NCBI GenBank assembly: GCA_903937385.1
Contig: CAIZZF010000008.1
Coordinates: 62,001 to 126,000 of the forward strand
Direction: 5' to 3'
Length of the DNA: 64,000 bases
Origin: an uncultured Holophagaceae bacterium
GTDB taxonomy: Bacteria; Acidobacteriota; Holophagae; Holophagales; Holophagaceae
Part shown: positions 1-64,000 of the stretch, piece by piece
Position numbering within the stretch: the first letter of the stretch is position 1
Layout: every line of letters starts with the position of its first letter
Translations under genes and position numbers: made by a program
The notes under the pieces: model-generated
What the model was told of the DNA's origin: nothing
Databases searched by the model: none
The model's input: the letters and a program-made list of their open reading frames with translations, nothing else

Positions 1-3000
1 GAAGCCAGCGGCAGAGGCGTGCGGTTCGGGTCGTTGGGATCGTAGGGCAGCGGCAGGCTGGCGATGCCGTCCGCCAGCGGCGTACCACTGGTTACGACTC
101 CGTTGACCAGGTTCTGGTAGAAGGTGGTCACACCGCCGCCGACCGGAACAGGGTTCAGGCCACTGTGGACAGCCACAGCGGGGTTGGCCAGTTCAGCGGT
201 GGTCTGCCAGGCCGGTGAGAGCTGGTAGGGATCCGTGACGCCTGCAGGGACCCGGAAGGCCTGCATGCTGAAGGCCGAGAAGGTGTCCCCATGGGTCAGG
301 GTGCCCGCCGTGTAGGTCGGGTAGTCCAGTACGAACCCGAGCTGGTCATGGGTGCCCGCACTAGTCGTCAGATCTGGTGTGGGCTCTGCGAGATCCTGGG
401 TCTTGCGGGTAATCAGCAGGGTCGGCCACTCGGCGAAGAGCTGGTAGGCCGGAATGCCGGTCAAGACACCGGCCGCGTTGCTGGACTGGATCCACTGGAA
501 GGCGCCCGTGGGATCCGTGGTGGGCACCGACAGGCGGTCGAGCCAGCGCTCATTGACGGGCGTGGTGCCGATGACCAGGTCGGTATAGCCGTTCAGCTTC
601 CGCTGGGCCGCGAGCGCCGCTTCGGCAGCGAAGCCCTGGGCGGTGACGATCTGCAGGGTCGGGTTGTAGGGGGCTGCACCATTCTGGAAGCTGAACCTGG
701 AGTCCGCCGCAGGGGTGGCCTCTAAGGAGGGATCGGCATAAACGCCCGTGGGAGCGTTGGGGATGCGCATCAGGTAGGTGGTCCCGTCAGCCGCCGAGAA
801 GCTGGGGATCTTGATGTAGAAGGGCAGGTCCGAGCGCACGGGGATGCTGACCGTGGCCTTGGCCCCGGTGAGCAGCGTCTGGTCCTGGACGTGGTAGGTG
901 TTGCTCTGGCCGTCCTGGAAGATCTGGACCGGGGCGCCCAGGCCGTTGATGGCCGTGGTCACCGGGGCCAGGGTTGAGGTTCCGTTGTTGTCGCTCTTCT
1001 GGCGGAATTGGAAGGAGAGGTTGAACTGCTGGGTATCCACACCGTCCACCACCACCTGTTTGGTGGCCGTGGCCTTTCGGCCAAAAGCGTCCGTCACGGT
1101 GTAGGTCACCGTCACAGCCGAGATGATCCCCTGCTGGCTGCTGTCGTTGAACAGCACATTGCCAGTGGGTGCGTCTCCAGTGAGCGTGAGCGGACTACCA
1201 TTCGGGAAGGACCAGACCTGGGAGACGAGGGGATCCTGGCTGCCCGGCAGGGTGGAGGTTCCCGCGAAGGCAAGCTGCCCACCCCAGGGGATGACGGTGT
1301 AGCCCGAAGCAACCCCGGAAGGAAGAGGGGCTGTCGGCGGTGCCCCGCTGGCCTGAGGCGTGATGATGCTGGCTGTCGGTGGCGCATTGTAGGTAACCGT
1401 CACCAGACGGGTCTGGGGAGTGGCCTGACTATTCGAAGAACGCCTGTCTGAAGCCGTGACCTGGATGGTGACGCTGGCGTGGGTCGAGGTGAAGGTATCG
1501 GGGTATGTGTAGGAGAGAGTCACAGGCACACCCGTCAGGGTGCTGGTTGTGGTGGTTCCCGTGCTGACCAGGGTGGGCGTCTGGTTCGGGATGTAGTTCC
1601 AGTCCACCGTGTACGTCACGGGATCGTTGTCCTGGTCGGTCAGGGTAAAGCCCAAGCTGAAGGGCTTGGAGGTCCAGGCCACGGTGTTGTCCGTGGCAGG
1701 GCTGGTCACGCTGATGGTCGGCGCATTGTTGGTGCCCATGGTCGTGATGGTCATGAGCGGCCCGGTGGCGGGGAGGCCCTGGATGCCGTAGGAGTCGGTG
1801 GCGTAGGCCGAAGGTGCCGAGGTGCGGGGACCTGCTGCAGCTGCGGAGTAGCGGACCGTGAAGGTGTAGCTTCCGCCGCCCTTGTTGACGGGGTTGGGCA
1901 GCACCGTGGCGGCGGCATCGTTGGCAGAGAAGCTGATGTTGCCGATGGGCAGCGGATCCGTGGCGCCACTGGCCTTCTGGGGGTTCGTGACCGAGATGTC
2001 GAAAGCCTGGTCCACATAGCTCCCGGCGGTCGAGTCCACGTTCTTGCTGGTGGTGCCGACGGGATTGAAGGTCACCACCGGCAGCGAGGAGACGACGGTG
2101 ACGGCCAGCGGCAGGGTCCAGTCGCAGACAGAGCCATAGCTGTCCACGGCACGTACCTTCACGGAGAAAGGACCGGCGGCGGCGAAGGCATGTTTGGCGG
2201 TGCCCGTCGTGGTCTTCTGGATCGCCGTGCCGTCGCCGAAGTCCCACTGGTACTGGGCGACGGAATCGCCAGCGTCGGGATCCGTGGCCGTGGCCGTGAA
2301 GTCATAGGATTTATTCTGGTACAGGTCCGATGCTGACTTGGAGGGCAGCGTCGGAATCACCGCCAGCGGGGTCACGATGACCGGCGGCCTGTTAGGAGCG
2401 ACCACAAAGGTCCTGGTCCAGGGAGTCACACCACCCTTGCCGTCGTCGGCCAGGAGCGTGACGACCGTGCTGCCCACGGCGGCAAAGGCGTGGGTGACCG
2501 GGTTCTCATCTTTGACGATGGGGGTCCCATCCCCGAAGTCCCAGGTCAGGGCGGGCACATCCTGATTGCTGTCGGTGACCTGGGCCGTGAAGGTGATGGG
2601 TACGCTCGCACGGGTGTTCAGGGAATTCGCACTGCCGAGCGGATCGATCCAGGTCACGGCCACGGCAGGCGGAGCGTTGGGCAGGATGTTGAGGTTCAAG
2701 GTGATGGACTTGATGCCGGTGCTGCCCCGCCCGTCGTTGGCGGTGAAGGTCACGGGATAGATGCCGGTCGCGGCATAAGTGTGCGACTGGGCCAGGGCCG
2801 TGGTCGCCTGCGTGGCCGCCACATCACCCTTGCCGCCATCCCCGAAGGTCCAGGTGAAGGTCAGCGTATCGCCATCGGAGTCCACGGCCGTCGCGGTGAA
2901 GGCGATGGGAACGTTCTGGTAGGTCGAGTTGGTGCCAGCCACAATCTGAGGCGTGGCCACCAGGGTGATGACCGGCGGATTGTCCACGGCCGCGACGGTC

Positions 3001-3764
3001 CGCACGGTGATGGCGGGCCCTGTCACCGAGGTGCTGCTCGCACCGTTGGAATCCACGACTTTCAAGGTCGGCGTGGCGGTCCGCGAGCCGAAGGCCGGGG
3101 CCGCGGGATAGGTGACGGTGATGTTCCAGTTGCCACTGCCGATGCTGGTGGGGGTGGTCTGGGTGGCTAGGGCATCACCGGGGTCCAGCTGGATGCCGCT
3201 GGCACTGACAGTCCCGGTTCCGGTATTCACGACGTTGACCGTGAAAGTCACGGAGACATTGCCGAGCAGGATCGAATTGACGGTGACCGCCGCGGCGGGC
3301 GTCACGAAGCTGACAGTGAGCGGAGTCGGTGCCGCGTTCACGGTGAGCGTCCGGGTGGCGGCCGTCGAGAGCAACCCGGCCGCGTTCTTGGCCACGACAC
3401 TCAGGGTGGGCGTGCCGCTGGCCAGGTAGGCATAGGTCGCCGTGGTGGTGGCCTTGCCGCCGGCCAGAACGACCGGGGTCGTCTTGGTGGTGCCGTCCCC
3501 GAAGTCCCAGCGGAACTCGGTGACGGACCCGCCGATGTTGGGATCCGTAGCGCTGGCCGAGAAGGTGTAGACCTTGTACTGGCTCAGGGCCGCGTCGTTA
3601 GGCGTCCAGCCCTCCAACGTGGCCGTGGGCGCAGTGCTCGTCTGGGGCAGCGTACCTCCGCTACTGGAGGAGCCGCCTCCGCCGCCACAAGCGACGAGAC
3701 TGAGGAGCCCCACAAAAATGCCCGCCAATAGAAGTGCGAGAGCACTGCGTTTCCCCTGATACAT
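1..3764 (-). CDS. Large PKD/Ig-like repeat surface lipoprotein (C-terminus beyond window)
   Basis: An open frame of about 1254 codons continues past position 1. The start ATG at 3764 has a GGAGAG ribosome-binding site. The N-terminus is basic (MYQGKR), then hydrophobic, then a lipobox LVAC followed by a poly-Gly/Ser linker, so it is a lipoprotein. The body holds at least four PKD-type repeats carrying the signature WDFGDGT or WTFGDG, separated by Ig-like beta-rich segments full of Thr, Val and Pro. The last roughly 300 visible residues lack PKD motifs and look like a separate globular domain. PKD proteins of this kind are usually adhesins, carbohydrate-binding scaffolds or surface-layer components. 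No catalytic motif is visible, so the exact role is unknown. An FNR-type box lies about 100 bp upstream of the start codon. Confidence 0.85.
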   Translation of the reverse strand, partial: MYQGKRSALALLLAGIFVGLLSLVACGGGGGSSSSGGTLPQTSTAPTATLEGWTPNDAALSQYKVYTFSASATDPNIGGSVTEFRWDFGDGTTKTTPVVLAGGKATTTATYAYLASGTPTLSVVAKNAAGLLSTAATRTLTVNAAPTPLTVSFVTPAAAVTVNSILLGNVSVTFTVNVVNTGTGTVSASGIQLDPGDALATQTTPTSIGSGNWNITVTYPAAPAFGSRTATPTLKVVDSNGASSTSVTGPAITVRTVAAVDNPPVITLVATPQIVAGTNSTYQNVPIAFTATAVDSDGDTLTFTWTFGDGGKGDVAATQATTALAQSHTYAATGIYPVTFTANDGRGSTGIKSITLNLNILPNAPPAVAVTWIDPLGSANSLNTRASVPITFTAQVTDSNQDVPALTWDFGDGTPIVKDENPVTHAFAAVGSTVVTLLADDGKGGVTPWTRTFVVAPNRPPVIVTPLAVIPTLPSKSASDLYQNKSYDFTATATDPDAGDSVAQYQWDFGDGTAIQKTTTGTAKHAFAAAGPFSVKVRAVDSYGSVCDWTLPLAVTVVSSLPVVTFNPVGTTSKNVDSTAGSYVDQAFDISVTNPQKASGATDPLPIGNISFSANDAAATVLPNPVNKGGGSYTFTVRYSAAAAGPRTSAPSAYATDSYGIQGLPATGPLMTITTMGTNNAPTISVTSPATDNTVAWTSKPFSLGFTLTDQDNDPVTYTVDWNYIPNQTPTLVSTGTTTTSTLTGVPVTLSYTYPDTFTSTHASVTIQVTASDRRSSNSQATPQTRLVTVTYNAPPTASIITPQASGAPPTAPLPSGVASGYTVIPWGGQLAFAGTSTLPGSQDPLVSQVWSFPNGSPLTLTGDAPTGNVLFNDSSQQGIISAVTVTYTVTDAFGRKATATKQVVVDGVDTQQFNLSFQFRQKSDNNGTSTLAPVTTAINGLGAPVQIFQDGQSNTYHVQDQTLLTGAKATVSIPVRSDLPFYIKIPSFSAADGTTYLMRIPNAPTGVYADPSLEATPAADSRFSFQNGAAPYNPTLQIVTAQGFAAEAALAAQRKLNGYTDLVIGTTPVNERWLDRLSVPTTDPTGAFQWIQSSNAAGVLTGIPAYQLFAEWPTLLITRKTQDLAEPTPDLTTSAGTHDQLGFVLDYPTYTAGTLTHGDTFSAFSMQAFRVPAGVTDPYQLSPAWQTTAELANPAVAVHSGLNPVPVGGGVTTFYQNLVNGVVTSGTPLADGIASLPLPYDPNDPNRTPLPLA

Positions 3765-3855
3765 AAACCACTCTCCGGGAAGGGAATATCGTAAATTACC
3801 TTGAGACCACATGATGAAAATAGCCAGAGAAGACTAGCGATGCGGCAAATACGTA

Positions 3856-3869
3856 TTGATTTTGATCAA
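3856..3869 (-). promoter_or_regulatory. FNR/CRP-type operator (perfect TTGAT-N4-ATCAA)
   Basis: The palindrome TTGATTTTGATCAA matches the FNR consensus exactly. It lies upstream of the PKD lipoprotein gene. A possible -10 (TAGTCT, 3836-3831 on the minus strand) would place the box centre about 40 bp before the transcription start, the class II activator position. The rest of the gap 3765-4027 shows no gene. Confidence 0.55.
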
Positions 3870-4027
3870 ATTTTCTCCATCAAATTCCATCCTCATCGGC
3901 TGATTCAGGATAGAGAAACCTTCGGCTTGCCCCACCGGTTGTCGAGGTTTTTCGGCAGGTCCAGCCCAAGGGATAAGTCCCGGGTGCGGGGTCAGCTTAG
4001 AAAAAACATTCACCCATGGAGCCATGC

Positions 4028-5347
4028 CTAGCTCTCCCGGATGATCCGGGCCAGGAGGAAGGCCATCTCGAGGCTCTGGCTCCGGTTCAGGCGGGGGTCG
4101 CAGCCGCTCTTGTAGGCGCGCTGGAGGTCCGCCTCGGCCAGGCCCTCGACCCCGCCGGTGCACTCGGTGACCGGCTCGCCGGTCAGCTCGAAGTGCACGG
4201 CGCCCAGGCGGGAGCCCAGGCGGCGGTGGATCTCGGCAACTTCCTGCAGTTCCAGGAGGATGTCCCCGAAGGCGCGGGTCTTCAGGCCCGAGGGGGTCTG
4301 GGTGCCGTTGCCATGCATGGGGTCGCTGCTCCAGAGCACGGGGTGACCCTCGGCCCGGGCGGCCTCGATGAGAGCCGGCAGCACCGCTTCGGCGCGACCG
4401 GCGCCGAAGCGGGTGATCAGGGTCAGGCGGCCGGACTGCCGGTGGGGATCGAGCAGGGCCAGCACCTTCTTCAGCTCCTCTGGCTTCATGGAGGCGCCGA
4501 CCTTGAGGCCGATGGGGTTGGCGAGGCCGCGGATGTACTCCAGGTGGGCGCCGTCCAGCTGCCGGGTGCGCTCGCCGATCCAGAGGAAGTGGGCGCCCAG
4601 GTTGTAGAAGGCCTCCTGCTCCGGGACCCAGCGGGTCAGGGCGGTCTCGAAGGGCAGGTGCAGGGCCTCGTGGCTGGTGAACAGCTCACCGGTGCGGAGG
4701 TTCTCGGGCAGGCCGCCCAGGCGCTGTACGAAGTCCAGGGACGCCCGCACCTGATCCAGGGTCTCCAGGTAGTGGCCCGCGTCCTCACGGCTCCAGGGCA
4801 GGTCCCAGTGTTCGGGGTGGTGCAGGTCCGCGAAGCCGCCGTCCACCAGGGCCCGCAGGTGGTTGAGGGTGACCGCCGAGCGGTGGTAGGCCTGCAGCAG
4901 CCGCGCGGGGTCCGCCTCCCGCTGGTCCGGGCTGAGGCTGTTGATGAGGTCGCCCCGGTAGACCGGCACCTCGCGGCCATCCACCACCTCGGTGTTCCCA
5001 CTGCGGGGCTTGGCGTACTGGCCCGCGATGCGGCCCAGGTGGACAACCCCGGTGCGGCCGCCGTGGGTGATCAGCACGGACATCTGCAGCAGCACCCGGA
5101 GCTTGTCCTGGATGAGCCCGCCGCGGCAGTCTGCGAAGGCCTCGGCGCAGTCCCCGCCCTGCAGCAGGAAGCGCTTGCCCGAGGCGGCCTCGGCCAGCAG
5201 CACGCCCAGATGGTCGACCTCCTCGGCCACCACCAGGGGCGGCAGCTCGGCCAGCTCGGCCAGGGCGGCGCCCAGCGCCTCGGGATCGCGGTAGGTGGGC
5301 TGCTGGGCGGCGGGGCGCTGCTTCCAGGAATCGGGGGTCCAGTTCAT
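4028..5347 (-). CDS. 3-deoxy-7-phosphoheptulonate synthase, class II (DAHP synthase)
   Basis: This enzyme catalyses the first committed step of the shikimate pathway, phosphoenolpyruvate plus erythrose-4-phosphate to DAHP. The protein is about 439 residues, the normal class II (plant/AroA-II) length, and shows family hallmarks: the N-terminal SWKQRPAAQQPTY, the loop LQGGDCAEAF, VGASMKPEEL, and the metal-site region SDPMHGNGTQTPSGLKTR. The start at 5347 (MNWTPDSW) was chosen because the family normally begins there and AAGGAAG precedes it. A longer start at 5404 would overlap the pheA stop as ATGA, so translational coupling is possible. It follows pheA in the same operon and should therefore share the Phe attenuator upstream. 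Confidence 0.93.
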   Translation of the reverse strand: MNWTPDSWKQRPAAQQPTYRDPEALGAALAELAELPPLVVAEEVDHLGVLLAEAASGKRFLLQGGDCAEAFADCRGGLIQDKLRVLLQMSVLITHGGRTGVVHLGRIAGQYAKPRSGNTEVVDGREVPVYRGDLINSLSPDQREADPARLLQAYHRSAVTLNHLRALVDGGFADLHHPEHWDLPWSREDAGHYLETLDQVRASLDFVQRLGGLPENLRTGELFTSHEALHLPFETALTRWVPEQEAFYNLGAHFLWIGERTRQLDGAHLEYIRGLANPIGLKVGASMKPEELKKVLALLDPHRQSGRLTLITRFGAGRAEAVLPALIEAARAEGHPVLWSSDPMHGNGTQTPSGLKTRAFGDILLELQEVAEIHRRLGSRLGAVHFELTGEPVTECTGGVEGLAEADLQRAYKSGCDPRLNRSQSLEMAFLLARIIRES

Positions 5348-5400
5348 GGCGGGCTTCCTTGACGTGGCGGGGTGGCGGGGACGGGGGGCGCTGCTCAGAT

Positions 5401-6495
5401 TCATAGGGACGCCTGGGGGTAGCTGCCCAGGACCTTGAGGGAGGCGCAGACGCTGCGCAGCTCCACCAGGACCTCGGCCATGGCCGGGTCGGCCTCGTGG
5501 CCCTCCACGTCCAGGAAGAAGGCGTATTCCCAGAGCTTCCGGCGGGTGGGCCGGCTCTGGATGCGGCTCAGGTTCAGGCCGCGTTGGGCCAGTGGCTCCA
5601 GCAGGTGCAGCAGGGCGCCGGGACCATCCTGGGCCAGGGCCAGCAGGGTGGTGCGGTCCCGACCCGTGGGCTCGGAGCCCTTGGGGCCCAGCACCACGAA
5701 GCGGGTGGCATTGGCCGCCAGGTCCTGGATCTGGGTCTCAGCGACCTTGAGGCCGAAGAGGTCCGCGGCCAGCTCCGAGGCCACGGCGGCCCCCTCGGCG
5801 TCCTCCCGGGCCAGACGCGCGGCCTCGGAAGTGGAGGGCGCCTCGATGCGGTCCGCGTGTGCGAGGTGCGTCTCCAGCCAGCCCCGGCACTGGCTCAGGG
5901 CCTGGGGATGGGAGTAGACCCGGCGCACGGCGCTCAGGTCCAGGTCGGACCGCACCAGCAGGGCCTGGTCCACGGGCAGCAGGATCTCGGCGCAGATGCG
6001 GAGCGGGCTCTCCAGGAACGCGTCCAGGGTGGACTCCACGGCGCCCTCGGTGGCGTTCTCCACGGGCACCACGCCGTAGTCCGCCCGCTGGCGCTCCACG
6101 GCCTGGAACACCGCCCCGATGGTCCCCAGGGGCAGGGCCTGGCTGGAGCCCCCGAACTGCTGGCGCGCGGCCAGGTGGGTGAAGGTGCCCTCGGGGCCGA
6201 GGAAGGCCACCCGCAGAGGCTTCTCCAGGCTCAGACAGGCGCTCATGACCTCCTGGAACACGTTGCGCACCGCCGCCGAGGGGAAGGGCCCGGGGTTGGC
6301 GGCCACCATGCGGGCCAGCACCTCCCGCTCCCGCCGGGGCACGTGGAAGAGCGCCTCGGGCGAGGCCGCCGTCTTGATGCGGCCCACCTCCGAGGCGAGC
6401 TTTGCCCGCTGGTTGAGGAGCGCCAGCAGCTGGTCATCGACGGCATCGATGGCCTGCCGGAGGCCGGCGAGGTGTGAGGGGTCGGGCTGGGTCAT
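5401..6495 (-). CDS. pheA: Bifunctional chorismate mutase / prephenate dehydratase (P-protein)
   Basis: It converts chorismate to prephenate and then phenylpyruvate for phenylalanine synthesis. About 364 residues comprise an AroQ-type chorismate mutase (about 1-90, LRQAIDAVDDQLLALLNQRAKLA), a prephenate dehydratase domain (about 95-275, FLGPEGTFTHLAA and the NATRF catalytic motif), and a C-terminal ACT domain (about 285-360, GALLHLLEPLAQRGLNLSRIQSRP) that normally binds Phe for feedback inhibition. The ATG at 6495 has GGGGA just upstream; a TTG four codons earlier is less likely. The gene is preceded by a Phe-rich leader peptide and an attenuator hairpin, and its stop overlaps a possible DAHP synthase start. 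Confidence 0.95.
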   Translation of the reverse strand: MTQPDPSHLAGLRQAIDAVDDQLLALLNQRAKLASEVGRIKTAASPEALFHVPRREREVLARMVAANPGPFPSAAVRNVFQEVMSACLSLEKPLRVAFLGPEGTFTHLAARQQFGGSSQALPLGTIGAVFQAVERQRADYGVVPVENATEGAVESTLDAFLESPLRICAEILLPVDQALLVRSDLDLSAVRRVYSHPQALSQCRGWLETHLAHADRIEAPSTSEAARLAREDAEGAAVASELAADLFGLKVAETQIQDLAANATRFVVLGPKGSEPTGRDRTTLLALAQDGPGALLHLLEPLAQRGLNLSRIQSRPTRRKLWEYAFFLDVEGHEADPAMAEVLVELRSVCASLKVLGSYPQASL

Positions 6496-6505
6496 GGGAG
6501 TCCCC

Positions 6506-6540
6506 AAACGAAAGCCCCCGAGCCGGTTGGACTCGGGGGC
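6506..6540 (-). terminator. Attenuator terminator of the pheA operon
   Basis: On the minus strand, arms GCCCCCGAG (6540-6532) and CTCGGGGGC (6522-6514) form a 9-bp stem followed by TTTCGTTT, 11 nt before the pheA start. The 3' arm is 8/9 identical to leader segment 6590-6582 (CTCGGGTGC). That segment can therefore pair with the 5' arm instead and abolish the terminator. Confidence 0.75.
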
Positions 6541-6562
6541 GAAGGCGGAAGCGGGTTTGATT

Positions 6563-6631
6563 CTAGACGCCGCTCAGCCTCGCACCCGAGGTGCGAAAGC
6601 TAAAAAAGAAGAAGCGGCGGGAGGTGGACAT
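6563..6631 (-). CDS. pheL: Phe leader peptide of the pheA attenuator
   Basis: A 22-codon ORF begins with ATG at 6631 and ends with TAG at 6563. Residues 7-12 read FFFFSF, five Phe in six codons, which is the hallmark of a phenylalanine attenuation peptide. A small hairpin (CGCACC/GGTGCG, 6595-6581) overlaps the codons just after the Phe run. Ribosome stalling on the Phe codons would free 6590-6582 to pair with 6540-6532 (antiterminator). Rapid translation would allow the terminator to form. The ribosome-binding site is weak (GGAAC). Function is inferred from the codon run and the mutually exclusive stems, both seen directly. Confidence 0.8.
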   Translation of the reverse strand: MSTSRRFFFFSFRTSGARLSGV

Positions 6632-6691
6632 GGCGGTTCCAACACTTTGCCGGAATCCGCACGTCCCTGCAAGGCTTAGGAGCCGGAAGAC

Positions 6692-7138
6692 CTAGGCTCC
6701 GAGGTGCTGGAAGACCTCGGCCAGACAGGCGGCCCAGGTCTCGTCCGGGGTCTCTTCCAGGAAGAACTCCACCGCATGGCCCGCGGGACGGGCCTCCAGG
6801 TGCAGGGACCAGGTCTCGAACAGGGCGTCCAGGGGGGCCGAGTCCAGGGGGTTGTGGCGGAACTTGTGGGACTTGCGGGCCCGGTCCACATCGGGGCCGC
6901 GGAGGCAGACCCCCTCCCGGCGGGTGGCCACGAAGGTGAAGGCCTGCACCCACTTGCCGTCCATGAACTGGTTGAAGTGCAGGTAGGCGCCGTGGAGGCT
7001 CCGGGAGAAGTCCAGCACCCGCTTCTTGCCGGTCCACTTCGCGGTCCAGAGCGTAAGGATCGCCTCCAGACGCGCCCGCTCCGAAGGGTGCTTCAGGCAG
7101 CCTTGGGCATAGGGCAGAAAGTCATCGAGCTGTTCCAA
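6692..7138 (-). CDS. Conserved hypothetical protein
   Basis: I do not recognise this protein. The frame is open from an ATG at 7195, which has no ribosome-binding site. A TTG at 7138 has an ideal GGAGG 7 nt upstream and is preferred, giving about 148 residues starting LEQLDDFLPYAQGCLKHP. The protein is soluble with no signal peptide. It is rich in charged and aromatic residues (WTAKWTGKKRVLDFSRSLHGAYLHFNQFMDGKWVQ is split by several basic runs) and has a C-terminus ETPDETWAACLAEVFQHLGA. It lies immediately upstream of the pheL-pheA-DAHP synthase operon on the same strand and diverges from the histidine kinase gene. Confidence 0.6.
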   Translation of the reverse strand: MEQLDDFLPYAQGCLKHPSERARLEAILTLWTAKWTGKKRVLDFSRSLHGAYLHFNQFMDGKWVQAFTFVATRREGVCLRGPDVDRARKSHKFRHNPLDSAPLDALFETWSLHLEARPAGHAVEFFLEETPDETWAACLAEVFQHLGA

Positions 7139-7238
7139 GGTCCGGCCTCCGGGGTGCTCCAGCCTACCGCAGCGCGGCGGGGGACCGGGGGGCATCCAAC
7201 AAAGATGTCGCTACCATGAGCGCAGCCCAGAGAACCCC

Positions 7239-9845
7239 ATGCCCGCCTCCCCCTTCCAACAGGAGCTTGTTCCGGAACGCCCGCGGCAGCCCTGGGCGCT
7301 GGCGCTCGTGGTGCTGCTGGTCTGCCTCGGCGCCACCCTCGTGGCCTGGGTCACCGCCCGGCAGGGGCAGCAGCAGCGGGACCACGCCCGCCTGGACCGG
7401 TTCGTCGTCCGGACCCAGCTCAACCTCCTGGACCGCCTGGGGCGCTACGAGGACATCGCCCGGGGAGCCGAGGGTTTCTTCAGCGGGGAGCTGCGCCACC
7501 AGGATCGGGCCCCGTGGCACGACTACGTGGCCCGCCTGGACCTGCCCGGGCGCCACCCGGGACTGACCAGCCTCGCCTTCATCCGACGGGTCCCAAGCGG
7601 GGACCTGCGGGCCTTCTTCTCGGCCAACCCCCACCTCAGCCAGCGCTACCTGCTACCCGCTTCTGATCCGCTCTACCTGCCCTTTCCGGACACCCCGGGC
7701 GATCACCTCATCATCCAGCTGTGCGAGCCCGGCGACCGAGCGGCACTGGCGCTGGGCCTCGACGTCGCTTCCAATCCGAGTCAGCGAGCCGCCGCCGAGC
7801 GGGCAGAGGGGACCGGTCAGCCAGTGCTCTCGGGGCTGATCCAGTTCACCCGCCCCGAAGGCCGGTTTGATGCCGTGACCCTCTTCGTGCCTGTCTTCGC
7901 AGGGAATCCCGCCGATGCCGCCAGCCGGCGGCAGGCCCTCAAGGGCTGGGTCTCCGCTGGCATCCTCATCAAGGAGCTCATGGCCGACATCCTCCGCGGG
8001 GAGGACCAGGGCATCGCCCTCGAGGTGGTGGACACCCAGGCCGCTGGAGGCCCCCAGGTGCTCTTCGTCAATCCCGATTGGCCCCCGGGCGCCTCCCCCA
8101 GCCTGAGCAAGCGGGTGGTCCTCGCCGACCGCGAGGTGGAACTGCGTTACGGCCTCCGGCGGGCCTTCTACCAGACCGAGGGGCGCAACCTGAGCCTGGT
8201 CCTCTTGCTGGGCGGACTGGTCGTCAGCTTCAGCCTGGCGGGGCTGGTGTGGTCCCTGGCCGGGACCCGACAGCGCGCCATGAAGCTGGCCCAGGACATG
8301 AACGCCTCCCTCTACGAGGCCCTGCAGCGGAACCGCAGCCACCTGGCCTCCACCCCCCTGGCGGTGATCGAGACCGACGCGGCCTTCCGGGTGCGCGAGT
8401 GGAACCCAACGGCAGAGCGGATCTTCGGCTACACCCGGGAGGACATCCTGGGCCAGGATCCCCGGCTGCTCATCCCCGAGGAGCACCAGGCCGAGGTGGA
8501 GGAGCAGCGCCAGACCTTGCTCAGGTCCGACACCGGCGGCCGGTTCACCACCGAGAACCTCACACTCACGGGCCAGCGAATCCTGTGTGACTGGTACGCG
8601 TCAGCCCTGCGGGGCGAGGACGGCCGCTTCCTCGGGGTCATCCTGCTGGCGGAGGACGTCACCGAGCGCCGCCGGGCCGAGAGCGCCCTGCGCCAGGCGC
8701 AGAAGCTGGAGAGCCTCGGCGTCCTGGCCGGAGGCATCGCCCACGACTTCAACAACCTGCTGACCGCCATCCTCGGCAACACCGAGCTGGCCCTGGAGCG
8801 TGCCCAGGAGAATCCGCCTCTGCGGGCGGCCCTCCAGCGCATCGAGTCCGCGACCCAGCGCGGCGCAGACCTGGCCCGCCAGCTCCTGGCCTATGCGGGC
8901 AAGGCCCGCTTCTCGGTGCGCCCCCTGGACCTGAACGCCCTCATCCGCGAGATGAGCGAGCTGCTGTCCGTGTCCATCTCCAAGAAAGTGACCCTGCTGA
9001 CCGACCTGCAGCCCGACCTGCCCCCGGTGGCCGCGGACAGCGCCCAGTTCCAGCAGGTGGTCATGAACCTGGTGACCAACGCCTCCGAAGCCATCGGCGA
9101 GAAGGCTGGCACCGTGATCCTCCGCACCCGGGCGGTCACCTACTCCAAGGCCGACCTGGTGGTGGCCTTCCCGGGCCAGGTGCTGGATCCGGGCCGCTAT
9201 GTCCGCCTTGAAGTCCAGGACAATGGCTGCGGCATGGACATCGAGACCATCGGCCGCATCTTCGACCCCTTCTTCACCACCAAGTTCACCGGCCGCGGGC
9301 TCGGGCTGTCCGCCATGCTCGGCATCGTCCGGGGCCACCGGGCCGGACTGCGGGTGGAGAGCGCGGCCGACAAGGGCACCACCTTCACCCTGCTCTTCCC
9401 CGCCTCAGAGACTGCCCTGGAGGTGGTGCCGTCCACACCGACCTCGGCCCCCACCGCCACGGGCACCGTGCTGGTGGTGGACGACGAGAGCATCCTCCGC
9501 GAGCTAGCCCGGGGCGCCCTCCAGGGCTCTGGCTTCCAGGTGCTCGAGGCCCGGGACGGGCTTGAAGGTGTGCAACTCTTCGAAAAAGAGAGAGATAACA
9601 TTCACCTGGTCCTGCTCGACATGACCATGCCCCGCATGGGCGGTGCCGAGGCCTTCCGCCGCATCCGGGCGCTCTCACCCACCTGCCCCGTCCTGCTGAC
9701 CAGCGGCTACACCCAGAAGGAGTCCCTGGAGTCCCTGGCGGACCTCCCGCCGGACGGCTTCCTTCAGAAACCCTTCAGGATTCGGGAATTGGTTGCCAAG
9801 GTCCGGGAGATTCTTCGGGACCGGGGTCCAAAAAACAAAACTTAA
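7239..9845 (+). CDS. Hybrid sensor histidine kinase/response regulator with CHASE and PAS domains
   Basis: This 868-residue membrane sensor has a TM helix near residues 20-40, then a periplasmic CHASE-type domain (about 60-310, with [15 protein letters not shown]), then a second TM helix (about 320-345). A PAS domain follows (about 365-470, [21 protein letters not shown]). The kinase core has an H-box [11 protein letters not shown] (His about 502) and HATPase motifs [22 protein letters not shown] and [11 protein letters not shown]-terminal receiver domain carries VVDDES and the phospho-acceptor Asp at about 794 (VLLDMTMP). The CHASE ligand is unknown. There is no adjacent separate regulator, so output is probably by phosphorelay to an unlinked partner. 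It sits upstream of the hemerythrin-Nfn gene but is separated from it by a possible terminator-like structure. Confidence 0.93.
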
Positions 9846-9871
9846 TAATCATTTGGACATTTACAGATCAC

Positions 9872-9935
9872 ACCTAAGTCCATGCGATAACAGCTCTCTG
9901 TGCCATGGATCACAAGTATTCCTACTTAGGTTTTT
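9872..9935 (+). terminator. Nested-stem structure ending in T5: terminator or structured leader
   Basis: Outer arms ACCTAAGT (9872-9879) and ACTTAGGT (9924-9931) enclose TCCATG/CATGGA (9879-9884/9904-9909) and ACAG/CTGT (9890-9893/9898-9901), and TTTTT follows. It may end the kinase transcript or be a structured 5' leader of the hemerythrin-Nfn gene. The loop is long for a simple terminator. Confidence 0.4.
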
Positions 9936-9989
9936 AGACAAAGAAATCAGGACCTGAACATCTCATGCTGAATGGATCTGGAGGCATCC

Positions 9990-12767
9990 ATGTCCAACTC
10001 TGCCCCGAAGTTGATCAGCTCTGGCAACCTGCCGACGCCCAACTGGCACGCCACACACGAAGAAGCCCTGGGCCGTCTGACCCGGATGTCCGAAGCCCTG
10101 GTCGCCAGCGACTGGACGGGTGTGGACGCCGGCGCCAAGTGGATCTACGAGGTGCTTCGACCCCACAACGAGGCTGAGGAGCGCGAGCTCTTCCCGCTGC
10201 TGGAGGAGATCGGCGCCGAGTCCCTGCTGCAGCGCCTCTTCGAGGACCACCGGCAGATGTGGGACCTGACCCTGCAGCTGCTGGCCGAGATCAATGAGGG
10301 CCAGGTCCGTGCGCCCCGCTCGCTGACCCTGCTGGGCCAGCGGCTGGTGGACCTGATCCGCGACCACATCGAGGCCGAGGACTACCTCATGCTGCCCCTG
10401 CTCAAGGGCAAGTCGCTCTATGCCTCCGATGCGGAGACCCAGGACGGCTACCTGATCCTGGAGAAGAAGCTCATCGCCCCGGAGACCTGGTCCTTCATCG
10501 TCCAGGCCCCCCAGGTGGCCCGCGGCCGCAAGCCGGGCCAGTTCTTCATGGTCGCGCCCTTCCCCGAGAGTGAGCGCATCCCCCTCACCCTGGCCGGTGG
10601 CGACGCGCGCAAGGGCTACATCCACTTCATCATGCAGGAAGTCGGCGCCACCACCCAGGCCATGGGCAAGCTCAGCGCCGGCGACCGCCTCTACGCCGTG
10701 GCCGGTCCCATGGGCACCCCCACCGAGATCGTCGAGGAAGGCACCATCGTGCTGATGGCGGGCGGCTACGGTTCCGCTGCCATCCTGCCTGCGGCCGAGG
10801 AGCTCCACGCCCAGGGCCGCCGCGTCATCACCATCCTCGGCGGCCGCAGCAAGGAGCGCGTGCTGCTGGCCGACGAACTGGGCGCGGCTTCGGCCGAGCT
10901 CATCGTCACCACCGATGACGGCACCCTGGGCCGCCAGGGCCTGGTCACCGACGCCCTCAAGGACATCATCGCCCGGGAGCCCGTCGCCCAGGTGGTCGCC
11001 GTGGGCCCCCTGCCCATGATGCGCGCCGTGGCCGACCTGACGAAGCCCCACGAGATCTTCACCCTGGTGAGCCTCAACGCCCTGATGGTCGACGGCACCG
11101 GCATGTGCGGCGGCTGCCGCGTCTCCGTGGGCGGCCAGACCAAGTTCGCCTGCTTCGACGGCCCGGACTTCGACGGCCACAAGGTGGACTTCAACATGCT
11201 GCGCATGCGGCAGGACTGGTACAAGTCCGAAGAGAAGGACATCTGCAGCCCCGAGGACTGCAAGATCGGCCGCGTGGCCGCCACCGGCCCCGTCGACTAC
11301 TCGCAGTACCTGAACGAGCCCGTCACCGACCTCGACTGGAAGAACCTGGACCTGGGCACCATCAAGCCCAGCCAGAAGATGAAGATCCCCCGTCAGGCCA
11401 TGGCCTGCCAGCCGCCCGAGCTGCGCGTCTGCAACTTCGACGAGGTCAGCCTCGGCCTGTCGGCCGAACAGGCCAAGCTGGAAGCCGCCCGCTGCATCAT
11501 GTGCAAGCACCCCGCCTGCATCGACGGCTGCCCCGTCAGCATCGACATCCCGGCCTTCCTCATGGAGATCGTCAAGGGCGATCCCCAGGGCGCCGCCCGC
11601 GTCATCAAGCAGAGCTCGCCCCTGGGTTCGGTCTGCGGCCGGGTCTGCCCCCAGGAGAAGCAGTGCGAGATCAAGTGCGTCATCGGCATCAAGGGTGAGC
11701 CCGTCTCCATCGGCCGCCTCGAGCGCTTCGCCGCGGACTCCATGCTCGGCTCCACCGAGCTGCCGCCCGTCGAGGCCGCCACGGGCAAGAAAGTGGCCGT
11801 CATCGGCGCGGGCCCCGCGGGCCTCACCGTCGCCGGCGAGCTCATCAAGAAGGGCCACCAGGTCACGGTCTACGACGCCCTGCACAAGCCGGGCGGCGTG
11901 ATGCTCTACGGCATCCCCGAGTTCCGCCTGCCCAACAAGATCGTGGACACGGAAGTGGACACCCTCCGGCGCCTGGGCGTGAAGTTCGTCATGAACACCC
12001 TGATCGGCCGCAGCATGACCCTGGATGACCTGCGCAAGGAGAACGACGCCATCTTCATGGGCACTGGCGCTGGCCTGCCGAAGATGATGGGCATCGCCGG
12101 CGAGGAGTTCAAGGGCGTCTACACCGCCAACGAGTTCCTCACCCGCATCAACCTCATGCGCGCCGACCTGTTCCCGGAATACAGCACCCCGGTGACCATC
12201 GGCAAGCACGTCATCATCGTGGGCGCCGGCAACACCGCCATGGACGCCGCCCGCGCCGCCCGCCGCATGGGCGCCGAGCACGTGACGGTGGTCTACCGCC
12301 GCACCATCAAGGAGTCCACGGCCCGCGGCGAAGAGCTCGAGCACGCCCACGAGGAGGGCGTCGAGTTCAAGTTCCTCACCACCCCCGTGCAGCTCCACGG
12401 CAACGAGAAGGGCTGGATGACCCACGCCGAGTGCGCCGTGATGGAGCTGGGCGAGCCCGGTCCCGACGGCCGCCGTAGCCCCAAGATGACCGACGAGCGC
12501 ATCATGATCCCCTGCGAGACCCTGGTGGTCGCGCTGGGCTTCGATGTGAACCCGCTCATCGCCATGACCGAGAAGGGCCTGCGGACCCTCAAGGGCGGCG
12601 TCGTGGTGGTCAACGAAGAGACCGGCGAGACCTCCCTGCCCGGCGTCTATGCCGGCGGCGATGTCATCACCGGTGGCGCCACCGTCATCCTGGCCATGGG
12701 CCAGGGCCGCCGGGCCGCGGGAGCCATCCACGAGCGCCTCATGGGCGCCGCGGTGTCCAGCTCCTGA
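9990..12767 (+). CDS. Hemerythrin-NfnA-NfnB fusion (ferredoxin/NAD(P)H transhydrogenase-like)
   Basis: About 925 residues; the start at 9990 has GGAGG 5 nt upstream. Residues 1-140 are a hemerythrin HHE domain with the expected ligands H23, H59, E63, H87, H126 and E130. Residues about 150-430 match NfnA/SudB, with FAD/NAD-binding regions and a [2Fe-2S] site DGTGMCGGC plus a downstream FACFDG. Residues about 450-920 match NfnB/SudA (GltD-like), with two cysteine clusters (CIMCKHPACIDGCP and CGRVCPQEKQCEIKC), VIGAGPAGLTVAGEL, IIVGAGNTAMDAARAA, and the C-terminal GVYAGGDVITGGATVILAMGQGR. NfnAB bifurcates electrons between NADPH and ferredoxin plus NAD+. Adjacency to nifJ fits that role. The hemerythrin may sense or scavenge O2 or NO (inference). 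Confidence 0.88.
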   Translation: MSNSAPKLISSGNLPTPNWHATHEEALGRLTRMSEALVASDWTGVDAGAKWIYEVLRPHNEAEERELFPLLEEIGAESLLQRLFEDHRQMWDLTLQLLAEINEGQVRAPRSLTLLGQRLVDLIRDHIEAEDYLMLPLLKGKSLYASDAETQDGYLILEKKLIAPETWSFIVQAPQVARGRKPGQFFMVAPFPESERIPLTLAGGDARKGYIHFIMQEVGATTQAMGKLSAGDRLYAVAGPMGTPTEIVEEGTIVLMAGGYGSAAILPAAEELHAQGRRVITILGGRSKERVLLADELGAASAELIVTTDDGTLGRQGLVTDALKDIIAREPVAQVVAVGPLPMMRAVADLTKPHEIFTLVSLNALMVDGTGMCGGCRVSVGGQTKFACFDGPDFDGHKVDFNMLRMRQDWYKSEEKDICSPEDCKIGRVAATGPVDYSQYLNEPVTDLDWKNLDLGTIKPSQKMKIPRQAMACQPPELRVCNFDEVSLGLSAEQAKLEAARCIMCKHPACIDGCPVSIDIPAFLMEIVKGDPQGAARVIKQSSPLGSVCGRVCPQEKQCEIKCVIGIKGEPVSIGRLERFAADSMLGSTELPPVEAATGKKVAVIGAGPAGLTVAGELIKKGHQVTVYDALHKPGGVMLYGIPEFRLPNKIVDTEVDTLRRLGVKFVMNTLIGRSMTLDDLRKENDAIFMGTGAGLPKMMGIAGEEFKGVYTANEFLTRINLMRADLFPEYSTPVTIGKHVIIVGAGNTAMDAARAARRMGAEHVTVVYRRTIKESTARGEELEHAHEEGVEFKFLTTPVQLHGNEKGWMTHAECAVMELGEPGPDGRRSPKMTDERIMIPCETLVVALGFDVNPLIAMTEKGLRTLKGGVVVVNEETGETSLPGVYAGGDVITGGATVILAMGQGRRAAGAIHERLMGAAVSSS

Positions 12768-12803
12768 CGCCGGAATTTCCAGTGAAGACGACCGATTTAT
12801 CAT

Positions 12804-12838
12804 GTATCATGGGACAGGTGAATTACCTGTCCTGATAC
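12804..12838. promoter_or_regulatory. Long palindrome upstream of nifJ
   Basis: Left arm GTATCA-TG-GGACAGGT (12804-12819) and right arm ACCTGTCCTGATAC (12825-12838) are complementary over 14 bp apart from a 2-base bulge, around the centre GAATT. It lies 45 bp before nifJ. No T-run follows, so it is more likely an operator (possibly Rrf2-type) or an mRNA hairpin than a terminator. Confidence 0.55.
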
Positions 12839-12883
12839 CTATCGCCGGAATGGTCCAGCGGACCCCCGGAAGGAGCAAACAAA

Positions 12884-15800
12884 ATGACTAAGCGCGTCAT
12901 GAAGACCCTGGATGGGAACGAGGCCACCGCCTCGGTCGCCCATCGCCTCAGCGAGGTCATCGCCATCTACCCCATCACGCCCTCTTCGAACATGGGTGAG
13001 TGGGCGGACGAGTGGAGCTCCCAGGGGAAGCTGAACGTCTGGAAGACCATCCCCTCGGTCATCGAGATGCAGTCCGAGGGCGGCGCCGCAGGCGCGGTCC
13101 ACGGCGCGCTCCAGGCCGGCAGCCTGACGACGACCTTCACGGCGTCCCAGGGCCTGCTCCTGATGATCCCGAACATGTACAAGATCGCCGGCGAGCTGAC
13201 GCCCTTCTGCATGCACGTCAGCGCCCGCACCCTGGCCACCCACGCCCTGAGCATCTTCGGTGACCACTCGGACGTGATGTCCTGCCGCATGACCGGCTTC
13301 GCCATGCTGAGCTCCGAGAGCGTCCAGCAGGCCCATGACTTCGCCGCCATCTGCCACGCCGCGACCCTGAAGGCCCGCGTGCCCTTCCTGCACTTCTTCG
13401 ACGGCTTCCGCACCAGCCACGAGGTCGCCAAGATCGAGATCCTCACCGACGGCGACCTCCGCCACATGGTGCCGGACGAGCTCGTCGCCCAGTTCCGCAC
13501 CCTGGCCCTGACCCCCGACGCCCCCGTCATCCGCGGCACGGCCCAGAACCCCGACTGCTTCTTCCAGGCCCGCGAGGCCTGCAACTCCTACTACGCCGCC
13601 TGCCCCGCCATCGTGCAGCAGGAGATGGACCGCTTCGGCGCCCTCACCGGCCGCAACTACCGCCTCTATGACTACTACGGGCACCCCGAGGCCGAGCGGG
13701 TCGTCATCATCATGGGCTCCGGCTGCGACACCACCCACGAGTACGTCGAGCACGCCGTGAAGCAGGGCGAGAAGGTCGGTGTCCTGAAGGTCCGCCTGTT
13801 CAGGCCCTTCGCCATCCCCGAGTTCGTCCGCGCCCTGCCCGCCTCCGTCAAGAAGCTGGCCGTGCTGGACCGCTGCAAGGAGCCGGGCGCCCCCGCCGAG
13901 CCCATGCACCTGGAAGTCATCGCCGCCCTGCACGAGGGCCGCGAAGAGGGCCACACCACCCTCAACCCCAAGATCGTGGGCGGCCGCTACGGCCTCTCCT
14001 CCAAGGAGTTCACCCCGGCCATGGTCAAGGGTGTCTTCGAGAACCTGGCCAAGGACAAGCCGAAGAACAACTTCACCATCGGCATCGTGGATGACGTCAG
14101 CCACACCTCCCTGCCCTATGACCCCAGCTTCGACGTGGAGCCCGCGGATGTGACCCGCGCCCTCTTCTACGGCCTGGGCGCTGACGGCACCGTGGGCGCG
14201 AACAAGAACTCCATCAAGATCATCGCCGAGGAGACCCCCAACTTCGGCCAGGGCTACTTCGTCTACGACTCCAAGAAGTCCGGCGCCATCACCATCAGCC
14301 ACCTGCGCTTCGGGCCCCGCCCCATCCGCAGCGCCTACCTGGTGACCAAGGCCAACTTCATCGCCTGCCACCAGACCAGCTTCCTCGAGAAATACGAAAT
14401 GCTGGAGACCGCGGTCCCCGGCGCCACCTTCCTGCTGAACACCCCCTACGGCAAGGACGCCGTGTGGGAGACCCTGCCCCAGGAAGTGCAGGAGGCCATC
14501 GCCAGCAAGAACCTGAAGTTCTACGTCATCGACGCCTACGAAGTGGCCAAGAACACCGGCATGGGCGTGCGCATCAACACCATCATGCAGACCTGCTTCT
14601 TCGCCATCTCCGGCGTGCTGCCCCGCGAGGAGGCCATCGAGCAGATCAAGAAGGCCATCAAGAAGACCTACGGCAAGAAGGGCGACGCCGTCGTGAAGCA
14701 GAACTTCCACGCCGTCGACGAGACCCTGGCCAACCTCTACGAAGTGAAGGTCCCCGCCACCGCCTCCTCCACCCGCGTGCGGCCCCCCACGGTGCCCACC
14801 GAGGCGCCTGAGTTCATCAAGCGCGTGAGCGCCGTGATGATGGAAGGCAAGGGCGACCTGCTGCCCGTGAGCGCCTTCCCCATCGACGGCACCTGGCCGG
14901 TCGGCACCACCAAGTGGGAGAAGCGCAACATCGCCCTCGAGATTCCCGAGTGGGACGCGGGCATCTGCATCCAGTGCAACAAGTGCGTGATGGTCTGCCC
15001 CCACGCCGCCATCCGCGCCAAGGTCTACGAGCCGGCAGAGCTGGCCGGCGCGCCTGCGACCTTCAAGGCCGTCGACTACAAGGGCGCCGAGTTCAAGGGC
15101 CAGAAGTACTCCCTCCAGGTGGCCCCTGAGGACTGCACCGGCTGCAACCTCTGCGTGGCCGTCTGCCCCGCCAAGGACAAGAGCAACCCCAAGCACAAGG
15201 CCATCGACATGGTCGCCCAGGCCCCGCTGCGCGAGGCTGAGGCCGCCAACTTCCAGTTCTTCCTGGACCTGCCCGAGGTCGACCGCACCAAGGTCAAGAT
15301 GGACATGAAGGGCAGCCAGTTCCTCGAGCCGCTCTTCGAGTTCTCCGGCGCCTGCTCCGGCTGCGGCGAGACCCCCTACATCAAGCTGCTCACCCAGCTC
15401 TTCGGCGACCGCACCCTGATCGCCAACGCCACCGGCTGCTCCAGCATCTACGGCGGCAACCTGCCCACCACGCCCTACACCAAGAACCGCGACGGCCGCG
15501 GGCCCGCCTGGGCCAACAGCCTCTTCGAGGACAACGCGGAGTTCGGTCTGGGCCTGCGCCTCTCGGTGGACAAGCACCAGGAGTTCGCCCTCGAGCTGAT
15601 GCACCGCCTGTCCGCCACGCTGGGTGACGAGCTCATCGCCGGCATCGCCACCGCCGACCAGAGCAACGAGGCCGGCATCAAGGCCCAGCGCGAGCGGGTC
15701 GAGATCCTCAAGCAGAAGGTCCGCCTCATGGCCGAACCCGAAGCCAAGATGCTGCTCGACCTCGCCGACTACCTGGTCGACAAGAGCGTCTGGATCGTCG

Positions 15801-16444
15801 GTGGTGACGGCTGGGCCTACGACATCGGCTACGGCGGCCTGGACCATGTCCTCGCCTCTGGCCGCAACGTGAACGTCCTGGTGCTCGACACCGAGGTCTA
15901 CTCCAACACCGGTGGCCAGGCCTCCAAGTCCACGCCCATGGGCGCTGGCGCCAAGTTCGCCACGGCCGGCAAGAGCATGCCCAAGAAGGATCTCGGCATG
16001 ATCTCCATGACCTACGGCGGCATCTACGTGGCCAAGGTCGCCTTCGGCTTCCGCGACGCGCAGACCGTCAAGGCCTTCCAGGAAGCCGAGTCCTACAAGG
16101 GACCCAGCATCATCCTCGCCTACAGCCACTGCATCGCCCACGGCTACGACATGGCCAACGGCTGTGACCAGCAGAAGCTCGCGGTGGACTGCGGTCACTG
16201 GCCGCTGTTCCGCTTCGATCCCCGCCGCGCCGACCTGGGCCAGAACCCGCTCCAGATGGACTCCGGTTCCCCGAAGATCACCCTCGGCGAGTATGTCCGC
16301 AACGAGACCCGCTTCCGGATGATCGAGCAGCAGAACCCCGAGCACTTCAAGAAGCTGCTCGCCCAGTCCCAGCACGAAATCTCCAACCGGTTCTCCGTCT
16401 ACGAGCAGCTCTCCAAGCTGACCGTGACCCCCAAGGAAAGCTGA
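12884..16444 (+). CDS. nifJ: Pyruvate:ferredoxin (flavodoxin) oxidoreductase, single-chain
   Basis: It oxidises pyruvate with CoA to acetyl-CoA and CO2, reducing ferredoxin, in the cytoplasm. At 1186 residues it is full length for homodimeric PFOR. Domain I carries AIYPITPSSNMGEWADEW, and the gamma-like domain spans about 420-640. The two-cluster ferredoxin domain has CIQCNKCVMVCP (about 690) and CTGCNLCVAVCP (about 750). The proximal cluster motif is CSGCGETPY (about 825). The TPP domain has GGDGWAYDIGYGGLDHVL and DTEVYSNTGGQASKSTPMG. The start has GGAAGGAG upstream. It follows the hemerythrin-Nfn fusion and is 7 bp from a DHOD-like gene. A long palindrome precedes it. Confidence 0.97.
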   Translation: MTKRVMKTLDGNEATASVAHRLSEVIAIYPITPSSNMGEWADEWSSQGKLNVWKTIPSVIEMQSEGGAAGAVHGALQAGSLTTTFTASQGLLLMIPNMYKIAGELTPFCMHVSARTLATHALSIFGDHSDVMSCRMTGFAMLSSESVQQAHDFAAICHAATLKARVPFLHFFDGFRTSHEVAKIEILTDGDLRHMVPDELVAQFRTLALTPDAPVIRGTAQNPDCFFQAREACNSYYAACPAIVQQEMDRFGALTGRNYRLYDYYGHPEAERVVIIMGSGCDTTHEYVEHAVKQGEKVGVLKVRLFRPFAIPEFVRALPASVKKLAVLDRCKEPGAPAEPMHLEVIAALHEGREEGHTTLNPKIVGGRYGLSSKEFTPAMVKGVFENLAKDKPKNNFTIGIVDDVSHTSLPYDPSFDVEPADVTRALFYGLGADGTVGANKNSIKIIAEETPNFGQGYFVYDSKKSGAITISHLRFGPRPIRSAYLVTKANFIACHQTSFLEKYEMLETAVPGATFLLNTPYGKDAVWETLPQEVQEAIASKNLKFYVIDAYEVAKNTGMGVRINTIMQTCFFAISGVLPREEAIEQIKKAIKKTYGKKGDAVVKQNFHAVDETLANLYEVKVPATASSTRVRPPTVPTEAPEFIKRVSAVMMEGKGDLLPVSAFPIDGTWPVGTTKWEKRNIALEIPEWDAGICIQCNKCVMVCPHAAIRAKVYEPAELAGAPATFKAVDYKGAEFKGQKYSLQVAPEDCTGCNLCVAVCPAKDKSNPKHKAIDMVAQAPLREAEAANFQFFLDLPEVDRTKVKMDMKGSQFLEPLFEFSGACSGCGETPYIKLLTQLFGDRTLIANATGCSSIYGGNLPTTPYTKNRDGRGPAWANSLFEDNAEFGLGLRLSVDKHQEFALELMHRLSATLGDELIAGIATADQSNEAGIKAQRERVEILKQKVRLMAEPEAKMLLDLADYLVDKSVWIVGGDGWAYDIGYGGLDHVLASGRNVNVLVLDTEVYSNTGGQASKSTPMGAGAKFATAGKSMPKKDLGMISMTYGGIYVAKVAFGFRDAQTVKAFQEAESYKGPSIILAYSHCIAHGYDMANGCDQQKLAVDCGHWPLFRFDPRRADLGQNPLQMDSGSPKITLGEYVRNETRFRMIEQQNPEHFKKLLAQSQHEISNRFSVYEQLSKLTVTPKES

Positions 16445-16451
16445 GGCTGCC

Positions 16452-17444
16452 ATGGATCTCAAAACCTCGTATCTCGGTCTCCAACTGGCCCATCCCCTGA
16501 TGGCCGGTGCGTCGCCCCTGGTTGATGACATGGGCATGGTCAAGCGCCTCGAAGACGCCGGCGTCTCCGGCATCGTGATGCACTCCCTCTTCGAGGAGCA
16601 GATCACCCGCGAAGAGCAGGGCACGCTCATGGACATGGAGCTGCACGCGAACTCCAACGCCGAGGCCGTCTCCTACTTCCCCCAGCCCGATGACTTCCGG
16701 CTCGGGCCCGAGCGCTACCTCGAGCAGCTCCGCCGCATCAAGGAGGCCGTGGCCGTTCCGGTCATCGCCTCCCTGAACGGCACCACCGCCGCGGGCTGGC
16801 TGCACTACGCCCAGCTCATGGAGCAGGCCGGCGCCGACGCGCTCGAGCTGAACGTCTACTACATCGCGACGGATGCCAAGGAGTCCGCTGCCGATGTGGA
16901 GAAGCGCACCCTCGACGTGGTCCGCACCGTGAAGGCCCAGGTGAAGATCCCCGTCGCCGTGAAGCTCTCTCCGTTCTTCTCCTCCCTGGCGCACTTCGCC
17001 ATGGAGCTGGAGGCGGCGGGCGCCGATGGCCTGGTGCTCTTCAACCGGTTCTTCCAGCCCGACATCAACGTGGAGGAGCTGCTGGCCGAGCCCAGCCTCC
17101 AGCTGTCCGGTCCCTCGGACCTGCTGCTCCGCCTCCGCTGGCTCGCGGTACTCCACGGACGCATCAAGGGCAGCCTCGCGGTCACCGGTGGTGTCCATGA
17201 CGGCATCGGCGCCCTGAAGGCCGTCATGGCCGGTGCAGACGCCGTCCAGATGGTGTCCGCCCTGCTGATCCACGGACCCGAGCGGCTGGCCCAGACCCGC
17301 GCGACCCTGGCCGAGTGGCTGGAGGAGCACGAGTACGAGTCCCTGGCCCAGGCCCGGGGCAGCATGAGCCTGCTGAAGAGCCCGAATCCCCAGGCCTTCA
17401 CCCGCGCCAACTACATGCGAATCCTCAACGGCTGGAAGCCCTGA
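16452..17444 (+). CDS. Dihydroorotate dehydrogenase-like flavoprotein (PFOR-associated)
   Basis: 330 residues of an FMN TIM-barrel related to dihydroorotate dehydrogenase. It begins MDLKTSYLGLQLAHPLMAGASPL. Phosphate and flavin-binding features include VKLSPFFSSL near 175 and TGGVHDGIGALKAVMAGADAVQMVSALL near 240-270. Genes of this family commonly sit directly after nifJ and are annotated DHOD-like. Their true substrate is not established, and no other pyrimidine genes are adjacent here. The gene lies 7 bp after nifJ and is surely cotranscribed. The run ends at a strong hairpin at 17473. Confidence 0.85.
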   Translation: MDLKTSYLGLQLAHPLMAGASPLVDDMGMVKRLEDAGVSGIVMHSLFEEQITREEQGTLMDMELHANSNAEAVSYFPQPDDFRLGPERYLEQLRRIKEAVAVPVIASLNGTTAAGWLHYAQLMEQAGADALELNVYYIATDAKESAADVEKRTLDVVRTVKAQVKIPVAVKLSPFFSSLAHFAMELEAAGADGLVLFNRFFQPDINVEELLAEPSLQLSGPSDLLLRLRWLAVLHGRIKGSLAVTGGVHDGIGALKAVMAGADAVQMVSALLIHGPERLAQTRATLAEWLEEHEYESLAQARGSMSLLKSPNPQAFTRANYMRILNGWKP

Positions 17445-17472
17445 AATCGGATGTTTCCCGTCCCGCAATTCT

Positions 17473-17501
17473 CGAAACCCCCGGCCTCTCCGGGGGTTTC
17501 G
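17473..17501 (+). terminator. Terminator after the nifJ operon
   Basis: Perfect 12-bp stem CGAAACCCCCGG / CCGGGGGTTTCG with loop CCTCT, 28 bp after the DHOD-like stop. The T-run is inside the stem, so it may act on both strands. Confidence 0.75.
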
Positions 17502-17516
17502 TGCATTGTGCCTTCC

Positions 17517-17559
17517 ATCACAGTCATTGAGTGTGATTGACCTCAAGATCGTCTATTAT
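17517..17559 (+). promoter_or_regulatory. Possible activator-dependent promoter of the first Rrf2 gene
   Basis: The inverted repeat ATCACA (17517-17522) and TGTGAT (17532-17537) lies where a -35 would be for a TATTAT -10 (17554-17559). No good -35 hexamer is present, which suggests activator dependence. The half-sites resemble CRP/FNR-family boxes, but their order is reversed. Confidence 0.3.
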
Positions 17560-17597
17560 TTGAACACGATCTCCCCATCCATTTAGAGCAGGTGCCT

Positions 17598-18149
17598 ATG
17601 CTTCCACTCTCCCAATCCTCTGGTTATGCCGTCTTGGCCATGAGCTGCCTCCAGGATCCCGGTGGCAAACCCACCCTGGTGGTCGATGTGGCCGCCCGCA
17701 CCGGTTTCCCGCGCCCCTACCTCTCCAAGATGATCCACAAGCTGGCCAAGGTCGGTCTGGTGATGGCCAAGCGTGGCAACAAGGGCGGCGTGGTGCTGGC
17801 CCTGGCCGCCAAGGAGATCACCCTGGACCTCATCGCCGAGGCCGTGGACGGCTCCGAGTGGCGCAACCAGTGCCTCCTCGGCTTCAAGGACTGCTCGGAC
17901 GAGCGGGCCTGCCCCTCCCACACCTTCTGGAAGGCCGAGCGCGATCACATCCACCGCTGCCTGAAGGACATCTCCCTGGAGGAGATCCGCACCTTCGAGC
18001 AGGCCAGCCGCACCTGGCGCCTGGCCGACGCGCTGCCCGAGAAGAAGCTCAAGCCCCGCGTCAAGAAGGCCGCCAAGCCCGCCGCCAAGAAGGCCCCCGC
18101 CAAGGCCGCGAAGCCTGCCGTGAAGAAGGCTGTCGCCAAGAAGGTCTGA
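17598..18149 (+). CDS. Rrf2-family Fe-S regulator with histone H1-like basic tail
   Basis: About 183 residues, starting at ATG 17598 (MLPLSQSSGYAVLAM) with AGCAGG upstream. Residues 1-80 form the Rrf2 winged helix (RPYLSKMIHKLAKVGLVMAKRGNKGGVVLA). Cysteines in CLLGFKDCSDERAC (CX6CX5C) are the usual cluster ligands of IscR/NsrR-type sensors. The last 35 residues are almost all Lys, Ala, Pro and Val (repeated KKAAKPA and KKAPAKA motifs), an H1-like tail not normal for Rrf2 proteins. The gene follows the nifJ operon and converges on a paralogue at 18219-18686. Likely targets are nearby redox genes (inference). Confidence 0.9.
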   Translation: MLPLSQSSGYAVLAMSCLQDPGGKPTLVVDVAARTGFPRPYLSKMIHKLAKVGLVMAKRGNKGGVVLALAAKEITLDLIAEAVDGSEWRNQCLLGFKDCSDERACPSHTFWKAERDHIHRCLKDISLEEIRTFEQASRTWRLADALPEKKLKPRVKKAAKPAAKKAPAKAAKPAVKKAVAKKV

Positions 18150-18165
18150 GGCTCTGGACGGATCA

Positions 18166-18197
18166 CGAAAGAGGCCGCCCCGGGGCGGCCTCTTTCG
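18166..18197. terminator. Bidirectional terminator between convergent Rrf2 genes
   Basis: A perfect 16-bp inverted repeat, CGAAAGAGGCCGCCCC followed directly by its complement, lies between the two convergent stops. Its outer TCTTTCG/CGAAAGA ends give U-rich 3' sides in both directions. Confidence 0.8.
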
Positions 18198-18218
18198 TTG
18201 CGGGCTCAGGGTTGGCGC

Positions 18219-18686
18219 TCAGGCCGATTCCGAGGTCGGAACCGTGAACCCGTGGCGGGTCCGGAATCGCTCGACGCCGGCGTCAGGCAGGGTGGCCAGG
18301 TCCGCCAGGGAGACGGACCGCAGCCGCTCCATGATCTTGTCCCGGGTCTCCTCCCAATACTCATGCAGGGTGCAGGGCTTTGCGGCCGTGCAGCCGATCA
18401 TGCCCATGAGGCAGCGCTTCTGCCAGGCCACGCCATCGATGGCGTCCGTCAGGTCCGCCACCGAGATCTCCGCGGAGGCCTTGGCCAGGACCACGCCCCC
18501 GTGGTGCCCGCGGCGGGCCACCACCAGGCCCTTCTTGGCCAGCTTGTGGATCAGCTTCGACAGGTAGGAGCGGGGAATCCCCGTGGACTCGGCAATGGCC
18601 TCGACCAGCACGGGCTGGCCCCCGGGTTCCTGGAGGCATCTCAGGGCGCGCACCGCGTAGCCTGTGGTCTGGGACAACGGAAGCAT
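18219..18686 (-). CDS. Rrf2-family Fe-S transcriptional regulator
   Basis: About 155 residues from ATG 18686, preceded by AGGAGG with 6 nt spacing. The winged-helix domain includes IPRSYLSKLIHKLAKKGLVVARRGHHGGVVLAKA. Candidate cluster ligands are in CLMGMIGCTAAKPC (CX6CX5C). It is a close paralogue of the 17598 gene (both start MLPLSQ then S/T-S/T-GYAV) but lacks the basic tail and ends TVPTSESA. The convergent tail-to-tail arrangement suggests an inverted duplication. A CRP-type palindrome lies about 85 bp upstream. Confidence 0.9.
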   Translation of the reverse strand: MLPLSQTTGYAVRALRCLQEPGGQPVLVEAIAESTGIPRSYLSKLIHKLAKKGLVVARRGHHGGVVLAKASAEISVADLTDAIDGVAWQKRCLMGMIGCTAAKPCTLHEYWEETRDKIMERLRSVSLADLATLPDAGVERFRTRHGFTVPTSESA

Positions 18687-18769
18687 GGGATCCTCCTGTG
18701 ACAAACATATGGCGTAAAACCCTGCTCAACCTTGAAGATGCGCCCACAGCCCGCCAAATCAATTGACCC

Positions 18770-18785
18770 TGTGATCCACATCACG
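18770..18785. promoter_or_regulatory. CRP/FNR-family box TGTGA-N6-TCACG
   Basis: TGTGATCCACATCACG is a near-perfect CRP-type palindrome (core GTGAT-CCAC-ATCAC). It lies between the divergent Rrf2 gene (start 18686, minus) and the small lipoprotein gene (start 18986, plus), so it could serve either. A CRP/FNR-family gene is encoded at 32892-33566. Confidence 0.5.
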
Positions 18786-18985
18786 CCATAGGCCCCCTGG
18801 AGGGATGTTGTCGAGGATTTGCAGGTTCAAGCCTTCCGTCTCTGCCAAAACGGGAGGGGGTGGAATCGCCGCTGCGAGCCCTCGCGAAGCCCCCCTACAG
18901 ACCCTGTGGCGGGGGTCACAAACGGCTGATCCCACTCGGGTGAAATGTGTAAAAATAGAGCTTCATGTCTTGATTGGAGAGACCT

Positions 18986-19306
18986 TTGCGAACCACCCTT
19001 GCGATCCTGCTTCTCGCCGCGGCTGTGGGCTGCTCGAACCCGATGAACACCAAGCTCCCCCAGGACTTGTCCAAGATGGAGTCCATCAAGTCTTCCGTAG
19101 ACAAGCTCAGCCCTGAGGACAAGGAGCTGTTCGGCGCCTACATCATGCGGCACCTGGTCGCCTCCATGCAGGGCGCCAGTCCCATCCCTGAGGGCATGAC
19201 CATCGGCAAGTGCATCCAGGAGCAGAAGGCCTATGTCCAGGAGCACGGGGCCGAGGATGCGGCCCGGAAGATCCGGACCGGCAGCCCCACCCTGAAGAAG
19301 AAGTAG
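18986..19306 (+). CDS. Small hypothetical lipoprotein
   Basis: About 106 residues. The preferred start is TTG at 18986, where GGAGA lies 5 nt upstream; an in-frame TTG at 18974 is the alternative. The signal peptide RTTLAILLLAAAVGC ends in a lipobox, so the mature protein is a membrane-anchored lipoprotein. The mature part is helical and charged (LSKMESIKSSVDKLSPEDKELFG) and ends with a basic KKK. I do not recognise a named family. It converges on the multiheme cytochrome gene at 19513 but has no heme motif of its own. Confidence 0.75.
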   Translation: MRTTLAILLLAAAVGCSNPMNTKLPQDLSKMESIKSSVDKLSPEDKELFGAYIMRHLVASMQGASPIPEGMTIGKCIQEQKAYVQEHGAEDAARKIRTGSPTLKKK

Positions 19307-19345
19307 GCGCTGACGCTTTCAAGCGCCTGGCCTCCCGCTGTGGGC

Positions 19346-19507
19346 GGGCTGGGCCTGGCTTGGGCTGGGACCCCTTGGCAGGGCCAGGGCTCGCGCTCTG
19401 GACAGGGAGAGTGCCCTGGCTTCACGACATGGCATGGCCCGGCCTCTGGCTGCTCAAAGCACTGCCAGGCCCAGCCCAGCGACAGGGGTCGCGGGGCTGG
19501 GCCTGGC
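19346..19507. repeat. Three copies of a 14-mer forming alternative hairpins
   Basis: GGGCTGGGCCTGGC occurs at 19346-19359 and 19494-19507, with its reverse complement at 19464-19477. The last two form a 14-bp stem enclosing GCGAC/GTCGC. It lies between the convergent lipoprotein and cytochrome genes. It may help terminate either transcript, although no clear T-run follows. Confidence 0.5.
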
Positions 19508-19512
19508 AAGAA

Positions 19513-20691
19513 TCAACCGTGGCAGAGGGTGGCGTTGAAGCAACCGGGCGCCGTTCCGGCCGGCGCGGGACTGGCGGGGACGCGGGAGGAGTTCGCACCG
19601 TGGCTGTGGCACTGGACGCAGGCGGGGAGGTTGCTGGGGTTCGTCTGGTCATGACCCGCCAGAGCCACCGCGCCGGAGTCGGCCAGCCAGGGCTTGGCCG
19701 GGTGGGGCGCCGTCTTGTGGCAGGACTTGCAGGAGACCACCGCGATGCCGCCATCAAAGGCCGCGCCGTGGCACTTGGCACAGTGGAGCATGCCCGCCAT
19801 GACGGGAACGGCCGGAGCCACGGTGGTCACCGGGGCAAGCTGGGTGGCCACGCGACCGTGCTGGGCGGGTGTGCCCCAGGCGGCATCGACGGGGTGGTTC
19901 ACGCCCTTGGTGTGGCAGCCGAGGCAGCTCACCTTGGAGATGCCGCCCGCCAGCGCCGGGTCCGTGGCGGAGCCATGGCAGGCGACGCACTGGGCCGGGT
20001 TCTTGACGTATTCGACATAGTGGTCGGCGATCCAGGTCTTCGTGTGGGCTCCGGTGCTGTGGCACAGGGTGGCGTTGTAGCAGCCCGGTGCGGTGCCCGC
20101 AGGGGCGGCCGCGAGCGGCTTCAGGGTCGAGTTGACACCGCCCGCGTGGCACTTGGCGCACTCCGGGAGGTTCGCCTGGTTGACCTGCGTGTGGGAGGGC
20201 TTCACGCCCGAGAGATCGAACCAGGGCTTGCTGGGGTGGGGCGCGTTGACGTGGCAGGACTTGCAGGAGACGGCCGCGACGCCGCCATCATAGGCTGAGC
20301 CGTGGCACTTGGCGCAGTGGCTGAAGCCCGCCATGACCGGCACGGCTGGGGCCGTGGTGGCCACTGGCGCGAGCTCGGCGCCGAGGCGCCCATGCTGAGC
20401 GGGAAGCTCCCAGCCTGAGGCGTGGATCACGCCCTTGGTGTGGCAGCCGAAGCAGCTCACCTGGGAGATGCCGCCGGCCTGGGCCGGAACGGTGGTGGAC
20501 CCGTGGCAGACAGTGCACTGGTCCGGGGCCTTGATGTACTCGGCCCAGTGATCCGCAAGCCAGGTCTTGGGGTGGGCCCCCGCGGTGGCGTTGAAGGGGA
20601 CGGTCTTGTTCGCGGTCCCGGCACAGCCCCCGGAGAGGAGTGCGAGCACCAGGGCGAAGCAGCTTCCCAGCATCAGTCTCGTTCGGCTCAT
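19513..20691 (-). CDS. Multiheme c-type cytochrome lipoprotein with two tandem repeats
   Basis: About 392 residues; start ATG 20691 with AAGGGA upstream. The signal ends in a lipobox LSGGC (Cys23), so it is a lipoprotein. There are ten CXXCH motifs, five per unit of a roughly 175-residue tandem duplication (EYxKxPxQCxxCHGS, VSCxGCHTKGV, HCAKCHGxAxDGG, VSCKSCH, LPxCxxCH). Each unit ends in GC(Y/F)NATLCH, a CX5CH motif that could hold an extra heme; the start of unit 1 has a degenerate copy without cysteines (FNATAGAH). It is the last gene of the cytochrome-porin run, 28 bp after the pentaheme gene. It probably acts as a periplasmic or surface electron carrier (inference). Confidence 0.9.
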   Translation of the reverse strand: MSRTRLMLGSCFALVLALLSGGCAGTANKTVPFNATAGAHPKTWLADHWAEYIKAPDQCTVCHGSTTVPAQAGGISQVSCFGCHTKGVIHASGWELPAQHGRLGAELAPVATTAPAVPVMAGFSHCAKCHGSAYDGGVAAVSCKSCHVNAPHPSKPWFDLSGVKPSHTQVNQANLPECAKCHAGGVNSTLKPLAAAPAGTAPGCYNATLCHSTGAHTKTWIADHYVEYVKNPAQCVACHGSATDPALAGGISKVSCLGCHTKGVNHPVDAAWGTPAQHGRVATQLAPVTTVAPAVPVMAGMLHCAKCHGAAFDGGIAVVSCKSCHKTAPHPAKPWLADSGAVALAGHDQTNPSNLPACVQCHSHGANSSRVPASPAPAGTAPGCFNATLCHG

Positions 20692-20719
20692 TGCGATCCC
20701 TTTCGGCACTCAGGCGGGT

Positions 20720-21193
20720 CTACCGGTGGCAAGCCTGACACTTCTCGTTGTTGGCCCGGCCGTGGCACTTGAAGCAGCTGGTGGGGTCCAGCTTTCCCTC
20801 AATGCGGTGGAGGGTCATGAAGTCACCCCGGTGGGGGGCTTCCCGATCGGGGCGGCCACTCAGCCGGAGGGCCGGCTTCATGGGCACCTTGCCGCCGTGG
20901 CAGTCCCCGCAGAAGGACTGGGCGTGACAGGAGGCGCAGGTGTTGATGTCCTGGTTCGCCTGGAACCGGTGGTCCTTCACGAAGCTGGCGGTGTGGTCGA
21001 AGGAGGCGAAGGGCTTGAGGGCCCCCTTGGCCACATCCGTGCTGTGGCACTCGGAGCAGACCGGTCGGCCGGCGCCAAGCTCCTGGGGGTGGGTCGGCGC
21101 GAAGCTGGCCTCGGGCGAGATGAGGCCGCAGGCCATCAGCACCCCGAGACCCAGCAGAATGCCAAGCACCTTGAGCATGGGTTTCCCGATCAT
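20720..21193 (-). CDS. Pentaheme c-type cytochrome lipoprotein
   Basis: About 157 residues with lipobox VLMAC (Cys22) and five CXXCH motifs: CSECH, CASCH, CGDCH, CFKCH and CQACH, the last two residues from the C-terminus. Its start ATG shares one base with the porin stop (TGATG), so translation is coupled to the porin. A GTG one codon earlier is possible. Size and heme count fit a small periplasmic-face electron carrier that feeds an outer-membrane conduit. That placement is inference from the porin partner. Confidence 0.88.
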   Translation of the reverse strand: MIGKPMLKVLGILLGLGVLMACGLISPEASFAPTHPQELGAGRPVCSECHSTDVAKGALKPFASFDHTASFVKDHRFQANQDINTCASCHAQSFCGDCHGGKVPMKPALRLSGRPDREAPHRGDFMTLHRIEGKLDPTSCFKCHGRANNEKCQACHR

Positions 21194-22575
21194 CACTGGC
21201 CTCCCTTCTTGCCTAGCCCGAACCGATACTCGGCCTTCAGCAGTCCGCGCGTCTCGCGCTTGCTCACGGGGTTGCTGCCGTAGCTGAGGTCGCCCGAGAC
21301 CTTCAGGCTCGCAGTGGCCTGATAGCCCAGGGACCCCACGGTCTCATACACGGTCCGCAGCCCTGCGACGTAGGGGTTGCTGCTGTCGTAGTACTGGACG
21401 ATGCCATCCAGGCTCGCGGAGAGCTTGCCCTTGTTGACCAGCACCCAGGCCCGGGCTTCCTTGTGGCTGAGGCTGCGGTAGGGCGTCAGGGGGTCCACGC
21501 GCTTCACGTCCCCCACGCTCACCCAGTGGGCGCCCACACCAGCCAGGACGGTCTTCTCGAGGAAGTCTATGCGCACATCGGCGCCGGCGCGGTTGGCATC
21601 CCCATAGGACTCGCGATGGGTGCGACGGTAGTCCGCCACCACCTGGATCGAACCCGTCGCGGACCAGGTGACCTTGCCGCCCGTGGCCTTGAACAGGTCG
21701 CGCTCATCCTGCCGGAACAGCGAGGGGAGGTTGGTCCCCGCGAAGTAGGCGAAGAAGTTGCGCTCGACATAGTTGCCGGACACCGCGACCGCGCCGCCCA
21801 GCTTCACGCTGGCCGTGTAGTCGTGCTCCGCCACCTTGGAGGGCTCGGCCGTCCCTGCGGCGGGGGCCCGGTGGCTGGCCACGTCGAAGACCGTGCGGCC
21901 CCGGAAGTCAAAGACCGTGGTCGGCGTCACCGCCAGATCCACGCCCAGCTGCTTGCGGCTGTAGTCCGTCGCTGAAGGGATGGCCAGGTCCTTGGCGGCC
22001 TTGGCGCCGTCCTGCAGGTAGGAGACACCGAGCTCCAGGCCCTTGGTAGAGCGCCAGCCCAGCCGGGAGCCGAAGATCACATCCCGCTGGAATTTGTAGT
22101 CTGCCTGGGCCAAGGGCGTGACCGTCCGGTAGAGCACCGGCAGCCCGTAGAAGCCGGACAGCGTGAAGCCGCCGCGCAGGTCGGTGCGGGCGCTGACGCC
22201 ATCCACCTGCTCGAAGCCCGTGCCCTGGTTCACCGCGAACCGGCCCGCCTTGAGCTCGGCATTGGCCTTGTCGAACTGATACTGCAGGTAGCCATAGGTC
22301 AGGTAGCCGCCGCTCTTGGTGCCATCCAGCACCGAGGAGTCGCCCAGGTCCGAGCGCCCCCAGCCGAACAGGTGCAGCGACAGCTTGTCGATGCCCAGCT
22401 TCGTAGCGTCGATGCCCAGGTATTGGGTGGCCGGGGTGTAGGTGGCCTTGTCGAAGCCCGGGGTCTCCTGCTTCCACATCTGGGCGATGGTGATGCCCTG
22501 GACGCTGATCTCCTGGGACCACCCGGTGGTGGCCACCAGGGCGGTGAACAGGGCGATATTGGTGCGCTGCTTCAT
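21193..22575 (-). CDS. Outer-membrane beta-barrel porin partnered with multiheme cytochromes
   Basis: About 460 residues; start ATG 22575 has GGGGGAGG upstream. A Sec signal (MKQRTNIALFTALVATTGWSQ) precedes a long series of amphipathic, aromatic-flanked beta strands (GYLTYGYLQYQF, LELGVSYLQDGA, KAEYRFGLG), typical of a 20-plus-strand barrel. It lacks the CXXC motif seen in the N-terminus of MtrB and is shorter than MtrB/PioB proteins (about 650-700). It may therefore be a different porin type used as a sheath for a porin-cytochrome conduit. It overlaps the pentaheme gene by one base. A small ORF ends on its start codon. Confidence 0.8.
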   Translation of the reverse strand: MKQRTNIALFTALVATTGWSQEISVQGITIAQMWKQETPGFDKATYTPATQYLGIDATKLGIDKLSLHLFGWGRSDLGDSSVLDGTKSGGYLTYGYLQYQFDKANAELKAGRFAVNQGTGFEQVDGVSARTDLRGGFTLSGFYGLPVLYRTVTPLAQADYKFQRDVIFGSRLGWRSTKGLELGVSYLQDGAKAAKDLAIPSATDYSRKQLGVDLAVTPTTVFDFRGRTVFDVASHRAPAAGTAEPSKVAEHDYTASVKLGGAVAVSGNYVERNFFAYFAGTNLPSLFRQDERDLFKATGGKVTWSATGSIQVVADYRRTHRESYGDANRAGADVRIDFLEKTVLAGVGAHWVSVGDVKRVDPLTPYRSLSHKEARAWVLVNKGKLSASLDGIVQYYDSSNPYVAGLRTVYETVGSLGYQATASLKVSGDLSYGSNPVSKRETRGLLKAEYRFGLGKKGGQ

Positions 22576-22640
22576 GCTTCGCCTCCCCCTTCCATCCCTT
22601 CCGGCGGCGTGGCTAGCAGGCTCAGGGCTGTCGTTCCCAT
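22572..22640 (-). CDS. Small upstream ORF coupled to the porin gene
   Basis: ATG at 22640 has an ideal GGAGG 6 nt upstream. A 22-residue peptide (MGTTALSLLATPPEG...) ends with TGA overlapping the porin ATG as ATGA. The arrangement suggests translational coupling of the porin to a leader peptide. No codon run points to attenuation. It could be chance in GC-rich DNA. Confidence 0.4.
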   Translation of the reverse strand: MGTTALSLLATPPEGMEGGGEA

Positions 22641-22778
22641 GCTCAACCTCCAGAAGGCAAAACCATTTCATTCAAGTGCATAGCTCGAGATGATTCGGTC
22701 CCCAAGGATAGGCGAACCTCCAGGTCAACTTCAAGAGCTGACCTCGGCTTCAACTCCGGACAAAGGCCCCTTCGACCT

Positions 22779-22811
22779 AAAAAAGTGAGCGGGCCTCGCG
22801 GCCCGCTCACT
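22779..22811 (-). terminator. Terminator after the decaheme cytochrome gene
   Basis: Perfect 12-bp stem AGTGAGCGGGCC / GGCCCGCTCACT with a 4-nt loop, followed on the minus strand by six T. It lies 20 bp after the decaheme gene stop, so the porin and smaller cytochromes downstream need read-through or their own promoter in 22576-22778. Confidence 0.88.
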
Positions 22812-22830
22812 CTCACTGATCCGATAAGGT

Positions 22831-25206
22831 CTAGAGCAGCTTCTTGCCACCGTTCTGCATGAAGTGGTCAAGCGCACCGGTCTTGCCAGCGTGGCAGGCA
22901 ATGCAGGTGTTCTCAGACACGGAGGTCTTGTAGCTGGCGTTGCCAGAGGTGTGGCAGCCGATGCAGCGAACCGCACCAGTGGTCAGCAGGCCAGTCTTGA
23001 GGGTGCTGTCGGTGTAGGTGGGGGCGGAGGCACCGGGGTAGGTGACTTCGGACCAGTCGAGGATCAGAAGGTCGCCCTTCTTGGCGGAGGCATGGATGGC
23101 ATGCACCCGGTTGTCGATGGTGTCGCCGTGGTTGCCGGACTTGTCGTGGCAGGAGTTGCAGTGATCCGTGTCGAAGACGACGGAGTGCCGCGCGTCATGC
23201 GCACCCAGGGTGCCGGTGCCGTGGCAGTCGACGCAGGCATCGCCCGAGATCTTGAGCTCATCCGTGGACTGGTTGACCTTGATGGTCTTGAAGGCGACGG
23301 TGTCGATATGGTAGTTGGTGTCCGCGACGTAGCTGTAGTTGGCAGCGATGAAGCGGATGGCAACCACACCCTTGAGGGTGGCGGGGATGGCGCGCAGCTT
23401 GTAGCTGAAGCCGGCGGCGCTGGTGGTGATTTCGGTGTTGGTCGCGTCCACGAACAGGTTCTGGGCCTGGGTGGGAACGCCGGTGGCGGACAGGGTGGCG
23501 GCAGCCTTGGTCAGCACAGGCACGGCCTTGGCGCGGGGGCCATAGACGTAGAGAGCAGCCTTGCTGAGGACGCCGGCAACGGTGGTGCCAGCGGCATGCT
23601 TGGCAGCGGTGTAGAGGGTGGCGGGAACGGCCGAGCCATCGGGGTTCTTGAGGGTGATGGTGACGGTCGGGGTCTCACCGGTCACGTAGTAGCTGGCGTT
23701 CGCCGGGGCGGTGATCGTCATCGTGGCGGTGTATTCGGGCGTGTTCACCGCGGAAACCGCAGGAGCATGCTCGGTGGTGATGATGGCGGGGGTGTGGCAG
23801 ATGGTGCACATGCTGTTGTTGGCGGGCACGTTGGAGAGGCTGTGGCCGGCGCCGGTGGTGAAGTTCACGGCAGTGTGGCAAGCGCCGCAAGCTTCAACGC
23901 TGGGCAGGTTCTTCCAGTTCGCCGTCGCGTCAACGATGCCGGTGCGGCCGCTGGCGGTGTGGCAGGTGGTGCAGTGATTCACGTCCTGGGGATAGGTGAC
24001 TTCGCTGAAGTCTTCCTTCGTGGTCTTGCCAGCGGAGTGGATGATGTGGATGAAGCGGTCGAAGCGCTTGTCCGACGAGGAGGCGGAGTTGGCAGGCGCA
24101 CCGACGGTGCCGATGGCAGTCCCGGCGATCGGGGAGTGGCAGACCACGCAAGCCAGGGTGTCGACGTAGCCACCACCGTGACCGGCATTGGCCATGCCAG
24201 CGCCGTGGCACTTGCGGCAGGCTTCGATGGTCACTTCCACCTTGCTGGGGTTGGTCAGCGTGGCGGCGGTGCCAACGGCAGGCGCGCCAGTGATGTCAGC
24301 GACAGCGGCGGCGTTGCCGACGTTGTTCATGTTGATGGTGTAGCCGCCGGCAACGTTCTGGCCGGTGTAGTCGCTGTAGCCATTGGGCCAGACGTACTGG
24401 GTGGTAGAACCCGTCACCAGGGTGGTGTAGGCGGGAGCGGCCACGCGCAGGTAGACGCGCTGGATGTGGGCGGCGTTGTAGCCGGCGTTGCGGCCAGTGG
24501 CGTTGCCGGAAGCGGGCACGGAAGCCACGCCCCAAGCCTTGGGCAGGGTGACAACGTAGTTGCCGTTGGCGGCATCGGTGGCATCGAAGGTCACGACGTT
24601 GGTGCCGGCGACGGCGCCGCTGCCAGCTTCATAAGCCCAGGGCTGGAAGAAGGCGGAGGCATTGGCGTTGTCGGTCGCGCCGGCGGGAACCAGGTCCGCG
24701 ATGATGATGCGGGACAGGAATTCCTTGGTCAGCTTGGTGTAGTTCACGAGCGTCGTGCCCGTGCCGCCACGGCCAACCTTCATGTCAACCTTCACGTTGA
24801 AGGTGATCTTGGGCAGGTTGCTGGCATCCGCTTCCACCTTGGTGATGGTGGAGACGAAGTTGAACTCCTTGAGCCGGTTCTTGCTGCGGGTGTTGATGCC
24901 GTTCGTGGTGTCGAACGTGAAGTCGTGCATCGTCGCGACACTGGCCACGTCATTGGCGTTGTGGCAGACCAAGCAGGCTTCGTTGGTGGTGGTCACGGGG
25001 CCGGCAGGGCCCGTGGCGCCGGTGGCGCCAGTCGCGCCAGTGGCACCCGTCGCGCCGGTCGCACCGGTCGCACCGGTCGCGCCGGCAGTGCCAGCCGCGC
25101 CGTTGGCGCCGTTGGCGCCGTCTTTGCCGTTACAGCCGATCAGCACGAGGGCGATCGCTGCGGAGGCGAGCAGCCCGCAGAGCTGTTTCAGAGGACGATG
25201 CATCAT
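22831..25206 (-). CDS. OmcA/MtrC-family decaheme c-type cytochrome lipoprotein with collagen-like stalk
   Basis: About 791 residues; start ATG 25206 has GGGAG upstream, and an in-frame upstream extension lacks a signal peptide. The signal ends LVLIGC (Cys25), a lipobox. Fifteen Gly-X-Y triplets follow (eight are GAT), forming a collagen-like spacer. Exactly ten CXXCH motifs are present: CLVCH, CRKCH, CVVCH, CTTCH, CGACH, CTICH, CVDCH, CNSCH, CIGCH and CIACH. They are split by beta-rich stretches as in OmcA/MtrC (beta-barrel and pentaheme domains alternating). Known members are cell-surface terminal reductases for metal oxides. A terminator follows the gene, and a 564-bp regulatory gap precedes it. 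Confidence 0.93.
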   Translation of the reverse strand: MMHRPLKQLCGLLASAAIALVLIGCNGKDGANGANGAAGTAGATGATGATGATGATGATGATGATGPAGPVTTTNEACLVCHNANDVASVATMHDFTFDTTNGINTRSKNRLKEFNFVSTITKVEADASNLPKITFNVKVDMKVGRGGTGTTLVNYTKLTKEFLSRIIIADLVPAGATDNANASAFFQPWAYEAGSGAVAGTNVVTFDATDAANGNYVVTLPKAWGVASVPASGNATGRNAGYNAAHIQRVYLRVAAPAYTTLVTGSTTQYVWPNGYSDYTGQNVAGGYTINMNNVGNAAAVADITGAPAVGTAATLTNPSKVEVTIEACRKCHGAGMANAGHGGGYVDTLACVVCHSPIAGTAIGTVGAPANSASSSDKRFDRFIHIIHSAGKTTKEDFSEVTYPQDVNHCTTCHTASGRTGIVDATANWKNLPSVEACGACHTAVNFTTGAGHSLSNVPANNSMCTICHTPAIITTEHAPAVSAVNTPEYTATMTITAPANASYYVTGETPTVTITLKNPDGSAVPATLYTAAKHAAGTTVAGVLSKAALYVYGPRAKAVPVLTKAAATLSATGVPTQAQNLFVDATNTEITTSAAGFSYKLRAIPATLKGVVAIRFIAANYSYVADTNYHIDTVAFKTIKVNQSTDELKISGDACVDCHGTGTLGAHDARHSVVFDTDHCNSCHDKSGNHGDTIDNRVHAIHASAKKGDLLILDWSEVTYPGASAPTYTDSTLKTGLLTTGAVRCIGCHTSGNASYKTSVSENTCIACHAGKTGALDHFMQNGGKKLL
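24994..25128 (-). repeat. Collagen-like Gly-X-Y coding repeat
   Basis: 45 codons encode 15 Gly-X-Y triplets at the mature N-terminus of the decaheme cytochrome. 25012-25083 holds eight 9-bp units, each coding Gly-Ala-Thr. The units vary at third positions, so the repeat is old or under selection. Such arrays can vary in copy number by slippage. Confidence 0.85.
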
Positions 25207-25770
25207 GTTTCTTTCTCCCTTGGAGGTGGTGGTGAAGTTGTGGATGGTTGCGGTTGAACTGCAGGTTGCGGATGAAGGGTTGGTCATTCGAATAGGCACC
25301 CCCTGTAGAACTGAAGGACCAGGTCGCTCGGTTAATGGCGATGCCAGTGTCACAAACGAAGCTAGACCTATCCTGGACGTGGCTCAACAAGAAGTGGTGT
25401 TGGACATGACACACCGAATGGTTATATAGCATCAACAAATCGCAGGCTTGTGACACCTCTCAAAATTTATATAAATTATTTATTTTCAATAATTAGAGAT
25501 CATCAATTTAAGAAAAAAAAGTGATTTATTCGATTTTCAGCAACGATTGGTTTCGGGAATGATGACCGACTTGTGACTTTAGCCACACCTCTGTCCAGTA
25601 AAAGTTCCCGCGCCCCGCAAGATTTCCCAAGGCCACCCCCGGAGTGGGCCCGCGGGACCCTGCCACGCTACGAAGGATCAAGGACACCCGGACGGATCTT
25701 TCCTCCCGTGTGATCCCAGACACCGACCCCGCTCGACATACTCTTTCCTGTTGGAAAAACGGAGGTTCGC
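25207..25770. other. Intergenic region between divergent decaheme and iorA genes
   Basis: No gene is seen in these 564 bp. The segment 25456-25545 is strikingly AT-rich for this genome. A 9-bp inverted pair GTGTCACAA (25347-25355) and TTGTGACAC (25448-25456) resembles CRP/FNR half-sites. The iorA ribosome-binding site is GGAGG at 25761-25765. Confidence 0.6.
25423..25456 (-). promoter_or_regulatory. Candidate promoter of the decaheme cytochrome gene
   Basis: A TATATA -10 (25428-25423, minus strand) has GTGTCACAA in place of a -35 hexamer and an AT-rich UP-like tract beyond. It would give a roughly 210-nt 5' untranslated leader. Assignment is by eye only. Confidence 0.3.
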
Positions 25771-27432
25771 ATGATGGAAGGCACTCTGGCCCTGGGAGCG
25801 GAGGCAGTAGGCTGTGCGGCCTTCGACGCCGGCATCAAGGGCGCGTTCGGCTATCCGGGCACCCCCTCAACGGAAGGCTTCGAGTTTGTCGAGGCCATGA
25901 TCAAGGCGGCACCCGAGGGGCGCGTGGCGCAGTGGGCCGCCAATGAGAAGGTGGCCTACGACCTGGCCCTGGGCGTGAGCTACGCCGGGCACCGGACCCT
26001 GGTGACCATGAAGCACGTGGGCCTGAACGTGGCGCTGGACGCCTATGCGAACTCGGCCCTGACGGGCGTGCGCGGCGGCCTAGTGCTGCTGGTGGCGGAC
26101 GATCCTGGCATGCACAGCAGCCAGAACGAGCAGGACAGCCGCCGGCTCGCTGAGTTCGCCTGGCTGCCCTGCCTGGAGCCCAGCACCGTGCAGGAGTGCT
26201 ATGACTTCACCTTGCGGTCCTTTGAGTTGTCCGAGGCCCTGGGCGTGCCGGTCATGGTGCGTCTGGTCACGCGCCTGGCCCACTGCCGCGCGGCCCTGAC
26301 CCGGCAGCCGACCCTGGCTCCCACGGGCCTGGGGGTGGTGCCCCGGTCAAGCGTGCAGGACTGGGTGCTGATCCCCTCCAACGCCCGCCACCGCTACGTG
26401 GAGCTGCTGGCGAAGCAGCCGCGACTGCTCCAGGAGCTGGCGACCCTGAACACCCTGACCGCCGGCAGCGGCCGCCGGGGCGTGGCCCTGGCCGGCATGG
26501 GCCGGGCCTACTTCCAGCAGCTGGCCCTGGAGCACCCGGCCCTCGCCGCCCTGCCCCGCCTGGAGATCGCCGCCTACCCCGTGGACCCCGCGCTCGAGGC
26601 GGCCTTCCTGGCCCAGGTGGACGAGGTCTATGTCTTTGAAGAGGACTACCCGGTGCTGGAGGCCCGCCTGGGCCTGCGCGGCACCTGCCTGGTCCATGGC
26701 CGCCTGGATGGCGCCATCCCCCGCACCGGCGAGCTCACGCCCCGACAGCTGAAGGACGCCCTGGCCCTCGCAACCGAAGCGGGCAAGGCCCCCAGCAGCC
26801 TCGACCTGCCCATCCGCGCCCCCCGCCTCTGCGATGGCTGCGGCCACCTGGATGCCTTCGAGGCCCTGCAGGAGGCCCTGCGCAGCCTGGGGTTGAGTGA
26901 TGCCCGGGTCTTCGGCGACATCGGCTGCTACACCCTGGCGGCCCAGGAGCCCATGAGCGCCATTCACGCCGTGGTCGAGATGGGTGCCAGCATCAGCATG
27001 GCGGTGGGCGCGGCACTCGCGGGGCAGACGCCCGCGGTGGCGGTCATCGGGGACTCCACCTTCGGCCACAGCGGCCTGCCTGCCCTGCTCACGGCCGTGG
27101 ACTCCGGCGCGAATGTCACGATCCTGATCCTCGACAACCGGGTGGTGGGCATGACGGGCCAGCAGCCCAGCCAGGCCCTGGATCGGGTGGAGCGCATGGT
27201 GCTGGGCATGGGCCTTCCCGAAGCCCAGGTCCAGGTGCTGCTGCCGCTGCCGCGGCAGCATGCGGTCAACGTGCAGGCGGTGCAGGATGCGCTGCGGCAC
27301 CCCGGCCCCTCGGTGCTGGTGTTCCGGCGGGAGTGCATCCAGTCCCTGCGCCGGGGCGTCCTGAAGGACCATGATCGCGATGAGAAGGCCCGCCTCGAGC
27401 AGGCCTGCTGCACCCTGGAGGTCCAGCCATGA
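25771..27432 (+). CDS. iorA: Indolepyruvate:ferredoxin oxidoreductase alpha subunit, lacking the C-terminal ferredoxin domain
   Basis: 553 residues; GGAGG lies 5 nt before the first of two ATGs. The N-terminal domain matches IorA (GYPGTPSTEGFEF, VTMKHVGLNVALDAY, DDPGMHSSQNEQDSR). The TPP domain has CDGCGHLDAFEAL, GDIGCYTLAAQEP, VIGDSTFGHSGLPAL and DNRVVGMTGQQPSQ. Typical IorA ends in a two-[4Fe-4S] ferredoxin domain of about 60 residues. Here the chain stops at LEVQP without any CXXCXXCXXXCP motif. The reaction oxidises aryl pyruvates from aromatic amino acids to aryl-acetyl-CoA. It overlaps iorB by 4 bp (ATGA). Confidence 0.9.
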   Translation: MMEGTLALGAEAVGCAAFDAGIKGAFGYPGTPSTEGFEFVEAMIKAAPEGRVAQWAANEKVAYDLALGVSYAGHRTLVTMKHVGLNVALDAYANSALTGVRGGLVLLVADDPGMHSSQNEQDSRRLAEFAWLPCLEPSTVQECYDFTLRSFELSEALGVPVMVRLVTRLAHCRAALTRQPTLAPTGLGVVPRSSVQDWVLIPSNARHRYVELLAKQPRLLQELATLNTLTAGSGRRGVALAGMGRAYFQQLALEHPALAALPRLEIAAYPVDPALEAAFLAQVDEVYVFEEDYPVLEARLGLRGTCLVHGRLDGAIPRTGELTPRQLKDALALATEAGKAPSSLDLPIRAPRLCDGCGHLDAFEALQEALRSLGLSDARVFGDIGCYTLAAQEPMSAIHAVVEMGASISMAVGAALAGQTPAVAVIGDSTFGHSGLPALLTAVDSGANVTILILDNRVVGMTGQQPSQALDRVERMVLGMGLPEAQVQVLLPLPRQHAVNVQAVQDALRHPGPSVLVFRRECIQSLRRGVLKDHDRDEKARLEQACCTLEVQP

Positions 27433-28028
27433 GTGAACCCCGTGTCCACGGCATCGTCCTCTGCGGCGTCGGCGGTCAGGGCGTCCTGTCCCTGGCCCAG
27501 ATCGTCCTCGAGGCCCTGCGCCGCAGCGGCCTCTACACCCTGCAGTCGGAGATCCACGGCATGAGCCAGCGGGGCGGCAGCGTCCACGCCCAGGTCTGCT
27601 ACGCCGAGGTGCCGCTCAGCTCGCCCATCATCGACGAGGGCTGCGCGGAGCTGCTCATCGCCCTGGAGCCCCTCGAGGCCCTGCGCTACGTGGCCATGCT
27701 GCGCATGAACGGCCACCTGGTGGTCAGCGAGGAACCCCAGAAGGACATGGACGGCTACCCGCCCCTGGCCGATGTCTACGCGGCCCTTAAGGCCGTGCGC
27801 GGCGCGCACCTCGTCGACACCGAGGAGCTCGCCCGCCGCCTCCACCACCGGCAGGCCGGGGGCATGGTCCTGCTGGGCCTGGCCTCGACCTTCCTGCCCG
27901 TGCCCAACAGCACCTGGCGCGAGGTCATCGCCCAGCGCTTCGAGCCCAAGGGTTCCCTGATCACCAAGCGGAACCTTGAGGCCTTCGAAGCCGGACGTGG
28001 GCTCGCTCCGGCCAAGACGGGGGCCTGA
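27429..28028 (+). CDS. iorB: Indolepyruvate:ferredoxin oxidoreductase beta subunit
   Basis: 199 residues, normal for the gamma-type subunit of 2-oxoacid:ferredoxin oxidoreductases. The N-terminus has the glycine-rich GIVLCGVGGQGVLSLAQIV, then MSQRGGSVHAQVCY. It also lacks cluster-binding cysteine motifs, so the iorA-iorB pair here encodes no visible Fe-S cluster and must pass electrons to an external acceptor. ATGA overlap with iorA; the downstream synthetase starts one base after its stop, so the three genes form a tight operon. Confidence 0.92.
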   Translation: MSEPRVHGIVLCGVGGQGVLSLAQIVLEALRRSGLYTLQSEIHGMSQRGGSVHAQVCYAEVPLSSPIIDEGCAELLIALEPLEALRYVAMLRMNGHLVVSEEPQKDMDGYPPLADVYAALKAVRGAHLVDTEELARRLHHRQAGGMVLLGLASTFLPVPNSTWREVIAQRFEPKGSLITKRNLEAFEAGRGLAPAKTGA

Positions 28029-28029
28029 G

Positions 28030-30168
28030 GTGGGCGCGGCGGCCGGCTTCCTCCACGAGGCACGGGCCTACGCCCTCCTGGCTTCGGCGGGACTGCGCGT
28101 GCCGCGGCACGGGTTCCTGGAGGCGGGAGCCCTGCCCTTTGCCCCGGGCGAGCCCATCGTGCTGAAGGGCATCGCCGACGGCCTGTGGCACAAGTCCGAT
28201 CGGGGCGCCCTGCACTTCGGCCCCTTCGAGGCCGAGACCCTGGCGGCCACCGCGGCCCAGATGCGGGAACGGTTGGCCGAGCTGCCCTGGATCGGCGGCC
28301 TGGTCTGCGAGCAGGTGCCGTTCCGGCGCCTGGCGGGCCTGCCCACAGAAGCTTTGATCAGCCTCAAACGCGACCCCGAGGCGGGCTGGCTGGTGGTCTG
28401 CGGCATCGGCGGCCTGCAGGCCGACGCCTGGGCCGCCCTGGCTCCGCCCCTGCTCTGGCCCCTGGCCTTCACCACCCCGGAGCAGGCCCTGGCGGAGCTT
28501 CGCGAGCACTGGCTCGGCCGCACCTGGCTGGGCCGCCAGCGCGGCACCGAGGCCCTCACCGATGAAGCGAAGCTGCTGGCCTTCCTGCAGGGCCTGTGGC
28601 GTGCCGCCGAGGGCCTGGCGCAGGCGGGCGTCACCCTGCTGGAGCTGAACCCCGTGGTGCTGGACGGCGACGGCCTGCCCACGGCCCTGGACGGCGTAGG
28701 CACGCTCGAAGCCGCGCCCAGCTCCGCTCCCGCCGCGCCGGACCCAGCCTGGTACCAGGCCCTGCTGAGTCCGCGCAGCCTCGTGCTCGCCGGGGTCTCC
28801 AGCCGCGAAGGCACCGTGGGCCGCATCATCCTGGAGAACGTCCGCAAGTCCCGCCTGCCCGAGGGCGCCCTGCGCATCCTCAAGCCCGGCGCCGTGGACT
28901 TCCTCGGCCTGCCCTGCGTGGCCTCCGTGGCGGAGCTGGCGACCGCGCCCGCAGACCAGCTGATCCTCTCCCTGCCCGCGGCCCAGACCCTGGAGGCCGT
29001 GGAGCAGCTCTGCCGCCAGGGCGGCGGCGCCACGGTGGTCTATCTGGTGGCCGGGGGCCTCGGCGACGGCGCCGACACCGACGGCCTCGGCGCGCGGCTG
29101 CTGGCCTGCCTCGACACGCACCGCCGCGCGGGGAAGTGGACCCCGGCCCTGGTGGGACCCAACGGCCTGGGCCTCTTTAGCCCCGACCTGGGCCTCAACA
29201 CCTTCTTCATTCCCGAGGACAAGCTGCCGCTGAATGCCCAGCCCGGGCACCTGGCGCTGCTGAGCCAGAGCGGCGCCTTCCTCATCACCCGGCTGAGCCG
29301 CCGCGGCGAGCTCCGCCTGCGCGCCGCCGTGGCCATCGGCAACCAGATGGACCTGCGCTGCTCGGACTTCCTGCGCGGCTTCGCCACCGATCCCGCCGTG
29401 CGCGTGGTGGGCGCCTACCTGGAGGGCTTCGCGCCCGGCGATCTCCAGGCCACGGCCCAGGCCGTCCGGGCCCTGCGCGCCTCGGGCCGCCGCGTGCTGC
29501 TCTACAAGGGCGGCCGCAGCCAGGAAGGCATGGCCGCCGCCAGCAGCCACACCGGCGCCCTGGCCGGCGACCACGCGCTGCAGGCCAGCGTGCTGCGCCG
29601 GGCCGGAGCGATCCTCGCCGAGCGCCTGGAGGCCTTCGACGCCGGCCTGGCCTGGCTGGGGGCCTATCCCCAGGGACGACCCGCCACCGTGGCCGTGATG
29701 ACCAACGCCGGCTTCGAGTCCGTGGCTTCCGCTGACCTGCTGGGCGGCGCCTGCCGCGGCGCGAAGCTCTCGGAACCCGAGACCGCCGCCCTGGCTGCCA
29801 CCCTCGCCAGCCAGGGACTCGCGGGCCTGGTGAGCGCCCGGCTGCCCCTGGACCTCACGCCCATGGCCGACGAGGCCGCCTACCTGGCCGCGGCCCGGCT
29901 GCTGCTGGCCACCGAGGCCGAGGTGCTGCTGGTGGGCCTGGTGCCCCTGACCAAGCGCCTGGACACGGTCGATCCCGCAGCCCAGGCGGCTTTCGCTTCA
30001 GCCCTCGCCGAGCTGGCCCGCGCCAGCGGCAAGTGGGTCGGCGTGGCCGTGGAGGGCGGCCCCCTCTTCGACGCCTACCGCGCCGCCCTCCGCGCCGCAG
30101 GACTGCCCGTGTTCCTCACCATGGAAGAAGCCCTCGAAGGGCTGCGCCTCATCGCGAGCGAGCGCTGA
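28030..30168 (+). CDS. ADP-forming acyl-CoA synthetase (ATP-grasp domain first)
   Basis: About 712 residues from GTG 28030, one base after the iorB stop. The N-terminal 220 residues are the ATP-grasp/beta-type module (FLHEARAYALLASAGLRVPRHG, VLKGIADGLWHKSDRGALHFG, LLELNPVVLDGDG). A CoA-binding Rossmann module follows (LSPRSLVLAGVSSREGTVGRIILENV), then ligase modules with GPNGLGLFSPDLGLN, LSQSGAFLITRLSR and SSHTGALAGDHAL, the last near the expected phosphohistidine. The common fused form has the CoA-binding part first, so this is the reversed beta-alpha order. With iorAB it would convert aryl-acetyl-CoA to the acid and make ATP (inference from context). Confidence 0.88.
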   Translation: MGAAAGFLHEARAYALLASAGLRVPRHGFLEAGALPFAPGEPIVLKGIADGLWHKSDRGALHFGPFEAETLAATAAQMRERLAELPWIGGLVCEQVPFRRLAGLPTEALISLKRDPEAGWLVVCGIGGLQADAWAALAPPLLWPLAFTTPEQALAELREHWLGRTWLGRQRGTEALTDEAKLLAFLQGLWRAAEGLAQAGVTLLELNPVVLDGDGLPTALDGVGTLEAAPSSAPAAPDPAWYQALLSPRSLVLAGVSSREGTVGRIILENVRKSRLPEGALRILKPGAVDFLGLPCVASVAELATAPADQLILSLPAAQTLEAVEQLCRQGGGATVVYLVAGGLGDGADTDGLGARLLACLDTHRRAGKWTPALVGPNGLGLFSPDLGLNTFFIPEDKLPLNAQPGHLALLSQSGAFLITRLSRRGELRLRAAVAIGNQMDLRCSDFLRGFATDPAVRVVGAYLEGFAPGDLQATAQAVRALRASGRRVLLYKGGRSQEGMAAASSHTGALAGDHALQASVLRRAGAILAERLEAFDAGLAWLGAYPQGRPATVAVMTNAGFESVASADLLGGACRGAKLSEPETAALAATLASQGLAGLVSARLPLDLTPMADEAAYLAAARLLLATEAEVLLVGLVPLTKRLDTVDPAAQAAFASALAELARASGKWVGVAVEGGPLFDAYRAALRAAGLPVFLTMEEALEGLRLIASER

Positions 30169-30257
30169 CGGCGGAGAGGCCACTCGGGTCCCAGCAAAGC
30201 ACGCTTTCCCTGAGGCCACGTTCAGAGCAGACTCTATTTCGGAGCAATAAGACCGAA

Positions 30258-31028
30258 ATGACCCGCTTCCTGCCCCCCTGGCGCACCCTCCTTCCCGCAG
30301 AGCACGGGAGCTGGTTCATGCTGGGCTTTCCCCTGGTCCTGGGGCTGCTGCTGCGGCCCACGGCGGCGGCGCTCTGCCTGGCCCTGGCGGCCCTGGGCCT
30401 GTTCCTGGCGCGGCCCCCGCTGCGCCGGCTGCGGACGGGCCAGCGGGAGGGGGCGCAGGTCCGGGCGCTCCTGCTCTGCACCGGCCTAGCCCTGGTCTTC
30501 GGCGCCGGGACGCTGGCGCTCGCGGGGCCCCGGTTCCTGATACCCCTGGCCGCGGTGGCACCCCTGATCTTCCTGGCCCTGCGGGCCGATGCCCAGCGGA
30601 CGGTGCGCTCCCTGGCGGTGGAGCTCGCGGCCCAGGGCGCCTTTGCGGGCCTGGCGGCGGCCATGCTCACCGCCGGGGGAGCCCCGCTGGCCGAGGCCGG
30701 GCGCACCTGGGCGCTGGTCACCCTGGTGGGCGGGGCGAACCTGGCCCACGTGCGGCACCTCCTGGGCCACGCCCATGGCCTGGCGGACCAGGAGCTGCGC
30801 CGCCGGGCGCACTCCGTCCACGCCCTGCACCTGCTGCTGCTGGGGGCCTCGGCCTACCTGCTGGCGCCGCGGGGGCCCGCGGGCTTGGTGTGGACCGCCT
30901 GGACGGGCGTGCTCTACCTGCGGGCCCTGCGGCCCTGGCGCCCCCTCGCAGCCCGAACCCTCGGCTGGCGGGAAGGGGCCCTGAGCGCCGTGGGCCTGGT
31001 GCTGCTGTGGCGGGCGCTCGCAGGCTGA
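30258..31028 (+). CDS. YwiC-like polytopic membrane protein
   Basis: About 256 residues starting MTRFLPPWRTLLPAEHGSWFMLGFPLVLGLL. The EHGxW motif in the first cytoplasmic segment and about seven to eight hydrophobic helices match the YwiC-like family, whose function is unknown but which is often near anaerobic respiration or menaquinone genes. GGAG lies 13 nt upstream of the ATG. The gene follows the iorAB-synthetase operon after 89 bp and precedes an Rrf2 gene. Confidence 0.75.
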   Translation: MTRFLPPWRTLLPAEHGSWFMLGFPLVLGLLLRPTAAALCLALAALGLFLARPPLRRLRTGQREGAQVRALLLCTGLALVFGAGTLALAGPRFLIPLAAVAPLIFLALRADAQRTVRSLAVELAAQGAFAGLAAAMLTAGGAPLAEAGRTWALVTLVGGANLAHVRHLLGHAHGLADQELRRRAHSVHALHLLLLGASAYLLAPRGPAGLVWTAWTGVLYLRALRPWRPLAARTLGWREGALSAVGLVLLWRALAG

Positions 31029-31061
31029 GGGCGTGGTCAACGGTCACAACCGGGCTGGACT

Positions 31062-31106
31062 CCGGAATCCCCTCCCGTGAAGCTGGAATCAGAAAAAGGA
31101 TTCCGG
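31062..31106 (+). promoter_or_regulatory. Inverted repeat spanning the ribosome-binding site of the third Rrf2 gene
   Basis: CCGGAATCC (31062-31070) and GGATTCCGG (31098-31106) are perfect 9-bp complements. The second overlaps the AAGGA site just before the ATG at 31108. It may be a paired operator for autoregulation or an mRNA hairpin that hides the ribosome-binding site. Confidence 0.4.
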
Positions 31107-31107
31107 A

Positions 31108-31557
31108 ATGCTCTTTTCGACCGCCACCGGCTATGCCCTTCGTGCACTCGCGGCGCTGCCCGAGGACGGGACCTACTGCCTTGCCAAGGACCTCTCCTCC
31201 CGGCTGGGGCTGCCCGGCCCCTACCTGGCGAAGATCCTCCAGGGTCTGGTGCAGGCGGACATCCTGGCCTCCGTGCGCGGCCCCAAGGGCGGCTTCCGCC
31301 TGACGCGACCCGCCCACCGGATCACCGTCGGCGAGGTCGTGGCCGCCATGGAAGGACCCGATGCCATGGAAGGCTGCGTCATGGGCTTTCCGGCCTGCAA
31401 CGGCGAAAACCCCTGCCCCCTCCACGACGCCTGGTCGGCGGTGAAGAGCCAGGTGAGCTCCTCCATGACCCAGGCCACCATCCGGGATCTGCAGCTCATC
31501 AACCTCCGGCACAAGAAGGAAGCCAAGGATCGGATGCCGAATTCACCTCAGTCCTAG
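31108..31557 (+). CDS. Rrf2-family Fe-S transcriptional regulator
   Basis: 149 residues. The winged helix starts MLFSTATGYALRALAAL and has PGPYLAKILQGLVQADILASVRGPKGGFRLTR. Cysteines in CVMGFPACNGENPC again give CX6CX5C, as in the two Rrf2 proteins at 17.6-18.7 kb, but the rest is diverged. The tail is basic (RHKKEAKDR). It lies between the YwiC-like gene and moeA. Its site may be the inverted repeat at its own start. Confidence 0.9.
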   Translation: MLFSTATGYALRALAALPEDGTYCLAKDLSSRLGLPGPYLAKILQGLVQADILASVRGPKGGFRLTRPAHRITVGEVVAAMEGPDAMEGCVMGFPACNGENPCPLHDAWSAVKSQVSSSMTQATIRDLQLINLRHKKEAKDRMPNSPQS

Positions 31558-31662
31558 GCTATTCGGACTTTAGATTCCTGAATAGACATGGGGAGGTTCA
31601 ACACCCACCCTGACGGCCTCTTCCCGACCGGCGTCCCCCGGGCTGCGGGTAGGATCGTGACC

Positions 31663-32802
31663 ATGGCCATGAGCTGCGACCACCCCGATCTACTGCCCCT
31701 GGAGACGGCGCTCCTGCGCCTCTGGGAAGCCCTGCCGACCCCGGCCCTGGCCGAGGTGCGGGGCGAGCGCGACGATCCCGCCACGGACCGGGCCTCCATG
31801 GACGGGGTGGCCCTGCGGGCCGCAGACGGGAGGCTCCCCCGCCGGCTGCTCGGCACCCTCTTCGCCGGCAGCGATCCCGCGGCCTTCACGGTGACACCGG
31901 GCACCGCCGTGCGCATCATGACCGGCGCCGCGCTGCCCCAGGGAGCGGACGCCATTGTGCCCGTGGAGCAGCTCCGCCAGGAGGGCGACACCATCCACGT
32001 GGCCGTGACGCCCGGGGCGGGTGAGCACGTGCGGCGCCGGGGCGAGCAGGCCCGGGCCGGAGACCTGCTGCTACCCGCCGGGACCCCCCTCACCGTGGCC
32101 CGCCAGGCCCTGCTGGCCCAGGAGGGCCGACCCGTGCCCTCGCTCCGCCGCATCCGGGTCGGCGTGGCCTCCACCGGCGACGAGCTGGTGGCCGACCCCG
32201 CTCCCCATCAGATCCGCGACTCGAACGGTCCCATGCTGGCGGCCCTGGCCCGGGCCCTGGGCGCCGAGCCGGAGCTGCGGCCCGCCCTGCCGGATGATCC
32301 CCCCGCCCTGGCCGCGGCCCTGCGCCAGCCCGGAGACATCCGCATCCTGCTCACCTCGGGCGGCGTGAGCATGGGCGAGCACGACCACCTGCCTGCCGTG
32401 CTGGCAGACCTGGGCGCGCAGATCCTCTTCCACCGGATCCGCCTCAAGCCGGGCAAGCCCATGCTGGCGGCCCTGCTCGGCGACCTGCTGATCCTGGGCC
32501 TGCCGGGCAACCCCGTCTCAGCCTACGTCAATGCCCTGCTCTTCCTGCCGGTGGCCCTGGCGCGCCTGGAAGGCCGGGCCTTCCCGGACCCCTGGCGCCG
32601 GGCCCGCCTGGCGGCCCCCATGAAGCACAAGGGTGACCGCCCCCTCCTGCACCCCTGCCGACTCCTCGAAGGACGGCTGCACCCGCTGCCGGGCAAGGGC
32701 TCCGCCGACCTGGTCACCCTGGCCCAGGCCGATGCCCTGGCCTGGATCGAGCCGGGGGGGATGGAGGCGGGCATGAAGACGCGGTGGATGCCGGTCCTCT
32801 AG
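31663..32802 (+). CDS. moeA: Molybdopterin molybdenumtransferase
   Basis: MoeA inserts molybdate into adenylylated molybdopterin. About 379 residues from ATG 31663 (AGGAT upstream); an earlier in-frame ATG at 31588 would add 25 unconserved residues. Family motifs are MDGVAL (usually MDGYA), FAGSDPAAFTVTPGTAVRIMTGAALPQGADAIVPVE, STGDELV, DSNGPMLAAL, TSGGVSMGEHDHL, RIRLKPGKPMLAALL and LPGNPVSAYV. It is the only molybdenum cofactor gene in the window. Its neighbours suggest a link to anaerobic respiration, but nothing in the window shows which Mo enzyme is served. Confidence 0.95.
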   Translation: MAMSCDHPDLLPLETALLRLWEALPTPALAEVRGERDDPATDRASMDGVALRAADGRLPRRLLGTLFAGSDPAAFTVTPGTAVRIMTGAALPQGADAIVPVEQLRQEGDTIHVAVTPGAGEHVRRRGEQARAGDLLLPAGTPLTVARQALLAQEGRPVPSLRRIRVGVASTGDELVADPAPHQIRDSNGPMLAALARALGAEPELRPALPDDPPALAAALRQPGDIRILLTSGGVSMGEHDHLPAVLADLGAQILFHRIRLKPGKPMLAALLGDLLILGLPGNPVSAYVNALLFLPVALARLEGRAFPDPWRRARLAAPMKHKGDRPLLHPCRLLEGRLHPLPGKGSADLVTLAQADALAWIEPGGMEAGMKTRWMPVL

Positions 32803-32807
32803 CCCTG

Positions 32808-32836
32808 CTCCAAAAGGTCCTGCGGCCCTTTTGGAG
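32808..32836 (+). terminator. Hairpin after moeA
   Basis: 10-bp stem CTCCAAAAGG / CCTTTTGGAG located 6 bp after the moeA stop. No long T-run follows. It shares CTCCAAAA with the next hairpin. Confidence 0.5.
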
Positions 32837-32857
32837 ATAGAAAGAGATCTTTTCCTA

Positions 32858-32886
32858 GCTCCAAAAACGCGCAGCGTTGTTGGAGC
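32858..32886 (-). terminator. Hairpin after the CRP/FNR-family gene
   Basis: GCTCCAAAAACGC / GCGTTGTTGGAGC form a 13-bp stem with one mismatch and loop GCA, just after the regulator's stop on the minus strand. It is probably a terminator between convergent genes. The T-rich part is within the stem. Confidence 0.5.
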
Positions 32887-32891
32887 CGGGC

Positions 32892-33566
32892 TCAGCCTTT
32901 GGCGTATCTCTGCAGCTTCCCAAGATCCAGGATGCGCACCACCGGGAAGGTGCTCTGGATGAGGCCCAGGTCTGTGAGGAGGCGCAGGGCGCGGCTGAAG
33001 GCTTCGCGGCTGGCGCCAATGCACTGGGCCAGGTCTTCCTGGGTCTCCTGGAACTCCACCAGGGACCGGACGGGGTTGGCCTCGTGGGCTTCCAGCAGCA
33101 GCTGGGCCACGCGCTCGGGCACGCTGTGCAGGCTGAGGGTCTCCACCAGCGTGACCAGGTGGCGCACCTTGGCGGTGAAGTGCTGGATGAGCATCTCAGC
33201 CACTTCGGGGTGCCGGTGCACGATCTGCCGCAGGGGCGCGGACGGAATCAGCCAGCACTCGGTCTCGCCGTGGGACTCCGCACTGGAGGCGATGGGCGCA
33301 CCGTCGAACACGGCCACCTCACCCACGCAGTCACCGACCTTGAGGAACTGGAGCACCTGGACCCGACCCCGGCCGTCCGTGCGGAAGACCTTCAGGCCGC
33401 CCTTCACCACCACATAGACGCCCGCCACCTGGTCACCCTGGGTGTAGATGCGGACACCGTTGGGAAAGCGGCGCAGTTCGGCGATGCTGGCGAGTTCCTC
33501 GGCGGCATTCATCGGCAGGCCGGCCAGGAACTCGATCCTTCTCAGATTGAGGACTGCTTGAGGCAT
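32892..33566 (-). CDS. CRP/FNR-family transcriptional regulator
   Basis: About 224 residues from ATG 33566 (GGAG upstream); a longer frame to 33653 would include its own operator. The cyclic-nucleotide-like sensor domain spans about 10-125 (IYTQGDQVAGVYVVVKGGLKVFRTDGRGRVQVLQFLKVGDCVGEVAVFDG), followed by a dimer helix and a HTH_Crp domain (TQEDLAQCIGASREAFSRALRLLTDLGLI). No N-terminal four-cysteine cluster is present, so it is not a classical O2-sensing FNR. The recognition helix GASREAFSRAL is close to the CRP type. A CRP-type palindrome is 49 bp upstream of its start. Confidence 0.9.
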   Translation of the reverse strand: MPQAVLNLRRIEFLAGLPMNAAEELASIAELRRFPNGVRIYTQGDQVAGVYVVVKGGLKVFRTDGRGRVQVLQFLKVGDCVGEVAVFDGAPIASSAESHGETECWLIPSAPLRQIVHRHPEVAEMLIQHFTAKVRHLVTLVETLSLHSVPERVAQLLLEAHEANPVRSLVEFQETQEDLAQCIGASREAFSRALRLLTDLGLIQSTFPVVRILDLGKLQRYAKG

Positions 33567-33614
33567 GGGGCTCCACCGGGTGCTGGAATAGTTATCGCAC
33601 AGTTCAACACGGAA

Positions 33615-33630
33615 TGTGACCCCGGTCACT
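33615..33630 (-). promoter_or_regulatory. CRP-type box, likely autoregulatory
   Basis: TGTGACCCCGGTCACT is palindromic (GTGAC-CCCG-GTCAC). A possible -10 GATAAC (33596-33591, minus) would place the box near -40. It lies directly upstream of the CRP/FNR-family gene. Confidence 0.5.
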
Positions 33631-33762
33631 AGCCCGGGAACTGAACGACCCATACTTTACCGCGACCTAGGAATTTTCTCTCCGAAAATCCTGAATAGGA
33701 CAAGACCCCAGAAGGCCTCAGCCGACCAGGGTCTCTGTTGACTCTTCCCGATGGCTCGGGAG

Positions 33763-34329
33763 CTACTTCACCCGCTCCATGAAGGTGCGGTCCACGGTGT
33801 TCACCCGGATCTTCGAGGGCGCCTCCATGTAGGGGGGCACGCCGACGGTGATGCCGTTGCTGAGCTTGGCGGGCTTGTAGGAGCCGGTGGCATTGGCGTT
33901 CTTCATGACGGGATCGGTCTCCACGATCTCCAGGACCACGCTGGGGGGCAGGGTGGCACCCATGGGCTGGCCCTCGTAGAACTCGATCTCCACCTGCATG
34001 TTCGGTTCGAGGAAGACCAGGTCGTCCCCCAGGATCTCCTTGCTGACCTCGATCTGCTCGTAGGTCTCGTTGTTCATGAAGACCAGGCTGGCACCGTCCT
34101 CATAGAGGAACTCCAGCATGTGCTGCTCGAGGCTGGCCTTCTCCACCTTGTCGGAGCTGCCGAAGCGGTTCTCACGGTTGATGCCGTCCTTGAGGCGCTT
34201 CATCTTCACCTGGACCCGCGCGGGCAGGTTGCCGGGGGTCTGATGCTCGACGCTGATGACGCGGCAGAGCTCGTTCTCGAAGTTGACGATCATCCCGGCG
34301 CGAACCTGGGTGGCGAGAATGATGGGCAT
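33763..34329 (-). CDS. efp: Elongation factor P
   Basis: EF-P relieves ribosome stalling at polyproline. 188 residues, full length, with three beta-barrel domains starting MPIILATQVRAGMIVNFENEL and ending IRVNTVDRTFMERVK. The domain I tip, where E. coli has the modified PGKG lysine, reads TPGNLPARV, so the residue aligned with Lys34 is Asn. Neither lysylation nor rhamnosylation of that residue is then possible. The gene follows tRNA-Val on the same strand after a terminator. Confidence 0.95.
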   Translation of the reverse strand: MPIILATQVRAGMIVNFENELCRVISVEHQTPGNLPARVQVKMKRLKDGINRENRFGSSDKVEKASLEQHMLEFLYEDGASLVFMNNETYEQIEVSKEILGDDLVFLEPNMQVEIEFYEGQPMGATLPPSVVLEIVETDPVMKNANATGSYKPAKLSNGITVGVPPYMEAPSKIRVNTVDRTFMERVK

Positions 34330-34369
34330 GGGGGCTCCGTGGGGAGGAAGGCGGCTGCGGGTCTCTGTT

Positions 34370-34407
34370 CAAAAACCCCTCGCCGGGACCCCGGCGAGGG
34401 GTTTTTG
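34370..34407 (-). terminator. Terminator after tRNA-Val
   Basis: 18-bp arms CAAAAACCCCTCGCCGGG and its complement surround a 2-nt centre immediately after the tRNA. On the minus strand the 3' side ends in TTTTTG. It separates the tRNA from efp. Confidence 0.85.
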
Positions 34408-34480
34408 GTGGGCGTACCAGGATTCGAACCTGGGACTTCTACCGTGTGAAGGTAGCACTCTACCGCTGAGTTATACGCCC
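34406..34480 (-). tRNA. tRNA-Val (anticodon CAC)
   Basis: The cloverleaf is complete: acceptor GGGCGTA/TACGCCC, D-loop AACTCAGCGGTAGAGT, anticodon stem CTACC/GGTAG with loop TTCACAC (CAC, reads GTG), T-arm CCAGG-TTCGAAT-CCTGG, discriminator A, and an encoded CCA. Confidence 0.97.
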
Positions 34481-34526
34481 GCGGTCGAACAGAATACCTC
34501 AGGGTCGGGCCGTTTCCAAGACCGAA

Positions 34527-35744
34527 TCAGCGGCCGTCACCAACCCGGCGCAGGGTCTCGGCGAAGCGGGGGGCATCCGCCGCCCGCAGGCCGCAGAGAC
34601 CCACCCGCAGTCCTTCCGGCAGGGGTACGGTGAAGACGCCCTCGGCCTTGAGACGGGTGCAGACCGCCTCGGGCTCTGGCGTGGGCACCGTAACGAAGAA
34701 GCCGCCCTGCCAGCGGAGCGCCTCCCGGCCGTTGGTCTCCAGGGCCGCGTCCAGGGCCAGGGCCCGAGAAGCCAGCACCTCGGACCAGTGGCGATGCTCC
34801 GCGGAGAGCCGGGCCTGGGCCTTGCCCTCCCGTGCCAGCCGCAGCAGCAGCGCCTGGGGGGCCTTGGCGCAGTTGGACCAGGTGCCGCGGCAGGACTGGG
34901 TGAGGGCCGCCTGTAGGGTCGGGTCACCACTCCAGGGAAACGCGATGGCCCCCGCCCGCCCGCCATAGAGGGTCATGGACTTCGAGAGCGACATGCAGGC
35001 ACCCACCAGCACCGTTCCTTCGGCGCCGAGGGCCGCGTAGTCCGCCAGGGCCTCCGCCACGGCGGCGGGCTCCCGGGTGTAGTCCAGGTAGGCGAAGTCG
35101 AGGAGCAGGGTCACGGGGCCGAGGGCCGCGATGTCCCGCAGCAGGCCGAGCAGGACGACCCGGTCCACGGCGGACAGGCTGCGCCCGGTGGGGTTGTGGC
35201 AGGGGTCGTTGAGCCAGAGCAGCACCCGGCCCTGGGTCTTCATCAGGGCACGAAGGGCCGCATCCCAGGCCGTCGCGTCCAGGGGCTCCCCCGCCGCGGG
35301 CCAGGGGGCGGTGATCACGCCCACGCCGTTCTCCGCGGCCAGGGTGGCGTAGGGACCCCAGTAGGGCGCCGTGGTCAGCACGGACTGGCCGCGCTCCAGG
35401 AAGTTGCGCAGGGACAGGCCCAGGGCGCCGCTGCCCCCGGGGGTGGCGCAGGCGGCACCGGCCTGGGTGGCTGAGGGCCAGTGGCGCTGGACCAGGGCCT
35501 TCAGGTAGGCCGGGTCCCCCGCGATGGGCGCGTAGGGCGCCACCTCCAGGGCCGTCAGCTCACGCCAGAGGTCCATGACGGTCTCGAGCACCACCAGCTG
35601 CCCCGCATCGTCCAGGAGGGCACCCACGGTGGCGTTGAGGACGGAGCCGCCTGCGGCCTTGAAGGCCTGGGCCTCGGCGTTCAGCGCGAAGATCGGATCG
35701 TCCGACGGGAAGGCCCGCCGAGAGGGGATGAGCTGTTCGGTCAT
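34527..35744 (-). CDS. Class I/II aminotransferase (aspartate/aromatic type)
   Basis: 405 residues of a fold-type I PLP aminotransferase. Visible motifs are ATPGGSGALGLSLRNFL, APYWGPYATLAAENG, LNDPCHNPTGRSLS (NPTG, substrate/PLP contact), LLLDFAYLDYT and SLSKSMTLYGGRAGA with the PLP lysine. The sequence is most like the aspartate/aromatic group, but the substrate cannot be read from the sequence. An aromatic role would fit the pheA and iorAB genes in this window. It is upstream of tRNA-Val on the same strand and diverges from the YeiH gene. Confidence 0.85.
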   Translation of the reverse strand: MTEQLIPSRRAFPSDDPIFALNAEAQAFKAAGGSVLNATVGALLDDAGQLVVLETVMDLWRELTALEVAPYAPIAGDPAYLKALVQRHWPSATQAGAACATPGGSGALGLSLRNFLERGQSVLTTAPYWGPYATLAAENGVGVITAPWPAAGEPLDATAWDAALRALMKTQGRVLLWLNDPCHNPTGRSLSAVDRVVLLGLLRDIAALGPVTLLLDFAYLDYTREPAAVAEALADYAALGAEGTVLVGACMSLSKSMTLYGGRAGAIAFPWSGDPTLQAALTQSCRGTWSNCAKAPQALLLRLAREGKAQARLSAEHRHWSEVLASRALALDAALETNGREALRWQGGFFVTVPTPEPEAVCTRLKAEGVFTVPLPEGLRVGLCGLRAADAPRFAETLRRVGDGR

Positions 35745-35829
35745 GGGGAATTATCAATCAAACCGTCCTTGACCGAAGTCCGGTCCTCCCGGCATGGCTG
35801 ATCATTTGATCTTGTATTACCATATTCCC

Positions 35830-36801
35830 ATGCATGAAAAACCATGGGCAGCCCAGGGCTCCCGCGTCCTCCTGGGCGTTGGCGCCCTGCTGGCCCTGGC
35901 TCCTTTCACCCCCGCTGCCGCGGCGCTGGTGGGCGGTGGCCTGCTCGCCCTCACCCTGGGCAACCCCCTGCAGGGACGGACGCAGGCCTGGACGCACCGC
36001 CTCCTGCCCCTGGCCGTGGTGGGCCTGGGCGCGGACATGAACCTGCGGGCCGTGGCCAGGGCCGGCCTGCACGGCCTTGGCTACACCATCCTGAGCATCG
36101 CGCTGGTGCTGGCCCTGGGGTGGTGGCTGGCGCGGCTGCTGAAGGTGGAGCGCGATGCGGGGCTGCTCATTGCCGTGGGCACCGCCATCTGCGGCGGCAG
36201 CGCCATCGCCGCGGTGGCACCGGTCCTGCGCGCCCGGGCCCACGACACCACCGTGGCGCTGGCCACGGTGTTCCTCCTCAACGCGGTAGCTCTGGTTGTC
36301 TTTCCACCGCTGGGGCACTTGACGCACCTGAGCCAGGACGCCTTCGGGCTCTGGGCGGCTCTGGCCATCCACGACACCAGCTCCGTGGTCGGCGCCGGCC
36401 TCGCCTATGGGCCGCGGGCCCTGGAAGTTGCGACCACCGTGAAGCTGGCCCGAGCGCTCTGGATCGTGCCGCTCACCTTGCTCATCGGCTGGTGGATGGC
36501 CCGGCGCGGCGCGGCCACCCCGGATGCGCCGCCAGTGAAGCGGCCCTGGTTCATCGCAGGCTTCCTGGCCATGGCCGCCCTGGTCACCTTCATACCGGCC
36601 CTGCACACCGCGGGTCACCTGGTGGCCCTCGCCGCGCGCCGTGCCCTGGTGCTGACGCTCTTCCTCATCGGCGCGGGACTGAGCCGAGATGCCCTCCGCT
36701 CCGTGGGCTTCCGCCCCTTCCTGCAGGGCGTGCTGCTGTGGCTCCTGGTTGGCTCACTGGGCCTCGGTGCCGTGAAGTTGGGGCTGCTCTCTCTGGGGTG
36801 A
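35830..36801 (+). CDS. YeiH-type putative sulfate/anion exporter
   Basis: About 323 residues with about nine to ten TM helices, of the UPF0324/YeiH family. Signature regions are VGLGADMNLRAV, VGTAICGGSAIAAVAPVLRARAHDTTVALATVFLLN and AIHDTSSVVGAGLAYG. Members are annotated as putative sulfate exporters, mostly by association. Start choice is weak: ATG 35830 (MHEKPW) puts the first TM at a usual distance, while an ATG at 35794 adds 12 residues; neither has a good ribosome-binding site. The gene is monocistronic by position. The following gap 36802-37053 holds no gene. Confidence 0.8.
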   Translation: MHEKPWAAQGSRVLLGVGALLALAPFTPAAAALVGGGLLALTLGNPLQGRTQAWTHRLLPLAVVGLGADMNLRAVARAGLHGLGYTILSIALVLALGWWLARLLKVERDAGLLIAVGTAICGGSAIAAVAPVLRARAHDTTVALATVFLLNAVALVVFPPLGHLTHLSQDAFGLWAALAIHDTSSVVGAGLAYGPRALEVATTVKLARALWIVPLTLLIGWWMARRGAATPDAPPVKRPWFIAGFLAMAALVTFIPALHTAGHLVALAARRALVLTLFLIGAGLSRDALRSVGFRPFLQGVLLWLLVGSLGLGAVKLGLLSLG

Positions 36802-37053
36802 TGCCCCCTCCGCAAGGCTGCCAGTCGAGTGCCGGACAGATTTCGGAGGGCACTGTTGAGCTGTGCCTCGCTTGACGTCTTTATTACCCAACCCGAGGAC
36901 AGCAATCCGTAAGTTGCTCCCCTAGGCAGCAAGGGTGCTGCCAAAAAACAGATACATCTGGAGCGAGTTAGGTGTTCCATCCCAGCCGGAAGTCTGATAC
37001 ACCCTTAGAACCAATCCTTCTCCACAAAAAATTATTTTCGCTCGGGGTCCTGC

Positions 37054-37857
<804 letters not shown>

Positions 37858-37881
37858 GAAGGAGAGCTTATCAACACGCCC

Positions 37882-39819
37882 ATGAACGACACCCTTCCCC
37901 GCCTCCTCCGGAGCAACGCCGCGAAATACGGCGCCGGCAAGGTCGCCCTCCGCGAAAAGGAGCTGGGCGTCTGGCAGCCCTACTCCTGGAGCGACTACTT
38001 CGAGCACGTCCACTACTTCACCCTCGGCCTCGTGTCCCTCGGACTCGCCAAGGGGGACACCATCTCCATCATCGGCGACAACCGGCCGGAGTGGCTCTTT
38101 GCGGAGCTGTCGGCCCAGAGCGCCGGTGCCATCGGGATCGGCCTCTACCAGGACGCCATCCTCAAGGAAGTGTCCTACATCATCAACCTGGCCGAGTCGA
38201 AGTTCATCGTGGCCGAGGACCAGGAGCAGGTGGACAAGGTCCTGGACATGGGCGACGAGCTGACGACCGTCAAGTACATCGTCTACACCGACCCCCGGGG
38301 CATGCGGAAGTACGAGGATTCCCGACTGATCTCCTTCCCCGCCGTCGAGGACCTGGGTCGGGAGTACGAGCAGGCCCACCCCGGCGCCTACGACGCGCTG
38401 GTGGACGCCACGGCGGCGGAAGATCCCGCCCACATCTGCATCACCTCGGGCACCACGGGCCACCCGAAGCTGGCGGTCCTCTCCCACCGCAACATGCTCT
38501 CCATGGCCACGAACCTCGGGAAGGTGGACCCGAAGCTGGAGACGGACGAGTTCGTCAGCTTCCTGCCCCTGCCCTGGGTCGGCGAGCAGATGATGAGCGT
38601 CGCCAGCGGGCTGCTCTTCGGCTTCACGGTGAGCTTCCCCGAGGCGCCGGAGACCACCACCGAGAACATCCGGGAGATCGGTCCCCATCTCCTCTTCAGC
38701 CCGCCCCGGGTCTGGGAGAACCTGGCCGCCACGGTGCAGGTCAAGATCCTCGACGCCTCGCCCCTCAAGCGGTTCCTCTACAACTGGTGCCTGCCCATCG
38801 GCTACGAGTGGGCCGACCTGAAGTTCCAGAAGAAGACGCCGACCCTGCCGCAGAAGCTCCGCTACGGGCTCGCCTACGTGCTGGTCTTCCGGGCCCTGAA
38901 GGACCGCATCGGCTTCAGCCGCATCCGCTCTGCCTCCACGGGCGGCGCCGCCCTGGGTCCGGACACCTTCCGGTTCTTCCACGCCCTGGGGGTCAACCTC
39001 AAGCAGATCTATGGCCAGACGGAGATCTTCGGCATCTCCTGCATCCATCGGGATGGCGACATCGACTTCGACTCCGTCGGCAAGCCCATCCCCGAGACGG
39101 AGATCCGCATCGACAATCCCGATCCCAAGGGCGTCGGCGAGGTCGTGTCCCGCAGTGCGGCCCTCTTCCAGGGCTACTACAAGGCCGAGGCCGCCACAGC
39201 CGAGACCATCGTCGACGGCTGGCTCCGCTCCGGTGACGCCGGCTACTTCGATCCGAATGGGCACCTGGTGATCATCGACCGCATGAAGGACATCATGACC
39301 CTTCAGAGCGGTGAGCGCTTCAGCCCGCAGTTCATCGAGAACAAGATGAAGTTCAGCCCCTACGTCAAGGAGGCGGTCTGCATCGGTCAGGGGCGCGACT
39401 TCGTCATGGCGCTCATCTGCATCGACTTCAGCATCCTCGGCAAGTGGGCGGAGGACCACCGGATCGGCTACACCACCTACACCGACCTGGCCTCCAAGCC
39501 TGAGGTCTACGACCTTGTCGAGAAGGAGGTCCGCAAGGTCAACGGGACCCTGGTCGGCTCCCAGCGGATCCAGAAGTTCGCCCTGCTCTACAAGGAGCTC
39601 GACGCCGACGACGACGAACTCACCCGCACCCGCAAGGTCCGGCGCGGCTTCGTGGACCAGAAGTACGCCGACATCATCGAGGGCATCTACGCCGGCGCCG
39701 CCCAGATCCCCATTGACGCCGTCATCAAGTACCAGGACGGCAAGACCTCCCAGCTCAAGACCACGATCCACGTCCGTGACCTCAGTTCCCCCGAGGACAC
39801 GCGGCCGGCCACCACCTGA
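37882..39819 (+). CDS. AMP-forming long-chain acyl-CoA synthetase-like protein
   Basis: 645 residues of the ANL adenylating superfamily: A3 ITSGTTGHPKLAVLSHRN, A5 IYGQTE, A7 LRSGDAGYFDPNGHLVIIDRMKDIM, and a C-terminal lid. Length and sequence fit the long-chain fatty acyl-CoA ligase branch. Placement inside a liv operon is typical of clusters thought to import and activate a carboxylic acid substrate (fatty, dicarboxylic or aromatic). That is context inference. GGAGAG lies 17 nt before the ATG, farther than ideal. Confidence 0.9.
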   Translation: MNDTLPRLLRSNAAKYGAGKVALREKELGVWQPYSWSDYFEHVHYFTLGLVSLGLAKGDTISIIGDNRPEWLFAELSAQSAGAIGIGLYQDAILKEVSYIINLAESKFIVAEDQEQVDKVLDMGDELTTVKYIVYTDPRGMRKYEDSRLISFPAVEDLGREYEQAHPGAYDALVDATAAEDPAHICITSGTTGHPKLAVLSHRNMLSMATNLGKVDPKLETDEFVSFLPLPWVGEQMMSVASGLLFGFTVSFPEAPETTTENIREIGPHLLFSPPRVWENLAATVQVKILDASPLKRFLYNWCLPIGYEWADLKFQKKTPTLPQKLRYGLAYVLVFRALKDRIGFSRIRSASTGGAALGPDTFRFFHALGVNLKQIYGQTEIFGISCIHRDGDIDFDSVGKPIPETEIRIDNPDPKGVGEVVSRSAALFQGYYKAEAATAETIVDGWLRSGDAGYFDPNGHLVIIDRMKDIMTLQSGERFSPQFIENKMKFSPYVKEAVCIGQGRDFVMALICIDFSILGKWAEDHRIGYTTYTDLASKPEVYDLVEKEVRKVNGTLVGSQRIQKFALLYKELDADDDELTRTRKVRRGFVDQKYADIIEGIYAGAAQIPIDAVIKYQDGKTSQLKTTIHVRDLSSPEDTRPATT

Positions 39820-39850
39820 AGCAGGACACCGGAAGCAACCAGGAGACTCC

Positions 39851-40741
39851 ATGGAGTTCTACCTCCAACTCGTGATCTCGGGACTTGTGCTCGGGTCGAT
39901 CTACGCCCTCGTGGCGCTCGGCTTCGCGATCATCTTCAAGTCCACCAGCGTCGTGAACTTCGCCCAGGGCGAGCTCATGATGTTCGGGGCCTACTTCTGC
40001 TTCTCCATGGTCGTGCAGTACAAGGTCCCCTGGATCTGGGCCTTCCTGATCACCATCCTGTTCTCCATCGCCCTCGCACTGGTCGTGGAGCGGCTGATCC
40101 TGCGCCCGATGATCGGGGAACCGGTCATCTCGATCATCATGGTGACCATCGGCCTCTCCTCGGTACTCCGCAGCATCGTGACCGCCATCTGGGGCACGCA
40201 GATCCAGGTCTACGATCCCCCCCTCTTCCCGGAGGCGACGGTCAACCTCGTCGGTGTCCCCACCAGTCAGGTCTACCTCTGGAGCTTCGGCCTGTCGGCG
40301 GTGCTCCTCGCGCTCTTCGCCGTCTTCTTCAAGTATTCCAAGGCCGGCGTGGCCATGCGGGCCACCGCCTTCTCCAATCAGGTGGCCCTCTCCATGGGCA
40401 TCCCCGTGAAGAACATCTTTGCCCTCGCCTGGTGCATCGCCTCGGTGGTCTCGGCCATCGGGGGCATCCTGATCGGCAGCATCAACGGCATCAACGTCCA
40501 GCTTGGCCACTTCGGCCTGAAGGTCTTCCCGGCGGTCATCCTGGGCGGCCTTGACTCCATCCCCGGAGCCGCCATCGGCGGACTCATCGTGGGTGTCCTG
40601 GAGAACCTCTCGGATGGCGTCCTGAAGACCACCTTCGGCCTCTCCGGCATCAAGGAAGTCGCGCCCTACGTCTTCCTCGTCATCATCCTGATGATCAAGC
40701 CCTACGGGCTCTTCGGCAAGAAGGAGATCGAGCGGATATGA
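39851..40741 (+). CDS. livH: Branched-chain amino acid-type ABC permease
   Basis: 296 residues from ATG 39851 with AGGAGA upstream. LivH hallmarks are SGLVLGSIYALVALGFAIIFKSTSVVNFAQGELMMFGAY, RATAFSNQVALSMGI, and GGLDSIPGAAIGGLIVGVLENL near the C-terminus. About eight TM helices. It pairs with the LivM subunit immediately downstream to form the membrane channel of the importer. Confidence 0.95.
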   Translation: MEFYLQLVISGLVLGSIYALVALGFAIIFKSTSVVNFAQGELMMFGAYFCFSMVVQYKVPWIWAFLITILFSIALALVVERLILRPMIGEPVISIIMVTIGLSSVLRSIVTAIWGTQIQVYDPPLFPEATVNLVGVPTSQVYLWSFGLSAVLLALFAVFFKYSKAGVAMRATAFSNQVALSMGIPVKNIFALAWCIASVVSAIGGILIGSINGINVQLGHFGLKVFPAVILGGLDSIPGAAIGGLIVGVLENLSDGVLKTTFGLSGIKEVAPYVFLVIILMIKPYGLFGKKEIERI

Positions 40742-40775
40742 GGACCGAGACTCCAATGACTGATCGGATCGAGCC

Positions 40776-41828
40776 ATGAGCGTAGCCCACTGTGGAGACT
40801 TCCGGCAGACCTACAAGGACGACATGCTGGTCCTCCGGACCCGGTTCATCCGGATCGCCGTAGGCGCCTTCGTCCTCCTCCTCTACCTCTCGCCGCTGTT
40901 CTCGTCCAACTACGTCACCAGCACCATGACGACCATCGCCATCGCGGTGATCGGCGCCCTCGGGATCAACGTCGTCACGGGCTTCACCGGCCAGATCTCC
41001 CTGGGCCAGGGCGCCTTCATGGGCGTGGGCGCCTTCGCCTGCTCCTACTTCATGCGGGTCGTCCACATGCCGTTCTGGCTCGCCATGCCCATGGCCGGCC
41101 TGACCTCGGCAGCCGTGGGCATGATCTTCGGCCTGCCCAGCGCCCGCCTGAAGGGGCTCTACCTCGCGATCGCCACCCTGGCCGCGCAGTTCATCCTGCA
41201 GTACGTCTTCATGCACCTGGATGCCGTCACGGGCGGCAGCAACGGGATTCCTTCCCCGCCTCCGGAGTTCGGCACGTTTGCCTTCGACGGGGACCGCTCC
41301 AAGTACTACCTGACCATCACCGTGGCCATCGCCGCCGTCATCTTCACCACGAACCTGCTCCGGTCCCGCAGTGGCCGGGCTTTCATCGCGGTCCGCGACC
41401 ACCACCTCTCCGCCGAGATCATGGGCGTGAACCTGTTCAAGTACCGACTGCTCTCCTTCGCTGTGAGCGCCTTCTACGCCGGAATCGCCGGCAGCCTCTG
41501 GGGCATGTACACGGGCTACATCTCCGCGGAACACTTCACCATCACGGAGTCCATCAACTACCTCGCCATGATCATCATCGGCGGCCTGGGCAGCGTCCTG
41601 GGTTCCATCTTCGGCGCCATCTTCATGACGCTGCTGCCCCAGGTGCTGACCGTCGGGACCGGCGCGCTTGCGGACATCTTCCCCAAGATCGGTTTCCTGA
41701 TCATGAGCTTCAAGGACGGCGTGTTCGGCATCATCGTCATCCTGTTCCTGATCTTCGAACCGGACGGCCTCGCCCACCGCTGGCGAATGATCAAGACCTA
41801 CTGGAAGCTCTACCCGTTCAGCTACTGA
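40776..41828 (+). CDS. livM: Branched-chain amino acid-type ABC permease
   Basis: 350 residues. LivM hallmarks are ALGINVVTGFTGQISLGQGAFMGVGAFACSY, IAVRDHHLSAEIMGVNLFKYRLLSFAVSAFYAGIAGSLWG, and IIIGGLGSVLGSIFGAIFM. An N-terminal cytoplasmic stretch of about 25 residues precedes the first helix; the codon at 40776 has no strong ribosome-binding site. It follows livH by 34 bp and precedes the binding-protein gene. Confidence 0.95.
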   Translation: MSVAHCGDFRQTYKDDMLVLRTRFIRIAVGAFVLLLYLSPLFSSNYVTSTMTTIAIAVIGALGINVVTGFTGQISLGQGAFMGVGAFACSYFMRVVHMPFWLAMPMAGLTSAAVGMIFGLPSARLKGLYLAIATLAAQFILQYVFMHLDAVTGGSNGIPSPPPEFGTFAFDGDRSKYYLTITVAIAAVIFTTNLLRSRSGRAFIAVRDHHLSAEIMGVNLFKYRLLSFAVSAFYAGIAGSLWGMYTGYISAEHFTITESINYLAMIIIGGLGSVLGSIFGAIFMTLLPQVLTVGTGALADIFPKIGFLIMSFKDGVFGIIVILFLIFEPDGLAHRWRMIKTYWKLYPFSY

Positions 41829-41892
41829 TCGCGCACCTCTCGCTTCATCAGCTCCACCCGCACGTTCCCTCTCTCTTGGAAAGGAGACCGCA

Positions 41893-43059
41893 ATGAAACG
41901 TCTTACCGCGTCCATCGCTCTCGCTGCCATGGCTCTCCTGGCGGCGCCCCTCATGGGGCAGGACATCGTCATCGGCAACATCGCCGACATCACCGGAGGC
42001 ACCGGCGATGTGGGCAAGCCCTACGCTGAGGGCATCAAGGCCTACACCGACTACATCAACGCCAACGGCGGCATCAACGGCAGGAAGATCAAGCTTCTCC
42101 AGCAGGACTACGCCTACAAGATTCCCGAGGCGCTCAGCCTCTACAAGAAGTTCAAGGACCAGGACAAGGTCGTGGCCATCCAGGGCTGGGGCAGTGGTGA
42201 CACCGAGGCTCTCAAGGAGCAGGTCGCCAAGGACCAGATTCCCTACTTCTCCGCCTCCTATTCCGCGCACCTCACGGACCCCGCCAAGTCCCCCTACAAC
42301 TTCTTCTGCGCCGTGGACTACTCCACCGCCCTCCGCGGCTGCCTGAAGTACATCAAGGACAACTGGAAGGAGAAGCGCAAGCCCAAGGTTGCCTTCATCT
42401 ATCCCGACGTCGGCTACGGCAAGGCCCCCATCCCCGCCGGCAAGGCCTATGCCCTGGAACTCGGCTTCGAGATCGTTGGTGAAGAGAACGTGGACCTGAA
42501 GGCCCTGGAGGCCACCACCCAGCTCCTGAACCTCAAGAAGAAGGACCCGGACTTCGCCTGGATCGGCGGCACCAAGCCCTCCACCTCCGTGATCCTCAAG
42601 GACGCCAAGAAGCTGGGCCTGCGCACCAAGTTCTTCGGCAACATCTGGAGCGCGGATGAAGAGTCCCCGAAGATGACCGGTGGCGCCGAAGAGGGCTACC
42701 TCTTCGTCGTGGGCGCCGCCCTCTATGGCGACAAGGGCGCCGGCATGGACGTCATCAAGAAGGTCAGCGGCGGCCAGCTCCGCGTCAGCAGCTGGATCCG
42801 TGGCTGGGTCTCCATGATGGTGATGTGCGAAGTGCTGAAGACCGCCGACAAGAACAAGGAACTGACCGGCCCCGGCATCCGGAAGTACGCCGAGCAGCTC
42901 ACCAACCTGAACACCCAGGGCCTCACCGCCCCCATCACCTACAGCAACAGCGACCACCGTCCCTTCACCTCCGTCATCCTGGCGGAGTTCGCCGGGGGCA
43001 AGATGGTCCGCAAGGGCACCATCGACCTGCCCCGCCGCGCGGACTGGAAGGGCTTCTGA
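41893..43059 (+). CDS. livK: ABC transporter substrate-binding protein (LivK family)
   Basis: 388 residues with a clear Sec signal (MKRLTASIALAAMALLAAPLMG, cleavage before Q). The mature part is a type I periplasmic binding fold (IVIGNIADITGGTGDVGKPYAEGIKAYTDYINANGGINGRKIKLLQQD). AAAGGAGA precedes the start. The ligand cannot be read from sequence. The linked CoA ligases suggest an organic acid rather than an amino acid (inference). A 96-bp gap follows before livF. Confidence 0.93.
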   Translation: MKRLTASIALAAMALLAAPLMGQDIVIGNIADITGGTGDVGKPYAEGIKAYTDYINANGGINGRKIKLLQQDYAYKIPEALSLYKKFKDQDKVVAIQGWGSGDTEALKEQVAKDQIPYFSASYSAHLTDPAKSPYNFFCAVDYSTALRGCLKYIKDNWKEKRKPKVAFIYPDVGYGKAPIPAGKAYALELGFEIVGEENVDLKALEATTQLLNLKKKDPDFAWIGGTKPSTSVILKDAKKLGLRTKFFGNIWSADEESPKMTGGAEEGYLFVVGAALYGDKGAGMDVIKKVSGGQLRVSSWIRGWVSMMVMCEVLKTADKNKELTGPGIRKYAEQLTNLNTQGLTAPITYSNSDHRPFTSVILAEFAGGKMVRKGTIDLPRRADWKGF

Positions 43060-43155
43060 TCGGCTGACCAGGAGGCGGGGGGAGTCCGCTCCCCCCGCCG
43101 CTCCTGCTCTGCTGGATCCATCTCCTCCACACGAAAGGGACGAAGAGCCGAACCC

Positions 43156-43950
43156 ATGCTGACCGTCAACAACATCGAGGTCGTTTACAACGACGTGATC
43201 CTGGTCCTCAAGGGGCTGTCCCTCTCCTGTGAGGAAGGGAAGATCACCACCCTCCTCGGCGCCAATGGGGCCGGGAAGTCCACCACCCTCAAGGCCATCT
43301 CTGGACTCCTGAAAAGCGAGGAGGGCGAGGTCACCAAGGGGACCATCGAGTTCATGGGCGAAAAGATCAATGGCATGGATCCCGAGAAGATCGTCCGCAA
43401 GGGGATCTTCCAGGTCATGGAAGGCCGGCGGGTCTTCGAGGATCTCGACATCGTCGAGAACCTCCGCTGCGGTGCCTACACCAGGAACGACCGGGCGGGG
43501 GTCAAGCGGGACATCGACCTGGTCTTCGACTATTTCCCCATCCTCAAGGAACGCCGGAACCAGCTGTCCGGGTACCTCTCGGGAGGCGAGCAGCAGATGC
43601 TCGCCATCGGCCGGGCCCTCATGGCCAGGCCCAAGCTCCTGCTCCTGGACGAGCCCAGCCTCGGGCTGGCGCCCCTGCTCGTGCAGGAGATCTTCGGCAT
43701 CATCGCCAAGATCAACCAGGAAGAGAAGACGACCATCCTCCTGGTCGAGCAGAATGCCTCCCTGGCGCTGCAGGTCGCGAACTACGGCTACATCATGGAG
43801 ATGGGCAAGGTCGTCCTGGACGGTCCCTGCGAGAAGCTCCGCGAGAACCAGGACGTCAAGGAGTTCTACCTCGGCATCGGTGAGAGCGGCAGCAAGCGGT
43901 CCTTCAAGAACGCCAAGCACTACAAGCGGCGCAAGCGCTGGCTGTCCTAG
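43156..43950 (+). CDS. livF: Branched-chain amino acid-type ABC transporter ATPase
   Basis: 264 residues. Walker A GANGAGKST, signature LSGGEQQMLAIGRAL, Walker B LLLLDEPSLGLAP, H-loop VEQNASLAL. The C-terminus is extended by a basic stretch (KRSFKNAKHYKRRKRWLS) beyond the usual LivF end. It completes the importer with livG. Confidence 0.95.
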   Translation: MLTVNNIEVVYNDVILVLKGLSLSCEEGKITTLLGANGAGKSTTLKAISGLLKSEEGEVTKGTIEFMGEKINGMDPEKIVRKGIFQVMEGRRVFEDLDIVENLRCGAYTRNDRAGVKRDIDLVFDYFPILKERRNQLSGYLSGGEQQMLAIGRALMARPKLLLLDEPSLGLAPLLVQEIFGIIAKINQEEKTTILLVEQNASLALQVANYGYIMEMGKVVLDGPCEKLRENQDVKEFYLGIGESGSKRSFKNAKHYKRRKRWLS

Positions 43951-43970
43951 ATTCCCGAGAGAGGCACCCC

Positions 43971-45233
43971 ATGGACCGGACCACAGGATTCCTGAACCAG
44001 GACCTGGAGCAGCGCAGCTGGGACGAGCAGCGGGACCAGCAGGCCCGCAGGCTCCAGGGCGTCATCGCCCACGCCGCGGCCAACGCACCCGCCATCGGCG
44101 CCCTCCTCTGGGAGGCTGGGGTGCAGCCCGGCGACATCCAGAGCCTCGAGGACCTGGCCCGGGTGCCGGTCACCCCCAAGGCCAAGCTCGTGGAGCTCCA
44201 GAAGGCGAACCCGCCCTTCGGCGGCCTGCTGGCGGTCCCCCTCCACCAGGTCCGCCGCGTGTTCCGCTCCCCGGGTCCCATCTACGACCCTCAGGGCTTC
44301 GACGAAGGCTGGGGCTGGGAGGAGGCGCTCTTCGCCGCCGGCTTCCGCCGGGGCGATGCCTGCATCAACACGTTCGGCTACCAGATGACCCCCGCGGGCA
44401 TGATGTTCGATGACGCGCTGGGCGCGCTGGGCTGCCCTCTCGTCCCTACCGGCGTGGGCGACCGTGAAGTCCAGATCGAGATCCTCCGGGCCCTGGGCAT
44501 TGCGGGCTTCGTGGGGATGGCTTCGTTTCTCCTCCAGATCGGCGAGCGGGCCAAGGAGCAGGGCCTCGACCCCGCCAAGGACTTCGGCCTGAAGGTCGCC
44601 TTCACCACCGCCGAGCCCCTCCCGGACACGCTTCGCAACTCGGTGGAAAGCCTCTTCGGGGCCACGGTGCGCCAGGGCTTCGGCACCGCCGACTGCGGCT
44701 GTCTGGCCTACGAGTGCCACGCCAAGGGCGGCATGCACCTGGCCAGCCGCGCCATCGTCGAGATCGCCGACCCCGAGACCGGCCGCCCCCTGGGCCCCGG
44801 CGAGGTGGGAGAGGTCGTCGTGACCCTCTTCAACAAGGCCTATCCCCTGATCCGCTTCGGCACCGGTGATCTCTCCGCCGTGGACCATGGGGACTGCGCC
44901 TGCGGGCGGCGCTCCCCGAAGCTGCGGGGCTGGCTGGGCCGCTGCGACCAGCTGGTGAAGGTGAAGGGCATCTTCCTCCACCCGGGCACGGTGCAGGGCG
45001 CCCTGCGCGCCTTCCCGGAAGTGTCCGCCTTCCGCGCTGTGGTCACCCGCGCCGAGAGCCGGGATGTCCTGACGGTCAAGGTCGAGACAGCCGCGCCGGA
45101 GGAGGGCCTCCGCACCCGCCTCGGCGAGCGCCTGCGCGAGGTGCTCTCCATCGGCGCCGAGGTCGAGTGGGTGGCCACCGGGTCGCTGCCGACAGACGGC
45201 AAGGTGATCGAGGATCTGCGGAAGTGGGACTGA
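43971..45233 (+). CDS. Phenylacetate-CoA ligase-like (PaaK family) protein
   Basis: 420 residues, PaaK family. It begins with the family's LNQDLEQRSWDEQRDQQARRLQGVIAHA region and ends GSLPTDGKVIEDL. C-terminal features DCACGRRSPKLRGWLGRCDQLVKVKGIFLHPG match the family. The Ser/Thr/Gly-rich P-loop (SSGTTGKPT in PaaK) is not seen; its place is taken by VFRSPGPIYDPQGFDEG. Such members recur next to liv transporters and may have altered or lost adenylation activity. It is 20 bp after livF, so cotranscribed. Confidence 0.85.
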   Translation: MDRTTGFLNQDLEQRSWDEQRDQQARRLQGVIAHAAANAPAIGALLWEAGVQPGDIQSLEDLARVPVTPKAKLVELQKANPPFGGLLAVPLHQVRRVFRSPGPIYDPQGFDEGWGWEEALFAAGFRRGDACINTFGYQMTPAGMMFDDALGALGCPLVPTGVGDREVQIEILRALGIAGFVGMASFLLQIGERAKEQGLDPAKDFGLKVAFTTAEPLPDTLRNSVESLFGATVRQGFGTADCGCLAYECHAKGGMHLASRAIVEIADPETGRPLGPGEVGEVVVTLFNKAYPLIRFGTGDLSAVDHGDCACGRRSPKLRGWLGRCDQLVKVKGIFLHPGTVQGALRAFPEVSAFRAVVTRAESRDVLTVKVETAAPEEGLRTRLGERLREVLSIGAEVEWVATGSLPTDGKVIEDLRKWD

Positions 45234-45270
45234 GGGCTGCTGGGGTACACTCGGCCGCTGGAGTGTTCCC

Positions 45271-45852
45271 ATGATCCGTCCCTTCCAAGGCATGGTTCCC
45301 AGCATCGGCAGCCGGGTGTTCGCACCGGACAGCGCTCTGATCCTCGGCGACGTGACGATCGGCGATGACGCCAGCATCTGGTTCAACTGCGCCATCCGCG
45401 GCGACGTGAACTGGATCCGCATCGGCGCCCGCACCAACATCCAGGACGGCTGCTGCCTGCACGTGACCAACCAGAAGTGGCCCCTGCTCATCGAGGAGGA
45501 GGTCAGCATCGCCCACAACGTGATGCTGCACGGCTGCACCATCCGGCGGGGCGCCCTCATCGGCATGAGCACCACCATCATGGATGGCGCCGAGATCGGG
45601 GAGGGCTGCCTGGTGGCCGCCGGCAGCCTGGTGCGCGAGGGCTTCCAGGCCCCGCCGCACAGTCTGGTGGCGGGCTGGCCCGCGGTGGTAAAGGGGCCCC
45701 TCAGCGAGGGCCAGCGCCAGCTGGTGGGCAGCGTCTGGACCCGCTACGTCCGCTACAAGGAAGCCTACTTCCTGGACGGTTGGAGTCCCGCGGAGGCCCC
45801 GGTCATTGAGCACCCCCAGCCGGGTTTCGCCGCCGGGCATCCCTATCCTTGA
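45271..45852 (+). CDS. Gamma-carbonic anhydrase family protein
   Basis: 193 residues of left-handed beta-helix hexapeptide repeats (ALILGDVTIGDDASIWFNCAIRGDVNWIRIGARTNIQDGCCLHV). Zn-binding histidines are in LHVTN and IAHNVMLHGC, as in Cam/CamH-like proteins. Carbonic anhydrase activity is possible; many family members (for example YrdA) have no proven activity. Lies 37 bp after the PaaK-like gene and may be the last gene of the liv operon. Confidence 0.88.
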   Translation: MIRPFQGMVPSIGSRVFAPDSALILGDVTIGDDASIWFNCAIRGDVNWIRIGARTNIQDGCCLHVTNQKWPLLIEEEVSIAHNVMLHGCTIRRGALIGMSTTIMDGAEIGEGCLVAAGSLVREGFQAPPHSLVAGWPAVVKGPLSEGQRQLVGSVWTRYVRYKEAYFLDGWSPAEAPVIEHPQPGFAAGHPYP

Positions 45853-45940
45853 CGCTGGTTTTTCATAGAACTCGGCCATATGACATTGGCCGTCTTTTCC
45901 CCTCCCCAACCTTCGCGGGGAGGGTTAGACTCTCCGCATC

Positions 45941-47020
45941 ATGACCCCGCTGCTGATTCTCCGCGTCCACGCTGATCTGCGCCTTGGGCTGGGCCATGTG
46001 GCCCGGGCGCTTGCCCTCCAGGAAGCCTGGCGCGCCCTCGGGGGCCAGGCCTGCATCGCGGTCTCGGGCGATGACCGCGCCCAGCGCGTGGGCGGGGGCA
46101 GACACCCCTTCCTGGACCAGGATCTGCCCTGCGAGGCGCTCTACCTGGGCGCCGACCTCCACACCCCCCTCCCGGACGACCTCAAGGGCCGGGCCTCCGT
46201 GGTGCTCGTGGACCAGTGGGATACCAGCACAGCCTTCCTGCAGTCCCTGCGTCCCCTGAAGGTGGCCGTGATGGAGGACGACACGGACGCCCACGAGACG
46301 GCAGACCTCCTGTTCCAGCCCTTCCTGGAGGGGGTCCGCTGGCCAGACCACCCCGTGAAGGTGGTGGATGGCCGCAAGGTGCGCCCCTGCGAGACCACCT
46401 CCGGCGCCTGCCGGGTGCTGCGGGGTTCGGACTTCATCGTGGTCGACAAGGCGGCCCTGGAGCTGCGCCCCAAGCGGATGCCCGAGCAGCCCCTGGCGGT
46501 CCACAAGCTGCTGGTCACCTTCGGGGGCAGTGACGGCCCCAACCTCTCACAGAAAGCCTTTGAGACCCTCTCCCGCCTCGCGGCGGAGGATCGCTGGCGG
46601 GGCGCCTGCACCATCCTGGCCCCCAACGGCATCCTGGGCAGCCCCTTCCCGGGCTGCACCGTGGTCCGCAGCCTGGCCGGTCTCACCCGGCGCCTCCCCG
46701 AGTTCGACGCCCTCTGGTGCTCCGCTGGGGTGACCCTGGCGGAGGCCCTCTGCCTGGGCGTCCCCACCGCGGTGTGGGGCCAGAACGAACGCCAGCACGG
46801 CATCCTGGCGGACTTGGCCCTGGCCAACGGCTGCTTCGACCTGGGCATGGGCCCCGGCGCTGACCTGGGCATCGTCCGGGAGGCCCTGGCCCAATGGCTG
46901 GGCCCCGAGGGCCAGGACAACCGGCAGGAGCAGGTCCGCGACGGCATGCTGCTGGTGGACGGCATGGCTGCGGCCCGCATTGCGCGGGAGCTCCGTTGCC
47001 TGGCCGAGGTGCCAGCCTGA
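45941..47020 (+). CDS. PseG/SpsG-like GT-B fold protein
   Basis: 359 residues. N-terminal LRVHADLRLGLGHVARALALQEAWRALGG matches the PseG/SpsG N-terminus (GxGHxxR with the catalytic-type His), and the C-terminal half has HKLLVTFGGSDGPN, a GCTVVRSLAGLTRRLPEFDALWCSAGVTLAEALCLGVP region, and NERQHGILADLALANG. PseG removes UDP from a diacetamido sugar in pseudaminic acid synthesis. No other sugar genes are adjacent, so the substrate here is unknown. It sits just upstream of the rplM promoter. Confidence 0.75.
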   Translation: MTPLLILRVHADLRLGLGHVARALALQEAWRALGGQACIAVSGDDRAQRVGGGRHPFLDQDLPCEALYLGADLHTPLPDDLKGRASVVLVDQWDTSTAFLQSLRPLKVAVMEDDTDAHETADLLFQPFLEGVRWPDHPVKVVDGRKVRPCETTSGACRVLRGSDFIVVDKAALELRPKRMPEQPLAVHKLLVTFGGSDGPNLSQKAFETLSRLAAEDRWRGACTILAPNGILGSPFPGCTVVRSLAGLTRRLPEFDALWCSAGVTLAEALCLGVPTAVWGQNERQHGILADLALANGCFDLGMGPGADLGIVREALAQWLGPEGQDNRQEQVRDGMLLVDGMAAARIARELRCLAEVPA

Positions 47021-47029
47021 AATCCCGGC

Positions 47030-47058
47030 TTGACCCCCCGGGCAGTCAACGATAAGCT
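47030..47058 (+). promoter_or_regulatory. Probable promoter of rplM-rpsI
   Basis: TTGACC (47030-47035), 17-bp spacer, TAAGCT (47053-47058), about 70 bp before rplM. The -35 overlaps the end region of the PseG-like gene's 3' flank. Confidence 0.45.
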
Positions 47059-47128
47059 TTCCCTTCTGTGGATTCGCCACCCCTGGGGTGTTGTCTGCGC
47101 AGCGCGATCCCGATTTTCGGAGCAGGCC

Positions 47129-47563
47129 ATGAGCACTTACTTTCCCAAAGCCAATGAACTCAAGCGCCAGTGGTTCCTGGTGGATGCCGCCGGCATGACC
47201 GTGGGCCGCCTCAGCACCGCCGTCGCTGATGTCCTGTCCGGCAAGAACAAGCCGACCTGGACTCCCTTTCTCGACACCGGTGACCACGTGATCGTGATCA
47301 ACGCCGAGAAGGCCGTCCTGACCGGCAAGAAGGGCGTGCAGAAGATGTACCGCCGCACCACCACCCAGCCCGGCTCCATGAAGGAAGTCCGCGCCGAGGT
47401 GCTGAAGCTCACCTTCCCCGAGCGCATCATCGAGAGCGCCGTCAAGGGCATGCTGCCCAAGGGCCCCCTGGGCCGCGCGATGTATCGCAAGCTCAAGGTC
47501 TATGCCGGCCCCAATCACGACCAGGCCGCCCAGCAGCCCCAGATCCTGACCATCCAGAAGTAA
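47129..47563 (+). CDS. rplM: 50S ribosomal protein L13
   Basis: 144 residues. The start at 47129 ([15 protein letters not shown]) has GGAGCAGG upstream and is the family-conserved start. Motifs: [47 protein letters not shown] and [30 protein letters not shown]. It forms the universal L13-S9 operon with rpsI 14 bp downstream. Confidence 0.97.
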
Positions 47564-47577
47564 GAGGCGAGGAACCC

Positions 47578-47970
47578 ATGGCCATTACCCAGAACTACGG
47601 AACCGGTCGCCGCAAGAGCGCTGCCGCCCGCGCCTTTCTTCGTCCCGGCACCGGTAAGATCACGGTCAACGGCCGCAGCCTCGAGAACTACTTCCCGAAC
47701 GCCGTGCTCCGCATGATGGTCCACCAGCCCCTGGTGCTGGCCGATCTCGACGGCAAGTTCGACATGCTCATCAGCGTCACCGGCGGCGGCCCTGCCGGCC
47801 AGGCCTCGGCCATCCGCATGGGCATCTCCCGCGCCCTGCTCAGCTACAACGACCAGCTCAAGTCCATGCTGCGCGGCGCCGGTCTCCTGACCCGCGACCC
47901 CCGCATGAAAGAGCGCAAGAAGCCCGGTCGCAAGGGCGCCCGTCGCCGCTTCCAGTTCAGCAAGCGCTAG
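47578..47970 (+). CDS. rpsI: 30S ribosomal protein S9
   Basis: 130 residues starting [34 protein letters not shown]-terminal tail [24 protein letters not shown] is the conserved extension that reaches the P-site tRNA. It follows rplM and is ended by a strong terminator. Confidence 0.98.
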
Positions 47971-47982
47971 TCTGTTTCTCTG

Positions 47983-48014
47983 GAAGGGGGATCCTCGGAT
48001 CCCCCTTCTGTTTT
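47983..48014 (+). terminator. Terminator after rpsI
   Basis: 12-bp stem GAAGGGGGATCC / GGATCCCCCTTC with a 2-nt centre, followed by TGTTTT. Confidence 0.85.
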
Positions 48015-48123
48015 CCCGGTCCGCCCCGGAATCACCTGGCGCGGACGATTCGGGCGGAGGGGATCAACCCAACGCCTTTCATCCCACCCGCGGCGCCTTC
48101 GCCGCTTGACCAGGGAGGCCAGC

Positions 48124-48876
48124 ATGGCTGCCATCCAGATGAAGGAACTTCTCGAGGCCGGTGCCCACTTCGGACACCAGACCAAGCGTTGGAATCCCAA
48201 GATGAAGCAGTACATCTTCGGGGCGCGCAACAGCATCTACATCATCGACCTCCAGAAGACCCTGCGCCTCTGGAACACCGCCGCGAACTACCTGACCAAG
48301 TGCGCCTCCGAGGGGAAGAACTTCCTCTTCGTGGCCACCAAGCCCCAGGCCCAGGACCTCATCGCCGAGCAGGCTGGCCGCTGCGGCGCCTTCTACGTCA
48401 ACAACCGCTGGCTGGGCGGCATGCTCACCAACTTCTCCACCATCAAGAAGAGCCTGGAGAAGTTCCGCGAAGTGGAAGCCACCCTGGCGGATCCCGCGCG
48501 CACGGCCCTGCTCTCCAAGAAAGAGCTGCTGACCCTGAACCGCACCCGCCTGAAGCTGGAGGCCTCCTTCCTCGGCATCCGCGACATGCGCTCGCTGCCT
48601 GACGTCATCTTCGTCATCGATCCGCACCGCGAGGACATCGCCGTCACCGAGGCCAAGAAGCTGGGCATCAAGGTTGTCGGCATCGTCGACACCAACTGCG
48701 ACCCCGACATGGTGGACTACATCATCCCCGCCAATGACGACGCAATCCGCTCCATCCTGCTCTTCTCCGAGCGCGTGGCCGACTCCATCCTCGAAGGGCG
48801 CCAGTCCTTCCGGGACAAGGGCGACAGCGACGACATGAAGAAGATGATGGCCGAGAAAATGGAAGTTGAAGGTTAG
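48124..48876 (+). CDS. rpsB: 30S ribosomal protein S2
   Basis: 250 residues from ATG 48124, preceded by GGGAGG; an in-frame ATG at 48106 is less likely. Motifs: LLEAGAHFGHQTKRWNPKMKQYIFGARN, FVATKPQAQDLIAEQA, VNNRWLGGMLTNFSTI, DVIFVIDPHREDIAVTEAKKLGIKVVGIVDTNCDPD. Classical rpsB-tsf pairing. Confidence 0.98.
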   Translation: MAAIQMKELLEAGAHFGHQTKRWNPKMKQYIFGARNSIYIIDLQKTLRLWNTAANYLTKCASEGKNFLFVATKPQAQDLIAEQAGRCGAFYVNNRWLGGMLTNFSTIKKSLEKFREVEATLADPARTALLSKKELLTLNRTRLKLEASFLGIRDMRSLPDVIFVIDPHREDIAVTEAKKLGIKVVGIVDTNCDPDMVDYIIPANDDAIRSILLFSERVADSILEGRQSFRDKGDSDDMKKMMAEKMEVEG

Positions 48877-48885
48877 GAGACCAAG

Positions 48886-49536
48886 ATGGCATTCACCGCT
48901 CTAGACGTGAAGGCACTGCGCGAGAAGACCGGCCTCGGCATGATGGACTGCAAGAAGGCCCTGGAAGAGAACAACGGCGACATGGAGCAGGCCAACGAGT
49001 GGCTGCGCAAGAAGGGCCTGGCGGCTTCCGCCAAGAAGGCCGACCGCATCGCCGCCGAAGGCATCGTCGAAGCCTACATCCACCCCGGTGGTCGGGTGGG
49101 CGTGCTGGTCGAGGTCAACTCTGAGACCGACTTCGTGGCCCGCAACCCCGCCTTCCAGCGCATGGTCCGCGAGATCGCGATGCACATCGCAGCTGCCGAT
49201 CCCGCCCCCCGCTTCGTCACCAAGGAAGAGGTCACGGCCGAGTTCCTCGAGACCGAGAAGCGCATCGCCACTGAGCAGGCCCTTGCCACCGGCAAGCCCG
49301 CCAACATCATCGAGCGCATCGTCGAGGGCAAGATGAACAGCATCTTCAAGGAGGTCTGCCTCCTCGAACAGCCGTTCATCATGAACCCCGACCTCACGGT
49401 CCAGCAGTACCTGTCCTCGAAGACCGCGGAGATCGGCGAGAAGCTGAGCATCCGCCGCTTCACGAAGTACATCATGGGCGAGGGCCTGGAGAAGCGCAGC
49501 GAGAACTTCGCTGCCGAAGTCGCCGCCGCCAAGTAG
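48886..49536 (+). CDS. tsf: Elongation factor Ts
   Basis: 216 residues. N-terminal UBA domain ([38 protein letters not shown]) and the core with [25 protein letters not shown], the TDFV motif that inserts into EF-Tu. It is of the short EF-Ts class, with one core subdomain shorter than E. coli (about 280). 9 bp after rpsB. Confidence 0.97.
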
Positions 49537-49547
49537 TCTTTTCTCTG

Positions 49548-49586
49548 CTACAAAAAGGGCGGCCGTTTCGGCCGCCCTTTTTGTAG
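49548..49586 (+). terminator. Terminator after tsf
   Basis: 18-bp perfect stem CTACAAAAAGGGCGGCCG with loop TTT; the 3' arm ends in CTTTTTGTAG. It lies between tsf and pyrH, so pyrH likely needs its own promoter or read-through. Confidence 0.85.
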
Positions 49587-49626
49587 TCTGGAACAGCATC
49601 CTAGGGACTAAAAGCAGGGAGACACC

Positions 49627-50331
49627 ATGAAGTTCAGGCGCATCCTCCTCAAGCTCTCCGGCGAAGCCCTCATGGGCGACCAGAAGTACGGCATCGATCC
49701 CGCCGTGGTCTCCATGATCGCGGACCAGGTGAAGACCATCCGGGAGATGGGCATCGAAGTGAGCCTGGTCATCGGCGGCGGCAACATCTTCCGCGGCGTG
49801 GCCGGCGCCACCAAGGGCATGGACCGCACGACCGCCGACCACATGGGCATGCTGGCCACCATGATCAACGCCCTGGCCCTCCAGGACGCGCTGGAGCACA
49901 AGGGCGTCCATACCCGCACCCTGTCAGGGCTGGAGATGCCCAAGGTGTCCGAGACCTACATCCGCCGCCGGGCCACCCGCCATCTGGAGAAGGGCCGCGT
50001 CGTGATCTTCGGCGCGGGCACGGGCAACCCCTACTTCAGCACGGACACTGCCGCCGCCCTGCGTGCCAACGAGGTCTGCGCCGAGGTGGTCATGAAGGCC
50101 ACCAACGTGGACGGCATCTACACCGCCGATCCCAAGCTGGACCCCACCGCCACCCGCTATGACCGCATCAGCTTCCAGGAGGTCCTGGAGAAGGGCCTGC
50201 GGGTCATGGACGCCGCCGCCATCGCCCTCTGCATGGAGAACAAGCTGCCCATCATCGTCTTCGACATGAAGAAGCCGGGCAACCTCGTCGCCGCGGTCCA
50301 GGGCGAGCACGTCGGCACCCGGGTCGGCTGA
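49627..50331 (+). CDS. pyrH: Uridylate kinase
   Basis: 234 residues; UMP to UDP with ATP, a hexameric bacterial UMP kinase. Motifs: [81 protein letters not shown] and [23 protein letters not shown] precedes the start. The rpsB-tsf-pyrH order is conserved in many bacteria. Confidence 0.97.
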
Positions 50332-50359
50332 GCCCCCTGGATTCCGGCACACTGGACCC

Positions 50360-51697
50360 ATGGACCTGCTGAAGGGCCTTCCCGAGGCCACGGTCATCCG
50401 GGACCCGAGCGACCTGGAGGCCTACCTCCGGGATGAGTCCCACGTCCGCGGCGTGCTGCCCCTGGCCGCGGTGAAGCCCCACGGCCCCGCGGCCCTGCGG
50501 GAGCTGGTGCGGCGGGCCAAGGCCGAGGGCTTCGGCCTGGTGCCCCGGGGCGCGGGCACCGGCAAGGCCGGCGGCTGCGTGCCCACGCCCCGCAGCGTGG
50601 TCGTGGACTTCTCCGCCTGGCCCGGCGAGCTTAGCGTCTCACCTCAGGACCTCTGCCTCCGCGCGCCCGCCAGCGCCCTGCTGCGGGACGTGAAGGCCGC
50701 CACCGCGGCCCACGGTTTGTTCTACCCACCGGACCCCAACTCCTGGGAGAGCTGCGCCCTGGGCGGCACCCTGGCCACCAACGCCGGCGGCCCCAACGCC
50801 TGCAAGTACGGCATGACCCGGCACTGGGTGCTGGCGGTGGACGCCCTCCTGGAGGACGGGGAGGTCCACACCTTCGGCATCCCCAGCGTGAAGGCCAACG
50901 CCGGGCCGAACCTGGCCCAGCTGCTGGTGGGCAGCGAGGGCATTTACGGCTTCATCGTGGGTGCCACCCTGCGCCTCACCCCGGCGCCCCGGGAGTTCAC
51001 CACCCTGCTGCTGCCCGTGCGCCGCTGGAGCGACCTGCTGGACCTGCCCGGGCGGCTCTTCGCGGCGGGGTTCCTGCCCAGCGCCTTCGAGTTCTTCGAC
51101 CCGGCCGTGCTGGCGGAGCTACGCGCCCACGGCCCCGAGGAGGCCCGCCGCCTGCCGGGCGAGGCCCTGGCGATCCTCGAGTTCGACGAGCGGGGCTGCA
51201 CCTCGGACGCCTTCCTTGAGGCCCTCCTGGACCTGCTGGGCCCCCTGGCCGACGGCCTGGAGGTGGCCGCGGACGAGCGGCAGCGCCAGGCCATCTGGGG
51301 CGTGCGCCGCCTGACCAGTGCCTTCCTGAAGGAGCGCCACCCCCGCAAGGTGAGCGAGGACATCGTGGTGCCCCGCAGCCGCCTGGCGGAGTTCTTTGAG
51401 GGACTGGAGCGCCTGGGCCTGCCCGCCGTGACCTACGGCCACCTGGGTGACGGGAACCTCCACGTGAACCTGCTGGCCGCGGGCGAGACCGACCCCGCCG
51501 TGGTCGAAAGCCAGGTGCTGGCGCTCTTCCGCCTCGCCGTGAGCCTGGGCGGCACCCTCAGCGGCGAGCACGGCATCGGCCTGGCCAAGCGCGAGGCCTT
51601 CCTGGCCCTCGCCGATCCCGCCCAGCTCCGCGCCCTGCGCGCCCTGAAAGCTGCCCTCGACCCCTGCGGCATCTTCAACCCAGGCAAGGTGATCTGA
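50360..51697 (+). CDS. FAD-linked oxidase (GlcD/D-lactate dehydrogenase family)
   Basis: 445 residues. FAD-binding type 4 domain with LVPRGAGTGKAGGCVPT and PPDPNSWESCALGGTLATNAGGPNACKYGMTRHWV, and the FAD-oxidase C domain with TYGHLGDGNLHVNLL, SGEHGIGLAKREAF and the C-terminal CGIFNPGKVI. Members oxidise 2-hydroxyacids such as D-lactate or glycolate; the substrate is not readable. No GlcE/GlcF Fe-S partner is next to it. The stop is adjacent, tail-to-tail, to the HDOD gene stop (51697/51698). Confidence 0.9.
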   Translation: MDLLKGLPEATVIRDPSDLEAYLRDESHVRGVLPLAAVKPHGPAALRELVRRAKAEGFGLVPRGAGTGKAGGCVPTPRSVVVDFSAWPGELSVSPQDLCLRAPASALLRDVKAATAAHGLFYPPDPNSWESCALGGTLATNAGGPNACKYGMTRHWVLAVDALLEDGEVHTFGIPSVKANAGPNLAQLLVGSEGIYGFIVGATLRLTPAPREFTTLLLPVRRWSDLLDLPGRLFAAGFLPSAFEFFDPAVLAELRAHGPEEARRLPGEALAILEFDERGCTSDAFLEALLDLLGPLADGLEVAADERQRQAIWGVRRLTSAFLKERHPRKVSEDIVVPRSRLAEFFEGLERLGLPAVTYGHLGDGNLHVNLLAAGETDPAVVESQVLALFRLAVSLGGTLSGEHGIGLAKREAFLALADPAQLRALRALKAALDPCGIFNPGKVI

Positions 51698-52879
51698 CTA
51701 CTGCGGATCAAGGGCCAGACAGGCCTTCCAGCGGCTGAAGCGCTCGGGGTCCACCAGCAGATTCGGATGCAGGCCCCAGCGCCCATCGGCGAAGATGCCT
51801 GCGGTGGCGCCGCCGCCGTGCCGGGCGTCCGCCAGGTGCAGGGCCTGGGACAGGGGGAAGCCCTCCGCCTCGGCCGGGGGGGCGTGGTGTTCCCGGATGG
51901 GCCGACAGAAGGCCGCAGGCAGCCCCCAGAGGCTCAGCAGGTGGGCGCCGACCTGGGTGTGGTCCACGCCGTAGACCTCGTGCTCGAGCACCGCCAAGGG
52001 GATCCGGGTGGAGAGGGCCCGCTCCAGCACAGACCGGTAGCGGCCCCCGGGATCCGTGGCCAGCACCACCAGACCGATGTCGTGCAGCAGCCCCACAGAG
52101 AAGGCCAGATCGGCCAGCTGCGTCTGGCCCTCGAGGACTGCCAGCTTGCGCGTCCCCGTGGCCACCTGGAACGAGTGGAACCAAAGTTTCTCGAGGTCGA
52201 GCCCCTGGGGCCGCGACGAGTCGAAGCCGCCGAGCAGCCCCCGGAACAGCACCAGGGACTTCAGCGAATCCATCCCCAGCAGTGCCAGCGCCTGGCCGAT
52301 CTCCGCCACGGGCCGCCCCGTGGAGCAGTGGACCGAGTTGGCCAGCTTCAGCACCTGGCTTGCGACACCCAGGTCCTTCCGGATGAGGCGGGCCACCTCG
52401 CCCATGCCCGCATCCTCCCGCTCCAGCAGCTTGGTGAGCTCGGCGTAGAGGCTGGGCAGACTGGGAATGTGCCCGAGCCCGCCCACGAAGGCCCGGACCG
52501 CGCGGACGTTGGTGTCGTCGTCCTCAATGTCGAGGCTCTCGATGGCGCCGATCAGGAACTGCGTCTCGAAGGGCTTGATGAAGAGCCGGTGCAGATCCCC
52601 TTCCTCCTTCTCCAGCCACTCCGCCATGGGGTGATCCGTCAGGCCGATCCGCACCGCGCCGGGCTGGACCTCCCGCACGCGGTGCAGCAGCTCGGCACCT
52701 TCCATGTCCGGCAGCACCAGGTCCGACACGACGATGTCCATCCGATCCCGCCGCAGCGCCTCCAGGGCTTGTCCGCCGCTTGCGGTCGGGATCACCTCCC
52801 AGGTCCGGTGACTCTGCCAGAACACCCGCCGGGTGCTCTGCAGCAGGTTCTCGTCACCAATCACCAGCAGGATGCGCAT
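51698..52879 (-). CDS. Response regulator with HDOD output domain
   Basis: About 393 residues; start ATG 52879 (MRILLVIGDENLL) with GGGAGGGG upstream. Receiver domain about 1-120 with the phospho-acceptor in DIVVSDLVLPDMEGAELL and conserved Lys in FIKPF. HDOD domain about 145-345 (IPSLPSLYAELTKLL, VLKLANSVHCSTGRPVAEIGQALALLGMDSLKSLVL, AFSVGLLHDIGLVVL). HDOD proteins are non-catalytic HD relatives in signalling. No partner kinase is adjacent. Confidence 0.9.
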   Translation of the reverse strand: MRILLVIGDENLLQSTRRVFWQSHRTWEVIPTASGGQALEALRRDRMDIVVSDLVLPDMEGAELLHRVREVQPGAVRIGLTDHPMAEWLEKEEGDLHRLFIKPFETQFLIGAIESLDIEDDDTNVRAVRAFVGGLGHIPSLPSLYAELTKLLEREDAGMGEVARLIRKDLGVASQVLKLANSVHCSTGRPVAEIGQALALLGMDSLKSLVLFRGLLGGFDSSRPQGLDLEKLWFHSFQVATGTRKLAVLEGQTQLADLAFSVGLLHDIGLVVLATDPGGRYRSVLERALSTRIPLAVLEHEVYGVDHTQVGAHLLSLWGLPAAFCRPIREHHAPPAEAEGFPLSQALHLADARHGGGATAGIFADGRWGLHPNLLVDPERFSRWKACLALDPQ

Positions 52880-52996
52880 CGCGGAAGCCCCTCCCCTTCC
52901 CAGACTCATCTCATCGGCCTCGCAGCTCCTTTGGGCTAGTTCCGCCTCGCCACCGCCGTTTCCAGGCAGAATCAAGCCTCAGAGCCAGGAGTCCCC

Positions 52997-53656
52997 ATGT
53001 CCGCCACCCGCCCCCTCATCCTCGGTCACCGCGGCCTCTCCTCGAAGCACCTGGAGAACTCCATGGAGGCCTTCCGCGCCGCCCTGGCCGCCGGCATGGA
53101 CGGCTTCGAGCTGGACGTGCAGCCGACCCGGGACGGGGTCTGCGCCGTGCTGCACGACGAGGACCTCCACCGCACCACCAACGGCGCGGGCATCCTGCGG
53201 CAGATGAAGGCGGCCGAGCTGCCGCCCCTCAAGAACGGCGAGCCCCTGCCGCGCCTGGGGGATGTCCTGGACCTGCCCGCCCGGCTCATCAACGTGGAGC
53301 TGAAGGGCGAGCCCGGCTGGCAGCAGGCCCTGGCCACCGTGGAGGCCGCCGAGGCCCTGGACCGGGTGCTGTTCAGCAGCTTCGAACCCAGCGAGGTGCT
53401 GCAGCTCTGGGCCGCCTGTGAGACCGCCCGCTGCGGCTTCCTCTGGACCACGGACGAGGCCCTGGAGCTGAGCGCCGAGGAGCTGGCCGACCTGCCCGAG
53501 GCCCTCTGGCTGCACCCACCCCTCAAGGCCGTCCTGGCCCAGCCGGAGCTGTGGGCGCCCTATGCCGACCGCCTCGCCCTCTGGGCCATGAAGACCCCCG
53601 CCGAAGCCGCAGGCCTGCCCTTCGTACCCGCGGTGCTCATCGTCGACGGGCTCTGA
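52997..53656 (+). CDS. Glycerophosphodiester phosphodiesterase
   Basis: 219 residues, compact cytoplasmic GDPD (no signal peptide). Motifs: LGHRGLSSKHLENSMEAF, GFELDVQPTRDGVCAVLHDEDLHRTTNGAG and NVELKGE (metal and catalytic residues H, E, D, H). Hydrolyses glycerophosphodiesters to glycerol-3-phosphate plus alcohol. Shorter than the usual 240-260. It diverges from the HDOD gene and is followed by the M28 peptidase after 32 bp. Confidence 0.92.
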   Translation: MSATRPLILGHRGLSSKHLENSMEAFRAALAAGMDGFELDVQPTRDGVCAVLHDEDLHRTTNGAGILRQMKAAELPPLKNGEPLPRLGDVLDLPARLINVELKGEPGWQQALATVEAAEALDRVLFSSFEPSEVLQLWAACETARCGFLWTTDEALELSAEELADLPEALWLHPPLKAVLAQPELWAPYADRLALWAMKTPAEAAGLPFVPAVLIVDGL

Positions 53657-53688
53657 GCCGGCCCCACTGAACCCCTCGGAGGCCAGCC

Positions 53689-55812
53689 ATGAGATCCCTC
53701 CCGCGCCCCCTGGGCATCTGGCTAATCCTCGTTCTGGCCACGGCCTCAGTGCTCTGGCTGCAGACCCCGCCCGCACCGATCCCGGCCAGCGCGCCCGCCG
53801 AGGTCTTCTCGGCGGAACGGGCCATGCTCCACGTGCGGGCCATCGCCCGGGCACCCCACCCGCTGGGCTCGGCCGAGCACGACCAGGTACGGGACCACCT
53901 GGTGGCCGCCCTCCAGCAGCTGGGCTTCACCACCCGCATCCAGAAGGACGTGGTGCACGAGGTCCAGGGTCGGCGGGTGGTGCTGGCCACGGTGGAGAAT
54001 GTCATCGCCGAGCGGCCGGGCACCAACCCCACGGGCACCCTCCTGCTGACGGCCCACTACGACTCCCACGGCAGCGGGCCGGGGGCGGCCGATGACGGGG
54101 CGGGCGTGGCGGCGCTGCTGGAGGCTGCGCGGGCCCTGGGAGCGGGCCGAAACACCCTCCGCATCCTCATCACTGATGCGGAGGAAGTGGGCCTGATGGG
54201 CGCCCGGGCTTATGCCGAAAACCTGGAAAAGGGGACCCCGACCCTGGTGCTCAACCTGGAGGCCCGGGGCGGTGGGGGCCCGGTCTTCATGTTCGAGACC
54301 AGCGACGGCAACCTGCCCCTGATCCGCGCCTTTGCCGCCGCCGCACCCTCGCCCCACGCCTCCTCGCTGACCTACGCGCTGTACAAGCTGCTCCCCAACG
54401 ACACGGACCTCACCGTGTTCAAGAAGGCCGGCATGGCGGGCCTCAACTTCGCCTTCGTGGATCGCTGGTCCCACTACCACACGGCCCTCGACACACCAGA
54501 GGGCCTGGATCTGCGCAGCCTCCAGCAGGAGGGCGCCACCGTGCTGGCCCTCGGCCGCCACTTCCTTTCTGCGGACCTCACCACCCTGATGCCGGGCAAG
54601 GGTGAGGCCATCTACTTCGACCTCCTGGGGCGCATCCTGCTCTGGTATCCCGCCACCCTGGTGTCGCCCCTGACTCTGCTGGCCCTGGCGGCTTTCGGCG
54701 CCGTACTGTGGCGCTGCCGGCGGGATGCGGGCCTGGTGAAGAGCTTCTTCTTGGGCTTGGCGCTGAGCCTCGGCACCCTGGTGCTGGGTGCCCTGGTGGG
54801 CTGGGGCTTGGGCCTCCTGGCCAATCCCTTCCGCCAGGCGGCCCCCAACCACGATCCCTACGGCGCCCGTTGGTTCGAGGTGGCCCTTGCACTCCTGGCC
54901 CTGGCGGCGGCGGTGCTGGCTTGGAGCCGGGCCCTCCGGCGGGCAGAAGGCCGGGGCCTGGCCCTGGGCGCCCTGGCGTGGTGGCTTGCCGCCCTGGTGG
55001 CCGCCACGGCCCTGCTGCCGGCCTCCTCCTACTTCTTCCTGTGGCCGCTGCTCTTCGCCCTGGAGGCACTGTGGTGGGAGCGGCCCTGGGAGGCGACCCT
55101 GCCCCTGCTCCTGCTCTTCCCGCCCCTGTGGCACAACCTGGCCCTCCTGCTGGGCTTCAGCCTGCCCCCCTTCCTGGGTGCGCTGGCGGCCTTCGGACTG
55201 CTGCCCCTGCTGCCCCTGCTGCGCCGCGCCCTGCCGACCCGAACCTGGCTTCCGCCTGCCCTGCTGGCGAGCCTCGGCGTGCTCTGTTTCGCTGTGGGCA
55301 CGCGGCAGATGGGGCCGCGCCTCAGCACCCTGGCCTTCGTCCAGGATGCGGATGCGGGCACGGCCCAGTGGGTGAGCTTCCAGAAGCCCGATGCCTGGAG
55401 CCGGACGCTGCTGGGGAGCACTCCGACCCCCACCCGCCTGGGGGGGCGCAACGCCTTCGCTAGCCCTGCGCAGGCCCTGCGGCTACCGGTCCCGGAGCTT
55501 CGCCGCACGGGCCGCGAGCTGCGGATCACCCTGCCCCAGCGGGCCCTGGCGGTGTCCCTCACCAGCGATGCACCCCTGACTACCTACAGCCTGGATGGCC
55601 GCCCTCTGCCCACGACCGGCCCCTTCCTCTGGTTCGCCCCGGCGGAGACCTTCACCCTCACCCTGGACGCCACACCAGGCGCACGGCTCAGCCTGGAAAT
55701 GATCCTGCCGGGCCTGCCGGCCGGAACCGCGTCCCGCCCCGCCAACCTGATGCCCGCCCCCGTGGACCCCTACACCGACGTGCAGATCGTCCGGCGCACC
55801 CTGATCTGGTAG
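53689..55812 (+). CDS. Membrane-anchored M28 family zinc aminopeptidase
   Basis: 707 residues. An N-terminal TM/signal anchor precedes a periplasmic M28 catalytic domain (about 45-310) with zinc ligands in LLTAHYDSHGSGPGAADDGAGVAALLE, ITDAEEVGLMGARAY, LNLEARGGGGP and RWSHYHTALDTPE. About eight TM helices follow (about 325-550), then a soluble C-terminal domain. This is the FXNA/PFF1-like architecture, better known from eukaryotic organelle membranes. The substrate is unknown. Confidence 0.88.
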   Translation: MRSLPRPLGIWLILVLATASVLWLQTPPAPIPASAPAEVFSAERAMLHVRAIARAPHPLGSAEHDQVRDHLVAALQQLGFTTRIQKDVVHEVQGRRVVLATVENVIAERPGTNPTGTLLLTAHYDSHGSGPGAADDGAGVAALLEAARALGAGRNTLRILITDAEEVGLMGARAYAENLEKGTPTLVLNLEARGGGGPVFMFETSDGNLPLIRAFAAAAPSPHASSLTYALYKLLPNDTDLTVFKKAGMAGLNFAFVDRWSHYHTALDTPEGLDLRSLQQEGATVLALGRHFLSADLTTLMPGKGEAIYFDLLGRILLWYPATLVSPLTLLALAAFGAVLWRCRRDAGLVKSFFLGLALSLGTLVLGALVGWGLGLLANPFRQAAPNHDPYGARWFEVALALLALAAAVLAWSRALRRAEGRGLALGALAWWLAALVAATALLPASSYFFLWPLLFALEALWWERPWEATLPLLLLFPPLWHNLALLLGFSLPPFLGALAAFGLLPLLPLLRRALPTRTWLPPALLASLGVLCFAVGTRQMGPRLSTLAFVQDADAGTAQWVSFQKPDAWSRTLLGSTPTPTRLGGRNAFASPAQALRLPVPELRRTGRELRITLPQRALAVSLTSDAPLTTYSLDGRPLPTTGPFLWFAPAETFTLTLDATPGARLSLEMILPGLPAGTASRPANLMPAPVDPYTDVQIVRRTLIW

Positions 55813-55843
55813 ATAAGACTCAGCGGACTAAAGCTGCCTCGGC

Positions 55844-57130
55844 TCAGGCCTCGGGTTCCCAGGCCAGGAGCCGGGCCTTGAGGTCGGCCATGTCGGCGGC
55901 CAGGGGCTCGGAGACCAGGGGGCGGTCCTGGACGGCGAGAAGGGCCTCGGGCAGCGGCACCTGGATGCCCAGGTCGCGCTCCAGCACTTCGCCGAACTTG
56001 GCGGGGTGGGCCGTGGCCAGGAAGAGCCCCTGCTCGCCGTCCCGCAGGCAGGCCTGCAGGACGCCGCAGGCCACAGCGCCGTGGGGATCTGCGAGGTAGC
56101 CCTGGGCGTAGAGCTCCGCCAGGGTTGCGCAGGTCTCCGCGTCCGTGCGACTGCCCCAGCGCAGGGCGCCGGCCATGGCGTCGTGGTCGCCGCCGAAGAG
56201 GGCGTGGATGCGCTCCCAGTTGCTGGGGGCGCCCACGTCCATGGCGTTGGACACCGTGGCCACGGAGGGCCGCGGCGTGTAGGTGCCGGTCTCGAGGTAC
56301 TCGGGCACCACGCGGTTGGCGTTGGTGGCCACCACGAACTGCGCGATGGGCGCGCCGCAGCGCTGGGCCAGCAGACCCGCGTAGAGATCGCCGAAATTGC
56401 CGCTGGGCACCGAGACCACCAGCGGTGCGGGGTTCTTGATCTGGGCCGCGGCCTCGAAGTAGTAGAGCGTCTGGGCCAGGAGCCGCGCGATGTTGATGCT
56501 GTTGGCCGAAGTGAGGCCCAGCTGCACGACCAGTTCCTTGTCCTCGAAGGCGGCCTTCACCAGGCGCTGACAGTCGTCGAAGGCGCCCTCGACGGCCAGG
56601 GCCAGCACGTTGCCGCCGCAGGTGGCGAACTGGCGCTCCTGCAGGGGCGAGACCCGGCCCTTGGGATAGAGCACCACCACCTGCACGCCGGGGAGGCCCC
56701 AGAAGGCCTGAGCCACAGCGGCGCCGGTATCACCCGAGGTGGCGGTCAGCACGGTGCAGCGGGCGCCGGTGCTGGCATAGGCCATCACCTGGGCCAGGAA
56801 GCGCGCGCCGAAGTCCTTGAAGGCCAGGGTCGGCCCGTGCCACAGCTCCAAGGCCGCGAGCCGGTCCGTCACGGGCACCACGGGCGCGGGGAAGGTGAAG
56901 GTCCGCCGCACCAGGGCGTCCAGCTCGGGGCGCGGAATCTCGCTGCCGATGAAGCGGTGCAGGATCTCCGCAGAGCGCACCTGGAAGTCCGTGGCCAGCA
57001 ACTCCGCCATGTCGGTGAAACGCGGGATCTCCGTGGGGATGTAGAGCCCGCCATCCGGCGCGAGGCCCGCCTGGACCGCGCCCAGAAAGCTGTTCTCGAG
57101 AGAGGGATTGCGCGTGCTGACGAGCTGCAT
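55844..57130 (-). CDS. thrC: Threonine synthase
   Basis: 428 residues; O-phosphohomoserine to threonine, PLP-dependent. Motifs: QLVSTRNPSLENSFLGAVQAGLAPDGGLYIP at the N-terminus, LWHGPTLAFKDFGARFLAQVMAY (PLP Lys), ATSGDTGAAVAQAFWG, SGNFGDLYAGLLAQR. It is the last gene of thrLABC, 38 bp after thrB. Shorter E. coli-type class. Confidence 0.96.
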   Translation of the reverse strand: MQLVSTRNPSLENSFLGAVQAGLAPDGGLYIPTEIPRFTDMAELLATDFQVRSAEILHRFIGSEIPRPELDALVRRTFTFPAPVVPVTDRLAALELWHGPTLAFKDFGARFLAQVMAYASTGARCTVLTATSGDTGAAVAQAFWGLPGVQVVVLYPKGRVSPLQERQFATCGGNVLALAVEGAFDDCQRLVKAAFEDKELVVQLGLTSANSINIARLLAQTLYYFEAAAQIKNPAPLVVSVPSGNFGDLYAGLLAQRCGAPIAQFVVATNANRVVPEYLETGTYTPRPSVATVSNAMDVGAPSNWERIHALFGGDHDAMAGALRWGSRTDAETCATLAELYAQGYLADPHGAVACGVLQACLRDGEQGLFLATAHPAKFGEVLERDLGIQVPLPEALLAVQDRPLVSEPLAADMADLKARLLAWEPEA

Positions 57131-57168
57131 GGGGGTCCTCGATCAGGTTTTTTTCGTGGCAGTGATCT

Positions 57169-58179
57169 TTATTGTTTAGTTCCAAACGTGAACGACTCAG
57201 AAGCCAGGATGCGGGCGCCGTTGGGATCGAGGGCGCAGAGCCAGCCCTGGCTGGCGAGGCCGACGGCGCTGAAGGCGTCGCGGATCCCGCGGAGGATCTG
57301 GCTGGCCTGGGCTTCATGCTCCGCGACGGCGAACACCGACGGGCCCGAACCGGACAGGCTGCAGCCCAGGGCCCCGGCGGCCAGAGCGGCAGCCTGGGCA
57401 GCGCGGAAGCCGGGCACCAGCGGGGCGCGGTGGACCTCGACCAGGGGGTCGCGCAGGCAGCGCGCCAGCAGAGAGCGATCGCCGGTATGGAGAGCGTGCA
57501 CCAGCCCCGCCAGGTTGCCCGCGAAGTCGAGGGTGGCGTGCCACTCGGGCCGCTCGGGCAGCGCCTTGCGGCTGTCGGCGGTGGAGAGCTGCACATCCGG
57601 GTGGACAACCACCAGCAGCAGGTCTGCGGGCCAGGGGAGGCGGCGCGTGGCGGGCTTGCCACCGCGACCCGGCACCACCACCTGCAGGCCGCCCAGCAGG
57701 GACGGCACCACGTTGTCCAGGTGGACGCCGCCGCTGGTGAGACCCTCGGTGCGACCCGTCAGCTCCACCAGCTCGGCAATCTCCAGCGGATCGCCGTAGA
57801 GGGCCTGGAGGGCGGCGATGGCGGCCACGATGGAGCTGGCGCTGGAGCCCAGGCCGCTGGCCACAGGCAGGCGCTTCTCCAGGGTGATGGCAAGGGGTCC
57901 CACCTCACCGCCGTGAGCCACCAGGGCCTCGCGGAAGAGGTCCCGGGCGCGCTCGGCGAGGTTGGGCCGGGTGTCCCCGGCGAGGGCCGCAGCATACGCA
58001 CCCACCATGCGAAAGCTGTCCTGGGCGGCGGGGGCGACGTGGACCAGGTCCCCGAGGAGGCTGCCATCCAGGGGCGCCAGGGCCGCGCCCAGCAGGTCGA
58101 AGCCGGCGGCGACGTTACCGATGCTCGCGGGGGCGTAGGCCACCACACCCGCAGGCGGGAGGTCGGCGTAGGCCAGCAT
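57169..58179 (-). CDS. thrB: Homoserine kinase
   Basis: 336 residues of the GHMP kinase family. Motifs: VVAYAPASIGNVAAGFDLLGAAL, RLPVASGLGSSASSIVAAIAALQALYG (ATP loop) and the C-terminal GALGCSLSGSGPSVFAVAEHEAQA. Its ATG shares one base with the thrA stop (TGATG), so translation is coupled. Phosphorylates homoserine for thrC. Confidence 0.96.
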   Translation of the reverse strand: MLAYADLPPAGVVAYAPASIGNVAAGFDLLGAALAPLDGSLLGDLVHVAPAAQDSFRMVGAYAAALAGDTRPNLAERARDLFREALVAHGGEVGPLAITLEKRLPVASGLGSSASSIVAAIAALQALYGDPLEIAELVELTGRTEGLTSGGVHLDNVVPSLLGGLQVVVPGRGGKPATRRLPWPADLLLVVVHPDVQLSTADSRKALPERPEWHATLDFAGNLAGLVHALHTGDRSLLARCLRDPLVEVHRAPLVPGFRAAQAAALAAGALGCSLSGSGPSVFAVAEHEAQASQILRGIRDAFSAVGLASQGWLCALDPNGARILASESFTFGTKQ

Positions 58180-60656
58180 CAGTGCCTCCTCGCGGGACGG
58201 GCGCCGGGGGGCACCAGCCGCAGCACATCCGCCAGCACGCCAGCGGCGGTCACCTCAGCCCCCGCCCCGTAGCCGCGGATCACCATGGGATGGGGCTGGT
58301 AGCGCTCCGTGAGCAGGGCCAGGGCGTTCTCGCCGCCCTTGATGGCGGTGAAGGGGTGGTCGGCAGCCACGGCCAGCAGGCCCACGCGACAGCCGCTGTC
58401 CGAGAGGCTACCCACGTAGCGCAGGGTCTTGCCCTCGGCCTTGAGGGCCGCGAGGCGCAGCCGGAAGGTCTCATCCAGGCTGGGCAGGCGGTCCATGAAC
58501 GAGGGGATGTCGCCGGTGGCGTCGAAGTCCGCGGGCAGCAGGCCCTCCACCACCACGTCCGCCAGCTCCAGCTCCATGCCGCACTCCCGGGCCAGGATGA
58601 TGAGCTTGCGGGCCACGTCCATGCCGCTCAGGTCGTCCCGGGGATCGGGCTCGGTGAAGCCGCTCTCCTTGGCGGAGCGCACGGCCTCGGACAGTGGCAC
58701 GCCATCGCCCAGCAGGCCCAGGATGTAGGACATGGAGCCGGACAGGATGCCCTCGCCTCGCAGGACACGGTCACCGGTCAGCACCAGATTCTTCACGGTG
58801 TCGATGATGGGCAGGCCCGCGCCGACGTTGGCTTCGTAGAGGAAGCGCAGCCCCCGCCGGGTGGAGCGCTTGCGCAGCTCGCGGTAGGACTCCTGGGTGC
58901 CGCTGTTGGCCTTCTTGTTGGCCGTGACCACGTGGAACCCGGCGTCGAACAGCTCGACGTAGCGGGCGGCGAGGTCGCCGCTCGTGGTGCAGTCCACCAG
59001 CACCGGCAGGGCCGGCGGTCCGTTCCGCACGGTGTCGAGCAGCTGGTCGAGGTTCATGGGACCGGCCTTGGGCAGGTCCTCCCGCCAGCGGGCGAGGTCG
59101 AGGCCCTTGGGGTCCGTGAGCATGAAGCGGCTGGTGGCAATGGTCACCACGCGAAGATCCAGGCCCTGGGCCGCCAGCTGGTCATGCTGCCGCTGGATCT
59201 GGCCCAGCAGGCTGCCGCCGACGTTGCCCGCGCCGAGCAGGTGGAGGTCCACCACCACCTTGGCCTGGAAGAAGCGGCGGTGGATGTGGACCATGGCGCG
59301 GGCGCCGTCGCGCTCGTCCACCACGGCTGAGATGATGCGCTCACTGGCGCCCTGGGCGATGGCCACCACGTTGCAGCCCACTTCCGCCAAGGCATCGAAG
59401 AAGGTGCCGGCGACCCCGGCCCGGGTGCGCATGCCGTCCCCGACGATGCTGAGCACTGCCAGGCCCCGGCGCAGGTCCACGGGATCAAGGAAGCCCGCGG
59501 CCAGCTCGCTGGGGAAGGCCTCCTGGATGGCCGCCACGGCGCCTGGACCCTCAGCCCGGCGGACGGCGAAGCAGATGGAGAGCTCGGAGGAGCTCTGGGT
59601 GATGAGCACCGCAGAGATGCCCTTCCGGGCCAAGGCGCTGAACACGCGGCCCGCGATGCCGGGCGTGCCGGGCATGCCGGGGCCCGTGAGGTTCACCACG
59701 GAGAGGTCGCCCAGGAAGGACAGCCCGCGCACGCCGCTGGGCGGGGGTGGCACGTCTTCGCGGATGATGGTGCCCGGGTGGGCGGGATCGAAGCTGCTGC
59801 ACACCCGCACCGGGATGCCCCGCTCCCGCACCGGCGGGATGGTCTTGGGATGCAGGACCTTGGCCCCGAAGAAGGAGAGCTCCATGGCCTCCTCGAAGCT
59901 GGCCTCCGGCAGCGGGAAGGCCTCGGGCACCAGGCCGGGATCGGCGCTGTAGAGTCCCGCCACGTCCGTCCAGATCTCCAGCAGGTCCGCGCCGAAGGCT
60001 GCGGCGGCCAGGGCCGCGCTGTGGTCCGAGCCGCCCCGGCCCAGGGAGAGGATCCGGCCGTGGCTGTCGCCGCCGAAGAAGCCAGGCAGAACCCAGAGCC
60101 CATCCGGTCCCGCCTTGACCGGTGCAAAGGCCTCATCAATGGCCGCCATCACCGGCCGGGCCTGGAGGGGGTCGCCCTCCACCCGGATGTAGGTCACGGG
60201 ATCCAGGTAGCTCGGGGCCAGGCCTCGGGCCCGCAGCAGGCCCATGAGGATGGCGCAGGAGGCGCGCTCGCCGAGGCTCGACACCTGGGCCAGCACCGAG
60301 GGCGGCCCCTCTTCCAGCAGCGCCATGCCATGCAGCAGGCGGCGGCCCAGGGTCTCCAGGGCCGCCAGCTCCTCGCGGACCCCGACCGCTTCGGGACCAA
60401 GATCAGCGGCCATGGCCTCCACCACCTCGGTGTGCCGCTCCCGGTAGGTCTCCAGCAGGCGGTCCGCCTCCTCGCGGTTGGGCACCCGGCCGCCGTGCAG
60501 CAGCAGGTTGGTGATGCCCGACATGGCCGAAGCCACGACACAGACGCGATGGGTGGTCCGGGCGGCGGCGGCGAGCTCGACGGCGGCCCGCAAACGGACG
60601 GCACCGCCGAGGCTGGTGCCGCCGAATTTCATGACACGAATGGCGCTGGGCTGCAT
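58179..60656 (-). CDS. thrA: Bifunctional aspartate kinase / homoserine dehydrogenase
   Basis: 825 residues, same layout as E. coli ThrA: aspartate kinase (about 1-290, [51 protein letters not shown]), two ACT-like regulatory regions (about 310-450) and homoserine dehydrogenase (about 460-825, [65 protein letters not shown]). CGGAG precedes the ATG. It is the first structural gene of an operon with a Thr/Ile leader and attenuator, and its product should also be open to allosteric control via the ACT regions. Confidence 0.97.
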
Positions 60657-60680
60657 GAGGGGCTCCGGGAAGTCGATACG

Positions 60681-60708
60681 AAAAAGCCCCGCGGGGTAAC
60701 CGCGGGGC
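60681..60708 (-). terminator. Attenuator terminator of thrABC
   Basis: On the minus strand, arms GCCCCGCGG (60708-60700) and CCGCGGGGC (60694-60686) with a 5-nt loop and five T form a strong terminator 24 bp before thrA. The 3' arm is identical, 9 of 9, to leader segment 60746-60738, which can therefore pair with the 5' arm and act as antiterminator. Confidence 0.85.
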
Positions 60709-60731
60709 CGAGTCTGAAAGGTGGAATCAGG

Positions 60732-60842
60732 TCAGGCGCCCCGCGGGATGGCGAGCGTAATATTAGTCGTGGTGGTCAGCGTGGACAGTCCCCGGCCGCC
60801 AGCGGTGAGCCGCGGCGTGCAGGAGGAGCCTTCCACCGACAT
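60732..60842 (-). CDS. thrL: Thr/Ile leader peptide of the thr attenuator
   Basis: A 36-codon ORF (ATG 60842, TGA 60732) whose residues 21-32 read TLTTTTNITLAI: six Thr and two Ile in twelve, as in E. coli thrL. Starts at ATG 60848 or 60854 are also in frame. The antiterminator segment 60746-60738 lies right at the end of this peptide, so ribosome position on the Thr/Ile codons decides which stem forms. The start lacks a clear ribosome-binding site and may be near the 5' end of the transcript. Confidence 0.8.
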   Translation of the reverse strand: MSVEGSSCTPRLTAGGRGLSTLTTTTNITLAIPRGA

Positions 60843-60852
60843 GTGCATGTCC

Positions 60853-60883
60853 ATTATTTTCAAGCATGCGTTGAAAAAGTCAA
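60853..60883 (-). promoter_or_regulatory. Candidate thr operon promoter
   Basis: TTGACT (60883-60878, minus) and AATAAT (60858-60853) with a 19-bp spacer, just upstream of the leader ORF. The spacer is longer than ideal. Confidence 0.4.
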
Positions 60884-60922
60884 CCCGATTCCCGCGCTGA
60901 GCACCCCCGCCCGGAGTTCCCC

Positions 60923-62059
60923 ATGACCGCCTCCCGCCGCCAGTTCCTTCAGTGGTCCGCCACCGCCGCTCTGGCAGGCGCGGGTCTGGACCTGGCCGCC
61001 ACTCCCACCAAGGCCACCGCGAAGGCCGGGAAGCTGAAGATCCTGATCCTCGGCGGCACGGGCTTCCTGGGCCCCGCCACCATCGAGGCCGCCCAGGCCC
61101 GCGGCCACCAGGTGACGATGTTCAACCGCGGGAAGACCCGGCCGGAGCTCTTCCCGGGCGTGGAGAAGCTGCACGGCGACCGCGACCCGAAGAAGGGCGA
61201 GGGCCTCAAGGCCCTGGAGCAGGGCACTTGGGACGCCGTCATCGACAACAGCGCCTACTACCCGCGCATGGTCGCCGCCTCGGCGGGCCTGCTGGCGCCG
61301 CGCATCCGCCAGTACCTGCTCATCTCCAGCATCAGCGCCTACAAGGAGCCCAACCCCGAGGCCGGCACCGAGGATGCGGCCCTGGCGACCATGCCCGATC
61401 CCACCCTGGAGGACATGGGCAAGAGCTACGAATACTACGGCGCCCTCAAGGCCCTCTGCGAGCAGGCGGCCCAGAAGGCCCTGCCCGGCCGCACCACGGT
61501 GATCCGGCCCGGCTACATCGTCGGCCCCGATGACCCGTCCGGGCGCTTCACCTACTGGCCCGCGCGCTTCGACCGGGGCGGCGAGGTCGCGGTGCCCGGC
61601 GCCCCCAGCGATCCCCTGCAGATCATCGACGTGCGCGACCTCGCCACCTGGCTGGTCCTGCTGGTGGAGCAGCGCACCCTGGGCGTCTTCAACGCCTGCG
61701 GCCCTGCCAAGCGCCTGGCCTGGGGCACCGTGGTGGAGGCCTGCCAGAAGGCGGGCAACCCCAGCAGCAAGCCCATCTGGCTCCCCACAGACTTCATCGT
61801 CGCCCAGAAGGACCTGGAGTTCCCCATCTGGGCCCCCTATGCGGGCGAGACCAAGGGCTTCCACACCTGGCGCAACGACCGCGCCGTGAAGGCCGGCCTG
61901 CGCTTCCGCCCCGCCGAACAGACCGCGAAGGACACCCTCGCCTGGTACCGGACCCAGGAGAAGCTCGAGAAGGGCCGCAACAAGCTCGCGGGCCCCACCG
62001 CCGAGCAGGAAGCCAAGCTGCTGGCGGCGTGGCGCGAGAGTGGCGGCGGGAAGGGCTAG
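60923..62059 (+). CDS. Tat-exported NAD-dependent epimerase/dehydratase family protein
   Basis: 378 residues. The N-terminus TASRRQFLQWSATAALAGAGLDLAA is a Tat signal (RRQFLQ), followed by an extended SDR Rossmann fold (LKILILGGTGFLGPATIEAAQARGHQVTMFNRG) and YEYYGALKALCEQ (YxxxK-type catalytic pair). Export of an NAD(P)-dependent enzyme by Tat fits folding with bound cofactor. The substrate is unknown. It diverges from thrLABC. Confidence 0.85.
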   Translation: MTASRRQFLQWSATAALAGAGLDLAATPTKATAKAGKLKILILGGTGFLGPATIEAAQARGHQVTMFNRGKTRPELFPGVEKLHGDRDPKKGEGLKALEQGTWDAVIDNSAYYPRMVAASAGLLAPRIRQYLLISSISAYKEPNPEAGTEDAALATMPDPTLEDMGKSYEYYGALKALCEQAAQKALPGRTTVIRPGYIVGPDDPSGRFTYWPARFDRGGEVAVPGAPSDPLQIIDVRDLATWLVLLVEQRTLGVFNACGPAKRLAWGTVVEACQKAGNPSSKPIWLPTDFIVAQKDLEFPIWAPYAGETKGFHTWRNDRAVKAGLRFRPAEQTAKDTLAWYRTQEKLEKGRNKLAGPTAEQEAKLLAAWRESGGGKG

Positions 62060-62092
62060 CGCCCCCCTGGCCCTGGGTCCACCCTTAGGGAC

Positions 62093-63253
62093 ATGAACCC
62101 AGCCATCAGCCGCACAGCCCTGGTGCTCTCCGGAGGCGGTGCCCGGGGCGCCTACCAGGTGGGCGTCCTGAAGGCGCTCGCGGAGCTGTTGCCCGAGGAG
62201 AAGACGCTCCCCTTCCCGATCCTCTGCGGCTCTTCCGCCGGGGCCATCAACGCCGCGGTCCTGGCCTGCCACGCCTCCCGATTCAAGGTCGGAGTCCGGC
62301 GCCTGGAGCAGGTCTGGGCGAACTTCACCAGCGACCAGATCTACCGCGCCGATGCCTGGGGCATGACCCAGAACAGCCTGCGCTGGTTCGCCTCGCTGTT
62401 CCGCCCGCGCCGCCTCTCGCCCTCCCGCCGGTCCCTGCTGGACAACGCGCCCCTGCGGCGGCTGCTCAAGCGGATCATCCGCTTCGACCAGATCGAGTCG
62501 GCCCTGCGGCAGGGGCACCTCTTCGCCCTGTCCGTGACCTGCTCAGGCTACGGCTCGGGCGAGTCCGTGAGCTTCTTCGAGGGCCACCCGGAGCTTGCTT
62601 CCTGGCAGCGGTTCCGGCGCGCCGGGGCCCGCACCCGCATCGGCATCGACCACCTGCTGGCCTCCAGCGCCATCCCCCTCCTCTTTCCGGCGGTGAAGAT
62701 CCACCGGGAGTACTTCGGGGACGGCTCCGTGCGCTTCCTCGCCCCCGTCAGCCCGGCCCTGCACCTGGGAGCGGACCGCGTGATGATCATCGGCGTCGCC
62801 GGCACCGAGCGGGAGGAGCGCAAGGCCCTGGACGGCCACCGCTACCCCACCCTCGCGGAGATCGCCGGGCAGGTGCTGGACAGCGTCTTCGTGGACAGCC
62901 TCAGCAGCGACCTGGAGCAGCTCCAGCGCGTGAACCAGACCCTCGACAGGATTCCGGAACACCTGCGGGAAGGGCTGGACCTGGGTCTGAAGCCCATCGA
63001 GACCCTGGTCATCTCCCCGAGCCGGAACTTGGCCTCCCTCTCAGGCAAGCACACCCGGTCCCTGCCGCCGGTGGTGCGCTTCTTCTTCCGGCGAGCGGGC
63101 ATCACCCACCGCACCGGGTCCGCGGTGCTGAGCTACCTGCTCTTCGAAGCCAGCTACACCCGGGAGCTCATCGCCCTCGGCCACGCCGACGCCATGCGGC
63201 AGAAGGACGAGATCCTGCGGTTCTTCCGCGCTGAAGCCCCGGGCAACAGCTAG
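62093..63253 (+). CDS. Patatin-like phospholipase
   Basis: 386 residues. Oxyanion loop LSGGGARGAYQVGVL, nucleophile GSSAGAINAA (Ser about 45), and catalytic Asp motif YFGDGSVRFL (DGS in place of the common DGG/DGA) give the Ser-Asp dyad. No signal peptide is seen. It hydrolyses acyl lipids in known relatives. Its stop overlaps that of the CBS gene tail-to-tail at 63250-63253. Confidence 0.9.
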   Translation: MNPAISRTALVLSGGGARGAYQVGVLKALAELLPEEKTLPFPILCGSSAGAINAAVLACHASRFKVGVRRLEQVWANFTSDQIYRADAWGMTQNSLRWFASLFRPRRLSPSRRSLLDNAPLRRLLKRIIRFDQIESALRQGHLFALSVTCSGYGSGESVSFFEGHPELASWQRFRRAGARTRIGIDHLLASSAIPLLFPAVKIHREYFGDGSVRFLAPVSPALHLGADRVMIIGVAGTEREERKALDGHRYPTLAEIAGQVLDSVFVDSLSSDLEQLQRVNQTLDRIPEHLREGLDLGLKPIETLVISPSRNLASLSGKHTRSLPPVVRFFFRRAGITHRTGSAVLSYLLFEASYTRELIALGHADAMRQKDEILRFFRAEAPGNS

Positions 63254-63678
63254 TTCTGGATGTAGTGCACCAGCTGCTCGATGGTGAACTTCTGGTCGGA
63301 GATGGTCTCCTTGACCAGATCGCCGATGGAGAGGATGCCGAGGACCTGGTCCTGGTCGTTGATCACGGGCAGGTGGCGCACGTGCCGCTCGGTCATGAGG
63401 GCCATGCACTCCTGGACGGTCTGGGAGAGGGTCACGCAGCTGAGCTTCTCGCTCATGATCTCGCGCACCAGCGTGTCCTTGGAAGCCTTGCCCTTGAGGA
63501 TGATCTTGCGGGCGTAGTCGCGCTCGGAGAAGAGGCCCACGAGCCGCCCCTGGTCCAGCACCAGGAGGGCGCCGATGTCGAACTGGGCCAACAGGGTCAG
63601 GGCCGCGAAGACGGTGTCATCGGGTCCCACGGTCACCGTGGTCGGCTTCTCTTCGATCAGCTGCTTCAGGGGTCGCAT
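63250..63678 (-). CDS. CBS-domain pair protein
   Basis: About 142 residues from ATG 63678, preceded by GGAGG with 5 nt spacing; an upstream in-frame extension to 63729 is unlikely. Two CBS domains (about 5-60, VTVGPDDTVFAALTLLAQFDIGALLVLDQGRLVGLFSERDYARK; about 75-130, VTLSQTVQECMALMTERHVRHLPVINDQDQVLGILSIGDLVKETI). Such stand-alone proteins bind adenine nucleotides. Target unknown. Confidence 0.92.
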   Translation of the reverse strand: MRPLKQLIEEKPTTVTVGPDDTVFAALTLLAQFDIGALLVLDQGRLVGLFSERDYARKIILKGKASKDTLVREIMSEKLSCVTLSQTVQECMALMTERHVRHLPVINDQDQVLGILSIGDLVKETISDQKFTIEQLVHYIQN

Positions 63679-63923
63679 GGCTGCCTCCGCTACGTCTCTT
63701 CGGGTGGGATCGCATTGATTCCGTGGCATGACTATAAGGCCAAGGCCGGAAAAGCAAAGCAGTGAAAACAGGGGTCCCTTCGTCCCCCCGGTCGGGCGGC
63801 CTGAGTCCCGGGCCGGGAGCGGTCTAACACTCTGTCAAGACCGAGGCCGACGACCCCGTTTCGGATCGCTGTTTTACCAGGGCGGCGTTAACCTGATGCA
63901 CCGAATTCGTGCCGGAGAGCGCC

Positions 63924-64000
63924 ATGACCGTCAACCTGAAGGGCCGCAGCTTCCTTACCCTCCTGGACTTCACCCCGGCCGAGGTGCGGCACCTGCTGGA
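63924..64000 (+). CDS. argF: Ornithine carbamoyltransferase, 5' end only
   Basis: The first 25 codons read MTVNLKGRSFLTLLDFTPAE and continue to the window edge. NLKGRSFLTLLDFTPxE is the typical N-terminus of ornithine carbamoyltransferase (carbamoyl phosphate plus ornithine to citrulline). GGAGAG lies 4 nt upstream. The gap 63679-63923 contains no other gene. Confidence 0.8.
   Translation, partial: MTVNLKGRSFLTLLDFTPAEVRHLL

Follow-up and report, generated by a model that had tools for sequence, protein, structure and literature searches.

Leader-peptide attenuation has been described mostly in Proteobacteria and Actinobacteria. In the alpha-proteobacterial trpL attenuators the transcript is leaderless and the ORF starts at or near its 5' end, and in Firmicutes T-boxes and riboswitches attenuate the transcription of amino-acid genes according to tRNA or metabolite state. 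We know of no Asn-codon attenuator that has been described, and a limited search of the open-access literature found neither such an attenuator of asnB or asparagine synthetase nor leader-peptide attenuation of pyrroline-5-carboxylate reductase. A 2010 survey predicted attenuators in Acidobacteria, almost none of them with an assigned function, and according to the accessible part of its text leader peptides had, to its authors' knowledge at the time, been shown only in Proteobacteria and Actinobacteria (PMC2965389). In the available excerpts of two further sources, no Phe leader attenuator was found in Actinobacteria (PMC1262725), and phenylalanine, asparagine and proline go unnamed in a survey (PMC4833913); the excerpt of another places Pro-codon leaders at a Mg2+ transporter operon, a different use (PMC3641672).

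The element analyzed here resembles E. coli pheL-pheA in its Phe-rich leader peptide, its 1:2/2:3/3:4 logic, the P-protein gene that comes next and an energy profile of the same shape. Unlike in E. coli, where the leader stop precedes segment 2, the stop lies beyond segment 2, in the 2:3 loop, and the element also differs in having no Rfam match, a putative nearly leaderless start and a class II DAHP synthase gene after pheA. The leader ORF lies near the transcript 5' end suggested by a promoter-like motif, as in the leaderless trpL attenuators of alpha-proteobacteria, whereas its codons are Phe rather than Trp. In contrast to T-boxes and riboswitches, sensing would proceed via leader translation. 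Compared with the premature terminators of the 2010 survey, as its accessible text presents them, function, codons and pairing are assigned here, together with orthologues and amino-acid variants (PMC2965389).

The pheA locus

The locus (6505-6672, minus strand) lies in a window of 64,000 nucleotides, the whole stretch of DNA analyzed, from a 3.68-Mb genome of the Geothrix group (Holophagaceae, Acidobacteriota); the genus name Geothrix here is that of its named relatives. Geothrix is a soil bacterium. A preliminary description of the locus had reported a 22-codon ORF with a Phe run and a terminator stem followed by T-rich sequence; both are present, all of its coordinates are right (Table 1), and its position 6506 falls inside the T-rich tract, which is short. 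It had also proposed that segment 6590-6582 (CTCGGGTGC) forms the antiterminator. Eight of the nine bases are indeed as in the terminator 3' arm, but the pairing is not confined to nine bases, since folding extends it to about 21 pairs.

Table 1. Features of the pheA locus (window positions) and of three further leaders of the same genome (locus and contig positions)
Feature	Position	Strand	Description
Predicted promoter	6644..6672	-	TTGCAG 6672-6667, 17-bp spacer, CAAAGT 6649-6644; 12 nt 5' of leader ATG
Leader peptide ORF	6563..6631	-	MSTSRRFFFFSFRTSGARLSGV, then stop; 22 codons, ATG start; Phe at codons 7-10 and 12; orthologues in relatives
1:2 structure	6568..6619	-	6601-6590 with 6586-6576, extension 6619-6612 with 6575-6568; -28 kcal/mol (folding)
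2:3 antiterminator	6532..6590	-	6590-6567 with 6556-6532; ~21 pairs; -31 to -32 kcal/mol (folding)
3:4 terminator hairpin	6514..6540	-	core GCCCCCGAG (6540-6532)/CTCGGGGGC (6522-6514); at most 11 pairs; -24 kcal/mol
T-rich tract	6505..6513	-	TTTCGTTT; 3' of terminator; adjoins pheA ribosome-binding region
pheA, P-protein	5401..6495	-	chorismate mutase-prephenate dehydratase-ACT; PF01817 + PF00800 + PF01842; NCBIfam, Pfam
Class II DAHP synthase	4028..5404	-	Pfam 582.9 bits; NCBIfam 566.6 bits, under cut-off 614.7
Asn-codon leader and terminator 5' of asnB	L194:1345-1485; C12:37756-37897	+	MTTPLPRPNRNNNRLPRADRAWAGEGIS
Pro-codon leader and terminator 5' of proBA	L142/L216; C26:159190-159320	+	MTVSVSSDPRPSHPTPMVGSKGV
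Leu-codon leader and terminator 5' of leuA-like gene	L265; C12, upstream of 10757-12292	-	MSNTLSLNLLLALLLSGTGED

The start of the class II DAHP synthase gene and the stop of pheA overlap by 4 bases, and a gene of this class lies 3' of pheA in 25 of the 29 Geothrix-type loci; among the four misses, two loci end too soon (L006 and L013) and two have no such gene in the DNA covered (L007 and L023). In all 33 related leaders the ATG is preceded by a TTG box and, after a spacer of 16-18 nt, a weak -10 box; from the -10 box to the ATG there are 12 nt in 22 leaders, 13 nt in 7 and other distances in 4. The hexamers were selected with a simple score, and a few of the selections are poor. From the position of this promoter-like motif, the 5' UTR would be about 5 nt long and the transcript nearly leaderless; so short a 5' UTR would leave no room for a ribosome-binding site 5' of the leader ORF.

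No Rfam family matches the leader, at which the best match is radC (18.2 bits, gathering score 40), and no T-box or riboswitch model reaches its gathering score in the window. The single Rfam match of the window above gathering score is a tRNA gene (34409-34480, minus strand). At window positions 1-4000, long open frames overlap on both strands and no single gene stands out. When the window was scanned blindly for a leader ORF with a terminator and a residue cluster, the pheA leader was the single Phe match; several chance matches with other residues were also obtained, so the pattern in a single sequence is by itself no proof of an attenuator.

Alternative RNA structures

The RNA was folded from the ribosome leading edge, taken as 12 nt past the start of the A-site codon, to the end of arm 3. 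With the A-site at Phe codons 7-10 the window antiterminator forms 21 pairs at the energy given in Table 1; for codons 11-15 the values are -29, -22, -19, -14 and -8 kcal/mol, and by codon 18 only -1 is left. In all 34 leaders, likewise folded up to the terminator, an A-site at codons 7-10 gives -22 to -32 kcal/mol, followed by a collapse between codons 12 and 17. By folding, the last stall codon that permits the antiterminator falls in the Phe run, as it does in the E. coli pheL control, where the energy stays on a plateau across the Phe codons and then drops. By these computations, a stall at the regulatory codons would free segment 2 and a ribosome past them would not.

When segment 2 was shuffled, the antiterminator strength of the window leader was reached in 0 of 300 shuffles; among the 34 leaders, 7 had none as strong in 300 and 33 had at most 21, the antiterminator of L007 being no better than its shuffles (96/300). 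Mutually exclusive 1:2, 2:3 and 3:4 pairings are predicted in the window and related leaders, and a GC-rich hairpin followed by T's is found in 34/34. With no ribosome on the RNA, the 1:2 and 3:4 structures form in folding. Once arm 4 is included, 3:4 is the lowest-energy state whether the ribosome stalls or not, and read-through would therefore have to rest on kinetics, with 2:3 forming first.

Conservation in Geothrix and related genera

In the collection of named genomes, the relatives comprise Geothrix species together with other MAGs of the Holophagaceae. A leader with conserved Phe codons occurs in 29 of the 38 loci that encode PheA relatives (L001-L028 and L030, labeled Geothrix, Holophagaceae or, for L011, Acidobacteria); the nine leaderless loci belong to Nitrospirota, Deltaproteobacteria, an actinobacterium and L029, labeled only 'bacterium'. 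The leader set comprises 33 distinct leaders from loci L001-L068 and one from G001, which the pattern missed and which was found by eye; in this last leader (MTNPFRPFTSAFRTPGAEAGGV) the Phe codons are scattered, with one inside the six codons predicted from the fold. Sequence upstream of the leader varies among relatives and the leader remains.

Of the 47 genomes of the genus, the leader covariance model R1 matches 39, and in 38 of these the E value is at most 1.7e-32. PheA is encoded in 37 of the 47, and all 37 carry the leader; nine of the ten genomes without PheA also lack a strong R1 match. The exception is G011, with a strong leader match and no PheA match. At this locus (L134; G011 C82:27784-27906, plus strand) the Phe leader and terminator are kept, and the next ORF begins like pheA and then differs. 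Five genomes that are 87-99% complete (G009, G017, G019, G028 and G066) have neither PheA nor leader; these organisms are possibly Phe auxotrophs or users of other enzymes.

Among 396 genomes across the phylum, strong R1 matches are restricted to the genus and G169, of a sister genus; weaker ones outside the family (E 4e-5 to 8e-4) occur in G091, G264, G317, G318, G354 and G362. Diverged sister-genus leaders with Phe or Phe/Tyr codons lie 5' of pheA in G438 (MNLSLYSFSFFSFRASGAWAGGVLN), G426 (MAACRFSFFYFSFRTPGAGAALT) and G169 (MTSRALYFAFSYAPSGAWTGGASN), and the attenuator logic is retained in all three. No leader was found upstream of pheA in G343, G375 and G208 of sister genera.

The preliminary description had proposed looking among relatives for conserved Phe codons and stems and for compensatory changes in the stems. 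The Phe codons are kept in orthologous leaders and the alternative stems in 34/34 energy profiles; no compensatory changes were seen, and the stems are nearly invariant within the genus. In the genus alignment no covariation beyond shuffles was seen for 1:2, 2:3 or 3:4, where most pairs hardly vary. The pairs hold in 86.9% (1:2), 86.3% (2:3) and 91.7% (3:4) of cells, against 20-64% with partners slid by 1-3 columns, a comparison biased toward structure because the structure was drawn from one of the aligned sequences.

Leaders upstream of other amino-acid genes

Weak secondary R1 matches correspond to leaders 5' of other amino-acid genes. NCBIfam types these genes as proC, proB, asnB and ilvA; a further one encodes an AsnA-like enzyme, at 97.4 bits under a cut-off of 309. 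Genus gene searches covered proC, asnB and proB. Among 32 asnB upstream regions examined, from the 47 genomes, 31 carry an Asn leader and terminator, our genome included (Table 1). In the exception, G068 (L203; C1:1634082, plus strand), promoter-like sequence lies directly 5' of the gene with no Asn leader, as would follow from a clean leader loss. Sister-genus asnB leaders are MTFLLSNANNNRPPRVNRAWDGEILA (G375), LSHILQRQDNRNNNRPPRADRAWDGAGRP (G208, starting with TTG) and MTLQRFNLNNNRPLRADRAWDGEVLS (G343), the genes of G375 and G208 being typed by NCBIfam, and the AsnA-like gene of G169 has the leader MLKTSLTRQNNRNNANPSTDRAWGGEALV.

A Pro leader of the form (H/D)PRPS precedes proC in at least 14 of 33 upstream regions, and 11 have no terminator, including that of our genome, where proC has neither terminator nor leader; for proB a Pro leader is present in 15 of 26, our genome included, and no terminator in 9. 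The detector applied to these upstream regions selects whichever ORF has most of the target residue, so that single cases are inflated and the ORF taken is sometimes out of frame (G018 proC, for example). The Asn set is free of this bias because the Asn leaders align. A Leu-codon leader with a terminator precedes a second, leuA-like gene of our genome, which scores 191.5 bits, below the cut-off; the main leuA (G000:C1) has no leader. The ilvA-like leader MYCCPVFISMISIPHGG (L130) is weak, with no terminator passing the filter.

Leaders with aromatic codons also precede DAHP synthases of three types. For class I enzymes, of which two of seven genes were typed, leaders such as MTPRFHRYYWFPRADRAWHGEGPA and MSHRFTYPYWSPRADRAWRGQGPS were found in 6 of the 7 loci read. 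The class I leader of G061 (L296; C1:10233-10366, plus strand), MTRRLHHHYYRPSRADRAWSGQGLS, reads HHHYY against Phe/Tyr/Trp in relatives; His and Tyr codons are one base apart. The class II DAHP synthase of G382 has the leader MNILRTSFYYFGFRTSARVGGGLN. In sister genera, chorismate mutase-prephenate dehydratase-DAHP synthase fusions (G435, G351 and G430; L310, L311 and L312) follow leaders rich in Phe or Phe/Tyr, for example MTTTTFSFTYAYRYFIGGGRVRVGGALN in G435. The leader of G152 is MFYAFTCAAGRFYFGFGGGLGKAGA, with an untyped gene downstream.

Several candidates were rejected. Relaxed R1 gave five matches in our genome; among the three that were read, the pheA and proBA (E 0.1) leaders are real, and the match at window 21209-21324 shows neither leader nor terminator. 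Relaxed R2 gave three matches in our genome, the asnB leader being the convincing one, R2 matches outside the family (G177, G186, G200, G201, G298 and G397) have no such leader, and L136 (G024) was taken as a chance match. The pattern CCCCGA-N-TCGGGG occurs at nine places in our genome, three of which are the terminators of phe, asn and proBA; reading backward, as a control, gives more places (15), and the pattern is thus not diagnostic.

Position of the regulatory codons

In a joint test, the fold alone gave the last stall codon that permits the antiterminator, and the six codons up to this limit were scored for the residue expected from the next gene. For pheA, 110 of 210 scored codons are Phe versus 33 of 519 elsewhere (35 leaders). 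The expected residue is likewise concentrated for asnB (93/186 versus 24/656, 31 leaders), sister asnB (12/18 versus 1/60, 3 leaders), class I DAHP synthase (19/36 versus 12/103, 6 leaders), the fusions (9/24 versus 15/81, 4 leaders) and the leuA-like gene (5/6 versus 3/14, 1 leader), and, in a chosen subset of the leaders found, for proC (28/84 versus 15/215, 14 leaders) and proB (21/54 versus 19/142, 9 leaders). Because leaders of one type are relatives, the independent units of this test are the types. L300 and L130, missed by the terminator filter, are not part of it.

A per-leader rank test (22 leaders, 20 scored) shows the same trend, with a mean rank fraction of 0.25-0.31 over three footprints; G438 and G426, missed by the terminator filter, were folded separately. 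The exceptions are proB of G008 (1.00), pheA of G001 (0.69), proB of our genome (0.53) and the leuA-like gene, where the fold limit shifts with the threshold.

Proposed mechanism and alternatives

The ORF, the alternative pairings, their conservation, the codon position and the gene context make it highly probable that the element is a ribosome-mediated transcription attenuator sensing charged tRNA-Phe, of which the promoter, termination, stalling and a Phe response are the predicted parts. Transcription would start at a promoter just 5' of the leader, and the transcript, nearly leaderless, would have the Phe run in its first ORF. When Phe-tRNA is scarce, the ribosome would stall at codons 7-10 and cover segment 1; segment 2, left uncovered, would then pair with segment 3 as the antiterminator, and RNA polymerase would proceed into pheA and the DAHP synthase gene. 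When Phe-tRNA is ample, the ribosome would pass segment 2 to the stop, 1:2 would re-form behind it or segment 2 be covered, and 3:4 would form and transcription terminate. The pheL-pheA logic put forward in the preliminary description agrees with the alternative pairings, the codon position and the profile of the E. coli control, and Phe attenuation of a pheA-DAHP synthase operon in an Acidobacteriota genome is supported as the best reading of the sequence. Weighing against it are the lack of excess covariation in the genus, the L007 antiterminator, the scattered Phe codons of the G001 leader, the short T-tract, the need for read-through by kinetics and the leaderless pheA of G343, G375 and G208.

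Control could instead be translational: stalling would alter how accessible the pheA ribosome-binding site is, or translation would re-initiate from the leader into pheA. The T-tract is short and adjoins the pheA ribosome-binding region; nevertheless, the GGGGA/AGGAG region lies beyond the end of the 3:4 hairpin and takes no part in its pairing, and the hairpin with T's recurs in every leader of the set. Re-initiation has been argued for, according to the accessible part of a survey, from the characteristic short distances between Acidobacteria leader genes and the next gene (PMC4833913), whereas here over 60 nt separate the leader stop from the start of pheA. We consider translational control improbable.

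It is more improbable still that the hairpin serves only to terminate the gene upstream (6692-7195), with the Phe-rich ORF being incidental. That gene has the same orientation, and about 60 nt separate its end from the leader ATG, but a conserved promoter-like element lies between the two, and the leader stays in relatives whose upstream sequence differs and tracks PheA across the genus. Complementarity of segments 2 and 3 beyond that of shuffles, and regulatory codons that fit the next gene in several unrelated gene families, also argue against a terminator of this kind. Equally slight is the chance that the leader senses a general translation slow-down, or that its peptide works in trans, rather than Phe-tRNA supply. 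Trans-acting leader peptides exist, as the available excerpt on peTrpL describes (PMC7298713), and the peptide is conserved in its C-terminal half; this half, however, overlaps segment 2, so that its conservation is accounted for at the RNA level. A general slow-down is at odds with codon identity, which follows the pathway of the next gene.

A probable family of attenuators in Holophagaceae

The preliminary description saw the leader correctly but as an isolated one; several attenuators with different regulatory codons occur in this genome and family, and the pheA leader appears to be one member of a clade-wide set whose function is predicted from sequence. It seems likely that a single attenuator architecture serves Holophagaceae as a plug-in sensor, with codons swapped (Phe; Asn; Pro; Leu; Phe+Tyr; Phe+Tyr+Trp) before the enzyme making that amino acid, including different enzymes for one step (asnB and the AsnA-like enzyme; three DAHP synthase types). 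The pheA element is of a kind already known, and the novelty would lie in the Asn, Pro and mixed-aromatic sensors. If this is true, sensing through Asn or Pro codons at amino-acid biosynthesis genes would add new specificities to ribosome-mediated attenuation. The codon swap on a similar RNA frame would offer a handle on the origin of new attenuators, and this branch of Acidobacteriota would gain assigned sensors, which cultured Geothrix species allow to be tested.

Follow-up and report, generated by a model that had tools for sequence, protein, structure and literature searches.

The thrABC operon lies on the minus strand of the window, the whole stretch of 64,000 nucleotides that we analysed, and is preceded by a promoter, a short leader open reading frame and an intrinsic terminator (Table 1). 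The fused aspartate kinase–homoserine dehydrogenase I encoded by thrA is followed by thrB and then by thrC, which is the arrangement that defines an E. coli-type operon. The fusion and the gene order had been proposed in a first-pass annotation of this DNA, and both are borne out, the ThrA match exceeding the cut-off of its family model. The gene on the other side of the leader region is divergent from thrA, so the terminator can act solely on the thr leader RNA. That it is instead a read-through terminator of the upstream gene was ruled out by the same orientation.

Table 1. Coordinates of the thrABC genes and of the leader elements (positions in the window).
Feature	Position	Strand	Remarks
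thrC, threonine synthase	55844..57130	-	TIGR00260
thrB, homoserine kinase	57169..58179	-	TIGR00191 and NF002288
thrA, fused aspartate kinase-homoserine dehydrogenase I	58179..60656	-	NF006959, 933.5 bits (cut-off 726)
Ribosome site of thrA, GGAG	60666-60663	-	placed 3' of the terminator
Intrinsic terminator	60681..60709	-	stem 60709-60685, U tract 60685-60681; dG -21.7
Segment 4, terminator 3' arm CCGCGGGGC	60694-60686	-	
Segment 3, GCCCCGCGG	60700..60708	-	common to antiterminator and terminator
Small inner stem CTGA/TCAG	60714..60730	-	within the antiterminator loop
Segment 2, antiterminator 5' arm CCGCGGGGC	60738..60746	-	in the last leader codons
Leader ORF MHMSVEGSSCTPRLTAGGRGLSTLTTTTNITLAIPRGA	60732..60848	-	38 codons; ATG 60848, stop TGA 60734-60732; probably leaderless
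Regulatory Thr/Ile codons TLTTTTNITLAI	60747..60782	-	Thr run within the leader ORF
Promoter	60856..60883	-	-35 TTGACT 60883-60878, 16-nt spacer, -10-like GAAAAT 60861-60856

The promoter is the single sigma-70-like match in the region, shuffled sequences giving 0.0. The leader ORF had been recognized earlier; it is present on the minus strand and contains a run of threonine codons, and relatives share a start codon two codons upstream of the one assigned at first (60842). Across the six frames of the window, 128,000 codons in all, there are 3 runs of four threonine codons. The terminator reads GGCCCCGCGG-TTACC-CCGCGGGGCT followed by TTTT, and begins 25 nt past the leader stop codon; no other terminator-like site occurs within 500 nt, a length in which shuffles give 0.2. 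Its 3' arm is identical to segment 2 over 9 nt (10 nt counting the preceding C), and segment 2 is able to pair with the terminator 5' arm, segment 3, in a duplex with a dG of -23.3 that 1.3% of shuffles equal. Our analysis confirms the first-pass proposal of a terminator and an exact 9-nt copy of its arm that yield mutually exclusive stems, with both elements found at or very near the positions initially described. We could identify no clear protector (1:2) hairpin. The attenuator elements of the window are real and beyond what chance would produce.

To put this locus in context, we compared the regions upstream of 43 fused thrA genes, 36 from the same genus and 7 from five other genera; these six genera belong to one family of the phylum Acidobacteriota, probably Holophagaceae. 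An open frame running from ATG to a stop codon beside segment 2 is kept in all 43 loci and spans 34-48 codons. The distance between the first base of TTGAC and the ATG is 35 nt in 33 loci and 36 nt in 9, thereby accounting for the 42 loci with a readable promoter. With this fixed spacing, transcription would be expected to start at the ATG or immediately beside it, which suggests that the leader is probably leaderless.

Comparative folding of the leader, which had been put forward as a check, showed segment 2 pairing with segment 3 at each of the 40 loci where a terminator was detected; dG ranges from -14.9 to -27.9, and 32 of these loci reach p < 0.05 against shuffles. In most loci, segment 2 spans roughly positions -13 to -3 relative to the stop codon, where a terminating ribosome would cover it, and the terminator starts ~25 nt after the stop. 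The arms differ in other genera yet still match each other, as illustrated by L040, with a longer matched helix, and L039, with changed arms. Within the genus, the core varies so little that covariation of segments 2 and 3 was not above that of shuffles. Among 20 distinct genus sequences, 93.8% of cells are paired in the inner CTGA/TCAG stem; the corresponding value for the terminator in the genus is 93.5%, with a covariation signal slightly better than that of the 2:3 helix. A sub-clade including L019 and L025 has a mismatch in the 2:3 helix, which is not better than shuffles there. Loss of conservation of the codons or stems in relatives had been named in advance as grounds for giving up the attenuator; the frame is kept in the 43 loci, the arms in the 40 with a detected terminator and threonine in the 30 representatives, and the proposal was not refuted.

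In one sub-clade, three loci (L006-L008) retain the leader and stems but no longer have a U tract behind the terminator (GGGGCCGGTTCATT), which may correspond to decay or to a change to another mode of control.

Of the 20 codons that close the leader, 25.8% encode threonine; the two alternative frames give 5.6% and 0.9%, and ordinary genes, for which seven genes of the window served as the reference, give 5.3%. Since the loci of the family are related, these codon percentages are not independent draws. None of the 30 representatives lacks threonine within the last 20 codons, and its frequency is highest 8-17 codons ahead of the stop. The leader peptides diverge, sharing little except threonine. 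Asparagine and glycine are also frequent in the leaders. Isoleucine, which had been proposed as a second sensed amino acid, reaches 6.2% over the last 20 codons of the leader; ordinary genes have 3.4%, and the leaders of Gammaproteobacteria 20%. Given this weak enrichment of isoleucine, the threonine part of the proposal is solid and the joint threonine/isoleucine designation is partial.

Codon choice in the leaders was also recorded. The isoleucine codons in the last 20 positions of the 30 representatives comprise 24 ATT and 13 ATC, versus 6 ATT and 105 ATC in the seven window genes. The leaders often use ATT (Ile) and AAT (Asn), codons that contribute 5% and 10% to their respective families in those seven genes.

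The leader ORF could alternatively report several amino acids of the aspartate family (Thr, Met, Ile and Asn) and not mainly threonine, an idea that arises because ThrA is the sole route to homoserine. Indeed, seven of the eight fused-gene genomes checked have no homoserine dehydrogenase other than ThrA, so a single operon would feed threonine, isoleucine and methionine, and the last 20 leader codons contain 5.2% methionine and 5.3% asparagine, versus 1.5% and 1.8% in the reference genes, with lysine at 0.3%. However, 11 of the 30 representatives, including the window, have no methionine among these 20 codons, whereas threonine is missing from none, and gammaproteobacterial leaders are similar in methionine and asparagine content (3.9% each) even though E. 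coli possesses a second enzyme, MetL, for methionine. On balance, we regard a sensor of several aspartate-family amino acids as improbable and favor threonine as the main signal.

Three genomes of the same genus that are devoid of the fused gene (G041, G019 and G009) yielded no homoserine dehydrogenase. Matches to thrB were weak at most in G041 and G009 and none was found in G019, and G041 yielded no full-score IlvB or LeuA match. Going by this gene content, the lineage of these three genomes may depend on an external supply of several amino acids. Elsewhere in the family, short ORFs rich in Leu/Ile/Val or His occur in other genera upstream of ilvB (L180 and L182), of a leuA-like gene (L200) and of hisG (L220), and some of them are followed by strong terminators; leader-peptide attenuation may be general there. 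In the genome of the window itself, a terminator (GGCCCCGCACCCCGAGCGGGGCC followed by TTCTTTT) is present ~150 nt before ilvB (L178), with a short ORF between.

The thr locus combines a short threonine-enriched leader ORF, a terminator before the first gene and an antiterminator within reach of the leader ribosome, which are sequence hallmarks of such an attenuator. We conclude that the leader is very probably a ribosome-mediated transcription attenuator of thrABC that senses charged tRNA-Thr. Its geometry fits classical attenuation, and it is from sequence that we infer the transcription start, coupling, stalling and response to threonine. Transcription would begin at or beside the leader ATG, as the promoter spacing indicates, and the leader would be translated immediately. 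When threonine is plentiful, the ribosome reaching the UGA codon would cover segment 2, allowing the 3:4 terminator to fold. Under a shortage of charged tRNA-Thr, the ribosome would stall on the threonine run ~8-17 codons earlier and leave segment 2 free to form the 2:3 antiterminator with segment 3, so that RNA polymerase would continue into thrA. The isoleucine codons, along with the methionine codons present in some relatives, may provide minor inputs.

Two other types of control were considered. A riboswitch or a T-box was rejected, as no Rfam match reached threshold and sub-threshold matches were at chance level. The terminator might also be constitutive, or control might be exerted via translation or Rho, with the threonine-rich ORF being incidental; the loci L006-L008, in which the stems persist in spite of the missing U tract, leave some room for such a scenario. 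Against it, all six genera retain the same combination of open frame, threonine content, arm position and promoter spacing despite divergence of the rest, and we deem this scenario very unlikely. Overall, the predicted attenuation of the family thr operon in the manner of E. coli is well supported and represents a new case of a known class of mechanism.

The putative attenuator in the family shares with the E. coli-type thr attenuator (thrL; RF00506) the operon and its gene order, a threonine-rich leader peptide and competing antiterminator and terminator structures. As in gammaproteobacterial thrL, the antiterminator arm resides in the last codons; in many gammaproteobacterial leaders it occupies positions of roughly -10 to +1 relative to the stop. 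The leader of the family differs from E. coli-type thrL in being probably leaderless, in encoding a longer peptide (34-48 amino acids) and in its weak isoleucine content (6% versus 20%). It yielded no match at the gathering score of the Rfam RF00506 Thr_leader covariance model, a search in which one of 14 control genomes, with E. coli listed first among them, scored above the cut-off.

A leaderless leader-peptide attenuator has been described for S. meliloti trpL (PMC7298713) and S. lividans has leaderless leader peptides for leuL, trpL, ilvL and thrL, the last of which precedes thrS with no clear terminator (PMC8079986). In these leaders the ORF starts at or near the transcription start, as it probably does in the family; they differ in belonging to other phyla and operons. 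Short threonine-rich ORFs are also present upstream of fused thrA in Bacteroidota (L111, L117, L123, L130, L136 and others). Several of the threonine-rich ORFs in L111, L117, L123, L125, L130, L135, L136 and L138 have TTITG-like tails, with TCCCGT after the stop. A strong terminator was not found after most of the Bacteroidota ORFs, and they possibly reflect a different mode of control. The first-pass annotation had emphasized the occurrence of such an operon and attenuator outside Proteobacteria: a putative threonine attenuator of thrABC is indeed conserved in the 43 loci, but its occurrence is less special than was presumed, in view of the Bacteroidota ORFs and of the leader of Streptomyces lividans thrS (PMC8079986). 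We found no earlier description of the thr attenuator of this family in the partial set of literature that was searched.

Two origins had been envisioned, wide ancestry of this control or transfer of the whole operon, and the phylogeny of ThrA, ThrB and ThrC bears on the choice. All three proteins of the family group with those of Gammaproteobacteria, in trees computed without an outgroup and with supports from a quick search, a grouping that a root on the family's own branch would undo; other Acidobacteriota are set apart and mix with Bacteroidota and others. Two Spirochaetota rows join the family–Gammaproteobacteria group in the ThrA tree, and the L173 row of the ThrC tree is a spurious match that distorts the drawn root. 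Vertical descent of a single Acidobacteriota ThrA clade was rejected (AU p 1.3e-14). A recent transfer from an enterobacterium was likewise discarded, as the family sequences form their own group, with ~45% identity to gammaproteobacterial ThrA. A fused ThrA scored above the curated cut-off in 52 of the 297 genomes of the phylum, and a threonine-rich leader with a terminator was absent before seven fused thrA genes outside the family and before the further distant ones that were readable. One family member (L231, in G055) has separate, adjacent aspartate kinase and homoserine dehydrogenase genes with no threonine leader before them.

Of the two, we favour transfer of the operon, in which the leader may have been included, because the three Thr proteins group with Gammaproteobacteria and because the antiterminator arm sits at nearly the same place in thrL; such a transfer would be old, since it predates the family. 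Whether the leader travelled along is about an even bet. The leader could have arisen independently in the family after an older operon transfer, converging with gammaproteobacterial thrL, and we see the chances of this as evenly balanced: the leader has no match to the Rfam Thr_leader model, its start is probably leaderless and no peptide similarity was seen beyond threonine, whereas all three proteins of the pathway share the gammaproteobacterial affinity and segment 2 lies near the same spot before the stop in the family and in many gammaproteobacterial leaders. More tentatively, and with the chances somewhat against it, thrABC and its attenuator may have moved as a unit long ago between a gammaproteobacterial line and the family, with the antiterminator-at-stop arrangement kept, the leader becoming leaderless and the peptide being rewritten.

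In 2010, almost no predicted attenuator of Acidobacteria had an associated function (PMC2965389). Our findings provide one predicted attenuator of this phylum with a concrete putative sensor, signal and mechanism, conserved in the family. They also make the thr attenuator a test case for an RNA attenuator travelling with its operon between phyla; if the unit transfer proved true, an RNA control circuit would have been transferred and kept working across phyla.
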